Below, piece by piece: positions 1 to 64,000 of a stretch of 64,000 bases of DNA (the first letter of the stretch is position 1; every line of letters begins with the position of its first letter). The notes beneath the pieces were generated by a model, which was given only the letters and a program-made list of their open reading frames with translations, was not told the DNA's origin and did not search any database. This DNA is from Phycisphaerae bacterium. GTDB lineage: Bacteria; Planctomycetota; Phycisphaerae; UBA1845; UTPLA1. A program made the translations under genes and the position numbers. The DNA is taken from the NCBI GenBank assembly GCA_019636475.1, contig JAHBXN010000016.1, forward strand, positions 1 through 64,000. Direction: 5' to 3'.

Positions 1-1493
1 TACGCCCGCCAATGGCCCGCGACCTCCCAGGGTCCCGGTACGGACGAGGTCGCACCGGCCGTTCGACCCGTCGAACTCCGTGCGCGTCCTGAAGCCAGAG
101 TCGCGGCAGCCAATGCGAGATCCGGCGGCGGCGCCACTTCCTCACACAGCGACTCCGCGTGCTCATCTAGAAAGTGGGTATGCAGTCGACCGGCAACATG
201 GGCCGGATGCGTCACGACGCGGTGCAGGAACTCGATGTTGGTGGTCACACCCAGGACGACATATCGCCGCAACGCCGAAGCAATTCGCGATATCGCCTCG
301 TCGCGTGAGCGGGCCCAGGCCACGAGCTTGGCCAGCATCGGGTCGTAATGAACCGTCACCTCCGAACCCGCCCGCACACCGCTGTCAACGCGAATGCCCG
401 GACCCGTCGGCTCCACATAGTGCTCGATTCGGCCGGTGGAAGGCATGAATTGACGCGACGCATCTTCCGCATAAATACGGCATTCGATCGCATGACCGGT
501 CTGTGTCAGATCATCCTGCGCAAAGGGCAGCCGTCCGCCCGAAGCAACCATGATCTGCGCCCGAACCAGGTCATGCTCGACAACCATCTCCGTGACGGGA
601 TGCTCGACCTGCAATCGCGTGTTCACCTCAAGAAAATAAAACGAGCCGGATTCATCCAGAATAAACTCCACGGTGCCGGCATTGACATAGCCGATCGCCT
701 TCGCGGCCCGCACAGCGGCCTCTCCCATCGTTGCGCGCAACGTGTCCGAGAGTGCGGGCGAAGGAGATTCCTCGACGATTTTCTGATGCCGCCGCTGAAT
801 GCTGCATTCGCGGTCGAAAAGATGCACGACATTGCCGTGCGAGTCGCCGAAGATCTGAAACTCGATATGCCGGGGCCGTGTCACGTACTTTTCCATGAAG
901 ACTCGCGCATCGCCGAACGCGGAGTCGGCCTCCCGCCGCGCAGCATCGATGGATGACTGCAATTCGGCCTCACTGCGCACCACCCGCATGCCTTTGCCGC
1001 CACCGCCCGCCGCAGCCTTGATCAATACGGGATACCCGATGCGCGATGCAATCGACTTCAACTCGCCGAGCGTCACATCCGCGGCACCTGACCAGCCTGG
1101 CACGACTGGAACGCCGGCCGCACTGAACCGTTCCTTGGCGATGATCTTGTCGCCCATATCGCGAATGACGGATGGAGAAGGCCCGATGAACACGATTCCC
1201 GCATCGGCACAAGCCTGCGCGAAATCCTCGTTCTCCGAGAGAAAACCGAATCCGGGATGAATTGCGTCCACATGATGCTTCTTCGCGATGTCAATGATCT
1301 TGTCGATGCGAAGGTACGTCTCCGCCGACGCGGCGCCCTCCAGCGGGTACGCCTCATCCGCGCGGGTCACATGCACGCCGTGCCGATCCGGTTCGGAAAA
1401 CACTGCCACCGCGGCGATTCCCATTTCCTGCACGGTTTGCGCCACGCGAACCGCAATCTCGCCGCGATTAGCGATTAGAATTTTCTTGAACAT
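1..1493 (-). CDS. liuD: Methylcrotonyl-CoA carboxylase alpha (biotin carboxylase) subunit, 3' end outside window
   Basis: The frame starts with ATG at 1493 (MFKKILIANRGEIAVR) and stays open to the left edge, so about 497 residues are present and the C-terminus is missing. The biotin carboxylase module is complete: the N-terminal ANRGEIA motif, the ATP-grasp glycine loop GGGGKGMR and the EVNTRLQVEHPVTE active-site stretch. The frame then runs on past the length of a free-standing AccC into the linker typical of acyl-CoA carboxylase alpha subunits. The biotin-carrier domain should lie beyond base 1. This family carboxylates an acyl-CoA together with a beta subunit. I infer methylcrotonyl-CoA as substrate because the gene just upstream on the same strand is a methylglutaconyl-CoA hydratase-like enzyme, the next step of leucine breakdown. 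Propionyl- or acetyl-CoA carboxylase alpha is the alternative. Confidence 0.85.
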   Translation of the reverse strand, partial: MFKKILIANRGEIAVRVAQTVQEMGIAAVAVFSEPDRHGVHVTRADEAYPLEGAASAETYLRIDKIIDIAKKHHVDAIHPGFGFLSENEDFAQACADAGIVFIGPSPSVIRDMGDKIIAKERFSAAGVPVVPGWSGAADVTLGELKSIASRIGYPVLIKAAAGGGGKGMRVVRSEAELQSSIDAARREADSAFGDARVFMEKYVTRPRHIEFQIFGDSHGNVVHLFDRECSIQRRHQKIVEESPSPALSDTLRATMGEAAVRAAKAIGYVNAGTVEFILDESGSFYFLEVNTRLQVEHPVTEMVVEHDLVRAQIMVASGGRLPFAQDDLTQTGHAIECRIYAEDASRQFMPSTGRIEHYVEPTGPGIRVDSGVRAGSEVTVHYDPMLAKLVAWARSRDEAISRIASALRRYVVLGVTTNIEFLHRVVTHPAHVAGRLHTHFLDEHAESLCEEVAPPPDLALAAATLASGRARSSTGRTAGATSSVPGPWEVAGHWRA

Positions 1494-1649
1494 GAATCCC
1501 CTGCGTTCCGGTCGGCTCGAGACCGACACAGCCTCCTGAATTGTCCGATGGGCGCCGCGGTCAGCACGCAATTCAGATTTCGCGATCGCCAGCCGGGCGA
1601 TTGAAGAGCGATCAATTGACGGAACCTGTGTGTCGAGACGCCCGACCCA

Positions 1650-2441
1650 TCATGCCTCGACTGTCCAGCCCGGCTTGCGCTTTTCGAGAAACGCCTTCAG
1701 ACCGTCCTGCCCTTCGCTGGACACGCGACGCCGCGAAATGCGCTTGACCGTCAATCGCTGCTTGCCGTCCCAGCTCTTCTTCTCCTGCACCGCCGCAAGC
1801 ACACGCTTGCACTCTGCCAGCGCTTCCGGGCCGTTGCCCATCAGCGTCCTTGCCGTTTCGTCGATCCAAGCGTCCAGGCCGGACTCGTCCTCCGCCACGT
1901 GCGACACCAGTCCCAGCCGATGCGCGTCACCCGCGTCAAACTTCTCCGCGGTCAGCGCATATCGCCTCATGGGCCCCGGCCCCATCTTCTCCATCACATA
2001 CGGCGAAATCACCGCCGGCAGAATGCCGAGCTTCACCTCGCTCAGGCTGAAAACCACGCCGCGTACTGCCGCGGCGATGTCACATGCCGCAACCAGTCCG
2101 ACACCGCCGCCGATCGCCGCACCGTGAACGCGGGCAATCACCGGCTTCGGGCATTCGCGAATCGCTCGCAGCATTTCCGCCATCGCCGTGGCATCTGCGA
2201 CGTTTTCGTCGAACGAATAATCCACCATGCGCTTCATCCAGTGCACATCAGCGCCGGCACAGAAGCTGCGGCCTTCGCCACGCAGCACCACCACGCGCAC
2301 ATCCACGTTGTCACCACTGTCACGCATCGCCGCCGTCAACTCATCAATGACCACCTCGTTGAATGCATTGTGCAGTTCAGGACGATCAATCGTGACTATT
2401 GCGATTCGGCCTGCCAGGCTCGTCTTCACAAATTCAGGCAT
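1650..2441 (-). CDS. liuC: Enoyl-CoA hydratase/isomerase family, probable methylglutaconyl-CoA hydratase
   Basis: This is a 263-residue crotonase-fold protein, the usual length for the family. The N-terminus has the DRPELHNAFN signature, followed by the CoA-binding FCAGADVHWM segment. The second oxyanion-hole segment HGAAIGGGVGLVAACD and the conserved SEVKLGILPAVISPYV region follow. The ATG at 2441 is preceded by a GAGG ribosome-binding site about eight bases upstream. The enzyme hydrates an enoyl-CoA. Methylglutaconyl-CoA is the likely substrate because it lies 156 bases upstream of the biotin-dependent carboxylase subunit in the same orientation, matching liu-type leucine catabolic clusters. 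The family assignment is firm; the exact substrate is inferred from context. Confidence 0.87.
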   Translation of the reverse strand: MPEFVKTSLAGRIAIVTIDRPELHNAFNEVVIDELTAAMRDSGDNVDVRVVVLRGEGRSFCAGADVHWMKRMVDYSFDENVADATAMAEMLRAIRECPKPVIARVHGAAIGGGVGLVAACDIAAAVRGVVFSLSEVKLGILPAVISPYVMEKMGPGPMRRYALTAEKFDAGDAHRLGLVSHVAEDESGLDAWIDETARTLMGNGPEALAECKRVLAAVQEKKSWDGKQRLTVKRISRRRVSSEGQDGLKAFLEKRKPGWTVEA

Positions 2442-2510
2442 GGTATCCGCCTCCTCGCCTCATCTTAGCACCAGAGCGCCCAATGATGAATACGCAGCCC
2501 GCGCGACGGC

Positions 2511-4193
2511 TCATCGCCCCAACTCGCAACAGGAACGCGCTCCGGGAGCACAAAAGCAGCTCGAATCGATCGACACATCCGCGCGCGACCAGGCCTTCGC
2601 AAAGCGGGCCTCGACGTCTGCGGCCTCAGCCGTTTTCCCTTGCGCCTTCAGGCAAACCGCCAGACCGTGCAGCGACCAGCCGTTCTCCGGCCAGATCTTC
2701 AGATCCTCGCGGTAAACCTGCTCGGCCTGGGCATATTGCTTCTCAGCCGTCAGAAATGCGCCAAGCGCATGACGCACCGGCTGAATCCATTCCGGCGGTT
2801 CCATATAAAGAAGATCATCCTCAATCGCTACCGCTTCGCGAAGCACCGCGAACGCTTCATCCAGCTTCCGCTCGCGATAGAGAATCTCCCCTTCCAGGAA
2901 TTTATCCGCAATCTGAAGCACTTTCTCCGCAGGATTGATACCCGTCAGCGCGCCGGCCGGAACCTTCTTCACAGCCGCACGCATCGCCTTCTGCTCATTT
3001 CTTGCGGAAGCCACACTTCCTTTCGCGGCGTGCGCCACGCCACGGGTGAAGTGATACATCACCATTGATATCGGCAGGCGGCCTCGCGGCTTCGGCTCGC
3101 GCAGGATGTCATCCCATCGTCCAAAGCGCTTTTGCACGTCAAACACAATCGACATGAACGGGTCCGCGAAGGCGCCCTGATCGCGAATGAACTCGGGCGG
3201 AATGGAATCGATCATCTCTCGCGCGGCCTTGATGGCCAGGGCATATCGCCCCTCCATCATCGATGAAAACGCAAGAAAGTGGCGATTGTGTGCCATGTAA
3301 ACACTATAGAAGCCCTGCTTCGGAGAAATACGGCGATACCGTTCATCGGCGGCAATGGCCCGTTCGTTCGTGTCCGAAGCCTTCGCCCACTCACCGACCT
3401 GGACGTCGATATGCGACGGCATATGAACGAGGTGCCCCGAAATCGGCACCAGATCGCGCAGCCGGTCCGCTGAAGCGATTCCGCGCTCCGGATTCGGCGA
3501 CGCTTCGACGGCGTGAATGTAGAGATGGTTGGCGCCCGGATGATTCGGATTGATGCGCAGCGCATGCTCCAGAACCGCGATGATCTCTTCGGTCCGCCCC
3601 TTCGGCGAACCATCCTTGGCCCACAGATCCCACGGCTGCAGATCCATCAGTGACTCAGCGTAGAGGGTGCCGACATCCGCGTCATTCACATCCAGCTCAT
3701 ACACCTCCTTCATCGCCGATGCGTAGGCTTCATCGAGCGCGCGGCGATCATCAGTGTGTTCCGGGGAATAGCGCGCTGCGACCGCCTTGATGAGCTGCGC
3801 CTCGGGGTACGACACGCGGTCGATCAGCGCCAACGCCTTCTGTGCGGCCTGCCAGGCCGCCGTCGATCGGTCGGGCATCATGACAGGATTGTTGATGTGC
3901 GGCCCGTTGCACAGTGCGATTCCCCAGTAGGCCATGGCGCAATTCGGATCGAGCCGGGCGGCCTCCGTGAAAGATCGGATCGCCTCGTCATGGTTGAAGG
4001 CAAACGCCCAGGTGAGGCCTTGATTAAAATACAACTTGGCCTCGTCCACATCGGTCTGAACCCATCGCGCGTAATGGCCGATGTCTTCAAAGAGCGGAGG
4101 CGGCCCGGATGATTCACGCAGGGACTCGCGCGAAGTCGAGCATCCGGTCCAGATCACCACGGAAACAACAGAAACGACAGTGCAAAGTCTCAT
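2511..4193 (-). CDS. Tetratricopeptide-repeat lipoprotein
   Basis: This is a 560-residue protein. I place the start at 4193 rather than at the longer frame because GGAGG lies seven bases upstream and the protein then begins with a lipoprotein signal (MRLCTVVSVVSVVIWTGC, lipobox TGC). TPR-like helical repeats follow, for example the stretch around FNQGLTWAFAFNHDEAIRSF and DPNCAMAYWGIAL. The centre has conserved His-rich segments (NHLYIHAVEASPNPERG and GHLVHMPSHID). The C-terminal third again reads as TPRs (YAQAEQVYREDLKIWPENGW). It is probably anchored to a periplasm-facing membrane. The family is widespread and usually annotated only as TPR protein; the His motifs hint at metal binding, which is inference. 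No partner is evident. Confidence 0.8.
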   Translation of the reverse strand: MRLCTVVSVVSVVIWTGCSTSRESLRESSGPPPLFEDIGHYARWVQTDVDEAKLYFNQGLTWAFAFNHDEAIRSFTEAARLDPNCAMAYWGIALCNGPHINNPVMMPDRSTAAWQAAQKALALIDRVSYPEAQLIKAVAARYSPEHTDDRRALDEAYASAMKEVYELDVNDADVGTLYAESLMDLQPWDLWAKDGSPKGRTEEIIAVLEHALRINPNHPGANHLYIHAVEASPNPERGIASADRLRDLVPISGHLVHMPSHIDVQVGEWAKASDTNERAIAADERYRRISPKQGFYSVYMAHNRHFLAFSSMMEGRYALAIKAAREMIDSIPPEFIRDQGAFADPFMSIVFDVQKRFGRWDDILREPKPRGRLPISMVMYHFTRGVAHAAKGSVASARNEQKAMRAAVKKVPAGALTGINPAEKVLQIADKFLEGEILYRERKLDEAFAVLREAVAIEDDLLYMEPPEWIQPVRHALGAFLTAEKQYAQAEQVYREDLKIWPENGWSLHGLAVCLKAQGKTAEAADVEARFAKAWSRADVSIDSSCFCAPGARSCCELGR

Positions 4194-4417
4194 CAACAAT
4201 CCTCCAACAGCGGAATTCCCTGCAGGCCGAACGCCCACATGATATCTCGTCTTCTGTCTCATGCGATAAACGGGGGCCAAACTCACGAAGATTCTGGACG
4301 CCCTCCGGCGACGGCGGCGCCTCTGTCAGGATCGGGTGCATTTGATTAGACTCCGAAACGTATTTAAAGCCGACTCCCTCCCGGGAGCGAATCCGAAACT
4401 GGTTGGAAGTGTGAGCT

Positions 4418-5788
4418 ATGGGTAAAGATGCGGCAAAGATGGAAAAGATCGTCGCCCTCTGCAAGCGACGCGGTTTCATATTCCAGTCGTCGGAAATCTA
4501 CGGCGGCATCAACGGCTTCTGGGATTACGGGCCGCTGGGCGTCGAACTGAAGCGAAACATCAAGGACGCCTGGTGGAACGATATGGTCCAGCACCCGCCG
4601 ATCGGGCCGGACGGTAGAGAGATCAGCATGGTCGGCGTCGACTGCTCGATCATCATGAACCCGAAAGTCTGGGTCGCCAGCGGTCACGCGACTGGATTCG
4701 CCGATCCAATGGTGGATTGCAAAACCGAAGGCTGCAAGGGTCGTTTCCGAGCCGATCAGATCGCCGATGCCCAGTGTCCGCTCAAGCCGAGCAAGTGTCC
4801 GGGCAAGCATGACAAGTGCCAACTAACCGAGGCACGCCAATTCAATCTCATGTTCGAGAGCTACGCCGGCGCCATCCAGGACGAAGCGAACAAGGTCTGG
4901 CTTCGCCCCGAGACCGCCCAGGGCATCTTCGCCAATTTCAAAAATGTTCTCGACTCCACGCGCATCAAGATCCCCTTCGGCATCGCCCAGGTCGGCAAGG
5001 CCTTTCGCAACGAAATCAACCCGCGCAACTACACCTTCCGCTCACGCGAGTTCGAGCAGATGGAGATCGAATTCTTCTGCCACGACAAGGACAGCATGAA
5101 ATGGTGGGAGTGGTGGCGCGACACGCGCATCAACTGGTACAAATCGCTGGGACTTGCCGGCGAGAATCTCAAGCCGCGCAACCAGGACGACAAGGAACTG
5201 GCCCACTACAGCAAGGCCTGCACCGACATCGAGTATTACTTCCCCTTCGCCGACGAGCCACAGGAACTCGAAGGCGTCGCGCATCGCGGTTGTTTCGACC
5301 TGACGCAACACCAGCAACACAGTGGCAAGGACATGAGCTACTTCGACGACGAGACGAAGGAGCGGTTCCTGCCCACCGTCATCGAGCCGTCAGCCGGCGC
5401 CGATCGCAGCACGCTCGCATTCATCTGCGAGGCATACACCGTCGACGAATCCCGGCCGTCGCCGGAGTTGATGAAGTTTCACCCGCGCCTCGCGCCGATC
5501 AAGGCGGCCGTCTTCCCGCTCGTGAACAAGGACGGCCTCCCCGAAATCGCCGAACCGCTCTACCGCGAGATTCGCAAGCGCTGGCCCGCGCAGTACGACG
5601 GAAAGCAGTCGATCGGAAAACGCTATGCACGAATGGACGAAGCTGGCACGCCGTTCTGCTTCACCATCGACGGCCAGACCAAAGAGGACGGCACGGTAAC
5701 GGTTCGCGACCGGGACACCGGAGGTCAGCAGCGAATCAGCAAGGACAAAGTGGTCGACTTCCTTTCTGATCGTCTGAATGCCCGATAG
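4418..5788 (+). CDS. glyQS: Glycyl-tRNA synthetase, single-chain alpha2 type
   Basis: This cytoplasmic class II synthetase charges tRNA-Gly. The 456-residue length fits the homodimeric alpha2 enzyme of archaea, eukaryotes and some bacteria, not the separate alpha and beta subunits of many bacteria. Motifs seen in order: the N-terminal YGGINGFWDYGPLGVELKRN segment, a Cys-containing insertion (CKTEGCKGRF ... CPLKPSKCPGKHDKC), LRPETAQGIF, the motif 2 region GIAQVGKAFRNEINPRN, the EMEIEFF region, then a C-terminal anticodon-binding domain from about residue 350. GGAAG lies just upstream of ATG 4418. It is transcribed divergently from the TPR lipoprotein gene across a 224-base spacer that must hold both promoters. 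Confidence 0.95.
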   Translation: MGKDAAKMEKIVALCKRRGFIFQSSEIYGGINGFWDYGPLGVELKRNIKDAWWNDMVQHPPIGPDGREISMVGVDCSIIMNPKVWVASGHATGFADPMVDCKTEGCKGRFRADQIADAQCPLKPSKCPGKHDKCQLTEARQFNLMFESYAGAIQDEANKVWLRPETAQGIFANFKNVLDSTRIKIPFGIAQVGKAFRNEINPRNYTFRSREFEQMEIEFFCHDKDSMKWWEWWRDTRINWYKSLGLAGENLKPRNQDDKELAHYSKACTDIEYYFPFADEPQELEGVAHRGCFDLTQHQQHSGKDMSYFDDETKERFLPTVIEPSAGADRSTLAFICEAYTVDESRPSPELMKFHPRLAPIKAAVFPLVNKDGLPEIAEPLYREIRKRWPAQYDGKQSIGKRYARMDEAGTPFCFTIDGQTKEDGTVTVRDRDTGGQQRISKDKVVDFLSDRLNAR

Positions 5789-5903
5789 CCGCGTCGCGAC
5801 ACTTCCGGCTTTGCGCGAATCAGGTTTTACACTCGCTCCGGCGAAGTACCGATAACTCGTTGCAATTGTCCGCCATCCATCGCTGCGATACACTCTCCCG
5901 CTC

Positions 5904-6743
5904 ATGTCCGCTCTCATCAGCTCGGATCAAAATTCACGCGCGGTTGCACGCGCCATTCATCGCGCTCGCTTTGCCGCCACATTCACCGCGCTGGCCTGTG
6001 CCACGGCCACGGTGCCTGCATGCAATTCGCCTGCGAGGCCGTCCGGTGATGCCGCGGATGTGTCACTTTCCATTAGCGGAGTTCTTCGCCGATGCGAAAC
6101 GACTTATACGGGACTGAATTCGCTCGAAGCCAGGGGCTGGCTGCGCGATTACCGATCGACAGACCGTCGCGTCGTCCCCATTCGCTGGGAACTCGCCCGT
6201 CCGGATCAATGCCGCCTGCAAATCGATATGGACATGGTGCTGGTCAAGGGCCAGAACTGGTGGTCCTACAATAATCAAAGTCAACAGTTCAAATCCCACC
6301 GCGAGTTGGGCGGATCACCGATCGAAGCGGCCGCCTATTTTCTCTCCGATGGAATTCCCTTCCTGCTGCCGGCTGCATGGCACCGCCCGAAGGTCGCCTT
6401 CGGCTCCGATGAGGCCCGCGGACCATGGCAGCTTGACGGAGTCGCATGGACAGCCAACCGTCCCTGTTATGTCGTGTCGCGTCAGGGCTTAGGCCGTGAT
6501 TCCGGAAGCCGATGGACACTCTGGATCGATCAGGATCGGTTTCTGATCGTGGCGTGGACGTGGGATGTGATGCGGCCGTCAGACGACGGAACGCCTCTGA
6601 TGAAAACCGTTTGGGGCTGCACCTACGAAGTCATGGTCGCCAACGCGGAACTGAATCAGGATCGGTTCCGAATCGAAAAGCCGCTGCCGATCGCCCTGCC
6701 GCGTGCCGCCCCGTCAGAATTGAAATCGCCGCCCGGCGGGTAA
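5904..6743 (+). CDS. Putative exported lipoprotein, LolA/DUF2092-like
   Basis: This is a 279-residue protein. A hydrophobic N-terminal stretch (FAATFTALACATATVPAC) ends in a possible lipobox cysteine, although the charged leader before it is long and the start codon lacks a clear Shine-Dalgarno sequence. The mature part reads as alternating beta strands rich in Trp and charged residues (RWELARPDQCRLQID, KGQNWWSYNN, SRWTLWIDQDRFLIVAWTW). This resembles the half-barrel of LolA-type or DUF2092 outer-membrane lipoprotein sorting proteins. The resemblance is by strand pattern only. It sits 115 bases after glyQS and before yhbY on the same strand, with no functional link to either. Confidence 0.6.
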   Translation: MSALISSDQNSRAVARAIHRARFAATFTALACATATVPACNSPARPSGDAADVSLSISGVLRRCETTYTGLNSLEARGWLRDYRSTDRRVVPIRWELARPDQCRLQIDMDMVLVKGQNWWSYNNQSQQFKSHRELGGSPIEAAAYFLSDGIPFLLPAAWHRPKVAFGSDEARGPWQLDGVAWTANRPCYVVSRQGLGRDSGSRWTLWIDQDRFLIVAWTWDVMRPSDDGTPLMKTVWGCTYEVMVANAELNQDRFRIEKPLPIALPRAAPSELKSPPGG

Positions 6744-6806
6744 TAGCGGGCGCGACGTACATTCGCTGAACTCGCTGATGCGCCTTTGGGAGTACAATAC
6801 CCACCC

Positions 6807-7079
6807 ATGTCGATGACCAATGCCGAACGCCAGTCACTCAAAGCACGAGCCAACGCGTTAAAGAGCACCATCTTCATCGGACGCGAAGGATTGACGCCCG
6901 CGATACTGGACATGATCCGGATCGCGCTTCAGAAGACGGATCTTATTAAGGTCCGCATCCGCGCGGAGGATGCCGAGAGCGCCAACGAACTGGCAAGATC
7001 CGCCGCGCAGGCCGTCCCCTGCGAGCTTGTCGCGCTCCGAGGCCGCGTCGCGATTCTGCACCGAATTGCGACTGACTGA
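6807..7079 (+). CDS. yhbY: YhbY/CRM-domain RNA-binding protein
   Basis: This is a 90-residue protein consisting of one CRM (CRS1-YhbY) domain. It starts with the typical helix (NAERQSLKARANAL), followed by IFIGREGLTPAILDMI, the LIKVRI strand and the C-terminal LVALRGRVAILHR segment. Bacterial members associate with pre-50S ribosomal particles and assist assembly. I use ATG 6807, where homology to the family begins. An in-frame upstream codon would add seven residues, and a GGGAG at about 6787 sits somewhat far from 6807. The gene stands alone between unrelated genes, as is common for this family. Confidence 0.88.
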   Translation: MSMTNAERQSLKARANALKSTIFIGREGLTPAILDMIRIALQKTDLIKVRIRAEDAESANELARSAAQAVPCELVALRGRVAILHRIATD

Positions 7080-7295
7080 CGCGCCGGCTCCCCCGATTTT
7101 TTCGCCGCCCCTTTCTCTCAAGCACCCTGCCTGCCGCCCCCCCCAAGAACCCCTGTCCTCATGCGGCTTTTGGCCCACCAAGAAAAAAAATGGTAATCGC
7201 CAAGGGTTCGCCCGAATTCCGCTGCTTCTCCATTTGATGGGTCGCCTGCGAACGGCGGCATGACCGAGAACTGAAATCACCGCTGGGAGATAAAA

Positions 7296-8645
7296 ATGAA
7301 GCAGATGTTTTTGAAGTTCACGCTGGCCGCAGCCATTACATTGATTGCCGCCGTCCAAGCTACCCGCGCCGCCGATATCGGCAGCGGATTTACCTACCAG
7401 GGCAGTCTGACGGACAACGGCTCACTGGCCAACGGCCAGTACGACTTCGAGTTCCGACTCTACAACGGCCCCTTCGGCGTCGGAACCATCATTGCAGGGC
7501 CGATCGCCGTCGGCGATGTCGACGTCGTGGATGGGCTCTTCACTGTGAAACTCGACTTCGGTGCAGCCATGGGCCACGGCGCTCGCTGGCTCGATATCCG
7601 TGTGCGTCCCGGCGCGTCAAACGGCTCGCACATGCTGCTGCTCCCGCGTCAGGAACTAACGCCGACACCATTCGCCGCAGGCCTCGCGCTACCCTACAAC
7701 GCAAGCTACACGCACAACTCGCCGTTGGTCACACTCAACCAGACCGGCGCGGGCAACGCCCTCTCCCTGAATTCAAGCTCCGCCGATTGCCTCGTCGCCG
7801 CAGCCGCCGGAACGGGCGACGCCGTATACGCCAACTCAAGCGGCACCGGAATGGCGATAAACGCATACGCAAACGGGGGCGGACACGCCCTCTACGGTCA
7901 GACCACCAACGGCGGCACCGGCGTGTATGGCTATTCTCTCGGCACATCCGGTCGCGCCGGATTCTTCCGAACAGAGCACCTGAACAATGCGTCGAACGCC
8001 ATCGAAGCGCAAGCCAACGGAACGGGTCACGGAATCAAGGCGACGGCACGCACCGCCAGCGCCGGCTTCTTCGAGAATACTTCGTCGAGCAACTCGGCGT
8101 CCACTCTCCGATCGCAGAACTCCGGGTCCGGATCGGCCGTCTGGGGACAGAACATTGGCACCGGTCCGGCCGCCCGCTTCAACATCTCGAATACGAGCAG
8201 CAACTCCACCGCGCTCATCGTCCGGAACGACGGCAACGGACTCGCCGCCAGCTTCGAGCGTGGCGATGTGAAAATCCAAGGGCAACTCTATGCCACCATC
8301 GGTACGGTCCTGAACCGCGCCACGCCCATCGCATTTGGCCGCTTTGATGCATTCGGAAATCTAATGAGCTCATCCGGAAATGTCACAATCTCCTACCAGC
8401 CGAACGGAACATGGCGCGTCTTCGTCGTTGGCGAAGGTGATCCGGACAAGTGGGTCATCACCACGTCGGTCGATTACTATGAAGCGAACACGGACCTCGA
8501 ATATGTAGCCAAGTCCTCGCGACCGCTGGCCGTTGCGGGACAGCCGGGTAACGGAGTCATTTACATCAAAGACCAGTGCAAGAACGGCTGCAACGAGTTT
8601 CAGATCAATCACTACGTCAACTTCGTGATCTACAAGGGCGTCTAA
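7296..8645 (+). CDS. Secreted repeat protein, tail-fibre-like surface protein
   Basis: This is a 449-residue exported protein of unknown function. GGGAG lies nine bases before the ATG. A clear Sec signal peptide (MKQMFLKFTLAAAITLIAAV...TRAAD) is followed by an N-terminal domain beginning GSGFTYQGSLTDNGSLANGQY and ending TPTPFAAGLA. That domain is widespread in secreted proteins of planctomycetes and other environmental bacteria. From about residue 140 to 330 there are short Gly/Ser/Thr-rich repeats (SGTGMAINAYANGGG, TNGGTGVYGYS, ASAGFFENTSS, GSGSAVWGQNIGTG) that look like stacked beta turns of phage-tail or beta-helix type. The C-terminal 110 residues form another beta-rich module with a Cys pair (CKNGCNEF). 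It is probably cotranscribed with the dockerin protein 49 bases downstream. Confidence 0.72.
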   Translation: MKQMFLKFTLAAAITLIAAVQATRAADIGSGFTYQGSLTDNGSLANGQYDFEFRLYNGPFGVGTIIAGPIAVGDVDVVDGLFTVKLDFGAAMGHGARWLDIRVRPGASNGSHMLLLPRQELTPTPFAAGLALPYNASYTHNSPLVTLNQTGAGNALSLNSSSADCLVAAAAGTGDAVYANSSGTGMAINAYANGGGHALYGQTTNGGTGVYGYSLGTSGRAGFFRTEHLNNASNAIEAQANGTGHGIKATARTASAGFFENTSSSNSASTLRSQNSGSGSAVWGQNIGTGPAARFNISNTSSNSTALIVRNDGNGLAASFERGDVKIQGQLYATIGTVLNRATPIAFGRFDAFGNLMSSSGNVTISYQPNGTWRVFVVGEGDPDKWVITTSVDYYEANTDLEYVAKSSRPLAVAGQPGNGVIYIKDQCKNGCNEFQINHYVNFVIYKGV

Positions 8646-8694
8646 TCCGAATTCCGTAACCCGTTTCAGATCCTGATTGAGGAAGGAGAATCCC

Positions 8695-9153
8695 ATGCAC
8701 AGATTCGGAACGATGCAGCTCACGAAACTTGCCGCGGCGGCCGCAGTCGTCTCTCTCGCCGCACATCACGCCGACGCCCAGTATGAAATCCGATGGAGCA
8801 CGGTCGACGGCGGCGGAGCCATGTATAGCGTCAACAATCAATTCGCGCTCGGCGGCACCATCGGACAGCCCGACGGCGGCCCCACCTCCGCACTTGGAGG
8901 AAAAATGACCGGCGGTCAGTTCACCCTGGTCGGCGGCTTCTGGGCCATGCCCATCCCCACAATCAACTGCAACTGCCCCGGAGATATGAACGGGGACGGC
9001 ATCAAAAACGGCAACGACATCCAGTTCTTCGTCGATTGCTTCGTGGCCGGCGGCGATTGTACTTGTGCCGATATGAACCAGTCCGGCGGCGTCACAACTG
9101 GCGACATTTCCGTTTTCGTTGCGAGCTTACTGCAAAGCGATACCTGCCCCTAG
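8695..9153 (+). CDS. Small secreted protein with C-terminal dockerin type I repeat
   Basis: This is a 152-residue exported protein. ATG 8695 follows a strong GGAAGGAG site; an in-frame TTG at 8677 lies before the ribosome site and is unlikely. After the signal peptide (cleavage near ADAQ) comes a short domain YEIRWSTVDGGGAM ... GGTIGQPDGG ... GGFWAM, a beta-rich unit common in planctomycetal secreted proteins. The C-terminal 50 residues are a dockerin type I pair: loop one DMNGDGIKNGNDIQFFVDCF and loop two DMNQSGGVTTGDISVFV, with Asp/Asn at the calcium-ligand positions. Cys residues flank the loops. In cellulosomes dockerins bind cohesins; no cohesin is visible here, so the partner is unknown. 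It follows the tail-fibre-like gene. Confidence 0.82.
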   Translation: MHRFGTMQLTKLAAAAAVVSLAAHHADAQYEIRWSTVDGGGAMYSVNNQFALGGTIGQPDGGPTSALGGKMTGGQFTLVGGFWAMPIPTINCNCPGDMNGDGIKNGNDIQFFVDCFVAGGDCTCADMNQSGGVTTGDISVFVASLLQSDTCP

Positions 9154-9331
9154 CGGCTGTCAACCTGATACTTCGCAGCGGAGGTTTGGCCGCGGGGCAG
9201 TTCATGGCTCCCCGCGGTCCTTCCATTACAATCGGCTCGCACACTTGGTAAGCGACGCGGCGCGGCGGTAGAATCTACCTACGAGGTCGGGAATCGGGAC
9301 GGTCCGTTCGTCCGACCCGTGGGAGTGATCC

Positions 9332-10153
9332 ATGAAAATCGCCATGACTCGGACGTTTGCGCAATTCGCGGCATGCCTTCTGCTATTCACCGTCGCCACG
9401 CCGACACTTCGGACTTTCGCGGATCCCAAGGGTGACAAGAAAAGCGATAAGAAGAAAAAGGACGCCGCCCCGGAAAAGAAGCCCCCCGAAGCGCTCGGAT
9501 TCAAAGTCGGCCCGCGCGATGCATCAAAATACGAAATAGACGCAGCCGCCGATGACAACGAAGTAACCTTTACTTCCAAGACCGCGAAGGAAACTTTCGT
9601 CGGCAAAACCACGCAGATCACCGGCTCGATGGAGTGCAAGCCGCGGGCATTGAAGGACGCCAAAGGCAAGTTCGCCGTTGCATGGACCAACCTAGATACC
9701 GGAAAGCCCATGCGCAACCAGCATATGATGGCCGAACCGTGGGTTGATGCCGGCGCCCATCCTGAAATCGTCTTCACCCTCGATAACATCACAAAGATGA
9801 AAGCCATCGACAAGCGGTCCACCCGGCTCAAGTGTACGCTCGTCGGCACTTTCGTAATCAACGGTGCTGAAAAGGAACTGAAAATCCCGGCCACCCTCGA
9901 ATACCGGTTGCCGAAGAAAGCAAACGGAAGCGACACCGACGGACAAAAAGAAGGCGTCCACATCCAGGCCAAGTTTTCGCTCAGCCTCAAGGATTTCGGT
10001 ATCACCGGACGCGGAGTCGGCGACAAGGTTGCGCCGAAGATGCAGATCGATGTCAGCCTGTTTCTTCCGATCGCCGTGGCCGAGTCACCCGAACCGACAC
10101 CCCCGCCTCCGTCCGATCCGCCGCGAGGTCGCACGCGACGGCCGGGCCGCTGA
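9332..10153 (+). CDS. YceI-family exported protein
   Basis: This is a 273-residue protein with a signal peptide (MKIAMTRTFAQFAACLLLFTVA). A Lys-rich linker (KGDKKSDKKKKDAAPEKK) follows, then a YceI-like lipocalin-fold domain from about residue 65 to 250: YEIDAAADDNEVTFTSK, HPEIVFTLDNI, LVGTFVINGAEKELKIPATLEY and KFSLSLKDFGITG. YceI proteins are periplasmic barrels that bind polyisoprenoid-type lipids, but specificity varies. The C-terminus is a proline-rich tail (PEPTPPPPSDPPRG) ending in arginines. GGAG is seven bases before ATG 9332. No operon partner is obvious; the aldehyde dehydrogenase gene starts 170 bases downstream. Confidence 0.8.
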   Translation: MKIAMTRTFAQFAACLLLFTVATPTLRTFADPKGDKKSDKKKKDAAPEKKPPEALGFKVGPRDASKYEIDAAADDNEVTFTSKTAKETFVGKTTQITGSMECKPRALKDAKGKFAVAWTNLDTGKPMRNQHMMAEPWVDAGAHPEIVFTLDNITKMKAIDKRSTRLKCTLVGTFVINGAEKELKIPATLEYRLPKKANGSDTDGQKEGVHIQAKFSLSLKDFGITGRGVGDKVAPKMQIDVSLFLPIAVAESPEPTPPPPSDPPRGRTRRPGR

Positions 10154-10323
10154 GCAATAGATTTTCTGGCAAAATTGCCCCGGACAGGCCGGTTACAGAC
10201 TGGTCCGGCAATTAGCGCCGCGCGCTCCAGGTCGCACGTCCTTGCTGACGCTTGGAACTCCGCCATCGTCGCCCTATCATCCTCACTGATCAGATTTCGA
10301 CTCCAGCCCACGAGGAATCATTG

Positions 10324-11892
10324 ATGCAAGACATCCTTCGCAATCTCGGCCTCGAAGCCATCAACCCCGGCGCATTTAACGGTGAGTGGATGGGGAGCGA
10401 CACCCGGCTCGATTCCATTTCGCCTATCGACGGCTCGCTCATTGGCAGCGTCATGCAGGCGACGCCTGCGGAATACGAGAAAACGGTCGCCGCCGCACAG
10501 CGCGCCTTCGAAACATGGCGGCTCATTCCCGCGCCGAAACGCGGCGAGGTGATTCGGCGCCTCGGCAATGCGCTGCGCGACGCAAAACACGATCTCGGCG
10601 CACTCGTCACGCTCGAGATGGGGAAGATTCGCGCCGAAGGCGAAGGTGAAGTCCAGGAAATGATCGACATCTGTGATTTCGCCTGCGGACTCTCACGACA
10701 GCTCTATGGTCTCACGATGCACTCCGAGCGGCCCGGACATCGAATGTACGAACAGTGGCATCCGCTCGGCGTTATCGGCGTCATCAGCGCATTTAATTTC
10801 CCGGTAGCCGTCTGGTCGTGGAACGCCGCGCTCGCCGCCGTCTGCGGAAATGCGACGCTCTGGAAACCCTCCAGCAAAACGCCCCTGACCGCGGTCGCAA
10901 CCACCCGGATCGCTCAACGCGTCTGCAAGGAATGCGGCGTCGATCCGGCCATCTTCAGCCTCGTCATCGGGCGCGGCGCGACCATCGGCGAGATGCTCAT
11001 TGCCGATCGGCGCATTCCACAGGTCTCTGCCACCGGCTCCTGCCGCATGGGCTACCATGTCGGCGAAGTCGTCGGAAAACGGCTTGCCCGCACCATTCTC
11101 GAGCTTGGCGGAAACAATGCCATCATCGTGACGCCGCACGCCAATCTCGATCTTGCGGCACGAGCCATCGTTTTCGGCGCGGTCGGCACCGCGGGCCAGC
11201 GCTGCACCAGCACCCGGCGCATCATCGTCCACGAAAGTGTCCGAAGCGAACTGACCGATCGGCTCGTCAAGGCCTACAGGCAGGTCAGAATCGGTAATCC
11301 GCTCAACGAAGGCACCCTGATGGGACCGCTCATCGACACCGGCGCGGTCCAGGACATGATGAACGCCATCAACAAACTTCGCGCTGAAGGCGGCGAACTC
11401 CTCTACGGAGGCGACAAGCTCTCCGGGCCTGACTTTCCGGGTGGATGCTATGTCACCCCCGTCATCGCCCACGCGAAAAACGAATTCAGAATTGTGCAGG
11501 AAGAGACCTTCGCGCCGATCCTGTATGTCATCTCTTACGGCACTGCACAAGCCGACGCGAAACATCCCGCTCACTCATCTCTCGAAGAGCTGGATGAAGC
11601 CATTCGATATCACAATGACGTCCCCCAGGGACTCTCCAGCGCAATCTTCACCGAGAATCTGCTCGAAGCCGAAAAGTTCCTCTCCGCGGCCGGCAGCGAC
11701 TGCGGAATCGCAAACGTCAACATCGGAACCAGCGGCGCGGAGATCGGCGGTGCCTTTGGTGGCGAAAAGGAAACCGGCGGCGGTCGCGAGAGCGGCAGCG
11801 ACAGTTGGAAAGCCTACATGCGCCGTCAGACGAACACCATCAACTACACCCGTGAACTGCCCCTGGCGCAGGGGATCCGGTTCGGCGATTAG
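10324..11892 (+). CDS. amaB: ALDH7-type aldehyde dehydrogenase (alpha-aminoadipic semialdehyde dehydrogenase-like)
   Basis: This is a 522-residue NAD(P)-dependent aldehyde dehydrogenase. It has the ISAFNFPVAVWSWNAALA cofactor segment, WKPSSKTPLTA, the active-site glutamate motif LELGGNNAI and the catalytic cysteine in GTAGQRCTSTRR. The C-terminal segment GTSGAEIGGAFGGEKETGGGRESGSD is typical of ALDH7 (antiquitin). ALDH7 enzymes oxidise alpha-aminoadipic semialdehyde/piperideine-6-carboxylate in lysine breakdown, and act on related aldehydes. ATG 10324 is chosen because GAGGA precedes it and the longer frame has no signature upstream. The symbol is given on family grounds; the substrate is inferred. 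A long frame on the opposite strand is a codon-bias shadow. Confidence 0.88.
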   Translation: MQDILRNLGLEAINPGAFNGEWMGSDTRLDSISPIDGSLIGSVMQATPAEYEKTVAAAQRAFETWRLIPAPKRGEVIRRLGNALRDAKHDLGALVTLEMGKIRAEGEGEVQEMIDICDFACGLSRQLYGLTMHSERPGHRMYEQWHPLGVIGVISAFNFPVAVWSWNAALAAVCGNATLWKPSSKTPLTAVATTRIAQRVCKECGVDPAIFSLVIGRGATIGEMLIADRRIPQVSATGSCRMGYHVGEVVGKRLARTILELGGNNAIIVTPHANLDLAARAIVFGAVGTAGQRCTSTRRIIVHESVRSELTDRLVKAYRQVRIGNPLNEGTLMGPLIDTGAVQDMMNAINKLRAEGGELLYGGDKLSGPDFPGGCYVTPVIAHAKNEFRIVQEETFAPILYVISYGTAQADAKHPAHSSLEELDEAIRYHNDVPQGLSSAIFTENLLEAEKFLSAAGSDCGIANVNIGTSGAEIGGAFGGEKETGGGRESGSDSWKAYMRRQTNTINYTRELPLAQGIRFGD

Positions 11893-12013
11893 CCGCCCGT
11901 AACCGGAAACCGTCGCAGCGAGTGATGCGCCAAACCGAGTCCCGCCGATCGGGAAAATTTCCACGCGCCCAGACGCCGCGCCCACTCGATGTGTACGCGT
12001 AGCTCAAAGCGCC

Positions 12014-12439
12014 TCAAACCCGCCGCTTGCGCTCCGCGGTGTCCGGCTTCACCTCGGGAAACGGCGTCTCATCTCGACGCGGAGGAGCCTCGTTCACCAC
12101 GGCCACGATTTCCAGCATCCGAAAGCCGATCAGGAGGTTTACGAGCTGCCCCACAACGAATACGAAATCGTGACGAATCGACGCATAAATCAGCAGAACC
12201 AGCGTTCCGAAGATGCCGAGCAGAATGAGCGGCGCCGGCAGAACCATTCGCCCTCGCCTTCGCGTGGCGATCCACTGACCGACAAGGCAGAGCAGGAACA
12301 GCCCCTGAGCGCTCAGACCCGCAATCACCCAGGGCAATTCCACGCGCGAGCCCGACGTCACGGACTCGCGGAAGTGCGTCAGATCGAATGACCCGAGCAT
12401 CACCCCCGTCCCATCCGATACCGCCAGTGCATCAATCAT
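12014..12439 (-). CDS. LAB_N-domain (lipid A biosynthesis N-terminal) membrane protein
   Basis: This is a 141-residue integral membrane protein with three predicted hydrophobic helices. It matches the LAB_N pattern: WVIAGLSAQGLFLLCLVGQW, then RRGRMVLPAPLILLGIFGTLVLLIYA and HDFVFVVGQLVNLLIGFRML. The Gly-Gln and Gln-Trp pairs and the final GQ...R helix are characteristic. LAB_N proteins often accompany polyprenyl-phosphate glycosyltransferases and lipid-A-type acyltransferases; the biochemical role is unclear. The ATG overlaps the stop codon of the upstream phosphatase gene by one base (TGATG), so translation is probably coupled. The C-terminus is a charged cytoplasmic tail rich in Arg, Pro and Glu. 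Confidence 0.8.
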   Translation of the reverse strand: MIDALAVSDGTGVMLGSFDLTHFRESVTSGSRVELPWVIAGLSAQGLFLLCLVGQWIATRRRGRMVLPAPLILLGIFGTLVLLIYASIRHDFVFVVGQLVNLLIGFRMLEIVAVVNEAPPRRDETPFPEVKPDTAERKRRV

Positions 12440-13080
12440 CAAGGTGCCGCACTCCCGACATCCAGCGATTCGGCGGAACGCCGCGCAAACCGACCGGGAC
12501 GATACGCCTTCAACTGCTCACACACGGCCGATTGCGAATCCGTGTTGAATCCGAAAGAAAGCATTTCTTCCATCGCCCGTTCAACAGGCCAGCCCTGACG
12601 CTCGATCCGATACAGGGCGCACAAAAGCCCCGTTCGATGCCGACCCGCCGAACAATGAACCCAGACCGGTCGTCGCGACGAATCGTCCACCGCGCGGAAA
12701 AATTGCTCGATCTGCTCATCGGTCACAGGCTGGCGACTCTCAATCGAAATGACCTCGACCGACGCGCCGGCCTCCTCGGCGTGCTGCCGCTCGTCCGGCA
12801 CACTTCGGCTGGTGCCCTCGCGCGCGATAATGATCGTCTTCACGCCATATTCAGCAACCATGTGCCTGATCTGCGCCGGCTTCGGTTGGGCCGAACGATA
12901 GAGAATCCCCGCATCCACGATCGCGAAGCGTTTCGGATCACCGTAATAACGCCGACAGAGGGCGTACCCGCCCACCGTACACGCCGCGACCGCGCAAACC
13001 AGCAGCATCAGCGGAATTCGCCGAAGCCGTCGCGCAGCATCCGGCTGTTCATTCGAATTGTTCTCGACAACTTGGCTCAT
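12439..13080 (-). CDS. Membrane-anchored dual-specificity/tyrosine phosphatase
   Basis: This is a 213-residue protein. One N-terminal membrane helix (RIPLMLLVCAVAACTVGGYAL) is followed by a cysteine-dependent phosphatase domain. The P-loop is HCSAGRHRTG (consensus HCxxGxxRT), with Cys as nucleophile. Upstream, FAIVDAGILYRSAQP is the common start of the DSP/PTP-like fold in bacteria. A likely general acid lies in the ISIESRQPVTDEQ loop. Substrates could be phosphotyrosine proteins, inositol phosphates or phospholipid-linked phosphates; the sequence does not decide. It is translationally coupled to the LAB_N membrane protein downstream and lies 85 bases after the ABC permease gene on the same strand. 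Coupling suggests an envelope lipid or glycan role, which is inference. Confidence 0.83.
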   Translation of the reverse strand: MSQVVENNSNEQPDAARRLRRIPLMLLVCAVAACTVGGYALCRRYYGDPKRFAIVDAGILYRSAQPKPAQIRHMVAEYGVKTIIIAREGTSRSVPDERQHAEEAGASVEVISIESRQPVTDEQIEQFFRAVDDSSRRPVWVHCSAGRHRTGLLCALYRIERQGWPVERAMEEMLSFGFNTDSQSAVCEQLKAYRPGRFARRSAESLDVGSAAP

Positions 13081-13165
13081 GCTGACCGATCAGGACGCCG
13101 GCATGGCGTATATCCGACTGCGATTATGGTACCCGGGTCGCACGCCTTCATCAAAGTTGGCGGCC

Positions 13166-14215
13166 TCACCGCGCCCGCCGTCGAAGCAGCACGAGAAAAA
13201 TCGGCACGCCGACCATTGCCGTCACAACACCGGTCGGAAGTGCCGCACTCGATAGCGCACGCCCGCTCGCTGCGCCGATCCAGCCCGGAGCCAGTTGCGC
13301 AATCCAGTCGCACACCGCAAGAAACACCGCACCCGCGAGCGCGGCACAGGGAAGCAGGAGACGACAGTCTCTGCCGAGGATCAACACAACAATCTGGGGA
13401 ACCACCAATCCGACAAATCCGATCGGGCCGCATGTCGCGACCACCGCGCCGGTCGCAAGCGACGCGAACACGATGCATGTCCCCTGCAAATTCGCCACGC
13501 TGACACCGCGCGAAGCCGCGATCTCCTCACCCATCATGTATTGATTCAGTGGTCGCGCCAGGCAGATCAGAACAATCCAGGAAGTCACGAGCAGAGGCGC
13601 GTTCAAAAGCGCGTCGTAGCTGTCAACGCTCACAACCGACCCCATCATCCACCGCACCATGTCAAACGTCTGGCGTTCGGTCGAAACGTACATCACCACC
13701 ATCATCATCGCCGAACAGAATAGCCCCATCGTGACGCCCGCCAGAAGCAGTTCGGTTGTCGTCAATCGCGACAGCCCCCGCGCAAAGACAAACACCGCCG
13801 CCATAACCGCCGCCGCTCCGGCAAACGCGGAGAGTGCCACACCCGATACACCCAGCGCGCAGGCCGTCCATCCCATCTTGATTGCAATCAACGCGCCGAG
13901 CGATCCGCCGCTCGACACCCCCAGCGTGTAGGGCGTTGCCAGCGGATTACGAAACAGAACCTGAAATACCGCTCCACAAAGTCCGAGCGTCGCCCCCGCC
14001 TGCAATGCCAGCAACGTTCGCGGAAACCGAAGACCGAAGGCAATGTTGTAAGTCAGCGAATTCGACGCCGGGTCCAGCCACGACCGCCAGGCCGATGACA
14101 GACCTACGCCACTTTCCGACATCCCCACGCCGGGGCTGATCAAAAGCACCACGACCACCAGTGCCCCGCATGCCCCGATCCAGCCAAAATAGCGTCGCGG
14201 CGTCAATGGCTTCAT
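13166..14215 (-). CDS. FecCD-family ABC transporter permease (BtuC-like)
   Basis: This is a 349-residue multi-spanning protein of the iron-siderophore/cobalamin importer permease family. Hallmarks are LRFPRTLLALQAGATLGLCGAVFQVLFRNPLATPYTLGVSSGGSLGA, the helix pattern of about ten segments, and the C-terminal GPIGFVGLVVPQIVVLILGRDCRLLLPCAALAGAVFL block. The ATG at 14215 overlaps the ATPase stop by four bases (ATGA), indicating coupled translation. It works with the ATPase and binding protein upstream. The binding protein looks BtuF-like, so cobalamin is the favoured substrate, but ferric siderophore is possible. Confidence 0.9.
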   Translation of the reverse strand: MKPLTPRRYFGWIGACGALVVVVLLISPGVGMSESGVGLSSAWRSWLDPASNSLTYNIAFGLRFPRTLLALQAGATLGLCGAVFQVLFRNPLATPYTLGVSSGGSLGALIAIKMGWTACALGVSGVALSAFAGAAAVMAAVFVFARGLSRLTTTELLLAGVTMGLFCSAMMMVVMYVSTERQTFDMVRWMMGSVVSVDSYDALLNAPLLVTSWIVLICLARPLNQYMMGEEIAASRGVSVANLQGTCIVFASLATGAVVATCGPIGFVGLVVPQIVVLILGRDCRLLLPCAALAGAVFLAVCDWIAQLAPGWIGAASGRALSSAALPTGVVTAMVGVPIFLVLLRRRAR

Positions 14216-15036
14216 CGAACAACCGACTCCCCATCTAGTGACTCGGAAATCGGCAACAGAACACGCTCGCCGCTGGAAACTGCCACGGCCAAATCCACTC
14301 GAACGTGGTACACCTGTTCGATCTGTGCAGGTGTCAATACCGCGTCAGGTTCGCCCGCCGCAACGCACCGGCCGTCATCCAGCAGCAGGATATGCGTGCA
14401 GAACCGGCCCGCAAGATTCAAATCATGCGTAACGACCGCCACCAGCGTTCGCGACTGATCCGCCACATTGCGAATCAGCTCGAAAATCGCCAGTTGATGC
14501 TGCCAATCCAGGGAAGCTGTCGGTTCGTCAAGCAGGAGCATCGCCGGTTCCTGGGCCAGGGCGGCAGCCAGATGCACACGCTGAGCCTCTCCACCCGACA
14601 ACGTCGAAAGTCTTCGGCAGGAAAATGCCCGCGTACGTGTCATATCCATGGCACGATTGGCGACCTCACGATCCGCCGAACTCTCAAACAAGCCGAACTG
14701 CCGATGCGGAAATCGCCCCAGGAGCACGACATCCGCGACGGAAAGCGAGAAATCGCTGTCCGGCTGCTGCGGCAATAGCGCGATCCGGCGAGCCCGATCA
14801 CGCGGACTCACGGCGCGCAGATCCTCGCCGTCAAACAGCAGGCGACCGCCAGTCGGCTTCCGAAGACCCGCCATCAGCCGCAGCAGCGTGCTCTTCCCCG
14901 CACCGTTCGGACCGATGATGCCCCAGCACTCGCCCGCGCGAAATTCCGCCCGCAACGGCTGCAAAAAATCCGGCCGCTCCGGAAAACCGTATGCAACGCC
15001 GTCCATCCGAAGAAGCGGTGCCGTTGTGTCATTCAA
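14212..15036 (-). CDS. ABC importer ATP-binding protein (BtuD/FecE-like)
   Basis: This is a 274-residue ATPase. It has Walker A GPNGAGKSTLLR, Q-loop LLPQQPDSDFSLSVADVVLLGRFPH, signature LSGGEAQRVHLA, Walker B MLLLDEPTASLD and the H-loop VVTHDLNLA. I favour a TTG start at 15036: GGAGG lies six bases upstream, inside the last codons of the binding-protein gene, giving an eight-base overlap with it. An in-frame ATG farther upstream would add 13 residues without homology. It powers uptake through the downstream permease. The three genes form one overlapping operon. Confidence 0.9.
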   Translation of the reverse strand: MNDTTAPLLRMDGVAYGFPERPDFLQPLRAEFRAGECWGIIGPNGAGKSTLLRLMAGLRKPTGGRLLFDGEDLRAVSPRDRARRIALLPQQPDSDFSLSVADVVLLGRFPHRQFGLFESSADREVANRAMDMTRTRAFSCRRLSTLSGGEAQRVHLAAALAQEPAMLLLDEPTASLDWQHQLAIFELIRNVADQSRTLVAVVTHDLNLAGRFCTHILLLDDGRCVAAGEPDAVLTPAQIEQVYHVRVDLAVAVSSGERVLLPISESLDGESVVR

Positions 15037-16027
15037 ACGACACCTCCGGATGCAACAGTCCGGCCAGTCGCTCAATGGCGTCCGCGATACGAGGCGACGG
15101 GATCACCAGTTCGGCATCCGTCAGCACATGGATGCGGCCATTCTCCGCCGCCGGAAGCGAGCCCAGCCTGCGCCACTGCTCCGTCACGCGCCGAGCCAGA
15201 GCTTCGTGATCGCCCGACAAAACCGGCATGACTTCCACGATGACCTCCGGCCGCGCAAGCAGAACAGCCTCCAGACTCACTTCGGGATATGCAACCTCCA
15301 GCGATCCAAAAATGTTCTCACCGCCGGCGCGGCGGATCATCTCGTCCACAAATGTGCCCTTGCCGCATGTCGTAACCCGCGACAGCGAATCGACCGGTCG
15401 ATCCGTCGTGAACAGAACGCGAGGCACCGGTCTCCCGGCGACAGTCTGTCGCACGCGCTCAATTCGCAAACGGGTGCGCTCCATCAGCGCCGCCGCCTCA
15501 CGCTCTCGGCCCAGCATGTCGCCCAGTTCGCCAATCGTGCGAAACACGTCGTCGAAGCTGTTCGTCGGATCGTGGTACACGGAGATACCATGAGCGCGGC
15601 ACAGACTCTCCACCGGGTCGATCCGTCCCCGAAGAACAACCAGATCCGGTTCGAGCCGCAGAATCAATTCGAGATTCGGATCGATCAGCCCGCCCACGCG
15701 CGCCGGTTCGGTGCGACCACTCGATTCCTCCCGTGCTGGCAGCCTGCAGAAATCGCTCACGCCGACGAGCGATTCGCCCGCGCCCAACGCAAAAATCATC
15801 TCCGTCGCGTTCGGCGCAATCGCGACAATGCGCGTTGGAACCGTCCTCGGACGGCCGGTCGTATCAAACTCCGAGGAATCGGAACGGCCTTCCGAAGGCC
15901 GATCGCATCCGGCGAATTGCAGGCCGAGCACGAGCAGAGCCGCCGCGCCGGCGGACGAACCCAGGCCAGGCGCACGACTTGTCAAACCAACGATCATTCC
16001 AGCCAATCTTCGAACCACGTCCATCAT
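15029..16027 (-). CDS. BtuF-like ABC transporter substrate-binding lipoprotein
   Basis: This is a roughly 332-residue class III binding protein. The mature domain starts RIVAIAPNATEMIFALGAGESLVGVSDFC and continues GGLIDPNLELILRLEPDLVV, the pattern of cobalamin and iron-chelate binding proteins. The CDYP-like SDFCRLP resembles BtuF. A lipobox (LQFAGC) follows a hydrophobic stretch. The frame is open to 16204 but the upstream part has no signal-like or conserved sequence, so I place the start at ATG 16027; ATG 15997 is equally possible. It presents ligand to the coupled ATPase and permease. I looked for a cobalamin riboswitch in the leader and did not recognise one. Confidence 0.84.
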   Translation of the reverse strand: MMDVVRRLAGMIVGLTSRAPGLGSSAGAAALLVLGLQFAGCDRPSEGRSDSSEFDTTGRPRTVPTRIVAIAPNATEMIFALGAGESLVGVSDFCRLPAREESSGRTEPARVGGLIDPNLELILRLEPDLVVLRGRIDPVESLCRAHGISVYHDPTNSFDDVFRTIGELGDMLGREREAAALMERTRLRIERVRQTVAGRPVPRVLFTTDRPVDSLSRVTTCGKGTFVDEMIRRAGGENIFGSLEVAYPEVSLEAVLLARPEVIVEVMPVLSGDHEALARRVTEQWRRLGSLPAAENGRIHVLTDAELVIPSPRIADAIERLAGLLHPEVSFE

Positions 16028-16355
16028 CGTGCAGCCATACGGACTCGTCGCGCAAAATCCCGCAGACTCGGCGAGATCGGCAGTCTGGAGCACACCCGCA
16101 AAAAAAGATGTGACCTGACCGCCGAATTCTATCACATCCGGCGACTTTCGCTTGTTCCCTGGAAGTCCCCCGGCAGGGTCGGACTGCCCCACCAGCCGGA
16201 ACATTGAGCAAGCTTAGATAAACGGCGAAATTCGAGGCCCGTATCAGCATGAAACGGTGGAACGTGCCTGACGAATCTGATATTGTAAACAGAGCGGCAG
16301 CCGCATTTTGCAGGCCCATGCCGTACATTTCGCGGAACACACGGAGCGGGGAATT
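16028..16355. other. Divergent intergenic region, 328 bases
   Basis: This spacer separates the BtuF-like gene (minus) from the secreted protease gene (plus) and must hold both promoters and leaders. On the plus strand GGAGCGGGG sits just before the protease ATG, and TGACGA ... TATTGT around 16271-16286 is a poor promoter-like pair. On the minus strand I see one GC-rich hairpin (GGGCAG/CTGCC near 16180) but none of the conserved boxes of a cobalamin riboswitch. No convincing small gene is seen. Confidence 0.5.
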
Positions 16356-19300
16356 ATGGACTCAGAAAACATCACACCAAACGCACGCACGCGCCGATCT
16401 CAGAAATTCTGGACGCTTACGACGACGCTTCTTGCCATTGCGATGTTGTCCGGACCGGCCGTCGCCGCGCCCAAGATATACTCCGACCGAACCGATCTCG
16501 CCCCGACTGCGGCGCTGCCGACCTTGCTCGTCGGCCCGATCGACCAGCAAATCGTCCAGGCCGAGGACGTCGCGGCCGAAGCGGTCGGCATGCCGATGCG
16601 CATTGCCGTTCCGTTTCAGGTGGTCATCACACCCGAAAGCGACGGATTCTGGGAAGTTCTCGAAGACGGCACTCAGCTCTGGCGAATGAGAATTGATGCC
16701 GCCGGAGCGGTTCACGTCAATCTCGGTTTCACCCGGTATCACATGCCCGCCGGTGGCGAACTCGTGGTGTTCAGTGAGGATCGAACAGAAATCGTCCGGC
16801 CCTTCACCGACGCGGACAATCAGGATCATGGCCAGCTTTGGACGCCGCTGATCCGCAGCGACGCCGTAATCATCGAACTGCACCTGCACGCCGGCGCCGA
16901 TCGAAAAGAGGTCGCCCTCGAGCTCGGTCAGGTCAGCTACGGCTACCGCGGGTTTAATGCCGGTGCTGTCGTGCTGGCTGAACCGCGATCAGGCTCATGC
17001 AATGTCGATGTCGTGTGCCCCGAAGGCGCGCCTTGGATCAATGAAATCCGGTCCGTCGGCGTCTATACACTCAACGGCATCTGGACCTGCACCGGCGCAA
17101 TGATCAACAACACGGCACAGAATCAGATCCCCTACTTCCTCACGGCCGATCACTGCGGCATCAGCAGCGGCAATGCCGCAACGATGGTTGTCTATTGGAA
17201 CTACCAGAATTCGACTTGCCGCACACCCGGCAGCGCGGCCAGCGGCAACCCGGGCAACGGGTCGCTAAGCCAGTTCACGAGCGGCGCCACCTTCCGCGCC
17301 GATTACAGCACGTCGGACATGACGCTCGTGCAGTTGAATAGTTCACCAAACGCCGCATGGGGCGTGACTTTCTCCGGCTGGGATCGATCTGCCGGAAACC
17401 AGTCCAGCGCCGTCTGCATTCACCACCCCAACACCGATGAGAAACGCATCAGCTTCGAAAACGACCCGGTCACAACCACCAGCTACGGCGGAACCTCATC
17501 ACCCGGCAACGGTTCTCATATCCGAGTGGCAGACTGGGATCTCGGCACAACCGAACCCGGATCCTCAGGTTCGCCGCTTTATAGCCCGCAGCGGCGCATC
17601 ATCGGCCAGCTGCACGGCGGATCCGCCGCCTGCGGCAACAACTTGTCCGACTGGTTCGGTCGATTCAGCGTATCCTGGGCCGGCGGCGGCACCAACGCGA
17701 CGCGCCTCAGCAACTGGCTGGATCCGTCCGGCACCGGCGCGACGACGCTCGACACCCTCGTGCCCGGCGGCGGCACTCCGGTCTGCGGTAACGGCATCAT
17801 CGAGGCCGGCGAACAATGCGACGACAACAACACCACCTCCGGCGACGGTTGCAGTTCAACATGCCAGATCGAGGCGTCGGCCGGTGATGAATGCAACACG
17901 TGCATCACCATCACCGACGGCACCAGCTCCGGATCGACAGCCAACAACACCGGCGCCGGCAATGACACCAGTTGCGGCGGAACTCTCGATGTGATCGACG
18001 AATGGTACTGCTACACGGCCACATGCAACGGAACCGCCACCGCTTCAACCTGCAATCCGGCGACCAACTTCGATACGACGCTCGCGGTCTTCTCATCATG
18101 CGGCGGCTCCGAAATCACCTGCAACGACGATGCCGTCGGATCGCCTGCGGCGTGCAGTCTGGCCGGACAGAATCGCAAATCGCTGGTTACCTGGCCCGTC
18201 ACTTTCGGCGTCACCTATTACATTCGTGTGTCCGGATACAACAGCACATCGGGCACGTTTGATCTGTCCGTGTCATGTTCCGGTGCCAATCCGTGCCCGA
18301 ACGACACCATCGCGAATCCGATCGTCATTCCGGCACTGCCGTACAACGGATCGGGCAATACCTCCTCCTGCACCGACAATTACAACGAGGCATGCGCCTT
18401 CACGGCGACCGGCGGCCGGGATCTGGTCTACTCATACACGCCGCCGGTCAATCAGATCATCAACATCGACATGTGTGCGTCGTCATATGACACCAAGGTC
18501 TATATCTATGCCGGTGCCGTGACACCCGGAACGCCCGTCGCCTGTAACGATGACGGCTGCCCGGGGTCCCCGCCGGCCTCGTACCGATCCCAGCTTACAG
18601 GCGTCAATCTTGTCGGCAGCACGCAGTACTACATCATCGTCGACGGCTACAGCGCCGCCGATTCCGGCGACTACACGCTCGCCATCACCGGAACCAGCAT
18701 TGTCCCCAACGACAATTGCGCGAACGCGACACCCATCGGAGACGGCACCTACAATTTCGACACAACCGGCGCGACGACGGACGGGCCGGATGAACCGGCC
18801 GCGTGCAGTTTCTTCGGATACTCCCAGGTCGGCTCCGACATCTGGTATCGATACACCGCCAGTTGCACGGGAACAGTCTCCATCGGCCTTTGCGGCAGCG
18901 GCTATGACACGAAAGTGGCGGTTTACGGCTCGTCCTGCCCGGTTGCGGAATCGTCCATCGCGTGCAATGACGACGCATGCGGCGATACCACGCGATCCGA
19001 GCTTACATTCGACGCGGTCGCTGGAAATCAGTATCTCATCCGCATCGGCGGATTCCAGTCGGCGGTTGGCAGCGGCGTAATGACGATCAGCTGCTCCGCA
19101 TTCGAATGCACGGTCCCGGGCGACTGCAATGACGGCGACCCATGCACCGCTGATACATGCGTGAATAATCAATGCGTCAACACGCTGATCGATTCCGATA
19201 GCGACGGCACGCCGGATTGCGCCGACGGCTGCCCCAATGATCCGGGCAAGACCGATCCGGGCGCCTGCGGCTGCGGCGTCGCCGACACGGACTCAGACGG

Positions 19301-19568
19301 CGACGGAACGCCCGACTGCAATGACCAGTGTCCGAATGACCCCAACAAGATTGTTCCGGGGACGTGCGGTTGCGGGCAGCCGGAGACGCCGGCTGACGGC
19401 GACATGAACGCCGACAGCGCGCTGGACGGTCTCGATGTCGATGAGTTCGTTCATGCCCTGCTGAATGGTGCGACCACATGGCACAATTGCCACGGCGACT
19501 TTGACAGCAGCGGCGCGCTGGACCTCGGCGATGTTTCCGGCTTCGTGGCGGCCTTGCTTTCGAATTGA
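16356..19568 (+). CDS. Secreted lysyl-endopeptidase-like serine protease with pre-peptidase domains and dockerin
   Basis: This is a 1070-residue exported S1-fold protease. ATG 16356 follows GGAGCGGGG, and a signal peptide ends near PAVAAP. The protease domain (about residues 200-470) has the triad His266 in TADHC, Asp321 in TSDMTLVQL and Ser404 in EPGSSGSP, as in Achromobacter-type lysyl endopeptidases, which cut after lysine. Then come a Cys-rich repeat (CGNGIIEAGEQCDDNN), seen in myxobacterial surface proteins, and three beta-sandwich modules of pre-peptidase type containing CNDD motifs. These are followed by Asp-rich calcium-binding repeats of thrombospondin type 3 kind (DSDGDGTPDCNDQCPNDP), and finally a dockerin pair (DMNADSALDGLDVDEFV, DFDSSGALDLGDVSGFV). 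It is probably secreted and surface-attached. The architecture is certain; the specificity is inferred. Confidence 0.9.
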   Translation: MDSENITPNARTRRSQKFWTLTTTLLAIAMLSGPAVAAPKIYSDRTDLAPTAALPTLLVGPIDQQIVQAEDVAAEAVGMPMRIAVPFQVVITPESDGFWEVLEDGTQLWRMRIDAAGAVHVNLGFTRYHMPAGGELVVFSEDRTEIVRPFTDADNQDHGQLWTPLIRSDAVIIELHLHAGADRKEVALELGQVSYGYRGFNAGAVVLAEPRSGSCNVDVVCPEGAPWINEIRSVGVYTLNGIWTCTGAMINNTAQNQIPYFLTADHCGISSGNAATMVVYWNYQNSTCRTPGSAASGNPGNGSLSQFTSGATFRADYSTSDMTLVQLNSSPNAAWGVTFSGWDRSAGNQSSAVCIHHPNTDEKRISFENDPVTTTSYGGTSSPGNGSHIRVADWDLGTTEPGSSGSPLYSPQRRIIGQLHGGSAACGNNLSDWFGRFSVSWAGGGTNATRLSNWLDPSGTGATTLDTLVPGGGTPVCGNGIIEAGEQCDDNNTTSGDGCSSTCQIEASAGDECNTCITITDGTSSGSTANNTGAGNDTSCGGTLDVIDEWYCYTATCNGTATASTCNPATNFDTTLAVFSSCGGSEITCNDDAVGSPAACSLAGQNRKSLVTWPVTFGVTYYIRVSGYNSTSGTFDLSVSCSGANPCPNDTIANPIVIPALPYNGSGNTSSCTDNYNEACAFTATGGRDLVYSYTPPVNQIINIDMCASSYDTKVYIYAGAVTPGTPVACNDDGCPGSPPASYRSQLTGVNLVGSTQYYIIVDGYSAADSGDYTLAITGTSIVPNDNCANATPIGDGTYNFDTTGATTDGPDEPAACSFFGYSQVGSDIWYRYTASCTGTVSIGLCGSGYDTKVAVYGSSCPVAESSIACNDDACGDTTRSELTFDAVAGNQYLIRIGGFQSAVGSGVMTISCSAFECTVPGDCNDGDPCTADTCVNNQCVNTLIDSDSDGTPDCADGCPNDPGKTDPGACGCGVADTDSDGDGTPDCNDQCPNDPNKIVPGTCGCGQPETPADGDMNADSALDGLDVDEFVHALLNGATTWHNCHGDFDSSGALDLGDVSGFVAALLSN

Positions 19569-19589
19569 CGACCGCTCCGCCGTGACGCG

Positions 19590-20780
19590 TCAGAACTGAA
19601 TTTCAATCGGCTTGCTGATGGCGAGCCTGTCGAGACGCGCGGGGTCGACCTCGATTCCCAGTCCCGGCCCGGTGAGCGGCTTCCATCGGCCGCCGCATCC
19701 GAACCGCATTGAATGTGCCGTGACATCGTCACTGAGGAGGAATCTGCCAAAACTGCCTTCGGCGAATCGGACGTCCGGCACGAGTTGCAGAAACCAGCGC
19801 CCCGCCGCCGAAAGAATGCTGGTTTCGCCCACCATGCAACCAAGCTGGTAGAACAGGTTGTGACGCCGCGCGAGAATCGCCATTCGAATCGCCGGAATCA
19901 GGCCGCCATTCTTACTGATGCGGATATTGAACCACCGAACGGCCTTCCGCGCAGCGAGGTCTTCGGCGTCCTCCCAGGTCACCAACGATTCGTCGGCCAT
20001 CAGCGGAATCGGCGAGGCATCGGCCAGCCGAGGCCAATCGAGCACGGCCGCACGCGGCAGCGGCTGTTCGCAACAGGTGATGGGCAGATCGCGCCAGCCC
20101 CCGAGGCGTTCCACGGCCGCGTTGTAATTCCATGCGCTATTGGCGTCGACTCTCAGCGTCGTCCGCCCGGTGCGAAGGCTCCTGCCAAGCACATCGACCG
20201 TTCTGCGAAGCCGCACATCGTCGGCCTCGTCGCCGACCTTCATCTTGAAATCGCGGATCAACCCCCATCGAACCTTCCGCACAAATCGAGCTGCACGGTC
20301 CGGATCCATGCTCGACACGACGACGCTGTATCGCGTGATTGATCGGCAACCCGGCGCGCCGAGCCACGGCTCCTCCAGATAGCCTGCGATGCCATCCAGC
20401 GAGCGACCGAACGCACGGCCATATCCATCCAGCAGCGCAAGCTCGACGGCAGCGCGGGCGGCGGTGATGGGGCGGCCGCCGTCGACCATCGGAAGATCAG
20501 CGGCGGCCTCGATCAGTTCGCCGAAGCTGGTCGGTCGCAGGTTGACAAGGATCGGCACGAAGATGCGCTGAATGGAGTTGATCACGTCCAGCGGTGACTC
20601 GCCCGTGACATAGGTTCTCGGGTGCGTCTCGCCGTGCCCCACTGAACCGTCCGCCATCTCGATTCGCACGACGATCGGTTCGGCGCAGACGCGCTCCGCC
20701 GCGGCATGGGAGAACTTCCGACGCATCGGAATTGCGAGCGAGTAGATCGAGAGGCGAGTAATTGGCAAAGGCAGCGACAT
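19590..20780 (-). CDS. Enolase-superfamily enzyme (muconate-lactonizing/dipeptide-epimerase subgroup)
   Basis: This is a 396-residue protein with the two-domain enolase-superfamily layout: an N-terminal capping domain, then a TIM barrel. Catalytic and metal residues are visible: the KMKV lysine pair in the second strand (DFKMKVGDE), metal Asp in RVDANSAWN, Glu in ITCCEQPL, Asp in LMADESL and the opposite base Lys in NIRISKNGG. That KxK plus distant Lys arrangement belongs to the MLE subgroup, which includes muconate cycloisomerase, o-succinylbenzoate synthase and dipeptide epimerases. No neighbouring menaquinone or aromatic pathway gene points to one of them, so the reaction is unassigned. 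ATG 20780 is preferred to GTG 20783 one codon earlier. Confidence 0.85.
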   Translation of the reverse strand: MSLPLPITRLSIYSLAIPMRRKFSHAAAERVCAEPIVVRIEMADGSVGHGETHPRTYVTGESPLDVINSIQRIFVPILVNLRPTSFGELIEAAADLPMVDGGRPITAARAAVELALLDGYGRAFGRSLDGIAGYLEEPWLGAPGCRSITRYSVVVSSMDPDRAARFVRKVRWGLIRDFKMKVGDEADDVRLRRTVDVLGRSLRTGRTTLRVDANSAWNYNAAVERLGGWRDLPITCCEQPLPRAAVLDWPRLADASPIPLMADESLVTWEDAEDLAARKAVRWFNIRISKNGGLIPAIRMAILARRHNLFYQLGCMVGETSILSAAGRWFLQLVPDVRFAEGSFGRFLLSDDVTAHSMRFGCGGRWKPLTGPGLGIEVDPARLDRLAISKPIEIQF

Positions 20781-20891
20781 CACCAGGATTGTACGGGCGA
20801 GTCGAATGCCCGACAGCAGGCCGGATCGCGTGGCATTGGCCTCTGATTTCCCTGACGGCTCAGCGCGGCGACCCGGCTTCCCTGCACCGAC

Positions 20892-21872
20892 TTACTCGCA
20901 CAAAGTCGTCGTGGAGTGAGCATCCTCGCATGTCGCTCCGCCGTTTCGACCGTCGGCGAGCAGTTTCTCCGGGACAGGCTTCACATCCCAGACGAATCCG
21001 ACCAGTTCAAAGAGTTTGAGCAGATAATAGGTGGCGTCCACTTCCCACCAGTAGAAGCCCTGCCGAGCAGACGACGGATAACGGTGATGGTTGTTGTGCC
21101 AGCCTTCGCCCATCGTGACGACCGCGATGAAGAAGTTGTTTCGGCTGTCATCCTTCGTCTTGAAACGGCGCGTGCCCATCGTATGCGCGAGCGAATTCAC
21201 CAGGCAGGTCGCATGAAACAGAACGACCGTCGAGACGAAGAATCCCCAGACGAGCATCTGCCAGCCGTTGGTGCCCAGACCGGGCGCCCAGAGGGCAAGC
21301 GCTTCGCCGAATCCGAAGAGCGTGACCGCGAGCATCAGCGGAACCAGGCCGTCAAAACGGTCGAGAAACACCAGTTCGCGATACTTTGCAAGATCGGGCA
21401 CGAGCCTGAGATCGGTCGGATAGTTTGCGGAGTCCGTGAGCCAGCCGAAATGGCTCCAGTAAAAACCGTGCTGGAGCGGAGAATGGGCATCATCCTCCTC
21501 GTCGGAAGTGCTGTGATGCTTCCGATGCTGCGATGCCCACCAGAGCGGTCCGCGCTGGGCTGCGCTGTTGCCCCAGACCGCGAAGACGAACTGCCCGAAG
21601 CGCGACGTGCGAAACGTGCGATGCGAAAAGTACCGGTGGTAAAAGCCCGTGATTGCGAACATCCGCAGCACATAAAGCACGGCGGCGGTGATCAAGGCTG
21701 TCCAACTGAATCCGACCCAGAAAAGTCCGATCAGACCCGAGTGAAGGATGATGTAAGGGATCCATCGAACCGGATCGCTCCGCATCCTGCGACCGGCGTG
21801 GGTTTCCGGCTTGATTCGATGGGTGTCAATGAGTTCGATAAGACGATGAAGCGGACGTACAATCGAGGTCAC
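20892..21872 (-). CDS. Acyl-CoA/fatty acid delta-9-type desaturase
   Basis: This is a 326-residue membrane di-iron desaturase. All three histidine boxes are present: HRYFSH, HRKHH and HNNHH. The intervening hydrophobic segments fit four membrane helices. This family introduces a double bond into a saturated acyl chain and maintains membrane fluidity. The start is GTG at 21872 with AGGA about eight bases upstream. The upstream spacer has an eight-base inverted repeat (21920-21950) that could be a regulatory site. The neighbouring enolase-superfamily gene follows on the same strand after 111 bases, without clear functional connection. Confidence 0.92.
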   Translation of the reverse strand: MTSIVRPLHRLIELIDTHRIKPETHAGRRMRSDPVRWIPYIILHSGLIGLFWVGFSWTALITAAVLYVLRMFAITGFYHRYFSHRTFRTSRFGQFVFAVWGNSAAQRGPLWWASQHRKHHSTSDEEDDAHSPLQHGFYWSHFGWLTDSANYPTDLRLVPDLAKYRELVFLDRFDGLVPLMLAVTLFGFGEALALWAPGLGTNGWQMLVWGFFVSTVVLFHATCLVNSLAHTMGTRRFKTKDDSRNNFFIAVVTMGEGWHNNHHRYPSSARQGFYWWEVDATYYLLKLFELVGFVWDVKPVPEKLLADGRNGGATCEDAHSTTTLCE

Positions 21873-21919
21873 TGTGTATTCCTATCTAAGCGTGCTTCGT
21901 CAGATCAACCGGATCGACG

Positions 21920-21950
21920 ATTCGCCCGCACGAGATCAAAGAGGGCGAAT
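21920..21950. repeat. Eight-base inverted repeat upstream of desaturase gene
   Basis: The arms ATTCGCCC and GGGCGAAT are perfectly complementary, with a 15-base spacer. The repeat lies 48-78 bases upstream of the desaturase GTG codon, a usual place for a promoter or operator. Fatty-acid-responsive repressors often act at desaturase promoters, but nothing here identifies the binder. It may also be chance in GC-rich DNA. Confidence 0.4.
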
Positions 21951-22455
21951 TGGGTTAAAGAGTTTGTGTAACCACATAACAGGACTGCTATCCAGGCTGT
22001 CCTGGACAACCCCCATACGGAGGTCCGAGACCGTCCACGGCGACCGACCGCGCTGACGTTTCCGATTCACCCAGATGCCCCGGAGGCAGGCAGCCTGACG
22101 ACCCCACGCCCGGTGGATACAAAGCGCGGCCGTTTCGCAGCGGCAGCTTACCGTGAGGTATCACGTTCTGGATGGATGGAAAGGGGCACGCCTCCCTGCG
22201 GCCAAACGCCGTTGATGGGTCCCGCCAATCCATTCGTGCGGTCGAATCGCGCGGGTCGCGCGACCAACATTCGTGAAGTAGAGTCTAGCGCGGCCGGGAA
22301 GGCAAGGCCCATTCATGGCGGCAGATCCTGATTCTGAGGGATCGCGTCGCGACGACCTGGCAAACTCGAAAAAAGCGCGATCGCGATCACACAACCGCGA
22401 AATTTGCGCGAAGCGAATTCAGCCACCCTCTCCTTTCGAAATATCGCTTCATCCC

Positions 22456-22478
22456 AATGGGCACACCCCATTTTTTAT
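22456..22478 (+). terminator. Rho-independent terminator-like hairpin in an intergenic region
   Basis: The arms AATGGG and CCCATT form a six-base stem around the loop CACAC, followed by four more T residues (six in a row in total). It reads on the plus strand, but no plus-strand gene is seen upstream for 2.9 kb. It could end a short non-coding transcript or act as an attenuator about 175 bases ahead of the PEP-CTERM gene. Confidence 0.45.
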
Positions 22479-22652
22479 CGGAAGAACTTCCGCGTCTTAT
22501 AACTTCCAGGGGTCGAAATTCGCCAGGTAAATTGCGCTAGATCGAAGGCCGATATTTCGAGGAGCGAGTATTGCGTGCGTCGCAGGCCCCGCGACCGCTC
22601 GGTTTCGCCGACCGACGCTCTGATCCGGAGCGTCAACACGGGAGGATCACCG

Positions 22653-23762
22653 ATGAATCACCGCCGCATTCTGACCGCGAGCTTTGTTTTCGCGGCCGTC
22701 CTGATCACGAGCACGACTCCGACACATGCCCAATGGGGCGCGCTGCAGCGAACACTCTTTCGCGATCTGAACTACGGCCTGAGCCCGAATATCATCTCGT
22801 TCCCGCAGAATGGGCCCCTATTTGACTTCAACAATTTCACGCAGCGCGTGGAATATGACCGCGTCGGTGATGGTTACGCGTACGAATTCTACCGATTCTT
22901 CGGGCCGGACTCGTTCGGCGAGCCGAGTTTTCTAGATCTGGGCGGACTCAAACTCGAGCTGGGGCCGAACCCCGCGCTGGGTCAGTCACAGTACACCGGC
23001 GTTCACGGACGATTCGGTTTCAAGACCCGGCTGATTCCCGAAGTGTTCTTCCTGACGGAATCCGGTCAGCGAAACTTCAACCAGTTCAGCGGCGTCTCGA
23101 ATTTCAACAACGAGCCGATCTCCTACACGGCAACGCTCAACACCGGCATCCAGGATCTCGAATGGGCCGGCAATATACAGTTCGATGCCTCCGGCAAAAT
23201 CAACATTCTCGGCTTTTACGATTTTGACGCGCGAATCGTTAACGTCGGCAGCTTCACGGCCGACGGCGTGGCTCTCAAGGATGAGCAAGTGACGGACTTC
23301 GACACGGGCCCGATCAATCTGTCAGGCCACATCGGCATGGACCTGCTGGCCAGCATATTTCAGGCAAACGGATCCGAACTGGCCGGTGCAGTGCCTCGCA
23401 TTTTCTCCGCGGCAGCAGGCAAGGAGCGGACCGCGGATGAACTTGTCGACGCCATGCGCGGCGGCGAAAAGCTGAGTGACGAAGAAGTGCAATTCATGAT
23501 TGAGCAGTTGTTCATTCAGGCATTCAAGAACGACCCGCTCGGCTTCATCATGAATGGACCGCCTTCGACGCTGCCGGGCTTTGAAGGTCTCGGACTGGTC
23601 CTGACGCCGGGATCGTCGGACGACGGAAATGGCAATTATGTGACGGATCGCTCCGAAGTGCCGGAGCCCGGAACGCTGCTGCTGCTGGGCGCTTTGGCAG
23701 CCATCGGTCTGCAAATCCGGAAGCGCGGCGGCCTAATGAATCGACCGTTGGCGACACATTGA
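22653..23762 (+). CDS. PEP-CTERM sorting-domain exported protein
   Basis: This is a 369-residue protein. GGGAGG seven bases before ATG 22653 fixes the start. A signal peptide (MNHRRILTASFVFAAVLITS...THAQ) is followed by a unique, mostly beta-rich body of about 310 residues with many aromatic residues and no recognised enzyme motif. The C-terminus has the classical PEP-CTERM layout: VPEPGTLLLLG, a short hydrophobic helix, then basic RKRGG. PEP-CTERM proteins are processed by an exosortase (EpsH/XrtA type) in exopolysaccharide-producing bacteria and are surface-released or anchored. No exosortase lies in the window. A strong terminator follows 100 bases downstream, so the gene is monocistronic. 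Confidence 0.85.
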   Translation: MNHRRILTASFVFAAVLITSTTPTHAQWGALQRTLFRDLNYGLSPNIISFPQNGPLFDFNNFTQRVEYDRVGDGYAYEFYRFFGPDSFGEPSFLDLGGLKLELGPNPALGQSQYTGVHGRFGFKTRLIPEVFFLTESGQRNFNQFSGVSNFNNEPISYTATLNTGIQDLEWAGNIQFDASGKINILGFYDFDARIVNVGSFTADGVALKDEQVTDFDTGPINLSGHIGMDLLASIFQANGSELAGAVPRIFSAAAGKERTADELVDAMRGGEKLSDEEVQFMIEQLFIQAFKNDPLGFIMNGPPSTLPGFEGLGLVLTPGSSDDGNGNYVTDRSEVPEPGTLLLLGALAAIGLQIRKRGGLMNRPLATH

Positions 23763-24131
23763 GCGGACGCGCCGACGCCTGACGGTGGCGCATCGCGAGC
23801 GTCCTGCCGTCGCGGAAATCGGAATCACACGCCTCGGCGTGACGCCATCACCTTTACATGAAATGAGACCCCGCTTCGTTCGCATACGAAGCGGGGTTTT
23901 TAATTTCTAATTGCGCGGCGACCATGGAATGATCCAAAGAACACTTCGCATCACCGCATAAGAAGGCCCGATCGTCGAGGACGGGAAACGGCCGCAGGCG
24001 GCTCGATGACTCGAAACCGCCCGCGGGGTGCGTCTACAATGTCTGAGATCGATCATTGACTTCGCACGGGCACCGGATTCCTTGGTGAGTCACTCGCCGT
24101 GTGCCGCACGCTCAGGGCCAATGGTCTGTCA
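23763..24131. other. Convergent intergenic region, 369 bases
   Basis: This region lies between the PEP-CTERM gene and the 3' end of the M4 protease gene. Apart from the strong terminator at 23869-23901 I see no gene, repeat or conserved RNA. Confidence 0.5.
23869..23901 (+). terminator. Strong Rho-independent terminator after PEP-CTERM gene
   Basis: A perfect 11-base stem (CCCCGCTTCGT/ACGAAGCGGGG) encloses a six-base loop and is followed by TTTTT. It lies 107 bases after the PEP-CTERM stop codon. Confidence 0.92.
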
Positions 24132-26450
24132 CTACTTTCGGCGTCGCTTCGGACCTGCGGCGCCCACTCCAATGAGTCCCGCAAGCGAAGCCATCATGAA
24201 ACTGGCTCCGCCGGCTCCACACGTCACCGGCATTTCCACCACCGGGCCCGGATTCGGAGTGGGTGCCGGTGAAGGAAACGGACTCGGTGTCGGCGCGGGC
24301 GACGGAAAGGGAGTGGGAGTCGGACCTGGATTCGGCGTCGGCGCGGGTTCCGGTGTCCTTCCCGTGTCACCTGAGATGGCCAGGGTGTAACCGGCTGTCA
24401 TTCCATCGTACGGATAGACGAGGATATACACCCGGCCCGCACCGACCTCGACCTGAACCGATTCGTAGGAACCTTCCGATTCACCGGAGCCGAGGAGATT
24501 TCCAGCTGCATCGAAGACATAGAGGTCCAGGTCGCCGCCGTCGCCGATCACTTCCACGGGAAGCCGGCCACCCTGGACGATGTCGAGGAAAAACCAGTCG
24601 TCATCGTTGCAAACGAGCCCGCTCGCACCGGCGAAGAGTTGCGCGGCCTGTTCGGGTGAATCGTTGTCCTCGAACTGATCGTCCGCGCCGTTCGGTATCG
24701 GATTGGGCGTCGGATTAGGCACCGGTGAACCGTTGCCGAAAATCTGAACGGTGTCGAACGCTCGAGCCGTCGCCTGCGATTGCATCGATCCCGCGCCGAA
24801 GATCTCGTCGGCGGCGAGGATGCAGGCGAGTCGGCAATCGACGAACTGCGAATTCTGCGTCAGATGATTCGTGTTGGCCCGATAGAAGATGGCCGCTGCG
24901 TTGTTGATGCCGATCGAATCCTGCATGCCTTGTGCGAGCAGGTAGAAGCAGTGGTTGATGATGCTGCTGTTGAGATGAACGCCGCCGTTGTCTTCGCTGG
25001 TGTTGATGTACTGGCTCATGTTTGCCGGGTTTGGGATTCCGTTGAACTGGGATACGCTATTCGGATTGGCGTAGTCCTGCATGACGGAATTCATATCCGC
25101 ACCCTTCTTCCAATCACACTGGCCGCGAACATAGGCCTCTACCACTTCACCAAAGATGTCGGACATGGCTTCGTTGAGCGCGCCCGATTGCTGCTGATAG
25201 ACCAGGTCGGATTCGTTCGACGTCACGCCGTGCGTCAGTTCGTGTGCGATGACGTCGAGTGCCCCGGCGAACGGCAGGCCATCACCGAAGACCATCACAT
25301 TCGCCTGCGGATTCCAGAAGGCGTTTTGAAACCCCTGGCCATAGCGAACGATCGCCCTCATTGAGCCGCCCCGTCCATCAAGAGCATTGCGATTGAAAGC
25401 CGCGAGATAGTAGTCGTAGGTCTGCGAAAGGCCGGCCGCCGCACTGACCGCGTCCGGGATCGTCCAACTGTCTGGGGTATTCGAGGTGACGTGGACGAGC
25501 CGGCCGCCCTGATCGTACCAGGTGTTCTGGCTATCGAGGATGATGATCGCGCCGCGAGCGTTGTTGACGTCAGTCGGACTTACGGAGCCGTCGAACATCG
25601 GCTTTGACGAGTTGATCATGTAATAGGCGCCGTTTTCCTGCCAGCAGCCGAACTGCTGTGTCTGCCCGCGAAGGTCGAGTCCTGAGCCGTTGACGTGAGC
25701 CGTGCAGACAGTGTTGAACGCGGAAATCGCTGCGCCGGTGTGCGCGTCGATCACAACAACCATGTGCCGTGACAGCGAGGCGTGCAGTTCCAACTTGTAG
25801 GCCAGGCGTGCACCGTCGTCGCCGTTGTAGATGATCAGTTCGCTGGACTCGAGTTCCGCGTCATCCGCGGCGACGGCGATGCGCGCCAAAGCCTCGGCTT
25901 TTTCCGAGCCGAGCGTCGGCGTTGTACTCAGTTGATCAGGGGTTCTGGTGAACGCACCACTCAGCGCCTCGACATTGCCGTCGGTGTCGAGATTGACGAT
26001 CAACTCTGCCGGCCAAACCGCAAGACCGTCGAACCGCTGGGCGTATCGCATGCTTGTTCGTCCGTCTTCATTCGATTTCCGGGTCTTAAGCATCAATTCG
26101 GATGTGGGGTCGGACAGGCCCAGTATCTCCTTGTGAGCCTCAAGAAAGGCAGCGGCGGTGGCGGCAGTGACATCGCCGCGAGCGTGTGCGGAGCCGGCGG
26201 CCGCACTCATCAGAACTCCGTTGGATACGCGAATCTGGCGCGGTGTCCCTGCTTGTTCGCGAACGCTAACCTCCACCTGGCCGGTCGAGCGCTGCTCCAA
26301 CTCACGCAGAGCGGCTCGCTGCGATTCGGAAAATCCCGGGTGAGCCAGAACCACCGCGGCCGTGGTGAAAAATGCAGCGGCGGCGATGGCGAGTTCCATT
26401 GCCCGTCGAGCTGATTTTCGGTCCTGATGACTCATTAATCGCAGATTCAT
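24132..26450 (-). CDS. Secreted thermolysin-like (M4) metalloprotease with C-terminal sorting-type tail
   Basis: This is a 772-residue zinc protease. ATG 26450 has GGGAG eight bases upstream; two neighbouring ATGs in frame lack this. A signal peptide is followed by an FTP/PepSY-type propeptide (to about residue 210). The M4 catalytic domain has the zinc motif HELTH (His403, Glu404, His407) and the third ligand Glu427 in GALNEAMSD. A pre-peptidase C-terminal domain (about 600-710) follows, then a Pro/Thr linker, and a tail of CGAG, a hydrophobic helix and KRRRK. It degrades external protein. The tail resembles tripartite surface-sorting signals but is not the PEP type. The gene is divergent from a TetR gene whose operator lies in the shared spacer. 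Confidence 0.92.
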   Translation of the reverse strand: MNLRLMSHQDRKSARRAMELAIAAAAFFTTAAVVLAHPGFSESQRAALRELEQRSTGQVEVSVREQAGTPRQIRVSNGVLMSAAAGSAHARGDVTAATAAAFLEAHKEILGLSDPTSELMLKTRKSNEDGRTSMRYAQRFDGLAVWPAELIVNLDTDGNVEALSGAFTRTPDQLSTTPTLGSEKAEALARIAVAADDAELESSELIIYNGDDGARLAYKLELHASLSRHMVVVIDAHTGAAISAFNTVCTAHVNGSGLDLRGQTQQFGCWQENGAYYMINSSKPMFDGSVSPTDVNNARGAIIILDSQNTWYDQGGRLVHVTSNTPDSWTIPDAVSAAAGLSQTYDYYLAAFNRNALDGRGGSMRAIVRYGQGFQNAFWNPQANVMVFGDGLPFAGALDVIAHELTHGVTSNESDLVYQQQSGALNEAMSDIFGEVVEAYVRGQCDWKKGADMNSVMQDYANPNSVSQFNGIPNPANMSQYINTSEDNGGVHLNSSIINHCFYLLAQGMQDSIGINNAAAIFYRANTNHLTQNSQFVDCRLACILAADEIFGAGSMQSQATARAFDTVQIFGNGSPVPNPTPNPIPNGADDQFEDNDSPEQAAQLFAGASGLVCNDDDWFFLDIVQGGRLPVEVIGDGGDLDLYVFDAAGNLLGSGESEGSYESVQVEVGAGRVYILVYPYDGMTAGYTLAISGDTGRTPEPAPTPNPGPTPTPFPSPAPTPSPFPSPAPTPNPGPVVEMPVTCGAGGASFMMASLAGLIGVGAAGPKRRRK
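24236..24360 (-). repeat. Pro/Thr-rich linker repeat inside the M4 protease gene
   Basis: The DNA consists of short imperfect repeats encoding PTPNPGP and PFPSPAPT units. It separates the pre-peptidase domain from the C-terminal helix and acts as an extended spacer. Length variation between strains would be expected. Confidence 0.7.
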
Positions 26451-26645
26451 TGTCGAGTCTCCCATTTCGCTAAGGTCTCTCCGGTCAGACGCCGGTTTCG
26501 AAATGAGGTACCCATGGGACGCTTGAATCTGCCCCGCGGACCGCGAAAAACACGAGATAGATATAACTAGCTTTAATAAATAGACTTACATCGCTTCAGC
26601 ATGGGATCATTCGGTTCGAGCCCGGAGATTAATTTTCGTGAGGAT

Positions 26646-26673
26646 TTGAAAGCTATTTTAGAATGATTATTCT
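26646..26673 (+). promoter_or_regulatory. Predicted sigma-70-type promoter of tetR-family gene
   Basis: TTGAAA (26646-26651) and TATTCT (26668-26673) are spaced by 16 bases, 32 bases before the TetR start codon. The match is moderate. The palindrome at 26653-26680 covers the spacer and the -10 element, which fits autorepression. Confidence 0.5.
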
Positions 26674-26680
26674 TAAATAG
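26653..26680. promoter_or_regulatory. Palindromic operator candidate for the adjacent TetR regulator
   Basis: Twelve-base arms (CTATTTTAGAAT and ATTCTTAAATAG) are inverted repeats with one mismatch around a four-base centre. The element is AT-rich in GC-rich surroundings and lies 25 bases before the TetR start, between tetR and the divergent M4 protease gene. Length and symmetry match TetR-family operators. Binding is inferred from position. Confidence 0.75.
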
Positions 26681-26704
26681 AGCCGCGATGGAGATCCGCC
26701 CAGA

Positions 26705-27307
26705 ATGCCGCGAAAGAAAGAGTTTAATCCGCAGATCGCAATTGAACGGGCGACACACCTTTTCTGGCGTCGCGGCTATCACGCTGCGTCGATGGACGAC
26801 CTCGTTAAAGCGATGGGAGTCAGCCGTCAAAGCCTGTACGACACATTCGGCGACAAACGCCGGCTTTTCCGTGCAGCACTCGCCCGCTACAGCGAGTCCG
26901 AACTGGCGAAAGAGCTGTCGCTGTTAGGACCTCGAATCGATGCGTTTGACGGGCTTGCCAAGCTGTTCGCCAACTGGACGGGATCGGCTCGGTCAGCCCC
27001 CGATCTGCCCGCCGGGTGCCTTCTCACGAACAGCCTGATCGAACTGGGCGACCTCGAGCCGGAATCGCACGCCATCGCCACTGAACTTATCAAACGCCTG
27101 GAGTCTGCGATCCGTTTCGCCCTCGAGCGAGCCGATGAGGAGGGTCGAATATCCCTTGAAGACGGCGATTTCGCCGACTTTGCCGGGCGACTCATGCTGA
27201 CCCGGCACGGGCTGATGGTCGCTCGGCGCGCTGGCGTCGCTGATGGTGTTTTCCGCTCCAAGATGCGGGAGTTGATGGCCATGTTGCATCGAAGCCGCCG
27301 ATTATAG
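26705..27307 (+). CDS. TetR/AcrR-family transcriptional regulator
   Basis: This is a 200-residue regulator. The N-terminal helix-turn-helix is typical: IAIERATHLFWRRGYHAASMDDLVKAMGVSRQSLYDTFGDKRRLFRAAL. The C-terminal part (from about residue 75) is a helical ligand-binding and dimer domain with the segment PAGCLLTNSLIELG, shared by the YxaF/AcuR-like subgroup, which often carries a Cys at this position. The ligand is unknown. A palindrome overlapping its own promoter suggests autoregulation and possibly control of the divergent M4 protease. The zinc-finger/LemA/M48 genes downstream start 90 bases later and may also belong to its regulon. Confidence 0.9.
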   Translation: MPRKKEFNPQIAIERATHLFWRRGYHAASMDDLVKAMGVSRQSLYDTFGDKRRLFRAALARYSESELAKELSLLGPRIDAFDGLAKLFANWTGSARSAPDLPAGCLLTNSLIELGDLEPESHAIATELIKRLESAIRFALERADEEGRISLEDGDFADFAGRLMLTRHGLMVARRAGVADGVFRSKMRELMAMLHRSRRL

Positions 27308-27397
27308 AACGATCGATCTTTTATACTCAGCGTGAATCATAATTGATTATCCCGATTGACGTTGTTACGTTTCAACGCCTTGGAGGATACGCGGCCG

Positions 27398-27820
27398 ATG
27401 TGCCCTGTGTGCAACGAACCCATGCTGGCGGTCGAACTCGACGGGATCGAGATCGATCATTGTCTGGCCTGCCTGGGCACGTGGCTTGATGCGGGGGAGG
27501 TTGCCTCCATTGCCGAGCGGGCGGGTGCGAACCCCGATGAGATCAGCGGGCTGCTCGGACATGACCAGCGAATCAGCAGCGCGAAATCGAAGCGCCGCTG
27601 TCCCCGTTGCACACGTCAATTGCGAGCCATCAAGCTCGGCCAATCGCCGGACCACCTGACGATCGATGTCTGTCCACGCGGGCACGGTGAATGGTTCGAT
27701 CAGGGCGAGATATTCAAGCTGGTTTCTCTCGCTCCGTCCGGCGTTACGGGCGCGGTGGCGAGTTTTTTTGCTGAACTTTTCAAGAGCGAGTTGGAGTCTT
27801 TCAAACCGAAAGGAGCCTGA
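27398..27820 (+). CDS. Zinc-finger (TFIIB-type) protein with two metal sites
   Basis: This is a 140-residue protein made of two related zf-TFIIB-like modules. The first has CPVC ... DHCLACLGTWLDAGEV; the second has CPRC ... DVCPRGHGEWFDQGEI. Each module combines a CxxC knuckle with a W-D-x-GE motif. Such proteins are common in bacteria and their role is not established. I chose ATG 27398, with GGAGG eleven bases upstream, because the first CxxC begins right there; an earlier in-frame TTG would add 14 residues. It is followed after one base by lemA-like and then an M48 peptidase gene, suggesting one operon. Confidence 0.8.
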   Translation: MCPVCNEPMLAVELDGIEIDHCLACLGTWLDAGEVASIAERAGANPDEISGLLGHDQRISSAKSKRRCPRCTRQLRAIKLGQSPDHLTIDVCPRGHGEWFDQGEIFKLVSLAPSGVTGAVASFFAELFKSELESFKPKGA

Positions 27821-27821
27821 C

Positions 27822-28382
27822 ATGCCGGGTTTGGGCTGGGTCTTCGTCGGAGTCGGTGTTGTATTGATCCTGTGGGTGATCGCGGCCTTCAACGGCCTCG
27901 TGGCCGGGCGCAACCAGGTCCGGAACGCGTGGTCTCAAATTGACGTGCAACTCAAACGGCGTCACGACCTGATCCCCAATCTGGTCGAAACGGTGAAGGG
28001 ATATGCCGGTCATGAAAAGGAAACGCTGGACCGCGTCATTCAGGCACGATCGCGGGCGGTCGATGCGCACGGCACCGCGGCGATTTCTGCCGCGGAAGGC
28101 GAGCTGAGCCAAGCCCTGGGGCGTCTGATGATGCTGTCCGAGGCCTATCCCAACTTGAAGGCGAATACGAATTTCCTGTCGCTCCAGGAGGAGCTCACGT
28201 CGACCGAGAACAAGATCGGCTTCGCGCGGCAGTTTTACAACGACAGCGTCATGAAATTCAACACGCGACTTGAGTCGTTTCCGACAAATATCATCGGCGG
28301 CATGTTCAATTTCGAGAAGGAAGAGTTCTTCGAGTTGACCGATTCCGCACAGCGCGAAGCCCCCAAGGTGAGCTTTTCGTGA
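27822..28382 (+). CDS. lemA: LemA family membrane protein
   Basis: This is a 186-residue protein. One N-terminal membrane helix (GWVFVGVGVVLILWVIAAFNGL) precedes the conserved LemA domain: RNQVRNAWSQIDVQLKRRHDLIPNLVETVKGYAGHEKETL, then SEAYPNLKANTNFLSLQEELTSTENKI and ARQFYNDSVMKFNTRLESFPTNIIGGMFNF. The domain is a helical bundle. AGGAG before ATG 27822 fixes the start. LemA proteins usually neighbour a membrane or M48 peptidase gene, as here. The molecular role is unknown; envelope quality control together with the peptidase is a reasonable inference. Confidence 0.93.
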   Translation: MPGLGWVFVGVGVVLILWVIAAFNGLVAGRNQVRNAWSQIDVQLKRRHDLIPNLVETVKGYAGHEKETLDRVIQARSRAVDAHGTAAISAAEGELSQALGRLMMLSEAYPNLKANTNFLSLQEELTSTENKIGFARQFYNDSVMKFNTRLESFPTNIIGGMFNFEKEEFFELTDSAQREAPKVSFS

Positions 28383-28396
28383 GGCTCGTGGCGTGA

Positions 28397-29926
28397 ATGT
28401 GGGAAGCGATCGAAAGAAATAAACGCCGTTCATGGATGCTCCTCGCGTTGATGGGGGTCATCCTACTCACGCTCGGCTATGTGATTGGTGCGGCCATCCA
28501 CGTCCAGTTTGTCGCAGTCGATCACGTCCGAGGCGGTTTCCACGACTACGGCCACATGCTCGATCAGATCGGCCGGGCGGAGGATCCGGGTGACGGGCCT
28601 CGCTTCTTCGGCTGGACTCGCAACCCCCGAGTGCTCCTTAACGCAGGCGGCCTGATCGGCACCGGCGTTGCGATGGTCGTGTGGATCACGCTCGCCGGGG
28701 TCGCGTTTTTCGGGGGCGACCGGGCCATACTCTGGGCGGCGGGCGGACACGAAATCAGCCGGGAGGCTGCGCCGCGGGTCTGGAATGTGGTTGAGGAAAT
28801 GACGATCGCCGCCGGCCTTCCGAAGCCGCCGCGTGTGTTCCTGATTGACGATGACGGCATGAATGCATTCGCAGTGGGTTTGTCGCCGGATCACGCCGCA
28901 GTCGCCGTCACGGCCGGCCTTGTGAAACGCATGAATCGCGATGAACTCCAGGGCGTGGTCGCGCACGAGATCGCACACATTCACAATTATGACATTCGGT
29001 TCATGACGCTCGCATCGATCATGGTCGGGAGTATTGTGATTGTGTCGGAGACCTTCCTGCGATCGGTGTGGTACTCGACTCCGCGCCGTTCGTCCAGTTC
29101 CGGCAAGAACTCCGGCGGACAGGCTCTCCTGCTGATCGTCGCGGTGATTTTCGCCGTACTTGCTCCGGTCGCGGCCCACATTCTGTATTTCGCCTGCTCG
29201 CGAAAACGAGAGTACCTTGCCGATGCCTGCGCGGCCCGCTTCACCCGCTATCCGCCGGGGCTCGCATCGGCCCTGGAGAAAATCGGACGGGCCGGCCCCA
29301 CGGCGGTCGACGTGAGCAAGAGCCTTGTGCCGCTTTACATCGCTAACCCGAAGCAGCCGATGTCGGCAAGCAGCGTTTTTGCGACGCACCCGCCGTTGAA
29401 AAAGCGAATTGCGATTCTCCGGTCGATGTCGGGCGCGGGCTATGTGGACTATGAAAACGCCTTCCGCAACGCCATGGCTTCGAGCAAGGCTCTGCTGAAC
29501 GAGGAATTCCTCCGCAATGAGGCGAGCGTGCCTGTGCGCAGCGCATCGGTCGAAACGTCGCAGCAAGATGAAGCGATGGAGCGGTCGCGCGAGGCGCACG
29601 ATGCGCTCGATCGGGCAGCGGACTACGCCATCATTCCCTGCGCGTGCGGCGTTCGGCTGAGGCTGCCGCCGGGCATGCACCGCGATGCGGTGTCGTGTCC
29701 GCGGTGCGGCCGCGAAAATGCTGTTCCCCGCGCGCGGAGTGCATCGGCGGGCGAAACCGCCACGAAGATGACGGAGTCGACCTATCAGCGAACAACCACC
29801 GGCTGGGAATCATTTCGGTGCGTCTGCGGCAAGACGATTCAATTGAGCCCGAGTTTCTCGGCAGCCCGGGCCAGTTGCCGATCGTGCGGGCGGCATGTGA
29901 AGATATCGAGCTTGGAGAACGGATAA
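28397..29926 (+). CDS. M48 (HtpX-like) membrane metalloprotease with two C-terminal zinc ribbons
   Basis: This is a 509-residue protein. Hydrophobic helices lie near residues 13-35 and 80-105, with further helices around 200 and 250. The zinc protease motif is VVAHEIAHIHNYD, and the third ligand is the Glu in SRKREYLADACAARF. The family cleaves misfolded membrane or periplasmic proteins. After the catalytic domain (to about residue 350) a linker leads to two Cys-rich modules: CACGVRLRL ... CPRCGR and CVCGKTIQL ... CRSCGR. These are zinc-ribbon-like additions not found in the standard HtpX. It follows lemA after 14 bases. Confidence 0.9.
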   Translation: MWEAIERNKRRSWMLLALMGVILLTLGYVIGAAIHVQFVAVDHVRGGFHDYGHMLDQIGRAEDPGDGPRFFGWTRNPRVLLNAGGLIGTGVAMVVWITLAGVAFFGGDRAILWAAGGHEISREAAPRVWNVVEEMTIAAGLPKPPRVFLIDDDGMNAFAVGLSPDHAAVAVTAGLVKRMNRDELQGVVAHEIAHIHNYDIRFMTLASIMVGSIVIVSETFLRSVWYSTPRRSSSSGKNSGGQALLLIVAVIFAVLAPVAAHILYFACSRKREYLADACAARFTRYPPGLASALEKIGRAGPTAVDVSKSLVPLYIANPKQPMSASSVFATHPPLKKRIAILRSMSGAGYVDYENAFRNAMASSKALLNEEFLRNEASVPVRSASVETSQQDEAMERSREAHDALDRAADYAIIPCACGVRLRLPPGMHRDAVSCPRCGRENAVPRARSASAGETATKMTESTYQRTTTGWESFRCVCGKTIQLSPSFSAARASCRSCGRHVKISSLENG

Positions 29927-29928
29927 CA

Positions 29929-29943
29929 GTCCACATCGTGGAC
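29929..29943. repeat. Small hairpin after the M48 peptidase stop codon
   Basis: GTCCAC-ATC-GTGGAC is a perfect six-base inverted repeat two bases after the M48 stop codon, between that gene and the convergent trpF. There is no T run, so it is at best a weak or factor-dependent end. Confidence 0.4.
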
Positions 29944-30001
29944 CGTTGATCCAGTTCGCCCCATCCTGGCTCGTACTGAATGCCGTCGGTGGACGCACGC
30001 C

Positions 30002-30658
30002 CTACGGAGATCCGCCGGAGTCAACCCCGCGGACGGCGGCAACGAACCGTGCAATCTTGTCCGCCGATTTCACGCCCGGAGCATCCTCGACGCCGCTGCT
30101 GACATCGACTCCCCAGGGGCGCAGAATTCCGATGCACTCGGCCACATTCGTCGGCGTCAACCCACCCGCAACGATCAATGGCACATTGTGCCCCACGGCG
30201 CCCGACTCGCGAGCGCGGGCCAGAAGCTCCCAATCGAACAGCAAACCGGTGCCTCCGGCGGCGCGATCGGAGAACGCGTCCAGCAGAACCGCAACGGCGC
30301 CGGCATCGGCATACCGCATCACCGGATCGAGTGATGCGGCATCCCGAACACGCAGGGACTTGACCACGCGCCAACGGCGGAGTTCCCCCACAGACTGAGG
30401 CGGCTCGTCGCCGTGCAATTGAACCTCACCCAGACCAAGCGCCTCGGCGATCCGAATGACCGAAGCGGCCGGTTCGTTGACGAATACACCGACCGCCAGA
30501 ACGTGCGGCGGCAGATCTTCAACGATTGCAGCAGCCTGTTCGAGGGAGACGCGGCGCGGCGACCGGGCAAAAACGAGGCCGATCGCATCGGCGCCGGCTT
30601 CGGCCGCCAAGCGAGCGTCGCGCGGCGTGGTGATTCCACAGACCTTGATGCGTGTCAT
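30002..30658 (-). CDS. trpF: Phosphoribosylanthranilate isomerase
   Basis: This is a 218-residue TIM-barrel enzyme catalysing the Amadori rearrangement of phosphoribosylanthranilate in tryptophan synthesis. Motifs: the N-terminal RIKVCGITTPRDA with catalytic Cys, IGLVFARSPRRVS, VGVFVN, LGEVQLHGDE, LLDAF and the phosphate-binding end LIVAGGLTPTNV with SSGVEDAPGVKSADKI. ATG 30658 is chosen because the conserved KVCGIT begins four residues later; the longer frame adds unsupported sequence. No other trp gene lies nearby. It is divergent from recJ across 143 bases. Confidence 0.94.
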   Translation of the reverse strand: MTRIKVCGITTPRDARLAAEAGADAIGLVFARSPRRVSLEQAAAIVEDLPPHVLAVGVFVNEPAASVIRIAEALGLGEVQLHGDEPPQSVGELRRWRVVKSLRVRDAASLDPVMRYADAGAVAVLLDAFSDRAAGGTGLLFDWELLARARESGAVGHNVPLIVAGGLTPTNVAECIGILRPWGVDVSSGVEDAPGVKSADKIARFVAAVRGVDSGGSP

Positions 30659-30801
30659 GCAACAACCCCAATGTTTCCCAAGTTGAGCGGGATGCACGCT
30701 GATCTTAACATGCGCGGTGCCGTTCGCACCGGCCATGATCTCACCGCCGACGCAGCGGAGATTTGGAGATCGACCTTCAGCCTTTTCATTAAGGAAGCCA
30801 C

Positions 30802-32553
30802 ATGCCCAAGGATTGGGTCATTGCACCGCCGTGGGAAGCGCGGGACCGACTGGCGATGGCGCTGCGGGTTTCGCCCATCGTCGCGCAGGTTCTTTACAAC
30901 CGCGGCATCTGCGACGAAGCAGCAGCCCGTCAGTTCCTGTCCCCCAAAATGGGTGATATGGCCGCACCGGAAACACTGCCCGGCGCGATCGAGGCGGCTG
31001 ACCGGATTACATCGGCCATCGAGGCCGGCCGCAAGATTGTCATCTATGGCGATTACGACGTGGATGGCATCACGGGGGTTGCAATACTGTGGCATTGCCT
31101 GAAGCTGGCGGGCGCGAACGTCGAGTTCTATGTTCCGCGCCGGCTGGAAGAAGGGTACGGCGTAAATGCGGAGGCGATCGAGTCCATCGCCGATGATGGC
31201 GCGGGAATGATCGTCACGGTGGACTGTGGCGTGACAGCCATCGAACCGGCGGCCCGGGCGCGTGAGCTCGGCGTCGAGTTCATCATCACCGATCATCACA
31301 ATGCGCACACGGACGAGAATGGCGTCGTGCAACTTCCCGATGCGATAATCGTTCATCCGGCGCTGGCAAGGAACGGCGCGAGTTCCTATCCGAATCCGAA
31401 CCTCTCGGGGGCGGGGGTCGCCCTGAAGCTGGCGTGGGCCATCGCGCAGAAACTGTCGAACTCCCAAAAAGTATCGCCGGCGTATCGTGATTTTTTGATC
31501 GATGCCATGGGACTGGCAGCACTCGGTACAATAGCCGACGTGGTGCCGTTGCTCGGCGAGAATCGGGTCATCGCCCAGAACGGGCTGCGCGGCCTGCCTT
31601 CGAGCCGGCTGGCGGGAATCAAAGCGCTGATTCAATCGGCCAATCTGACGGGGCAGACTCTCGGCGGCTACGAAATCGGCTTCAAGCTTGCGCCTCGGCT
31701 CAATGCCATCGGTCGCATGGGACATGCACTGCTCGCCGTAGAGATGCTCACTCGGGCGGATGAGGCGGAGGCTGTCCGGATTGCGAAAAACCTCAATCAG
31801 CACAACGCCGATCGCCAGCGCGTGCAATCGCGCATCGCCCGGGAAGCGCGCGACATGGTGATTGCGGAAGGTCAGAATGCGGACGGCGTGCGGGGCATCG
31901 TGCTGGCGTCCGGCGAATGGCATGCCGGCGTGATCGGCATCGTCGCGAGCAAGGTCATGGAGGAGTTCGGCCGCCCCACGGTGATGATCGCACTGGAAAA
32001 CGGGGTCGGCCAGGGTTCGGGTCGAAGCATCCGGAACTTCGCGCTGCACGAGGCATTCGCACATTGTCGCGAGCATCTCATTTCGTATGGCGGACACGCA
32101 ATGGCCGCCGGTTTGCGAATCGAGTCCAGCAAGGTTGAAGAATTTCGCGCCGCGTTTCAGAATCGCGCGGGGCAGTTGCTGACCCCCGGCGATCTGCGGG
32201 CCAGACTGATGATTGACGACGTGGTCAGCCTGGCTGATCTGACAGAGCAGTTGCTTGCGGACTTCAATCGAATGGAGCCGTTCGGCGCGGGCAACGCGGC
32301 GCCGCGCCTTGCGACGGACTGGCTGCACCTCGCCGCCGAACCCAAAACGGTCGGCGCGAGCGGCACGCACTTACAAGTGCAACTGACGGATGGGCATCAA
32401 ACCTGTCGCGGCATCGGCTTTGGAATGGGTAGACACGCGGATGACCTTCGAAACCACCGGCGCTGTCGCGTCGCATTTCAGCCGAAGGTGAACGAGTGGA
32501 TGGGCAAGCGCTCGGTCGAGATGCAGATCCTGGACTTCCGGTTTCCGGATTGA
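30802..32553 (+). CDS. recJ: Single-stranded-DNA-specific exonuclease RecJ
   Basis: This is a 583-residue protein of the usual RecJ length. The DHH phosphoesterase motifs are present: motif I VIYGDYDVDGITG, motif II TVDCGVTA, motif III ITDHHN and motif IV IADVVPLLGENR. The DHHA1 domain has GYEIGFKLAPRLNAIGRM and the GGHAMAAGLRI signature. The C-terminal part is an OB-fold-like domain with PFGAGNAAPRL. RecJ degrades single-stranded DNA 5' to 3' in mismatch repair and RecF-type recombination. A 571-residue open frame exists on the opposite strand, but it carries no family signature and is a shadow. Confidence 0.96.
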   Translation: MPKDWVIAPPWEARDRLAMALRVSPIVAQVLYNRGICDEAAARQFLSPKMGDMAAPETLPGAIEAADRITSAIEAGRKIVIYGDYDVDGITGVAILWHCLKLAGANVEFYVPRRLEEGYGVNAEAIESIADDGAGMIVTVDCGVTAIEPAARARELGVEFIITDHHNAHTDENGVVQLPDAIIVHPALARNGASSYPNPNLSGAGVALKLAWAIAQKLSNSQKVSPAYRDFLIDAMGLAALGTIADVVPLLGENRVIAQNGLRGLPSSRLAGIKALIQSANLTGQTLGGYEIGFKLAPRLNAIGRMGHALLAVEMLTRADEAEAVRIAKNLNQHNADRQRVQSRIAREARDMVIAEGQNADGVRGIVLASGEWHAGVIGIVASKVMEEFGRPTVMIALENGVGQGSGRSIRNFALHEAFAHCREHLISYGGHAMAAGLRIESSKVEEFRAAFQNRAGQLLTPGDLRARLMIDDVVSLADLTEQLLADFNRMEPFGAGNAAPRLATDWLHLAAEPKTVGASGTHLQVQLTDGHQTCRGIGFGMGRHADDLRNHRRCRVAFQPKVNEWMGKRSVEMQILDFRFPD

Positions 32554-33024
32554 GGATCGCCCTTTGCATCGGAGTCACTCTCCACGCAAATCCGAAATCT
32601 CCCTCGTTCCGCGAATCGCCGTCTCAAGCGCCGCGAATGCCCAATCATCGCACGCTGCTCAGGGCAATCACCCCATTGTCAAGACAAAAGTTCGCCTGAG
32701 GAGACGGGGCGCCGTGAACCCTCATCCTATCCAAGCGCGATTCTAACATCGCGTCCGTTTCCAATTTTATCATATCTTCACGCGACCCTGCCCGGACTCT
32801 GAACCTTCGACGAATAACCTCGACGCCGTTCCCGCGGTTCGCGAGGTGTCGCTCCTATCGTGCTCAAGATGAACCTGGACACTCACTGAGTGCGTCGCCG
32901 AGCGAGCGTCATGCGTCCCGCCGCTCTCATCAAGAAGGTCCAAGGCGGTGCGATGTATTCGCGCTGAGACGCGACGCACCAAATAAAGGATCGAGCCTGA
33001 ATCGCCGCTGACTGGAGATTGTCG
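32554..33024. other. Intergenic region, 471 bases, no gene recognised
   Basis: This lies between recJ and the pseudopilin gene. It holds a short inverted repeat TTGTC-AA-GACAA at about 32676-32687 and an AT-rich patch at 32755-32778 (TTCCAATTTTATCATATCTTC) that could be part of a promoter. I see no coding frame with supporting features. Confidence 0.45.
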
Positions 33025-34065
33025 ATGAAGAGAGTTTCGCCCGACCGTTTCGCCGCTCGTACAAGTGCCACCGCGTTTACACTCATTGAGCTGCTGGTTG
33101 TCATCTCGATCATCACGCTGCTGCTCGTGGTGCTGCTGCCGGCGCTGTCCAACGCTCGCAAGAGCGGCCAGGCCACGAAGTGCGCCGCCAATCTGCATTC
33201 TGTGGGTCAGGCCGTTTCGACCTATCTAAGCGAAAACAACGGCGTCTTTCCGCCCAGCTATGTGTATCCGGATGCCGACGGTAACTGGGGAATGGACACT
33301 CAGTTGCCGAGCAATCCGTACGGTTACATCCACTGGTCCTGGTTTCTATATTCCGGCGGTCAGGCGCCGGAGACCGCGTTCCAGTGCCCGACGATCCCGA
33401 ACGGAGGCCACCCCCGAACCAATCCCGGGCGCGCGGGGTGGGAGGACGGGCAGGCCGATCAGAACGGTCAGACCAGTCCGAATCAACTGGAGGATCGACA
33501 GGCGATCCGAATGGCATACACCGCCAACGCCGCGATCATGCCGCGAAACAAGTTTACGCAGACGCTGTCCGGCGGCCAGCGCGTGAATATGCTCGTAAAC
33601 GAGTCCAGGATTCATGACGGCGGTAGGACGATTCTCCTGACGGAGTTCAATAAGAACTGGAAATCGACCGGTGTCGATGCCGGCGGAGGTGTCGTGGTGA
33701 AGTCGCATCGCCCCGTCAATCCGTTCTTCCACATCAGCAGCGGATCGAATGAGTATGCCGCTGGCATTGATACGCCGGGCTTCACCTACGGCGACGAGCC
33801 TTACTTCGGCCTGCTTCCGGCGAAGCAGGTCGAGAATGCAACCGCGCTAATCGACAATCCGGGCTTGTCAGAAATCAACTCCGTCGGGCGTCATCATCCC
33901 GGCGGCGATGTCTATACCGGTGGGACGGCAAACTTCCTGTACGCCGACATGCACGTAGACAAGAAGTCGGTCCTTACAACGATGCAAACGCGTGAATGGG
34001 GACTCCGCTACTACGGACTCGACGGTTACAACCGGGTCGGTCCGCCGTGGCCAAGTCAAAACTGA
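33025..34065 (+). CDS. Type II secretion/type IV-like major pseudopilin (prepilin N-terminal methylation domain)
   Basis: This is a 346-residue protein. The prepilin peptidase site and hydrophobic helix are clear: a short basic leader, then TAFTLIELLVVISIITLLLVVLLPALSNARK, with the invariant Glu at mature position five. The body after residue 60 is the large globular domain of planctomycetal pseudopilins. The C-terminal motif reads HHPGGDVYTGGTANFLYADMHVDKKS, corresponding to the H-X9-DG region but with Ala-Asp instead of Asp-Gly. It would be processed by a prepilin peptidase and embedded in an inner-membrane pseudopilus. ATG 33025 is preferred to the in-frame TTG two codons earlier. The next gene encodes a dockerin-containing phosphate-binding-like protein. 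Confidence 0.88.
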   Translation: MKRVSPDRFAARTSATAFTLIELLVVISIITLLLVVLLPALSNARKSGQATKCAANLHSVGQAVSTYLSENNGVFPPSYVYPDADGNWGMDTQLPSNPYGYIHWSWFLYSGGQAPETAFQCPTIPNGGHPRTNPGRAGWEDGQADQNGQTSPNQLEDRQAIRMAYTANAAIMPRNKFTQTLSGGQRVNMLVNESRIHDGGRTILLTEFNKNWKSTGVDAGGGVVVKSHRPVNPFFHISSGSNEYAAGIDTPGFTYGDEPYFGLLPAKQVENATALIDNPGLSEINSVGRHHPGGDVYTGGTANFLYADMHVDKKSVLTTMQTREWGLRYYGLDGYNRVGPPWPSQN

Positions 34066-34177
34066 ACCAGCCGCAGCGCTTCGCTGGTGCGATATTCGTT
34101 GTAGCACCTCGATCATTCGGGCAGAGCCCAGAGGACGGAAGCGGTGCGCGCGCCGCGATTGGGAGGATCATTTTTCA

Positions 34178-34279
34178 ATGGAAAGGAGGCTCAGAGCGAA
34201 GGAGGGGAAAGAAGCAACCAATCCTTCGCAGCGACCCGGACGAACGGACCACACACAACATCGTCGAAGGAAAAACTGA
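34178..34279 (+). CDS. Possible small basic leader peptide
   Basis: This 33-codon frame starts with ATG 34178, 11 bases after GGGAGG, and ends at TGA 34279. The product would be highly basic (MERRLRAKEGKEATNPSQ then an Arg/His-rich end). It sits 55 bases before the start of the large PstS-dockerin gene. It may be a translated leader or chance; nothing is conserved that I recognise. Confidence 0.2.
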   Translation: MERRLRAKEGKEATNPSQRPGRTDHTQHRRRKN

Positions 34280-34333
34280 CACCGAATCGTCGATTGACCT
34301 GTTTCGACTTTTTTCCCAGGAGGATTGCATATC

Positions 34334-37216
34334 GTGAGATACAACATGCTAAAAAACTGCACCCTGGTTGCCGTCATGGCGACAGTGACGACCTGCGCGA
34401 CACGTACCGCCTTCGGCTCCGGCGCGTGCCTGCGAGTCAGCACCCTGACGGGTACGCCAACCTGCGTGGTCGTGGCCGACGAAGCGACATGCACGTCGGT
34501 GCCGAACAGCGTGTACTTTGGTGACGGAACGACCTGCGCGGATGTGCCGGAGGTGTATTACCATCCCGGTGGCGGCCAGATCAATATCAGCGGTGCGACG
34601 CTTTTCGCCAACTTCTTCGAATTTCCCGCGGCGACCAATGACGTGATCAACGTCGATGGCGATATCATCCCGTGCAATGGCCAGCCGTTCGTCGGATTTG
34701 CCAATCTCGACTGCGATCCGATGAATTCGCCGGACGGCATTGACCAACTGGCGCCCGGTTTCACCTGCGGTCAGAAATGGCACGGTCACTGGATTGTGCA
34801 GTATCGATCCGTCGGCTCGGGAAACGGTCTCGCGGAATTCGTGGATTATCAACTGGCCGGCATTTTGCCGTCGCGCATTCCGACTGAACTGGGAGTACTC
34901 AACGCACGACGATGGGCCGGACCCGGCATCAAGCAGGGACCGCTCTCCGGCTGCGAGGCCAACTGCTTTCCGCCACTGAATTCGGCCGACATGGACTGCA
35001 ACGGCATCATCGACGGGGCCGACCTCCGAGGCTTCATCGATGCAATGCTGTCCGGCGTTGGCTGTGACATCAATCGGGCCGACCTCAACGACGACTTCAT
35101 CATCGACCTGCTGGATCTGCCGCGATTCGTGAGCTGCGTTCTCGACGGCGGTCTGAATTGCGGCCGAGCGATCAATGTGAGCAACCCACCCAACTCCGCG
35201 GACACGAACGAGAGCGGCTCGCCCATCTGCCCGACAAGCGTCGACATCGCCAATATGGACGTACCGACCAAGTGGTTCGTGCTGGCGCCGGGCGGCTCGG
35301 GGTCATGGAACCGCAAGCCGACCTTTGCAGGATACGGCGACAATCCAAACGGTTCCTCTGACACCGGCTTCTCCAACAAGCTCAAGCCGCTCTCACGATC
35401 GAACAAGTCCGGTCAGCTCGTGACTCTGAACGTGGATACGGCGAACCCGGATTCGAACACTGTGTTCGACACGACGATCGCGTACTCCCCTGTCGTACCC
35501 ATTGCGAACCGGGGAACGGGCCTTGAAAACGTGACGTTCAGCGAGCTTCAGTATGCCTTCGTTACCGGCCGAATGCCGAACGGTGAGAACCTGATCGTAA
35601 ACTGTCGCGATGTCGGCTCCGGAACACGCAACGCCTGGAGCAACTCGATCGGCATCGATCCGAGCTGGGCCTCGGGTGACAACATCGGCAACCAGACGAC
35701 GTCGTCAAGCAACACAAACCTCGGGCCCAATACACGAGCGACGCAGTGCGGCAGTTCCAGCCACTCAGAGAATGCCGCCCAGCAGCGCCGTCTCTGCCTC
35801 GGATACACCGGAATCTTCGGTGCGGATCGAGCCGCGGCCGATGCGATCGGCGGCCTGTACGAAATCCTGAATGTCCGAAAGGACGTGGCCGGCGGAACGC
35901 AGTACGTTCGATGCGACGTTGACAGTGTTCTCGACAACTCGGACGTGAATACCGGTTGGCAGATCGGAGGTTCACAGACACTCGCGACCCGTGGCGATTA
36001 CCGAAGCGGCATTGATGGGAACACCAATCCTCCGATGAACAACCCGGCGGCGCGCGACTACATGATGAACCTGACGGTCAGCATTTCGAACTACGTCAAT
36101 TCCGGCGCGGCGCCGGAGTTCAATTCGCCCGCCGAAATCCTTGTGAAGCAGTTCATTCTCGACGTCGGCGTGGACGCCACGCCGGAACTGACGGATCCGA
36201 TGAACTACCTTCCGACCACCGGATTCGATCAGGCCATTCAGGACGACGTTCGAGCGATCAACGTGACGACCGTTCCCGCATTCGGCTCGGTCTTCCCGGG
36301 AGACGGTGGTCGGGTTCCGGTTCGCAACAACAACCCAGGCCTTTATAGCGACGGCAGTACGGCCGCATACCTTGACGGCAACGGCGCCCCGACGATCACA
36401 AGCGGTCAGCGCGTCTTTCCGCGGATGAAGATTCAGGGCGACTTCGAGGCGGACGGCGATCGCGATATTGACGACATCGCACCGATGCTCGCGGCGCTGT
36501 CCAATCCGCGCGCCTTCTCGGCGGCCGACGCGGCGAACCATCCGGGTAATTACATCATCCCGGAGATTCTGGGCGACTTTGACGGCGATGGAAACTTCAA
36601 CCACATGGACATCCGCTACTTCGCGGACGGCCTGGCATTGGTCAACGGCAGCGTCAATCGCAAGGCCGGTTTCATTGAAGTGGATGAAGCCTGGGAGGCC
36701 GCGACCGCCGCAGGTAACTTCTTCTTCACGGACACGACAAAAGTCCCGACGACCACGGTCCTCATCACCGGCACTTATGACGCGGGCGATGCCCGAGGCG
36801 ATGTGGCCGGCAACACCCCGTGGCGAGGCGCCCAGCCGCACGGCCATGACTTCGTGGTTAATCACGCGGACATCGAGTATGTGCGCGCGAACATCTATGC
36901 CGGCGTCTGGGGAACGAACCTCGACAACCACTTCGACAAGGACCTGAGTTGTGACATGAACGGCGACCTGCTGGTCGATTGTGCCGACGTGGTGGAGATC
37001 GTCGAGAAAATCCTTGACACGAAGATGGGCGACCTCGACCTGAACGGCGTCGTCGATTGTGGCGATATCACGACGTTGCAGGGTAACATCGGCGTGGTCA
37101 CCAGCGGTGCGACCTACGCTCAAGGCGATTTGGACTGCGACGGCGACGTCGATGCCGACGACCTGGCCATCGCTTGCGGCAACTGCCCCGGCTGCGCCGG
37201 CACCTGCTGCCCTTGA
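34334..37216 (+). CDS. Secreted PstS-like substrate-binding protein with several dockerin segments
   Basis: This is a 960-residue exported protein. AGGAGG is ten bases before GTG 34334; ATG 34346 is an alternative. After the signal peptide, three phosphate-binding-type motifs of the PstS family appear: SGATLFANFF, YRSVGSGNGL and, about 260 residues later, CRDVGSGTRNA. Between motifs two and three sits a dockerin-like pair (DMDCNGIIDGADLRGFID, DLNDDFIIDLLDLPRFV). The C-terminal third contains further EF-like loops (DFEADGDRDIDDIAPML, DFDGDGNFNHMDIRYF, DMNGDLLVDCADVVEIV, DLDCDGDVDADDLAI). So a PstS-like fold appears interrupted and extended by calcium-binding dockerin repeats. It follows a pseudopilin gene. 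Phosphate binding is inferred from motifs only. Confidence 0.78.
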   Translation: MRYNMLKNCTLVAVMATVTTCATRTAFGSGACLRVSTLTGTPTCVVVADEATCTSVPNSVYFGDGTTCADVPEVYYHPGGGQINISGATLFANFFEFPAATNDVINVDGDIIPCNGQPFVGFANLDCDPMNSPDGIDQLAPGFTCGQKWHGHWIVQYRSVGSGNGLAEFVDYQLAGILPSRIPTELGVLNARRWAGPGIKQGPLSGCEANCFPPLNSADMDCNGIIDGADLRGFIDAMLSGVGCDINRADLNDDFIIDLLDLPRFVSCVLDGGLNCGRAINVSNPPNSADTNESGSPICPTSVDIANMDVPTKWFVLAPGGSGSWNRKPTFAGYGDNPNGSSDTGFSNKLKPLSRSNKSGQLVTLNVDTANPDSNTVFDTTIAYSPVVPIANRGTGLENVTFSELQYAFVTGRMPNGENLIVNCRDVGSGTRNAWSNSIGIDPSWASGDNIGNQTTSSSNTNLGPNTRATQCGSSSHSENAAQQRRLCLGYTGIFGADRAAADAIGGLYEILNVRKDVAGGTQYVRCDVDSVLDNSDVNTGWQIGGSQTLATRGDYRSGIDGNTNPPMNNPAARDYMMNLTVSISNYVNSGAAPEFNSPAEILVKQFILDVGVDATPELTDPMNYLPTTGFDQAIQDDVRAINVTTVPAFGSVFPGDGGRVPVRNNNPGLYSDGSTAAYLDGNGAPTITSGQRVFPRMKIQGDFEADGDRDIDDIAPMLAALSNPRAFSAADAANHPGNYIIPEILGDFDGDGNFNHMDIRYFADGLALVNGSVNRKAGFIEVDEAWEAATAAGNFFFTDTTKVPTTTVLITGTYDAGDARGDVAGNTPWRGAQPHGHDFVVNHADIEYVRANIYAGVWGTNLDNHFDKDLSCDMNGDLLVDCADVVEIVEKILDTKMGDLDLNGVVDCGDITTLQGNIGVVTSGATYAQGDLDCDGDVDADDLAIACGNCPGCAGTCCP

Positions 37217-37256
37217 CGGACGATCAACCGGGCCGGTCAGAGTCGATTATTCAGGA

Positions 37257-37292
37257 GCGGGTCGGCGCGCTTGCCGGCCCGCTTCTTTTTTT
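37257..37292 (+). terminator. Rho-independent terminator after PstS-dockerin gene
   Basis: A ten-base stem GCGGGTCGGC/GCCGGCCCGC with one G-T wobble and a six-base loop is followed by TTCTTTTTTT. It lies 41 bases after the stop codon. Confidence 0.88.
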
Positions 37293-37410
37293 GAAGCGCA
37301 CCCTTCTTGCACCATCGACCTAATCAGAATATGAGTGTTGCCTCATGGAACACGATGTGGATCAGCGCGCAGTAACCAATAGCGCGGACTTGCTGAAGGG
37401 GTGACACGAG

Positions 37411-38421
37411 ATGAAGGCGGTGCGGTTTCATCAACCAGGCTCGATCGAGGTGCTTCGGTATGAAGAAGTGCCGACGCCGACGCCCGGCGCGGGCGACGTG
37501 CTCGTTCGCGTCAGGGCCGCGGCTCTGAATCGCATGGACATCTTTCTGCGTTCCGGCGTGGCGACCATGCCCGGATTTTCCCTGCCTCACACCGGTGGGT
37601 TCGACATTGCGGGCGAGGTCGCGGCTGTCGGGGCGGACGTGTCGGCCGATCTTGTCGGCCGCGAAGTCGTGGTGAAGCCGCGAGTCACGGGTCCGGCTTC
37701 GCGCGGATTGCTGGACATCATCGGCACGGCGCGACCGGGCGGTTTCGCAGAGTTCGTACTCGCGCCGGCGCACTGCATCGCGCCGAAACCAACAGGATAT
37801 TCATTCGAAGAGGCGGCGGCGTTTGGCTGCGTGTACCTCACGGCGTTCTACGGACTGAACTGGATCGCGAAGCTCAGGCCCGGCGAAACAGTGCTCGTGC
37901 ATGCGGCCAGCAGCGGTGCGGGCGCTGCGGCGATCCAAGTCGCCAAGGCCTGCGGCGCGACGGTTATCACAACAGCCGGCAATGATGAGAAATGCGTCAA
38001 GGCCAAGGTCATGCTCGGCGCGGACCATACCGTGAATTACCGATCCGCGGACTTTCGGGATACCGTGCGCGACGTGACATGCGGCCGGGGCGTTGATGTC
38101 GTCTTTGATCCGGTTTGGGGAGATTCGGCCGCCAGAACCCAGGATGCCATCGCCCGGTATGGTCGATGGATCGTGCTGGGAATGGTCGGCGGACCGACGG
38201 GATCGATCACCGCAGCCAAGCTCATGTTCCAGGAGGTGACGATCCGAGGCATCGTAGAGTTCTACAGCGACGACCGAATTATCGACGCAGCATGGGCGCT
38301 TGCGCACCGCGGAATCGTCAGGCCGCTTATTGACCGTGTGTGGCCGCTCGAAGAACTGGCAGCTGCACAGAAGCAAATGGAGGACGGCACATTCTTCGGA
38401 AAGATCGTGGTCAGACCATGA
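37411..38421 (+). CDS. Zinc-independent MDR-family oxidoreductase (quinone oxidoreductase-like)
   Basis: This is a 336-residue medium-chain dehydrogenase/reductase. The N-terminal GroES-like domain has EVLRYEEVPTPTPGAGDVLVRVRAAALNRMDIFLRSG. The Rossmann part has ETVLVHAASSGAGAAAIQVAKACGATVI (an AASSGxG variant of the NADPH loop), and DVVFDPVWGDSAARTQDAI follows. The four structural-zinc cysteines of alcohol dehydrogenases are absent, which places it with quinone oxidoreductase-like NADPH enzymes. The substrate is not predictable. It stands alone on the plus strand, after a terminator and converging with the large lipoprotein gene only 13 bases away. Confidence 0.87.
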   Translation: MKAVRFHQPGSIEVLRYEEVPTPTPGAGDVLVRVRAAALNRMDIFLRSGVATMPGFSLPHTGGFDIAGEVAAVGADVSADLVGREVVVKPRVTGPASRGLLDIIGTARPGGFAEFVLAPAHCIAPKPTGYSFEEAAAFGCVYLTAFYGLNWIAKLRPGETVLVHAASSGAGAAAIQVAKACGATVITTAGNDEKCVKAKVMLGADHTVNYRSADFRDTVRDVTCGRGVDVVFDPVWGDSAARTQDAIARYGRWIVLGMVGGPTGSITAAKLMFQEVTIRGIVEFYSDDRIIDAAWALAHRGIVRPLIDRVWPLEELAAAQKQMEDGTFFGKIVVRP

Positions 38422-38434
38422 TCTCGCGACGAGA

Positions 38435-40264
38435 TCAGTCCGCATCACCCGAGGGCGTGCCGGCGAAAGCCGATGATACCGAAGGCGGCTCGGCCACGTT
38501 GCGCAGAGTCGGGTTGTCCGCGAGAAACCGGCCCTCGAACTCAGGCTGCCAACCGAAGCTGCCGCGGCGCGACGGCAGTGCCCAGATGTTGTCACTGACC
38601 AGCGGTGCAACCCGCCGCGCCCCGAGGGCACGCCAGGGATGGGCGTGCGCCGTTCGCATCGACGATTGCTCAGTCGTCGCAGGCAGCGGAGCAAAGAGAC
38701 CGTTGCCGGCCGTCGGATCGTATGCCGTGAACGAATCGAGCGGCGTCTCCATAACTTGACCTGCGACGCGATCGTATGTGAACGGCTCAACAAGCGTCAT
38801 GTCATCAGCTGGCGAGATCGGCTGCATGGCTCCGGCTGTTGCTTCCGGCGCGCCGTCGGGTGTCGCGTCCCCCGTTGAATCGACAAGACCTCTCGATGCG
38901 GCAGTCGCGAATGGCAATCCGGCCGACGCCGATTCGCCCTTGATTTCTCCGCCGCTCAGGACGCTTGCGACGGATCCGTCAACGAAATCGCTGTTCGGCT
39001 GCTCCTCGCAATCGACGACGAGCGCGAAGGCGGTTGAGGCGGCGCGCTCTGCGTCGGTGACTTCTCGCGATTCATCATCGCAAGGATCAATGACGATCGC
39101 CGAATTCGCCGGCAGGACAGCCGACTCTTCGCGACCAAATCGAGGCGGACCGTCGTAAACCGCACTTCTTTCGGCACGGCGCGAGACTTCGGTGAATCGT
39201 CGAGCCCAATCAGCCAGCAACGCCTGGTAATCGTCGGCCGCCTGCTCCCACAAAAGGGAAACTTCCTCCGGCGTCATCGTGACGACATCCGATTCGTCCT
39301 GACCGTCGCAGGGATCGGCGGCGCCCCATTCGGCGCCAAACTCCGACTCACTCGCATCCAACTGCTCCGACGAATTCGACGCGGAATCTTCGGTACCGAT
39401 GTAACTGAGCCAGTCCGAATCCACTCCGGCGTCCGCCAGCGTATGATCCACAACCTGAAGGGCGTAGGTGCAGGCCAGTCCGACATTCCCGGCACGGTCA
39501 ACCGCCTCAACACGGAACCAAATTTCGTGATCAAATGCGTATCCCGGCAGTTCAAACGTGAATGAGCCGACGTCCGGGAGGTCCCGCTGTAACTCGATCA
39601 TGCGACTCTCGTCCGATGAGAAATCGAGTAACAGGCCGATTCGCACAGGAGATTCGACGAGATGCGGATCGACCGCACGCCACGTGATCGTCACAGGTTC
39701 GCCGACCTGATACCACGTCTGCTGAGGCTCGAGCCAGACCTCCAGTGCGGGTGCGGAAGTGTCCACGTGATAGACACGCACCGGGTATGCGGGCGTATGT
39801 TCGGCGGGGTCCTGGCCCGGTCCAACGAATCGAACGCCGTAGTCGCCGTCGCAACTCGCTTCGAACGCGAAGTACGATTGGCCGCGGCCGAAATACCCTT
39901 CCCGCTGCCAGTTCCGCCCGTTGTCGTTGGTCCACCAGAGGGCGATACGCGGCGTCTCCTCGGATTCATACCCTCCCGGTTGTCGCACCATGACGAGCTT
40001 CTGATTAACAAAATAGTGCGCCGGATCGCCCGGACGCGCCATCGGTTCCGGCGCGGGTTCTTCGATCGGCCGAGTGTATTCGGGCTGGTCGTATGCCCAA
40101 TCGGGATAGGTTCGTTGCGGATTGAAAGCGGCCTGATCACTGTGGGAGCCGCGGGTCGCAACCGGGACAGACTTGGCAGACGATCCGCATCCAGCGATCG
40201 CCATTCCAAGAAAAGCGGCAGACGACAGGCTTGTGAGCGTTTTCATCCGTGATTTGTTGTGCAT
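38435..40264 (-). CDS. Large acidic lipoprotein with Ig-like beta-sandwich
   Basis: This protein of about 609 residues is of unknown function. The likely start is ATG 40264, nine bases after AAGG; ATG 40246 also gives a good lipoprotein signal (MKTLTSLSSAAFLGMAIAGC). The first 300 residues hold Trp-rich beta strands (RIALWWTNDNGRNWQREGYFG, YRVYHVDTS-like SAPALEVWLEP, VTITWRAVDPHLVESPVRIGLL, IWFRVEAVDRAGNVG), resembling fibronectin/Ig-type modules seen in planctomycetal proteins. The C-terminal half is acidic and Ser/Ala-rich, probably disordered. It is likely attached to a membrane on the periplasmic side. A perfect inverted repeat (40320-40345) lies about 60 bases upstream of the start. Confidence 0.7.
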   Translation of the reverse strand: MHNKSRMKTLTSLSSAAFLGMAIAGCGSSAKSVPVATRGSHSDQAAFNPQRTYPDWAYDQPEYTRPIEEPAPEPMARPGDPAHYFVNQKLVMVRQPGGYESEETPRIALWWTNDNGRNWQREGYFGRGQSYFAFEASCDGDYGVRFVGPGQDPAEHTPAYPVRVYHVDTSAPALEVWLEPQQTWYQVGEPVTITWRAVDPHLVESPVRIGLLLDFSSDESRMIELQRDLPDVGSFTFELPGYAFDHEIWFRVEAVDRAGNVGLACTYALQVVDHTLADAGVDSDWLSYIGTEDSASNSSEQLDASESEFGAEWGAADPCDGQDESDVVTMTPEEVSLLWEQAADDYQALLADWARRFTEVSRRAERSAVYDGPPRFGREESAVLPANSAIVIDPCDDESREVTDAERAASTAFALVVDCEEQPNSDFVDGSVASVLSGGEIKGESASAGLPFATAASRGLVDSTGDATPDGAPEATAGAMQPISPADDMTLVEPFTYDRVAGQVMETPLDSFTAYDPTAGNGLFAPLPATTEQSSMRTAHAHPWRALGARRVAPLVSDNIWALPSRRGSFGWQPEFEGRFLADNPTLRNVAEPPSVSSAFAGTPSGDAD

Positions 40265-40319
40265 GGCATGCATCCTTGCAATGCGGCTGTCCCCAGCTCT
40301 TGGAATTCTATTGGCGATA

Positions 40320-40345
40320 CTATCGGACGCAACGGCTTCCGATAG
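40320..40345. promoter_or_regulatory. Perfect inverted repeat upstream of lipoprotein gene, operator candidate
   Basis: CTATCGGA and TCCGATAG are perfect eight-base arms separated by ten bases. The repeat lies 56 bases upstream of the lipoprotein start and 77 bases after the purQ stop codon. Without a T run it does not look like a terminator. Its binder is unknown. Confidence 0.45.
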
Positions 40346-40421
40346 ATGTGCCCATATCGACACTCGCACGCGAGGCGCTTGATGCGATCTATCGCCCCAA
40401 CAGAGATTCTGGAAATGGTGA

Positions 40422-41261
40422 CTAGGAGCTGAGGCGCTTGACGGCCGTCCGGAACATTCGCAAGCCGTCCGGCTCGGATTGATCGCCCATATCAGTATTG
40501 CGACCGCCGATTCCGGCTGGCACGTGGGTCGCAAAGATACACCGCTCCGGGTGCGGCATGAGGCCAAACACACGGCCAGTGCTGTCAATGAGGCCGGCGA
40601 TGTTATCAGTGCTGCCGTTCGGGTTCGACGGAAACGTCAATCCTTCACACTCGCCCGCTTGAGAAGGCTGCCGGTTTGAGGCCGACCCGGCGGGCAGGGC
40701 GTCATCGGCGGCGTAACGAAGTGCGATGCGGTCGTTCGAAGCCAAAGCTTTCGCACCTTCGCTTCCACCCGCGACGACAACCCGACCCTCACCATGCGCC
40801 ACGGGCAACCGATAGATCTGCCCCTTTTCGAGAAACGCGCACCGGTCGGTCTGGGCACGCAGGGAGACCCACCGATCCTCGTATCGCCCCGACTCATTCA
40901 GCGCCAGCGTCACCCGAACGCCAATATCCGCGCCGGGGACGATTCCCATCCGCACGAGCACCTGAAACCCGTTGCAGATACCGACGACGAGGCCACCCCG
41001 ATCGATAAAGGCCGCCAATTCGTCGGGCAGGTGGTTCGTGATCTGATTCGCAAGGATTCGCCCACTGGCGATGTCGTCGCCGTAGGAGAATCCACCGGGA
41101 ATGGTCAGAACCTGAAACCCGCCAAGGAGCGCGGGATTCTCGCAAAGGTGGTTGATGTGAACCCGATCTGGGTTCGCCCCGACTGATTTCCATGCGTACG
41201 CGGTCTCCTCGTCGCAGTTGATTCCGGGGGCACGAAGTATGAGTACGCGCGGGGACGCCAT
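40422..41261 (-). CDS. purQ: Phosphoribosylformylglycinamidine synthase subunit I (glutaminase)
   Basis: This is a 279-residue class I glutamine amidotransferase, which supplies ammonia to PurL for FGAM formation in purine synthesis. Motifs: RVLILRAPGINCDEETAYAW at the N-terminus, LTIPGGFSYGDDIASGRI, the nucleophile Cys in VVGICNGFQVLVRMGI, RLPVAHGEGR, and the His-Glu pair in GLMPHPERCI. It is somewhat longer than typical PurQ (about 230 residues), with an insertion around residues 190-225. I start at ATG 41261, just before the conserved PRVLILRAPG. No purS or purL is adjacent. Confidence 0.93.
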   Translation of the reverse strand: MASPRVLILRAPGINCDEETAYAWKSVGANPDRVHINHLCENPALLGGFQVLTIPGGFSYGDDIASGRILANQITNHLPDELAAFIDRGGLVVGICNGFQVLVRMGIVPGADIGVRVTLALNESGRYEDRWVSLRAQTDRCAFLEKGQIYRLPVAHGEGRVVVAGGSEGAKALASNDRIALRYAADDALPAGSASNRQPSQAGECEGLTFPSNPNGSTDNIAGLIDSTGRVFGLMPHPERCIFATHVPAGIGGRNTDMGDQSEPDGLRMFRTAVKRLSS

Positions 41262-41655
41262 GTCCGGAGCATAAGGCGTCCGGCCGCTGACGGTCAAAGA
41301 CGATCCACGCTCGGAACGAGGTTTGCCCGGCGATCGGCGCGGCGCACGATGATCCCGTCCCCGGCATGGCGATAATCGCGCCGAGATCCCCGTTTACGGA
41401 CGCGCGGCCGCTTGTTGCTTTTCGACAACACAACGGACCAGACGGCCCGACGAAAACTGCAACCGCCAGGCTGCGCGAGCAATCCATAAGTAATTCATCC
41501 CACTGGAATTATGACAAGTCTCGGAAAACCGGACGCGGCGATGATGCGCCTTGTCACCGCGTTTGCCCTTTTTCCGAATGTCATGATCGAGAAGACGGCG
41601 GACAGTGTGATTGCTTTTTTGAAGCCGAGGGCGAAAATCCTGATCCTCGCCTTTT
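41262..41655. other. Intergenic region, 394 bases, no gene recognised
   Basis: This lies between purQ and the 3' end of the fur-like gene, both on the minus strand. I looked for purS, which often precedes purQ, and do not see it. Open frames on either strand are short of conserved features. No terminator with a T run in the minus direction is seen. Confidence 0.45.
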
Positions 41656-42180
41656 TCACCTATCTCGCGCTGTGTTGAAGCCTGACTTCCGAGACAGACT
41701 CTTGGCACTAAACGTGATGGGACAGGCCTTCACGCAACTCTCGCACAATCCCAGAATCTGAAAACGATGCGAAAGGGCATGGAATCGATGCTGCGACGCG
41801 AGGATCGTGCGCAACTTCGATACCTCGGAGGCGCTGAACTCGATGATGCGACCGCAGCGGCGACACACCATGTGATCGTGAGGGTCCTGGCCGTAGGTGT
41901 GCTCGTAGTGGACCTGCTTGTTGGAGAAGTGCACCTCGCGAACAATGCCGCATTCAACGAGGAGTTTAAGAGTTCGGTAAACGGTCGCCTTGCCGACACG
42001 CCGCGCGGACTGGCGCATGATGAGCAGCAGTTGCTCGGCCTCAAAATGTTCCTCCATGCGCATCGCGGCGCGGAGGATGTCGCCACGCTCGCTCGTGTAC
42101 TTCAGTCCACGGTCGCGGCAATACTCGCGAAAAACGTTCTCCGCTGTGTCGATTGTTTCAGTCGCGACGGCTCGGGGCAT
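41656..42180 (-). CDS. Fur-family metal-responsive transcriptional regulator
   Basis: This is a 174-residue Fur-like regulator. The winged helix covers YCRDRGLKYTSERGDILRAAMRMEEHFEAEQLLL and KATVYRTLKLLVECGIVREV. The metal-binding and dimer domain has VHYEHTYGQDPHDHMVCRRCGRIIEF with the His cluster and CxxC, and a second CESC near the C-terminus, making a structural zinc site. It could sense iron, zinc or peroxide; the subgroup is not certain. The longer in-frame extension upstream of ATG 42180 is unsupported because the family N-terminus aligns with MPRAVATETIDTAE. The queuosine salvage gene is divergent, 138 bases away. Confidence 0.92.
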   Translation of the reverse strand: MPRAVATETIDTAENVFREYCRDRGLKYTSERGDILRAAMRMEEHFEAEQLLLIMRQSARRVGKATVYRTLKLLVECGIVREVHFSNKQVHYEHTYGQDPHDHMVCRRCGRIIEFSASEVSKLRTILASQHRFHALSHRFQILGLCESCVKACPITFSAKSLSRKSGFNTARDR

Positions 42181-42318
42181 GTCTGATAGCAGAACCCGTC
42201 GCGATTCAATTGTCAAAACCGCCGATGCAATTCGGACGCGACGATCCGATTCGGGACGCCGCATGTCGCCGGACACGATCGCTTTCCCGCGGCCGCAAAC
42301 GTGATTAGCATTCTGAGC

Positions 42319-43269
42319 ATGTTGGTGCTTCATTCCACACGAGCCGTCATGGAGTCCGCACAGCACGTCTCCATCGACGACTCCGCCATCAGGACCTGGG
42401 CCGAAAAGCTGCGGCCCGGCGCGCTGGTTCCGTCGGGCCACGGCCTACTCGATCACGTTCCAGGTACGCGCGAGCAAATCGCAAACTTCATCCTGCTCGT
42501 GGACGCTCTGAACTTCTGCTTCTGGTCGCCAGACCCCATCCGGATCATCTGGCGAGGTACAACCTACGAGCGATACAATGCCATGTTTGTGTCGCTCATG
42601 CTGGCGGCCCGGAGCGACCCCCGCTGGTTTGATCCCCGATACTGGCAAGTTGTCCCGACCGAGGAAATACGACAGGTACTCAGCGGGAGCGGCCAACTGC
42701 TCCTGCTGCCGCAGCGGGAGCGAATCATTCGCGATACCGGGCGCGTGTTGCTCGACCGTTTCGACGGGCAGTTCTCAGCGGCCGTCGCATCCGTCGGAGA
42801 GCGGGCCTGGCCGCTGGCCGTGCTGCTGATGACCAACTTCGATTCCTTCCGCGACGTGGCGAATTATCGAGGCAAGCCCGTCTACTTCATGAAGCGGGCC
42901 CAGATCTGCGCGCTGGACCTGTCATCGACATGGGAGCGCAAAGGGCACGGCCCGCTGGACGGCCTTGAAGAACTGACGGCGTTCGCGGATTACCGCGTGC
43001 CCCAGGCGTTGCGGCATCTGGGCATTCTACGACTGAATGATGACCTGGCGCGGATCATCGATCAGAACGAGAGCGAACTGGATGAAAACTGCGAGCAGGA
43101 AATTGAAATCCGGGCCGCTACCATTCAAGCGGTGGACCGCATGGTCACGGCGGTGAATCGCGGTGGCGGTCGCACAACGGCGTGGGAAATCGATTGGTAT
43201 CTATGGGAACTGTCGCACCATGAATCAGTGACAGCTCGCCATCATCGAACGCGGACCATCTACTACTGA
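42319..43269 (+). CDS. Queuosine salvage protein (DUF2419/Qng1 family)
   Basis: This is a 316-residue protein of the queuosine 5'-phosphate N-glycosylase/salvage family. Conserved segments: STRAVMESAQHVSID near the start, LVDALNFCFWSPD, ERYNAMFVSLMLAA, FDSFRDVANYRGKPVYFMKRAQI and LEELTAFADYRVPQALRHLGIL. Family members release the queuine base from queuosine nucleotide so it can be reused for tRNA modification. The start is uncertain: homology begins near MLVLHSTRAV, so I use ATG 42319; a GTG 18 bases earlier is possible. No ribosome site is evident. Its position next to a Fur regulator has no clear functional meaning. Confidence 0.85.
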   Translation: MLVLHSTRAVMESAQHVSIDDSAIRTWAEKLRPGALVPSGHGLLDHVPGTREQIANFILLVDALNFCFWSPDPIRIIWRGTTYERYNAMFVSLMLAARSDPRWFDPRYWQVVPTEEIRQVLSGSGQLLLLPQRERIIRDTGRVLLDRFDGQFSAAVASVGERAWPLAVLLMTNFDSFRDVANYRGKPVYFMKRAQICALDLSSTWERKGHGPLDGLEELTAFADYRVPQALRHLGILRLNDDLARIIDQNESELDENCEQEIEIRAATIQAVDRMVTAVNRGGGRTTAWEIDWYLWELSHHESVTARHHRTRTIYY

Positions 43270-43338
43270 CAACCGGCATCCCAGCAGCGCGGCGCGCGGA
43301 CATCGCCGGTGTGCAGGCTGAATCGACGGAGTCACAAA

Positions 43339-44184
43339 TTGCATATCCGAAACCGACGCACAAATATCCCGATTGCGACCCTGCTGGCCGCGACCCTCTG
43401 CGCCGCCGGTTGCGGCGCGCCTATGGCCGGCGGCGTCAAGGAAATGGAAGAACCGCCAAAGGGGTCCGAAGAAGAAATCAAGGCGATCACCGCGGATCCG
43501 GTGATCTACATGAACAAATGCCTGACCGAAGCAAGAAGGGTAAAGTCGGCTCGGATTCAGTTCGAACGGCAGGAAAGGCTCGGACTGGTTCCCGAATTGC
43601 GTCCGGCCGAAAAGATGCGCTGCGAATTCCGCGAAGAGCCATTCAGCGTTCGCTTCACCTGGACCGACGAAAAACCGGAGTATCTGCAAGCGGTATATGT
43701 CGAAGGCCAAAACGGCAACAAAGTGTCCCTGCTGCCGCGCGTCGGCCTGTTCGGAACCAGGCCAAACGTGGTCGCCTACCCCGCTGATTTTGCGGTGACG
43801 TTCGGCAAATCCAAAAAGCCCATCACTGACTTCGGACCTCGGCTGATGCTGGAACGCCTTTTCGACCGCATCGAAAAGGCCAAACAGTTCGGCGGGGCAA
43901 AGATTCGATACACCGGACTGGCGGTCGTCGGGCCGGGCAATGAGAAGTGCCATCATATTGAGCTGCTGTTTCCCAAGCCGGACGAATTTCCCTGCAAGCT
44001 GCTCGATCTGTACATCAATATCGATACGAGACTACCGGTGGCGGTCTATTTGTGGCTGACCGAGGAGGATCGTGTTCGAACCAACAAAACCCTTGACGCC
44101 ATGTATATCTACGGCCTGCTCGAACCCAATGTCCCGCTCTCGGATGATGATTTCGTGATCGATGTGGATCCGCGGGGCAAGTAG
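43339..44184 (+). CDS. DUF1571 family lipoprotein
   Basis: This is a 281-residue protein. A TTG start at 43339 is likely: GGAG lies seven bases upstream and a lipoprotein signal follows (IPIATLLAATLCAAGC). The body matches DUF1571, a family frequent in planctomycetes: IQFERQERLGLVPELRPAEKMRCEFREEPFSVRFTW, EYLQAVYVEGQNGNK and LPVAVYLWLTEEDR. The predicted structure is a lipoprotein-carrier-like half barrel; no function is established. It is followed by two more small envelope proteins on the same strand. The alternative GTG start at 43309 would add ten charged residues. Confidence 0.78.
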   Translation: MHIRNRRTNIPIATLLAATLCAAGCGAPMAGGVKEMEEPPKGSEEEIKAITADPVIYMNKCLTEARRVKSARIQFERQERLGLVPELRPAEKMRCEFREEPFSVRFTWTDEKPEYLQAVYVEGQNGNKVSLLPRVGLFGTRPNVVAYPADFAVTFGKSKKPITDFGPRLMLERLFDRIEKAKQFGGAKIRYTGLAVVGPGNEKCHHIELLFPKPDEFPCKLLDLYINIDTRLPVAVYLWLTEEDRVRTNKTLDAMYIYGLLEPNVPLSDDDFVIDVDPRGK

Positions 44185-44363
44185 AAAACTGAGGAAAGGC
44201 ATGGGGCTGACCGGTCGATCCGCGGCGAACCGGACCGCCGACTCGAACACCGGGCGAGCGTCGAAAAATATTTGCATGCTACAATCATATATCCTCTGAA
44301 AGCTTTGCGTCGCAGGGCAGCAGGGTACTCACATGACGGCATGCCGCGTCCGGAGGGCCAAAG

Positions 44364-44828
44364 ATGCGTCTCGACTTTTTCATCCATTTCCGTCGGTACA
44401 TTCCGCTTGTCACGCTGGCCGTTCTCGTCGCCAGCCCCGCCTGTGATCCGGCTGCCGTCGAGAATGCAAAGCGAGAAGCGGCTAAAAAAGCGGAGGAGGC
44501 TCGAATCGCCGCGTCACAGGCCGTGGAAGCGGCCAAGCACACCGCCAAACCGCTGATCGACCAGGGTGTTGAAAAAGCCCGGGAGTACCTTGAAGAAGGC
44601 AAACAGGTCGCCGCGGAAATAAAGGAAAAGGCAAAGCCCTACGTTGAAGAGGCGAAATCGGCGACAACACAGGCCGCCGAACGAATCGCCGGTGCAACCA
44701 CCCAGGCGGCTGAAAAAGTAAAGGAACTGACGACCCGTGCGGCCGAATCAATCAAGTCGACCGCTACCCAAGCCGCGGAAGATGTGAAAGAAGCTGTCGG
44801 TTCCGGCGATAAGAACACACCGAACTGA
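44364..44828 (+). CDS. Small envelope protein with LEA-like amphipathic helix repeats
   Basis: This is a 154-residue protein. GGAGGG is eight bases before the ATG. A hydrophobic leader (YIPLVTLAVLVASPAC) ends in a Cys that could be lipidated, though the SPAC box is atypical. The rest is almost entirely Ala/Lys/Glu helix in 11-residue-like repeats (KREAAKKAEEA, ATTQAAERIAG, ATTQAAEKVKE, ATQAAEDVKEA). This resembles LEA, apolipoprotein or YtxH-type stress proteins that coat membranes or form coiled coils. No catalytic residue is present. The repeats arise by duplication of the TTQAAE unit. Confidence 0.7.
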   Translation: MRLDFFIHFRRYIPLVTLAVLVASPACDPAAVENAKREAAKKAEEARIAASQAVEAAKHTAKPLIDQGVEKAREYLEEGKQVAAEIKEKAKPYVEEAKSATTQAAERIAGATTQAAEKVKELTTRAAESIKSTATQAAEDVKEAVGSGDKNTPN

Positions 44829-45018
44829 ACGTAGGTTCCAGCGATAACCCATTCATGGCTGAACACACCCGATTTCGGAGCAATCCGAATCGGATTACCA
44901 GACTCACCGCCGCTCCGAGCTCGACGTTCGCCGAATTAAACGTATCGAATCCGAGGCAGAATCAGCTACAATACGAATGGGATCTCGTGAATCGTCGCCA
45001 GCGTGCCAATCGGCTTGT

Positions 45019-45028
45019 GGGGGGGGGG
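45019..45028 (+). repeat. Ten-base poly-G tract in the leader of the next gene
   Basis: Ten consecutive G residues lie 73-82 bases upstream of the GTG start of the next gene, in its probable promoter or leader. Tracts of this length slip during replication in some bacteria. It may also be an assembly artefact. Confidence 0.8.
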
Positions 45029-45100
45029 CGCCATCCCATTATCACCGGCCAAGGCAGCGGCCAGTGTACCGTCGCGGCATCTCAGGCAGGAGTCGGCTCT

Positions 45101-45970
45101 GTGTCGCATGAACTCGCGATGACCAACATGAAAACGGCGCCCCGCGCTTGGGGTCGTTCCTTCGTGCTGGCATCACTTCTTCATGGCACCGTCGCGGCGT
45201 GGATGCTGTGGCGAATCGGCGTCGCATCGCCATTGATGCAACTCTCGGCTCGCACCGAGCCGCTTGTTCAGAGCGAATTCGTCACGGACGATTCGTCGCA
45301 AATCGCAGCATCGACCATTCCAGAGCCATTGGTTTCTCCTGACCGCGATACCGCAATCGAGCCGGGATTTGATTACATACGCCAGGCGGCGCAATCCATA
45401 CTCACGGCCGCGCGGAAGCCGGCCGGTCCGAGCGCGCTGAGCGAGCTGGAACGCCGCGCTTCGCAGCTTGAACAGCTCAGCACTCCCGCGGAGATTGAAC
45501 GAATCTCTGAGAGCATTCGGAATGCACTCGGCGTACCACCCATAGCTGTGCCGATTCACTCCGAACCGGCCACCCCGGGATTCGATTTTGATCACTGCGT
45601 CGTCACTGACTCACAGCGATTTGAGTCGCCGAAAGGCGTGGAGATCCGCGAGACGCTTCGCGATCACGACGGACGAATGCTGGTGATCGTCTATGCCCGG
45701 CGCGTGAACGAACGCACCGGCGAGGTTCAGTACACGCAGCGCGAATTCGCATCGAACAACGATCCATCACTCGAGTTCCGAATCACCCAAGAGGAATTCG
45801 AGGAGGCCGAGGCGAGGCAGCGTCCGTACCAGATCATCAATCGGTTCGGCCTGTTACGGAAGATTCACGACGAGGCGGTTCTGCCGCTTCTGGACAAATG
45901 GGGCAACGAATCGCCGTCGGCCCCGAATGTTCCCAATTCAGCGATTCCCTCGCCCGTCGATGGGCGCTGA
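45101..45970 (+). CDS. Single-pass membrane-anchored protein of unknown function
   Basis: This is a 289-residue protein I do not recognise. A GTG start at 45101 is supported by AGGAG eight bases upstream. A single hydrophobic segment (SFVLASLLHGTVAAWMLWRIG) near residues 18-38 should anchor it in the membrane with the rest outside. Residues 80-145 are helical and charged (SALSELERRASQLEQLSTPAEIERISESI). The C-terminal half carries a compact domain with FDFDHCVVTDSQRF, MLVIVYARRVN and FGLLRKIHDEAVLPLLDKWG. It ends in a Ser/Pro-rich tail. It is 51 bases upstream of pyrF; a shared transcript is possible. Confidence 0.65.
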   Translation: MSHELAMTNMKTAPRAWGRSFVLASLLHGTVAAWMLWRIGVASPLMQLSARTEPLVQSEFVTDDSSQIAASTIPEPLVSPDRDTAIEPGFDYIRQAAQSILTAARKPAGPSALSELERRASQLEQLSTPAEIERISESIRNALGVPPIAVPIHSEPATPGFDFDHCVVTDSQRFESPKGVEIRETLRDHDGRMLVIVYARRVNERTGEVQYTQREFASNNDPSLEFRITQEEFEEAEARQRPYQIINRFGLLRKIHDEAVLPLLDKWGNESPSAPNVPNSAIPSPVDGR

Positions 45971-46021
45971 ACACGGCCCTCGGAAGGGCCGCAATCCGTG
46001 ATACGGAGATCGCACTTTCAA

Positions 46022-46972
46022 ATGCCGACTGCATCTCTCTTTGCCGATCGCATCGTCGAAGCCATTCGTTCAAGGAATTGTCCGGGGGTCATCAACCTTG
46101 ATCCGGTATGCGCGTCCCTGCCCCGCCGATTCGCGGCCGCGCATGCGCCTGCCCATTGTTTCGACGAGCGTGCGGCCCTTGGCGAGGTGATTGAATACTG
46201 CCGCCGGGTTCTTCAGATCGTCGCGCCGATTGTTCCCGTGGTGAAGCTGAATATCGCGTATTTCGAGTGTTTTCGGAGTGCCGGCGTTGATGCATACTAC
46301 TCGCTCATTGCCGAGGCGCATCGGCTTGGGCTGCTTGTGATCGGCGATGTGAAGCGCGGCGACGTCGGCCACACGGCAGCAATGTACGCCAGTGCCCACC
46401 TGGCGGCATTCGCTCCTGAAAGTGCCGACCGCGCTGCACCGGACGCCGTCACGATCAGCGGCTACTTCGGCTGGGACGGCGTCAAACCCTTCGTCGATGT
46501 TGCCCGGCGAGAAAACAAAGGTGTCTTCGTTCTGGTTCGGACATCGAATGAATCGGCCGCCAGCGTGCAGGATGTCCCGACGCGCGACGGTCCGCCTGTC
46601 CATGCGGTCGTGGCGGACCTGGTGACAAAGTGGTCGCACGAGTCCGGAACCATCGGCAGCGCGGGCTATGGCGCGATCGGAGCCGTCGTCGCGACGCGCG
46701 ACCCGGCCGATGCCGCAGCCCTGCGCAAGTCGATGCCGCATTCCATCTTTCTCGTGCCCGGCTATGGCGCGCAAGGCGGCCGCGCGGAGGATTTCGCGCC
46801 GTATGTCGATACTTTCGGTCTGGGTGCGTTAATCGCGGCGGGCCGATCGGTGATCTTCGCGCATGAACGGCCCGCGCTGAAAGAGCGGTTCGGAGACGAC
46901 TGGGAAGCCTGTGTGCAGTACGCCGCACACGAGTTCACGGCCGACCTGCGGCGCGTGCTGCCCGTTCGCTGA
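46022..46972 (+). CDS. pyrF: Orotidine 5'-phosphate decarboxylase, type 2
   Basis: This is a 316-residue type 2 (long) OMP decarboxylase, the last step of UMP synthesis. It has VVKLNIAYFECFRSAGVDAYYSL, the catalytic D-K-R-G-D motif in LVIGDVKRGDVGHTAAMYA, TISGYFGWDGVKPFVDVA and the phosphate-binding end FLVPGYGAQGGRAEDFAPYV. Type 2 enzymes are found in planctomycetes, mycobacteria and myxobacteria. ATG 46022 is used; an upstream GTG would add eight residues. The ribosome site (GGAG at about 46003) is 14 bases away, so the start is a little uncertain. Confidence 0.93.
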   Translation: MPTASLFADRIVEAIRSRNCPGVINLDPVCASLPRRFAAAHAPAHCFDERAALGEVIEYCRRVLQIVAPIVPVVKLNIAYFECFRSAGVDAYYSLIAEAHRLGLLVIGDVKRGDVGHTAAMYASAHLAAFAPESADRAAPDAVTISGYFGWDGVKPFVDVARRENKGVFVLVRTSNESAASVQDVPTRDGPPVHAVVADLVTKWSHESGTIGSAGYGAIGAVVATRDPADAAALRKSMPHSIFLVPGYGAQGGRAEDFAPYVDTFGLGALIAAGRSVIFAHERPALKERFGDDWEACVQYAAHEFTADLRRVLPVR

Positions 46973-47084
46973 GCGGCCGCAATCAGTGGTTACAGTCTTT
47001 TTACATCCGCTCATCAATTGACCCGAATCGCGTGAACCGGCCGGAGAGTCGTCCTCCGGGAATAGCCGGCCGACCGCAGCCGGT

Positions 47085-47113
47085 TTGACACGGGAAAATC
47101 CACGGCTTATCGT
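47085..47113 (+). promoter_or_regulatory. Sigma-70-type promoter of the peptidyl-prolyl isomerase gene
   Basis: TTGACA (47085-47090), a 17-base spacer and TATCGT (47108-47113) lie 69 bases upstream of the isomerase ATG. The -35 element is a perfect consensus match; the -10 matches three of six. Confidence 0.55.
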
Positions 47114-47181
47114 CCGTTCAGCTTTCCACGCGCGCCCGTGGTCGGGCGCCTGTCAGGTCTTTTTCGTCCGAGGTGATTTCG

Positions 47182-48267
47182 ATGAAGCTGTATTTCCTGC
47201 TGGGTTGCCTAGCTCTCGCCCTGCTCGTTTCGAACCTGTCATTCGCGACCGCGGATGACAAGACGCCGGCATCCGGTGACAAGCCGAAAATCCCAGACAT
47301 GGTCTATGTCAGGATGACAACCAGCCTGGGTGATATCGTCATTGAATTGAACAACCTCAAGGCGCCGATGACCGTCGCGAATTTCCTCGAGTATGTTGAC
47401 GGCAAGTTCTACGAAGGGACGATGTTCCACCGCGTCATCAAGGGCTTCATGATCCAGGGCGGCGGAATGGACACCGAGTACAAGAGTAAGCCCACGCGAA
47501 GCCCGATCAAGAATGAAGCCACCAACGGCTTGTCGAACCTCAAGTACACGATTGCGATGGCTCGCACGGGCGACCCGCATTCGGCAACCAGCCAGTTCTT
47601 CATCAACACCGTAGACAATGACGGTTCTTCGCAGCCGCGCCGGATCAACCTCAACCACTCGTCTCCGAGTGGAAACGGCTGGGGCTACTGCGTTTTCGGA
47701 AAGGTCATCGGCGGCATGGACGTGGTCGACAAAATCGAATCCACGCCGGTGAAGAAGGATGATCGGGCCGACCCCAGTACCCCGGCAGCGCCGGAGACGC
47801 CCGTGGTCATCAAGAAGGTCGAGCGGGTGAATCCGGATTCGATCAAGGAACTCATTGCCGCGGCCCGAGCTGCGGAGAAAGCAGAGCAACAGAAAATGCT
47901 GGACCTCATCAAGAGCAAGGGCGGCGACATGGACAAGGCGATGAAGACCTCGTCCGGTCTTCAGATCATCCATGTGGTCGAAGGAACGGGTGCTTCGCCG
48001 AAACCGACCGAGCGCGTCCGCGTTCATTACACCGGCTGGCTCACGAACGGAAGCAAGTTTGACTCGTCCGTGGATCGCGGGCAGCCATCGGAGTTCGGCC
48101 TCAACCAGGTCATCCGCGGCTGGACCGAAGGACTTGGTCTGATGAAGGTCGGCGGCAAGTCTTTGTTGATTATTCCCGCCGATCTGGCCTACGGCGCATC
48201 CGGACGTCCGGGCATTCCACCGAATTCAACTTTGATCTTCGAGGTCGAACTACTCGACATCCTGTAG
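47182..48267 (+). CDS. Exported peptidyl-prolyl isomerase, cyclophilin-FKBP fusion
   Basis: This is a 361-residue protein with two different proline isomerase folds. A signal peptide ([23 protein letters not shown]) is followed by a cyclophilin domain (about residues 40-215): [52 protein letters not shown] and [16 protein letters not shown] helical linker ([15 protein letters not shown]) connects to an FKBP domain (about 265-361): [53 protein letters not shown] and [14 protein letters not shown]. Both active sites look intact. It would assist folding of exported proteins in the periplasm. It has its own promoter and terminator, so it is monocistronic. Confidence 0.93.
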
Positions 48268-48329
48268 TAAACGCGGCCGGTTCATTTCGCGGTCTGAATA
48301 ATCGACCCGCAATCTCAAGTAATCTGGAA

Positions 48330-48359
48330 GGGGCAGAGCTTCGGCTTTGCCCCTTTTTT
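48330..48359 (+). terminator. Rho-independent terminator after the isomerase gene
   Basis: A ten-base stem GGGGCAGAGC/GCTTTGCCCC with one G-T wobble is closed by the stable TTCG tetraloop and followed by TTTTTT. Confidence 0.92.
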
Positions 48360-48473
48360 ATTTGCCGCGGCGATTTGACTCCAACGGGGCTCCACTTTCC
48401 GCTTGCTGCGCTCATGTACACCGGGTTAGGCTTCCTGCCTGGGTCCCTGCAATGGAATGCGAGGATTGCTTTC

Positions 48474-50519
48474 ATGCCCGAATTGCATCGATTTCCCCTC
48501 GGAAGACGTCGACGCCGAACCGATGAGTCCCACGCCTGTCACGCAATCGTTCACGACTCCGCCGCGAGCGCCAGCATCGCCGTCGCTCACGAAATGGCGG
48601 AGCTGATTCGCGAAAAATCCGATCAAGGCCGCTTCGCCGTGCTCGGCCTGGCGACCGGCTCGACGCCTGTGGGCGTCTATGAAGAGCTCGTGCGACTGCA
48701 CCGCAACGAGGGCCTGTCATTTCGAAACGTCATCACATTCAACTTGGATGAGTACTGGCCCATGCGGCCGGAGGCACTCCAGAGTTACCGCCGCTATATG
48801 TCAGAATGCCTCTTCGACCTTGTCGATATCGACCCCGAAAACGTTCATGTCCCCGACGGAACCTTGGCGTTCGACCAGGTTGCAATGGAATGCGAACGAT
48901 ATGAGCGGCAAATCGCCGAAGCCGGCGGAATCGATCTTCAAATACTGGGCATCGGACGCACCGGCCACATTGGCTTCAACGAGCCCGGCTCCGGCCGCGA
49001 AAGTCGCACCCGGCTGATCACGCTCGACAAAGTCACGCGCATGGATGCCGCATCCGATTTCTTTGGCGAGTGGAACGTGCCTCGCCGCGCCATCACGATG
49101 GGAGTCGGCACGATACTTAATTCCCACCGCGTCATTCTCCTCGCTTTCGGCGAAGGCAAGGCGAACATCGTGCGGCTGGCGGTCGAGGGTGATGTATCGG
49201 ATGCCGTCGCCGCGAGCTTCCTGCAGGACCATCCAAACGCGTGCTTCGTCCTGGATCCCGCTGCTGCCGGCGAATTGACCCCCATCAAAACGCCGTGGCT
49301 GCTCGGTCCCTTGGCGACGAGCCGCCAATCATGGGACGGCTTCACGACGCGCCGGGCCGTGATCTGGCTCGCAACGAAGCTCGGTAAGCCGATCTTGAAA
49401 CTGGTTGAGGAAGACTACAACGAACACGGTCTTCAGGACCTCCTTTCGGCACGCGGATCGGCATACGACGTTAATATCGACGTCTTCAAATCGCTCCAGC
49501 GAACAATCACCGGCTGGCCGGGCGGCAAATCGACGGCGGAACGCGTTGCGGCGGACACACGGGGCGACCATGGGCCGTCGACTCCGCTACAAACCTTGCC
49601 GCCCTCTGACGGCGTCATCACGGTCGGAGCTCCGTCGACGCCGGAACCATTTCCGAAGCGCGTCGTGGTCTTCAGTCCCCATCCGGACGACGACGTCATT
49701 TCGATGGGCGGCACGCTGATTCGCCTGTGCGAGCAGGGACACGAAGTCCACGTCGCCTATCAGACGTCCGGCAACATCGCCGTATTCGACGAAAAGGCCG
49801 TTCGTCACGCGGACTTCGTCGCTGAGTTCGCACGAACCTTCGGCCTGTTCAGCGAACGTGAAATCGAGCGGATCGAGGTGGCGGTCGAGAACTTTGTCGC
49901 TTCAAAACGTCCTGGCGACGTCGATAGTCCCGTGCTGAGGCAGATCAAGGGCATCATCCGCCGAAGTGAAGCGCGAGCCGCTGCCCGTTATGCCGGCGTC
50001 TCAGGCGATCGCATTCACTTTCTTGACCTGCCCTTCTACGAAACCGGTCGCGTTCGAAAGCAGCCGCTCGGCGAAGAAGATATTGCCATCGTCATGGCAC
50101 TGCTCGATCAGGTACAGCCGCATCAGATTTATGCCGCGGGCGATCTTTCCGATCCACACGGCACCCATCGCGTCTGCCTCGCCGCGATTCAATCGGCCGT
50201 TGGGCGGCTGGCCGAGCGGAACTGGATGAAGGCGTGCCGAGTCTGGCTTTATCGTGGCGCCTGGCAGGAGTGGGAGCCGCATCAGATCGAGATGGCCGTC
50301 CCCCTGTCGCCCGATGAAGTGGACCGAAAGCGCATGGCGATTTTTCATCATGAGTCGCAGAAAGACAAGGCCCTGTTCCCCGGCCCGAGCGATCCGCGAG
50401 AATTCTGGCAGCGTGCCGAAGACCGCAACGCGGCGACCGCCGCAATCTTCGACCGCCTCGGCTTGCCGGAATACCAGGCGATCGAAGCCTTTGTCGAATG
50501 GCGCCCGGAAAGAGGCTGA
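48474..50519 (+). CDS. nagB: Glucosamine-6-phosphate deaminase fused to LmbE-type deacetylase
   Basis: This is a 681-residue two-domain enzyme. The N-terminal half is NagB-like: FAVLGLATGSTPVGVYEELVRLH, NVITFNLDEYW, LQILGIGRTGHIGFNEPGS and RAITMGVGTIL. NagB converts glucosamine-6-phosphate to fructose-6-phosphate and ammonia. The C-terminal half (from about residue 400) is a PIG-L/LmbE zinc hydrolase: VVVFSPHPDDDVISMGGTL with the HPDD zinc motif, and AGDLSDPHGTHRVCLAA with the second His pair. LmbE enzymes remove acetyl groups from N-acetylglucosamine derivatives, so the fusion could deacetylate and deaminate successively. ATG 48474 has GAGG nine bases upstream. The same fusion is known in other phyla. 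Confidence 0.88.
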   Translation: MPELHRFPLGRRRRRTDESHACHAIVHDSAASASIAVAHEMAELIREKSDQGRFAVLGLATGSTPVGVYEELVRLHRNEGLSFRNVITFNLDEYWPMRPEALQSYRRYMSECLFDLVDIDPENVHVPDGTLAFDQVAMECERYERQIAEAGGIDLQILGIGRTGHIGFNEPGSGRESRTRLITLDKVTRMDAASDFFGEWNVPRRAITMGVGTILNSHRVILLAFGEGKANIVRLAVEGDVSDAVAASFLQDHPNACFVLDPAAAGELTPIKTPWLLGPLATSRQSWDGFTTRRAVIWLATKLGKPILKLVEEDYNEHGLQDLLSARGSAYDVNIDVFKSLQRTITGWPGGKSTAERVAADTRGDHGPSTPLQTLPPSDGVITVGAPSTPEPFPKRVVVFSPHPDDDVISMGGTLIRLCEQGHEVHVAYQTSGNIAVFDEKAVRHADFVAEFARTFGLFSEREIERIEVAVENFVASKRPGDVDSPVLRQIKGIIRRSEARAAARYAGVSGDRIHFLDLPFYETGRVRKQPLGEEDIAIVMALLDQVQPHQIYAAGDLSDPHGTHRVCLAAIQSAVGRLAERNWMKACRVWLYRGAWQEWEPHQIEMAVPLSPDEVDRKRMAIFHHESQKDKALFPGPSDPREFWQRAEDRNAATAAIFDRLGLPEYQAIEAFVEWRPERG

Positions 50520-50592
50520 ACCGGTTCCGGCGACGAGCCGCGCGATCTCCGTCTCGGCGTTGCAATCACCACACCGCAAGGCTAGCATTTGA

Positions 50593-50705
50593 AGACTTCG
50601 CTAGGGGCGCCCACAAGGGCTGAGAGCCGGCCGCCGAGCCGGGACCCTTGGAACCTGATCACCGAAGTTCGCACGAGGCGGAACGAGGTGCGGAGGGAAG
50701 CGAGC
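50593..50705 (+). ncRNA. TPP (THI-element) riboswitch
   Basis: Conserved blocks of the thiamine pyrophosphate aptamer are present: GGGGCGCCC, GGGCTGAGA, ACCCTTGGAACCTGATC and the closing AGGGAAGCGA. TCGCT (50598-50602) can pair with AGCGA (50699-50703) as P1. It controls thiamine genes in bacteria. It lies ahead of a DinB-like gene followed by thiC. Confidence 0.93.
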
Positions 50706-50771
50706 CATGTCGCACCACACCGCTCTCTATCGGGTCAGACGGCCTCGCCGGTGAGTCGCTTTCAGACGATC

Positions 50772-50787
50772 GCGCGCTTCGGCGCGC
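50772..50787 (+). promoter_or_regulatory. UUCG hairpin between riboswitch and first gene, possible expression platform
   Basis: GCGCGC-TTCG-GCGCGC is a perfect six-base stem with a stable tetraloop, ending one base before an in-frame GTG and 16 bases before ATG 50804. It has no T run, so if it takes part in riboswitch control it would act on translation. Confidence 0.4.
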
Positions 50788-50803
50788 CGTGAGCATCATT
50801 CGA

Positions 50804-51415
50804 ATGAAGTTCGATGTCGAACAAGCGATCGAACCGCTGTCGCGCACACCCTCGGTGATGCGGGCCATGCTGGCCGGCCTGAGCGCGCAATGGATCTACA
50901 CCGATTACGGCGAAAACACGTTCAGCCCGTTCGACATTCTGGGGCATCTCATTCATGGCGAGCGAGCGGATTGGATTCCGCGAATGCGGATCATTCTCGA
51001 AGCCGGGACCGAACGGCCGTTCGACAAGTACGACCGTTACGCCCAGTTCGAGGAATGCGCCGGCAAATCGCTGAATCAGTTGCTCGATGAATTCGAACAG
51101 TGCCGAAACACCAGCATCTCGTCACTTCGAGCAGCCGCACTGACACCCGATTTGCTGGCAAAGCGCGGAATGCACCCGGCGCTCGGCGAGGTCACTCTGG
51201 AGAATCTGCTGGCCACGTGGGTGGCGCACGATTTGAATCACATCGCCCAGATCGCCCGCTGCATGGCCGCGCAATACAACGACGCCGTCGGACCCTGGCG
51301 GCAATACCTTTCCATTCTCAAGTCGCCCCCCATCGCGATGGACGCGGACGGTGCCGCAAGGAAACGCGCTGCTCAACTCATCACAAAACAGGACGAGCAG
51401 TCGCCGATTCGATAG
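50804..51415 (+). CDS. DinB-superfamily protein
   Basis: This protein of about 203 residues has a four-helix DinB/YfiT-like fold. Recognisable parts: [48 protein letters not shown] with a metal-ligand-type His, and [21 protein letters not shown] with the paired His of the family. DinB-like proteins bind a metal and some are thiol transferases. It sits between a TPP riboswitch and thiC, so it should be thiamine-controlled; a role in thiamine metabolism is inference. The start is uncertain (GTG 50789 or ATG 50804), and no ribosome site is visible. Confidence 0.8.
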
Positions 51416-51425
51416 GAGTTTATTC

Positions 51426-53087
<1,662 letters not shown>

Positions 53088-53092
53088 GTGAA

Positions 53093-53473
53093 ATGCAAGG
53101 CGCCGGGCAGGACCTCGCAAATCGAAGAATTGCATGGGAGAATCTGGCGACCCTTTTCCTCGATACGGATTTCACCGAGGAACAACTCGCTCAGATTGCC
53201 CATTCACTACGCACCACCGGCTACTCCATCGCCGACATGGAGCACATCCTGGAGGTCGAGCTTGCGCCGCTACTCTATGTGAATCGGTGCTCACCGGCTG
53301 GCGAATGGAGCGGCTTCGACACGCCGTGGATCGAAAACGCCGTTCAGAACGGCCGCCATCGCGAAATTCACAAGTGGTATCGATGGTTGGATCGGCTCCG
53401 TTTTCGCCGCGCGCTACAGTCGGTGAAGGAAGAGTACTGGCATCTCGTTGCATCGTACCTCAGCCGGTCGTGA
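53093..53473 (+). CDS. DUF7079-like protein
   Basis: This is a 126-residue soluble protein. It resembles a small family of unknown function (DUF7079): ANRRIAWENLATLFLDTDFTEEQL, SIADMEHILEVELAPLLYVN and AGEWSGFDTPWIENAV. It is mostly helical and rich in Trp/Tyr. It begins five bases after the thiC stop codon, so it is probably part of the thiamine-regulated operon, although this family commonly occurs elsewhere and may simply be a passenger. An AGG lies seven bases before the start. Confidence 0.7.
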   Translation: MQGAGQDLANRRIAWENLATLFLDTDFTEEQLAQIAHSLRTTGYSIADMEHILEVELAPLLYVNRCSPAGEWSGFDTPWIENAVQNGRHREIHKWYRWLDRLRFRRALQSVKEEYWHLVASYLSRS

Positions 53474-53705
53474 CGATCATCAGATCCCGTGCATAACACC
53501 GATTCCACCAGGTCAAAAATCCGGTTCAGGCCTGCAAGATGCACGACAGGTCATCGGCACACCATCGGATCCGATCGAGCCAACAGGCGCGTATCAGCGA
53601 TGCGCTTGCCTCGGGGCGCGATCACGGAGGTCGTGAAATCCTCTTGCAACCCGATTAGTATTAGCCGGACGCTTTACACCCCGAACATGAACTGGGAGCT
53701 ACAGA

Positions 53706-54104
53706 ATGATCACCCTCAATGACGCACGCAGGATCATCGCCGCCGCAGAAAAAAAAGCCGCCGAGATCGGCCAGCCCATGAACATCGCCATCGCCGATGC
53801 GGGTGGGAATCTTGTTGCGCATGTCCGCATGGACGGCGCGTGGCTCGGCAGCATTGATATTTCCATCAAGAAAGCCTACACCGCGCGAGCCTTCGATATC
53901 TCCACCAAAGACCTCGCCGCACACTGCCAGTCCGGCGGACAGTTTTTCGGTATCCATGCCTCCAACGACGGCCGCATCATGATCTTCGCCGGTGGTATCC
54001 CGCTGAAACACGGCGGAAAAGTCGTCGGCGCGATTGGCGTGTCGGGCGGATCCGGCGAACAGGATCATGCCGTCGCCGATGCCGGCGCGGCGGCATTTCA
54101 TTGA
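53706..54104 (+). CDS. HbpS/GlcG family (DUF336) heme-binding-type protein
   Basis: This is a 132-residue protein with the full DUF336 pattern: LNDARRIIAAAEKKAAEIGQPMNIAIADAGGNLVAHVRMDGAWLGSIDIS, KKAYTARAF and AGGIPLKHGGKVVGAIGVSGGSGEQDHAVADA. Members include the heme-binding HbpS and GlcG, often linked to redox or small-molecule sensing. GGGAG lies eight bases before the ATG. A 232-base spacer separates it from the thiamine operon, so it likely has its own promoter. Function here is not defined. Confidence 0.87.
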   Translation: MITLNDARRIIAAAEKKAAEIGQPMNIAIADAGGNLVAHVRMDGAWLGSIDISIKKAYTARAFDISTKDLAAHCQSGGQFFGIHASNDGRIMIFAGGIPLKHGGKVVGAIGVSGGSGEQDHAVADAGAAAFH

Positions 54105-54181
54105 TATCCGCCGGGCGTCGCGCTCCACACGCACGATCCGCCGGTGTGCCGCGGTCATGGCGTCGCCCGAATCGGTTCCGA

Positions 54182-55063
54182 CTATGCCACCTCGACAAAC
54201 TTGCGGATCGAATCCACGAGTTCATCGGTCGATTTCGGCTTTGAAAGATCGAACGGCAGAAACGTCCCGTGGTTGTGATTGCTCGCGAGGATGATGATTC
54301 GATCCAGCACGCGGGCAAAACCCATCTCCTGCGGCTGGTGGCCCACGATGAACGTGTCCACCTGTAATGCCGTTGCCAGCGATTCGATCTGCTCCCGTGT
54401 CTGACGCCGACCCCATACCAGATTGAACACGGTTCGATTAGTGTGCAGGTCGTCCGATGTCAATTCACGATCAAAGACTGACGCGTCGAACTCATCCATG
54501 TCATGCGCATTCGGAAGAGAATGCGACATCCACACGCGGTTTGGCGTGCGAATGGCGATCGGAAATGACGCGATGAACTCGTTAATCGCTTCGAGAACCT
54601 CGTCGCCCCGCTGCGCCCCATACGCATCCCGAACGGCATGATTGAATTCCTCGATTACCACGCGGCCGTTCTTGGCGATGAGATAGCCGGTCAGTTGAGC
54701 CAGTTCATGATTCGACTGAAGGAAATGGACCTGCTCCGGAAATTCGCACTTGTACTTCGCGGCCTTGAACAGTAATGCGTGAGAGGTATCGATATCGGTC
54801 CGGGCGATCAGATCCAGATGCACCATTTCATGCAGGACGACATGGCGCGCCTGCACGCGATCCAGCATGGCGTAGCGTTGCAGTTTCTCGAAATTTCTGT
54901 CGTTCCCGTGTAGATCGCCCGTCATGACCACCTGGCCGTAGGGCGGCAGGTGCAGCATCGAGCCTCGTCGAAACGGGTCCTCGCGATTCGCCTGTGCCGC
55001 CTGCCGGTACGTCGCGACGGCTTCGTCGGCATCGCAGAGTTTTCGGCTGCTGAAAATCGACAT
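54182..55063 (-). CDS. Calcineurin-like metallophosphatase with variant second metal motif
   Basis: This is a 293-residue predicted phosphatase. Motif one VMTGDLHGND and the FLQSNHELAQLTG segment (GNHE equivalent) are clear. A later His pair lies in VWMSHSLPN, and the C-terminal VGHQPQEMG matches the final metal motif. The usual GDxVDRG between the first two motifs is not present; the aligned region reads HVVLHEMVHLD. The start codon overlaps the kinase stop by one base (TAATG), so the two are translated together, giving a kinase/phosphatase pair. A protein-phosphatase role is inferred. Confidence 0.84.
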   Translation of the reverse strand: MSIFSSRKLCDADEAVATYRQAAQANREDPFRRGSMLHLPPYGQVVMTGDLHGNDRNFEKLQRYAMLDRVQARHVVLHEMVHLDLIARTDIDTSHALLFKAAKYKCEFPEQVHFLQSNHELAQLTGYLIAKNGRVVIEEFNHAVRDAYGAQRGDEVLEAINEFIASFPIAIRTPNRVWMSHSLPNAHDMDEFDASVFDRELTSDDLHTNRTVFNLVWGRRQTREQIESLATALQVDTFIVGHQPQEMGFARVLDRIIILASNHNHGTFLPFDLSKPKSTDELVDSIRKFVEVA

Positions 55064-55899
55064 TACCTGGTTCCCCGCGAATGACGCTCGACCACATGCT
55101 GAATCAGCTCGAGGCGATGAATGACTTCCTTCATCGTGCGAGGCCGATCGTTCCGATCATGCTCGCAGCAATCCATGATCAACTTCGAAAGACCGGGCGG
55201 CACTTCCGGATTCAATACGATCGGCGCGGGCGCGTCGACCGGGGCGGTGGACCCTTCCACTTTCTTGCTGGTGCGGGACATTACGGTCGGAAACGTCTTG
55301 CCGGTTGTGGCCCAGTATAACGTCGCGCCGAAATTGTAAACGTCCGTTTGCGGTGTCAGGTGTGATCGCTCGACCTGCTCCGGTGCAATGTAATCCGGCG
55401 TGCCCTGAATCCGCTCTTTCTGATGACCTATCTCGCAGCATTGTCCGAAATCAATTATTCGCACCGAGCCATCACGGGCAATGAGGACATTATTCGGCTT
55501 GATATCCGCATGAAGATAACCCTTTTCATGCATGGCGCGCAAACCGCCCGCGACACAGAGAAAAATCTCAAGAATCCGATCGATGCGCGTTGGACGGGCC
55601 TTGTCGAGGCTGGTCCCGTCCACAAATTCCATGATGACCTGAACCTCAACCAGCCGAAGCAACTTGCGGATGCGCTTGAGTTCGAAGACCTTGCGCAGGT
55701 TGGGATGCGAGAAGCTGCCCGCTATCTGGAACTCGTTGATGGCCTGATCCAGGTACCGTGAGTCCTCCGCTGGATCGCGAATCACTCGCTTCAATGCGAA
55801 GATCTCACCCGTTTCCGGCCGAACCACGCGATAGACTTGCGACCGCGCGCCGTCCCCCAGCTTGGAGATGATGCTGTAACCGGAGACGTTGTCGGCCAC
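55063..55899 (-). CDS. Soluble eukaryotic-like Ser/Thr protein kinase
   Basis: This is a 278-residue kinase domain without membrane helix. Signatures: glycine loop KLGDGARSQVY, catalytic Lys37 in FALKRVI, catalytic loop GYLHADIKPNNVLI (HxD with Ala instead of Arg before Asp), DFG in IIDFGQC, and TPDYIAPEQVE. It is compact with no extra sensor domain. GTG 55899 is the start; no ribosome site is visible. A promoter (TTGACC-17-TAAACT) lies about 90 bases upstream and a perfect 12-base palindrome lies between it and the gene. Cotranscribed with the downstream phosphatase. Confidence 0.93.
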   Translation of the reverse strand: MADNVSGYSIISKLGDGARSQVYRVVRPETGEIFALKRVIRDPAEDSRYLDQAINEFQIAGSFSHPNLRKVFELKRIRKLLRLVEVQVIMEFVDGTSLDKARPTRIDRILEIFLCVAGGLRAMHEKGYLHADIKPNNVLIARDGSVRIIDFGQCCEIGHQKERIQGTPDYIAPEQVERSHLTPQTDVYNFGATLYWATTGKTFPTVMSRTSKKVEGSTAPVDAPAPIVLNPEVPPGLSKLIMDCCEHDRNDRPRTMKEVIHRLELIQHVVERHSRGTR

Positions 55900-55965
55900 G
55901 GGCAGTTGACCAGGAGGCGTGCAGCGGGCACGACCGTCGGATTATTGTGATTGGCAAACATCGGA

Positions 55966-55977
55966 CGTAGCGCTACG
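55966..55977. promoter_or_regulatory. Perfect 12-base palindrome downstream of kinase promoter
   Basis: CGTAGCGCTACG is fully self-complementary. It lies 13-24 bases downstream of the predicted -10 element of the kinase gene, where a repressor would block transcription. Confidence 0.4.
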
Positions 55978-55989
55978 GCGACTCGTCGC

Positions 55990-56018
55990 AGTTTAGAAAA
56001 GCGGTTAAAACGGGTCAA
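55990..56018 (-). promoter_or_regulatory. Sigma-70-type promoter for the kinase/phosphatase operon
   Basis: On the minus strand TTGACC (56018-56013), a 17-base spacer and TAAACT (55995-55990) match the consensus at nine of twelve positions, about 90 bases before the kinase start. Confidence 0.55.
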
Positions 56019-56222
56019 GGCGGCGGACTCGTCCCACGTGTCGAGAAGAAACGAACGATCGGGTGAAGATGGATGAAATCGCCCCAAAATCAGGCGACGA
56101 GACTGTCCACGCAAGTGAGAATACCGGCATTACCGGAACCGGCGGACGAAGCCCGTCCGCATTGCAGTGATGAAATTGCTAGAATTTGAAGACATGTCCC
56201 CGAGCGCTGCCTTGGTCGAATC

Positions 56223-57572
56223 ATGCGTTTTGCATTGATCTTGTGCTGGCTTTCCATCGCATCCGCAACCTCGGGCGTTGCCGCCCATCCGGCACGCGCC
56301 CAGTTCTTCAACGCGATTTCTGGATCGCCCCACGACGGGTCCCCGCCGGCCACATCCCAGCCGACAACCCGCCCGGACGACGAAGTTGCCTTCGAGCCAT
56401 CCGCCGACCTGACCCCTTCGGAGTGCGCAGCAATTGCCGAAAAGCTGCTTGATCGCGACGAATTTGAGCGTGCGTCCCTGTGGTATCAAGCAGCGCGGGA
56501 TCGCACGACGGACGCGGCACTGATTCGGCGGATCAGTGAGCAAGTATCAAAGTTGGAGCTTCTGGGCAGGACCGCCCCGCGACTGAGCACCGACGAATGG
56601 CTGCAGGGCTCGATGCCGCCCGGCAGCCAACTGCAGAACAAGGTGATTGTGATACTGTTTTTTGAAATGATTGAGCCGGAGATCAAACACGAGATCGATG
56701 CAATGAACGACCTGATGCAACGTCTCGCGCCTGGCGAGCTGGAGATCATCGGCGTTGCGTCAGTCCTCGGAGATAGCGAGCACCAGCAGCGGGATGATAT
56801 TCGCGCCTATCTCACGGACCAGCGTGTCGCATTTCGCGTCGGCCTCGATGCCGGTGGAGTCATGTCACTGAACACTTACCGCGGGCAGGGCACGCCCCAT
56901 TATGCTGTCATTGACCGCGCCGGCCGCGTGCGCTACCTCGGCGCGGGTCCCGCGGCGGACGTTGAGTACCGCGTTCGCCGGCTACTCGCGGAGCGCCGCG
57001 ACAAAGCCCTGCCCGGCCGCAGGCTGGTCATGCCGATGAGTCGCACGGGGCGCGAATTGATCGACACACGGGCTCCGAGGTTGGTGAGCCGGTCATGGGC
57101 GAATACGCCAAACGAAAATCCGCCGGAACTGGCCGGACGGGTGCGCCTCATACGTTTCTTCACCGACGACTGTCCGTCGTGCCGTGCCACGTTACCGACA
57201 CTGTCCCGCATTTATCGTGACTACTCCGAGGAGGGACTGTCCGTTGTGGGCATCTACTATCCGAAGTCAGGTCCGCGAGTGGTGAACGACGACGAATTTC
57301 GCTCGACGATTCGCAGGCTGGAGTTGGAGTTCCCTTGCATGCCGGACGCCGACTGGTCATTTCTAGATCGAATCTGGCTCAAGTCAGGCGATGCCGCCCG
57401 AAGCGAGCCGCGGGAACACAAATGCGCGACTTTTCTGCTGGACAGACGCGGGCGCATCCGTTTCATACACCCCGGACCGGACTTTTATCCCAGCAGTCGG
57501 CCGGCCGAAAAACGGCAGGATGAGGATTATCGTGCCGTTCGCGCGGCAATCGAGAAGTTGCTCGCCGAGTAG
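56223..57572 (+). CDS. Exported protein with two thioredoxin-like domains
   Basis: This is a 449-residue protein. A signal peptide (MRFALILCWLSIASATSGVAAHPARAQ) is followed by a short TPR-like helical region (AAIAEKLLDRDEFERASLWYQAARD). The first thioredoxin-like domain (about residues 115-260) has the redoxin strand pattern VIVILFFEMIEPE but no CxxC. The second (about 290-445) has LIRFFTDDCPSCRATLPTL, a CPSC redox site, and GTP-like ATFLLDRRGRIRF. It is probably a periplasmic thiol-disulfide protein of TlpA/ResA type with an inactive first domain. The next gene, 33 bases on, encodes a membrane glycosyltransferase-like protein. Confidence 0.83.
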   Translation: MRFALILCWLSIASATSGVAAHPARAQFFNAISGSPHDGSPPATSQPTTRPDDEVAFEPSADLTPSECAAIAEKLLDRDEFERASLWYQAARDRTTDAALIRRISEQVSKLELLGRTAPRLSTDEWLQGSMPPGSQLQNKVIVILFFEMIEPEIKHEIDAMNDLMQRLAPGELEIIGVASVLGDSEHQQRDDIRAYLTDQRVAFRVGLDAGGVMSLNTYRGQGTPHYAVIDRAGRVRYLGAGPAADVEYRVRRLLAERRDKALPGRRLVMPMSRTGRELIDTRAPRLVSRSWANTPNENPPELAGRVRLIRFFTDDCPSCRATLPTLSRIYRDYSEEGLSVVGIYYPKSGPRVVNDDEFRSTIRRLELEFPCMPDADWSFLDRIWLKSGDAARSEPREHKCATFLLDRRGRIRFIHPGPDFYPSSRPAEKRQDEDYRAVRAAIEKLLAE

Positions 57573-57605
57573 TCGATTGTGTGGATTCAGGGGCCAAGGC
57601 GCTAC

Positions 57606-61930
<4,325 letters not shown>

Positions 61931-61962
61931 CGCGGCCAGGCGATTTGCGGGAAATCAAGCAT

Positions 61963-62847
61963 ATGCGAACGGGCATCCTGCCATTGCTATTATTCGCGGC
62001 CGCTCTGGCTCCGGCCATGAGCCGACTGCATCGCGGAGATGCCGCGGCTTCGGCACCCTCCGCACAGGTCAATAATGTCAGTGCACGTTCCGGGCGCGTG
62101 ATTGCCGATTCTTCGGAAACCGCGCCTTGCGATGGACTGGTCTGCCTGATGTATCACCGATTCGTTCGTTCGACCGCTGAACTTGCGATGCTCCCGGGCG
62201 ATGCGCAGGCCTACGCCGTGACCGCGGAGCAGTTTGACCGACAATTGACGCTGCTGGCCGACGCGGGCTCTTCAGTGGTTTCCCTCGCGGAGGCTTTGGC
62301 GATTGTTCGCGGTCAGCGCGCGATGCCGCCACGGCCGGTGCTGATCACCATTGACGACGGTTGTGAGAGCGTGATATCGATCGCCGCCCCGCTGCTGCTG
62401 CGTCATCGAATGCCGGCCACGGTGTTTATCACGACTGACCCCCGCTCGTACGTATTCGGATGCCGGGAGGATCCGGTCGCGCCGCACGACCCGAGACTGA
62501 CGGACGGACAGATTCGCGAGTGGTGCGCCATGGGCTTCGACGTGGGTTCTCACGGTGTCACGCACAGGGCACTTGATTCCCTGAATGCCAAGGAACTTGC
62601 CTGGGAGCTCGCAGAATCGCGCCGATATCTGCGAGTTGCGGCCGGACGGGAGGCCACCGTGCTGGCCGCACCGCGCGGCCGATGGGATGTGCGCGTGCAG
62701 CAATTCGCCCGTGACGCGGGATACGACGCGATGTTCACATCGATCCGCGGAACCGTCGCACCTGGTGACGATGCATTCGCATTGAAGCGACGAAACGTCT
62801 CCGGCCGGTGGAGCGAATCGGCGTTTCTTCGATTGCTTTCGAACTAG
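61963..62847 (+). CDS. Exported polysaccharide deacetylase (NodB-like)
   Basis: This is a 294-residue protein. A signal peptide (MRTGILPLLLFAAALAPAMS) precedes the NodB homology domain: VCLMYHRFV, the first Asp pair in PVLITIDDGCES, FDVGSHGVTHRALD with the zinc His residues, and YDAMFTSIRGTV. The enzyme removes N-acetyl groups from surface glycans such as poly-N-acetylglucosamine or peptidoglycan. I start at ATG 61963; an in-frame TTG overlapping the ligA stop would extend it by 12 residues. It is the last gene of the plus-strand cluster containing the GT-C protein. Confidence 0.87.
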   Translation: MRTGILPLLLFAAALAPAMSRLHRGDAAASAPSAQVNNVSARSGRVIADSSETAPCDGLVCLMYHRFVRSTAELAMLPGDAQAYAVTAEQFDRQLTLLADAGSSVVSLAEALAIVRGQRAMPPRPVLITIDDGCESVISIAAPLLLRHRMPATVFITTDPRSYVFGCREDPVAPHDPRLTDGQIREWCAMGFDVGSHGVTHRALDSLNAKELAWELAESRRYLRVAAGREATVLAAPRGRWDVRVQQFARDAGYDAMFTSIRGTVAPGDDAFALKRRNVSGRWSESAFLRLLSN

Positions 62848-62891
62848 CCGCGCGGCGGCTTTGCAAGCCCGGAGCGTCCGGGTAATTCAAA

Positions 62892-64000
62892 TCAGAGCGT
62901 GCCTCGGCGGCGCTGCTCTTCCTCGATGCTGACGAAGAGTGCCTTGAAATTTCCGACGCCGAAACCGCGACTGCCATGGCGCTCGATGATTTCGAAGAAG
63001 AGCGTCGGCCGATCCTCGACCGGCTGTGTGAAAATCTGGAGCAGGTAGCCGTCTTCATCGCGGTCGACGAGTACACCGAGTTCCTGCAATTCCTTGTAGT
63101 CTTCGTCGATTTTTCCGATGCGGGCCGCCAGCGATTCGTAGTAGGTATCCGGCACGCGGAGAAAGCGCACTCCGTTATCGCGAAGGGTTCGCACGGTCCG
63201 GCAAATGTCGGCCGTGTTGACTGCGATGTGCTGCACACCGGGACCGCGATAATAATCGAGATACTCCTCGATCTGGCTCTTCTTCTTTCCTTCAGCCGGC
63301 TCATTGATGGGGAATTTGATTTTGCCGGTCCCGTTCTGCATGACCTTTGACATGAGGGCGCTGTACTCGGTGCTGATGTCCTCGTCGGTAAAGTGTGTGA
63401 GCTGTTCGAAGCCAAGGACCTTCGCGAAGAATCCGGCCCAGTGATTCATCGCACCCAATTCGACATTGCCGACGATATGATCGACCGCTGCCAAACCCGC
63501 CTCGCGCGGCGCGGCCTGCGAGAGGGTCATGAAACCGGGTGCAAATGCCCCTTCATAATTTTCGCGGCTGACGAATCGCATGATTGTGTCGCCGTAGGCG
63601 CGGATTGCGGCCATGCAGAGCTTTCCGGTCGTGTCTTCAAGCACGGTGGGCGGCTGGACGACGGTGGCTCCGCGCTTACGAGTTTCGTGAATGGATTTTT
63701 CGACATCCTTCACGCGAAAGGCGATGGCTTTCACTCCATCACCGTGTAACTGGCAATGACGAGCTATTTCATGATCGGGTCCGAGCGAGCTGGTGAGGAC
63801 GAATCTCACATTGCCCTGCTGAAGGACGTAGCTCGACTTGTCCTTGTCGCCCGTTTCAAGCCCGCGATAACCGACGATGTTGAAGCCAAACATATGCCGG
63901 TAGAAATGCGCTGCCTGAAAAGCGTTGCCGACGTAGAACTCGAGATGATCTATTCCGTCGAGCGGGAGGAAATCCTGTGCGGCGGGCCGAGCGGCGGAAG
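62892..64000 (-). CDS. hppD: 4-hydroxyphenylpyruvate dioxygenase, 5' end outside window
   Basis: About 369 residues are visible; the frame is still open at the right edge, reading DFLPLDGIDHLEFYVGNAFQAAHFYRHMFGFN, so only a few N-terminal residues are missing. Two glyoxalase-fold halves are present. Iron ligands of the C-terminal half: His in AAVDHIVGNV, His in GPGVQHIAVNT and Glu in TLFFEIIERHGS. The C-terminal gate region GFGVGNFKALFVSIEEEQ is complete. The enzyme makes homogentisate in tyrosine breakdown. It converges with the polysaccharide deacetylase gene. Confidence 0.95.
   Translation of the reverse strand, partial: SAARPAAQDFLPLDGIDHLEFYVGNAFQAAHFYRHMFGFNIVGYRGLETGDKDKSSYVLQQGNVRFVLTSSLGPDHEIARHCQLHGDGVKAIAFRVKDVEKSIHETRKRGATVVQPPTVLEDTTGKLCMAAIRAYGDTIMRFVSRENYEGAFAPGFMTLSQAAPREAGLAAVDHIVGNVELGAMNHWAGFFAKVLGFEQLTHFTDEDISTEYSALMSKVMQNGTGKIKFPINEPAEGKKKSQIEEYLDYYRGPGVQHIAVNTADICRTVRTLRDNGVRFLRVPDTYYESLAARIGKIDEDYKELQELGVLVDRDEDGYLLQIFTQPVEDRPTLFFEIIERHGSRGFGVGNFKALFVSIEEEQRRRGTL

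Follow-up and report, generated by a model that had tools for sequence, protein, structure and literature searches.

The locus analysed here lies in a stretch of 64,000 nucleotides (the window) and raises the question of what a protein with the fold of the phosphate receptor PstS does when it carries dockerin-like modules and, as the initial annotation proposed, serves no normal ABC importer. The protein is called PSTL here. Its open frame extends over 34325-37216 when read from a TTG, or over 34334-37216 when read from a GTG (Table 1). Over the region as a whole, the number of terminator-like hits was at chance level (4 found vs 4.1 expected); the one listed has the longest stem, the other three having 5 pairs. 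Hits of a sigma-70 promoter scan of the region were also at chance level.

Table 1. Coordinates of PSTL, its modules and its upstream partner in the window.
Feature	Position	Strand	Details or basis
PIL, prepilin	33019..34065	+	N-terminal FTLIELLVV segment; H-X9-DG-like C-terminus (GRHHPGG...FLYADMHV)
Ribosome-binding site AGGAGG, for GTG at 34334	34318..34323	+	read from sequence
PSTL, PstS-like protein with dockerin-like modules	34334..37216	+	960 aa from GTG
Probable Sec signal peptide, MRYNMLKNCTLVAVMATVTTCATRTAFG...	34334..34423	+	by eye
PstS fold, first segment (GATLF loop and RSVGSG loop)	34571..34951	+	alignment, fold match
Ligand loop 1, GATLF	34592..34606	+	T in 66/69 (S in 3) and L in 69/69 aligned rows
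Ligand loop 2, RSVGSG (Ser165)	34805..34822	+	Ser in 68/69, one gap
Inserted dockerin-like pair	34952..35194	+	loops ~34988-35026 and 35081-35119; absent in 22/28 rows
PstS fold, second segment	35195..36229	+	fold matched to model residue 604 = residue 635
Ligand loop 3, Asp312 of DIANMDVP	35258..35260	+	Asp in 68/69, one gap
Ligand loop 4, RDVGSGTRN (Arg428, Ser432, Gly433, Thr434)	35606..35632	+	each of the four in 69/69
C-terminal dockerin-like pair A	36422..36670	+	by eye, alignment
C-terminal dockerin-like pair B, loops widely spaced	36671..36970	+	by eye, alignment
C-terminal dockerin-like pair C	37021..37183	+	stretch with the Pfam Dockerin_1 match, E 0.021
Intrinsic-terminator-like hairpin, 15 pairs, then T-run	37253..37286	+	terminator scan

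The AlphaFold model of PSTL (pLDDT 86.1, pTM 0.85) contained a PstS-type Venus-flytrap domain, i.e. a two-lobe fold. When this model was searched with Foldseek, the best 43 PDB rows were all phosphate-binding, PstS, PhoX or DING proteins, some of them labelled 'putative' or 'possible', with E ≤0.001 in 11 rows. With VIA-align, the model could be superposed on PstS1 of S. pneumoniae with Z 17.7 and an rmsd of 2.8 over 251 of 260 residues, and model residues 52..604 were aligned with residues 1..301 of E. coli PstS (2abh). The three motif loops pointed out by the initial annotation, GATLF, RSVGSG and RDVGSGTRN, were all located in frame, and they come together in one PstS fold instead of lying in unrelated domains.

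In E. coli PstS, the phosphate contacts are made by residues which we take to be T10, F11, S38, D56, R135, S139, G140 and T141. Model residue T61 of PSTL falls on Thr10 of 2abh if the alignment, of which the end residues alone are known, is gap-free in between. The eight corresponding columns, chosen by this assumed numbering, are conserved in 66-69 of the 69 aligned PSTL rows. At seven of these positions the residue is that of E. coli; at the eighth, position 11, where the contact with phosphate is made by the main chain, Leu replaces Phe. Of 455 core columns, 58 reach a conservation of ≥90%, and all eight are among them (hypergeometric p 4.5e-8, with columns selected by the assumed E. coli numbering and nearby columns being non-independent). 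Because of the fold and the conservation across 69 rows, chance motif matches were excluded as the source of the PstS motifs; phosphate is the putative ligand.

Sequence searches alone barely detect this relation. A Pfam search of the window PSTL gave no match to PF12849 (PBP_like_2), a family that matched 4 of 28 PSTL family rows with a best E of 0.0012. A PDB search with the PSTL profile gave one match, to an ABC-type periplasmic binding protein of V. cholerae at E 0.43, and hhalign of PSTL against PstS resulted in a probability of 6% and a local E of 0.006. PDB and NCBIfam searches, the former with the single PSTL protein, were unproductive. The same V. cholerae protein is titled phosphate receptor among the Foldseek rows. 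The DINGGG N-terminal signature of DING proteins was absent from PSTL when the sequence was checked by eye. Since a shared fold proves no function and sequence similarity between the family and PstS is low, the PstS fold might have been reused in an adhesin or pilus-associated structural protein that binds no small ligand, or another oxyanion; this is quite improbable in view of the eight conserved ligand positions and the linkage of PSTL to Pho genes in several lineages (see below).

A dockerin pair had been placed between the second and third ligand loops. The pair is indeed present, with calcium loops DMDCNGIIDGADL and DLNDDFIIDLLDL, but PstS has a further ligand loop, the Asp loop. With the Asp loop of PSTL (DIANMDVP, Asp312) counted as a ligand loop, the insert therefore lies between loops 2 and 3 of four. 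The loop and helix pattern of type I dockerins was found in the insert (model helices 200-212 and 231-242), which was modelled by AlphaFold at low to middling confidence. Pfam PF00404 matched the last pair of the window PSTL at E 0.021 and the inserted pair at E 0.92, both below the cut-off of 22.9 bits, and was found at E ≤1 in 7 of 28 core rows (best 1.2e-4). Given the weak match, 'dockerin-like' is the safe name. For the same reason binding of PSTL to cohesins is uncertain, and its calcium loops might be mere calcium-stabilised spacers.

The C-terminus, for which at least four calcium-loop segments had been reported, contains three dockerin-like pairs by eye. These are common to most of 28 aligned rows (L046 and L047 are among the rows ending differently), and 63 of 69 rows have one or more matches to a strict calcium-loop pattern in their tail. 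The inserted pair was identified by eye in 6 of the 28 rows, all in family f1 of the window; that is, 5 of 27 relatives share it, and the others have the same fold without the insert. The insert was therefore rejected as a defining trait: it is lineage-specific, and the C-terminal array, whose wider occurrence the initial annotation had missed, is the more general feature. On a careful tree the distribution of the insert needed two changes, which implies either two gains or a gain followed by a loss; an earlier quick tree of 69 rows, with two insert rows missing, needed one.

Also missed was the gene directly upstream of PSTL, which encodes the prepilin PIL. Once 22 pairs whose C-terminal 300 residues were identical had been merged, 94 distinct loci remained, and PIL was found directly upstream of PSTL in 90 of them, including the window. 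Among the exceptions, two contigs start inside PSTL (L081, L090), one starts inside PIL (L105), and in L045 PIL is located ~80 kb away in the genome. The next largest neighbour cluster comprised 8 of 108 loci (before duplicate merging). In a survey of 61 genomes, in which ≤14 candidates were scored per genome, all 28 genomes with PSTL also had a PIL match of ≥397 bits, and one of the 33 without PSTL had a strong PIL match, on a contig that ends ~120 bases after it (Fisher p 1.5e-16, kinship ignored). Outside the order, with ≤3 candidates scored per genome, the pair was observed in 8/8 further loci of the same class, one of which (L159) is L131 of the named set. The wider relative set holds 80 of 124 relatives and overlaps partially with the first 27 loci; alignment A2 covers 68 of these 80 fetched loci, 12 having been dropped for a start pattern that was unmatched or off the contig, or for N letters. 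A related-loci search with the single PSTL protein as query was unproductive. PSTL is one half of a conserved gene pair with an upstream pilin as its near-constant partner, and the PSTL family is widespread within one class of bacteria (phycisphaera-type). Because both proteins are conserved and confidently predicted, the pair lends itself to direct testing.

PIL is alike along its whole length among relatives. GspG/ComGC models matched the N-terminal part of all 76 aligned PIL members, and TIGR02532, the prepilin cleavage/methylation segment, was found at E 0.001 in 73 of them; the window PIL scores 15.8 bits, with a cut-off of 16.3. TIGR04294 (H-X9-DG) was found at E 0.001 in 7/76, the window member not being among the matches listed. 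With VIA-align, four pilins were among the best five rows for the PIL model, but with weak Z values (≤4.9), and Foldseek gave no hit at E 0.001. The window genome has 26 further places with prepilin matches, which cover mainly the N-terminal part of PIL; judged by sequence, PIL is a group separate from these other prepilins.

The GspG/ComGC matches would also fit a type II secretion system (T2SS) through which PSTL is freely secreted as an extracellular phosphate scavenger, with PIL as a cargo-specific pseudopilin and the dockerin-like modules as mere calcium stabilisers; in planctomycetes it would be the counterpart of the Pseudomonas DING protein Psp, which in P. fluorescens is secreted by the Hxc system encoded in the flanks of its gene, as far as the source describes it (PMC2225411). 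Secretins and secretion ATPases are present in the window genome (six secretin and 17 T2SSE-ATPase matches). Such a secretion route is nevertheless doubtful, as no T2SS cluster was noticed while the neighbours were annotated (without a dedicated T2SS scan), and the window genome encodes cohesins to which dockerins could bind. Moreover, PIL has a long C-terminal domain, in contrast to the small pseudopilins.

Genes of the Pho system were identified beside PSTL in some loci. At least one of pstS, pstC and pstA was present in the fetched flanks of 8 of 94 distinct loci, compared to ~0.25-0.4 expected by a rough yardstick that assumes a single pst operon in a genome of 4.5 Mb and a flank of 12-20 kb. 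In L046 and L067 the order is response regulator, PAS-HAMP kinase, PIL, PSTL, PstS, two permeases, ABC ATPase and PhoU, and in L072 a gene for a Porin_5 protein lies between PSTL and PstS. Neither pst genes nor an ordinary phoU were found in the fetched flanks of 85 of the 94 loci, including the window, many of these flanks being 6 kb long or cut by the contig end. One of the 85, L054, has a PhoU-APH fusion. Seven rows were marked as linked on the tree, from which L072, L081 and L090 are absent and on which L091, with a PhoU-APH fusion as neighbour, is counted as linked; at least six changes were required, and therefore the linkage either arose early and was lost many times, or was gained repeatedly. 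Besides PIL, Pho genes are the sole recurring set recognised among the annotated neighbours.

In the window genome, which is 95% complete, no PF12849 match and no PstC or PstA over the cut-off was found, and a PiT carrier is present. Four BPD_transp_1 matches were rejected as PstC/PstA since they resemble permeases for sugars, amino acids and glycine betaine; the amino acid permease among them is also the sole match to the PstC model (E 6.4e-7, 29.3 bits vs a cut-off of 196.45). In the linked loci an ordinary PstS is encoded beside PSTL, and therefore PSTL is not the receptor of the Pst importer. This gene content supports, indirectly, the earlier proposal that it serves no such importer. A PstC over the cut-off was counted by hand in 17 of 28 PSTL genomes; the pair is therefore no simple replacement of Pst.

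Two cohesin proteins were identified in the window genome, a lamin-tail/CotH/cohesin protein and a cohesin/dockerin protein, which are similar to the anchor and the adaptor in the 'planctosome' proposed for freshwater Phycisphaerae (PMC6461901). PSTL could belong to a surface complex of this type that degrades a polymer or peptide, its PstS domain taking up freed phosphate or a phosphorylated fragment and PIL serving for attachment only. Genes for an M14 carboxypeptidase, a reprolysin with dockerin or a subtilase with P-domain are indeed located beside some PSTL genes. Membership in such a complex is unlikely, as these peptidase neighbours vary between loci, PIL is the constant partner, and Pho genes are the only other set that recurs.

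Pilin pairing and docking modules together suggest that phosphate is caught outside the cell and not passed straight to an importer. We give about even chances to the explanation that PSTL is an extracellular phosphate-binding protein of the PstS fold, exported or displayed with the dedicated pilin PIL and apart from the Pst importer of the cytoplasmic membrane, with the cell surface or the exterior as its most likely location. PIL would form or cap a filament of the type IV-pilus or type II-pseudopilus kind, by which PSTL is presented or exported, and the dockerin-like modules would fold with calcium and attach PSTL either to its filament or to scaffolds that bear cohesins. The caught phosphate might then be handed over through an outer-membrane porin to the ordinary carrier, PstSCAB where present and PiT in the window genome. 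A more specific version, in which a type IV-type filament built or capped by PIL bears PSTL as its calcium-locked binding head, so that phosphate is caught beyond the outer membrane and delivered to a porin, is rather speculative; if true, it would be a filament-borne substrate-binding protein, Pho-regulated in part of the lineages and maintained without dependence on Pst in others. In textbooks, substrate-binding proteins act within the periplasm as partners of importers. A widespread family that retains the phosphate site, is separate from the importer, carries dockerins and is paired with one pilin would imply that cells can relocate nutrient capture to their exterior. Among the many prepilin-like genes of Planctomycetes, one would moreover gain a first function that can be tested. 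The initial observation is thereby confirmed and its interpretation partly supported.

That annotation knew of no described system of this kind, and in titles and abstract openings of open-licence papers we likewise found no description of a dockerin-bearing PstS or a PIL-PSTL pair. PSTL resembles PstS (PDB 4lat, 2abh) in the two-lobe fold and, by position, in the contact residues save Leu for Phe at 11, but it is ~3x as long, carries dockerin-like pairs and has a prepilin partner; no PstCA was recognised in its own genome, and linked pst operons have a separate PstS. Its model matches the DING structure 2q9t less well (Z 10.0). According to the sections of the source considered, Psp of P. fluorescens, a PstS-like DING protein, is made under phosphate limitation, secreted mainly by Hxc and acts extracellularly (PMC2225411). 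Both are PstS-like proteins tied genetically to export by type II/IV filaments, but a whole T2SS cluster flanks psp and one prepilin gene accompanies PSTL, and dockerins are not mentioned in those sections. ElpS of Caulobacter is, from the portion of the report used, a phosphate-starvation lipoprotein encoded near a T2SS (PMC2996285). The planctosome was proposed, in the corresponding part of its description, as a cohesin-dockerin complex of freshwater Phycisphaerae for peptide breakdown (PMC6461901). It shares with the PSTL system the bacterial class, cohesin, lamin-tail and dockerin proteins, and M14 and M12B peptidases (beside some PSTL genes), whereas no phosphate-binding component is named in that part of the model. 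Compared with TIGR04294 prepilins, PIL has a similar prepilin N-terminus and H-X9-DG-like end, but forms a separate group.

The PstS-like protein with dockerin-like modules (PSTL) is encoded in a long open frame, and its likely start, judging from the sequence, is a GTG preceded by AGGAGG. An N-terminal stretch resembling a signal peptide (by eye) is followed by a short segment with a cysteine and the binding domain, and the long C-terminal remainder carries calcium loops. Pfam and NCBIfam were nearly blank for PSTL, the sole Pfam match being Dockerin_1 at residues 902-949 (E 0.021).

A structural model of PSTL was built from the aligned sequences of the window protein and 68 relatives (mean pLDDT 86.1, pTM 0.85). 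When it was compared with the PDB using Foldseek, places 1-43 were all phosphate-binding proteins (best E 4.4e-5), and 11 of these had an E of 0.001 or lower. The model superposed on S. pneumoniae PstS1 with Z 17.7 (rmsd 2.8, 251 of 260 residues) and on E. coli PstS with Z 12.0, and the PstS structural alignment covered model residues 51-604. Residue 1 of E. coli PstS fell on model residue 52, which, assuming no gap, places Thr61 of the model on Thr10. The eight phosphate-holding residues of E. coli PstS presumably correspond to T92, L93, S165, D312, R428, S432, G433 and T434 of PSTL. Among the 69 aligned rows, T92 was kept in 66, S165 and D312 in 68 each, and L93, R428, S432, G433 and T434 in all; L93 occupies a site where E. 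coli has Phe. The initial annotation had claimed PstS motifs interrupted by dockerins, and the fold match together with the kept ligand positions confirms that the motifs are real. As the model contains a single predicted PstS fold with conserved ligand residues, the motifs do not lie in unrelated domains.

The dockerin-like pair within the binding domain (the insert) was located by eye after the GSG loop and before the Asp loop in 6 of 28 same-order rows. Besides the window, homologs with the same insertion were found at L031, L032, L033, L039 and L040, and all six rows belong to f1, the family of the window's genome. In a second alignment, in which the L122 row is misaligned in this interval, the distance between the two loops was ∼50-190 residues (136 in the window), and three rows had a longer interval than the window without dockerin loops. 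On a careful tree, from which the insert columns were left out, the distribution of the insert requires two changes. Four matches to the window protein besides PSTL were listed in its own genome, each confined to the insert, with query residues 208-294 covered at E 3.5e-6 to 2.2e-5, so other proteins appear to share this module. The three further dockerin-like pairs at the C-terminus differ: several Asp and Gly positions in this array recur in 80% or more of the 69 rows, although some relatives have different C-terminal ends.

The gene directly upstream of PSTL encodes a prepilin (PIL). Its relatives are similar over their entire length, and the remaining prepilin matches in the window's genome lie mainly over its N-terminal part. 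Of 27 relatives, 26 have PIL directly upstream of PSTL, as do 76 of the 80 loci taken from named genomes (L119 being a 77th) and all eight loci from elsewhere in the class; after merging, the count is 90 of 94 distinct loci. Only one exception is genuine, a genome that carries both genes but with ∼80 kb between them. The median distance from the PIL stop to the GATL motif was 326.5 bases (82 measurable loci), and ∼524 in the window. Among 61 genomes, PIL (at least 397 bits) and PSTL occurred together in 28, and PIL without PSTL in one, where the contig ends ∼120 bases past PIL. Genome G060 carries a weaker PIL relative (180 bits), and G017 has two further full-length copies (L166, L167) with no PSTL recognised alongside.

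In 392 genomes sampled across the phylum, the family was present in nine, the window's own and eight of the same class. Most of the 80 relatives kept from named genomes come from bins with Phycisphaerae, Phycisphaerales or Planctomycetota in the title. A few labelled Verrucomicrobiia, Leptolyngbya or Alphaproteobacteria nest within the tree of the rest, and are probably mislabelled.

pstS, pstC or pstA was found in the fetched flank of 8 of the 94 distinct loci, versus roughly 0.25-0.4 expected (a rough figure for a 4.5 Mb genome); six loci remain when two contigs of one assembly and two near relatives each count once. In the clearest case, at L067 and L046, the order is response regulator, PAS-HAMP histidine kinase, PIL, PSTL, PstS (PF12849, E 4.5e-40), two BPD_transp_1 permeases, ABC ATPase and PhoU, the last seen on L046 alone since L067 stops short of it; the names PhoB, PhoR, PstC, PstA and PstB rest here on gene order and domain. 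At L072, a Porin_5 protein lies between PSTL and PstS, and L081 and L090 encode a protein from the same cluster. Parts of the pst operon were found at L066, L057 and L101/L104 (opposite strand in L101 and L104), and L044 encodes a kinase on the upstream side and a PhoU-domain protein on the downstream side. The fetched flanks of the remaining 85 loci, window included, contained no such Pho genes, the PhoU-APH fusion at L054 aside.

In the window's genome (95% complete), PF12849 had no match and TIGR02138 (PstC) stayed below the cut-off reached by 30 of 61 genomes; in its family, G003 alone of 17 exceeded it. A hand tally of the 28 PSTL genomes gave an over-cut-off PstC in 17 and none in 11. 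Four BPD_transp_1 places were rejected as Pst permeases, resembling sugar, amino acid and glycine-betaine permeases. A PiT permease is encoded. Dockerin_1 matched 39 places. A single contig carries both cohesin matches, one in a cohesin/dockerin protein and the other in a protein that combines cohesin with CotH and lamin-tail domains. Filament or secretion machines are present, as six secretin and 17 T2SSE-ATPase matches indicate.

Coordinates of features in the window and at related loci
Feature	Location	Remark
PIL, prepilin	33019-34065 (+)	directly upstream of PSTL
5-pair hairpin	34076-34090	the only one between PIL and PSTL; chance-level kind
Open frame of PSTL	34325-37216 (+)	likely GTG start at 34334
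Intrinsic-terminator-like hairpin, 15 pairs	37253-37286	3' of PSTL
Long ORF, 717 aa	38435-40588 (-)	downstream of the pair, opposite strand
Nine-gene run	L067:1650-13365 and L046:1360-13841	same contig; clearest pst-linked case
Predicted fusion, PhoU domains and APH-type phosphotransferase domain	L054:12142-13830	
M14 carboxypeptidase	L087:5845-8130; L088:8846-11275	adjoining PSTL
Reprolysin with dockerin	L136:8960-12016	adjoining PSTL
Subtilase with P-domain	L037:5114-7150	adjoining PSTL
Cohesin/dockerin, CotH-lamin tail-cohesin and laminin-G/dockerin cluster	L171:3348-18902	window's genome, contig C13
PIL match with one internal TGA	G002:C1:3091034-3092029; G013:C1:3469492-3470484	two related genomes

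PSTL is predicted to retain a phosphate site and appears to stand apart from the importer; it is probably exported, bears modules of a calcium-binding type and travels with one pilin. In the simplest account, it would capture phosphate extracellularly or at the surface, and PIL might serve as its carrier or exporter. The initial annotation held that a dockerin-bearing binding protein would be docked at the surface instead of serving a normal importer. This is partly supported: the PstS fold is supported, the separation from the importer is supported indirectly, and docking at the surface may occur. The finding is wider than that annotation saw. The nearest tested precedent for an extracellular PSTL is the P. 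fluorescens DING protein Psp: the cells produce it when phosphate is limiting, Hxc accounts for most of its secretion, and it has been proposed as an extracellular phosphate scavenger feeding Pst (PMC2225411). For the dockerin side, the precedent is the planctosome proposed for the same class, Phycisphaerae; the available part of that paper names M14, M12B and P-domains, and mentions that lacustrine Planctomycetes have PhoR-PhoB and phosphate-selective porins (PMC6461901). Neither a dockerin-bearing PstS nor the PIL-PSTL gene pair is described in the available parts of PMC2225411 and PMC6461901. As far as the searched open papers tell, the architecture of PSTL and its PIL partner are undescribed, and PSTL itself would belong to an already known kind, the extracellular PstS-like protein.
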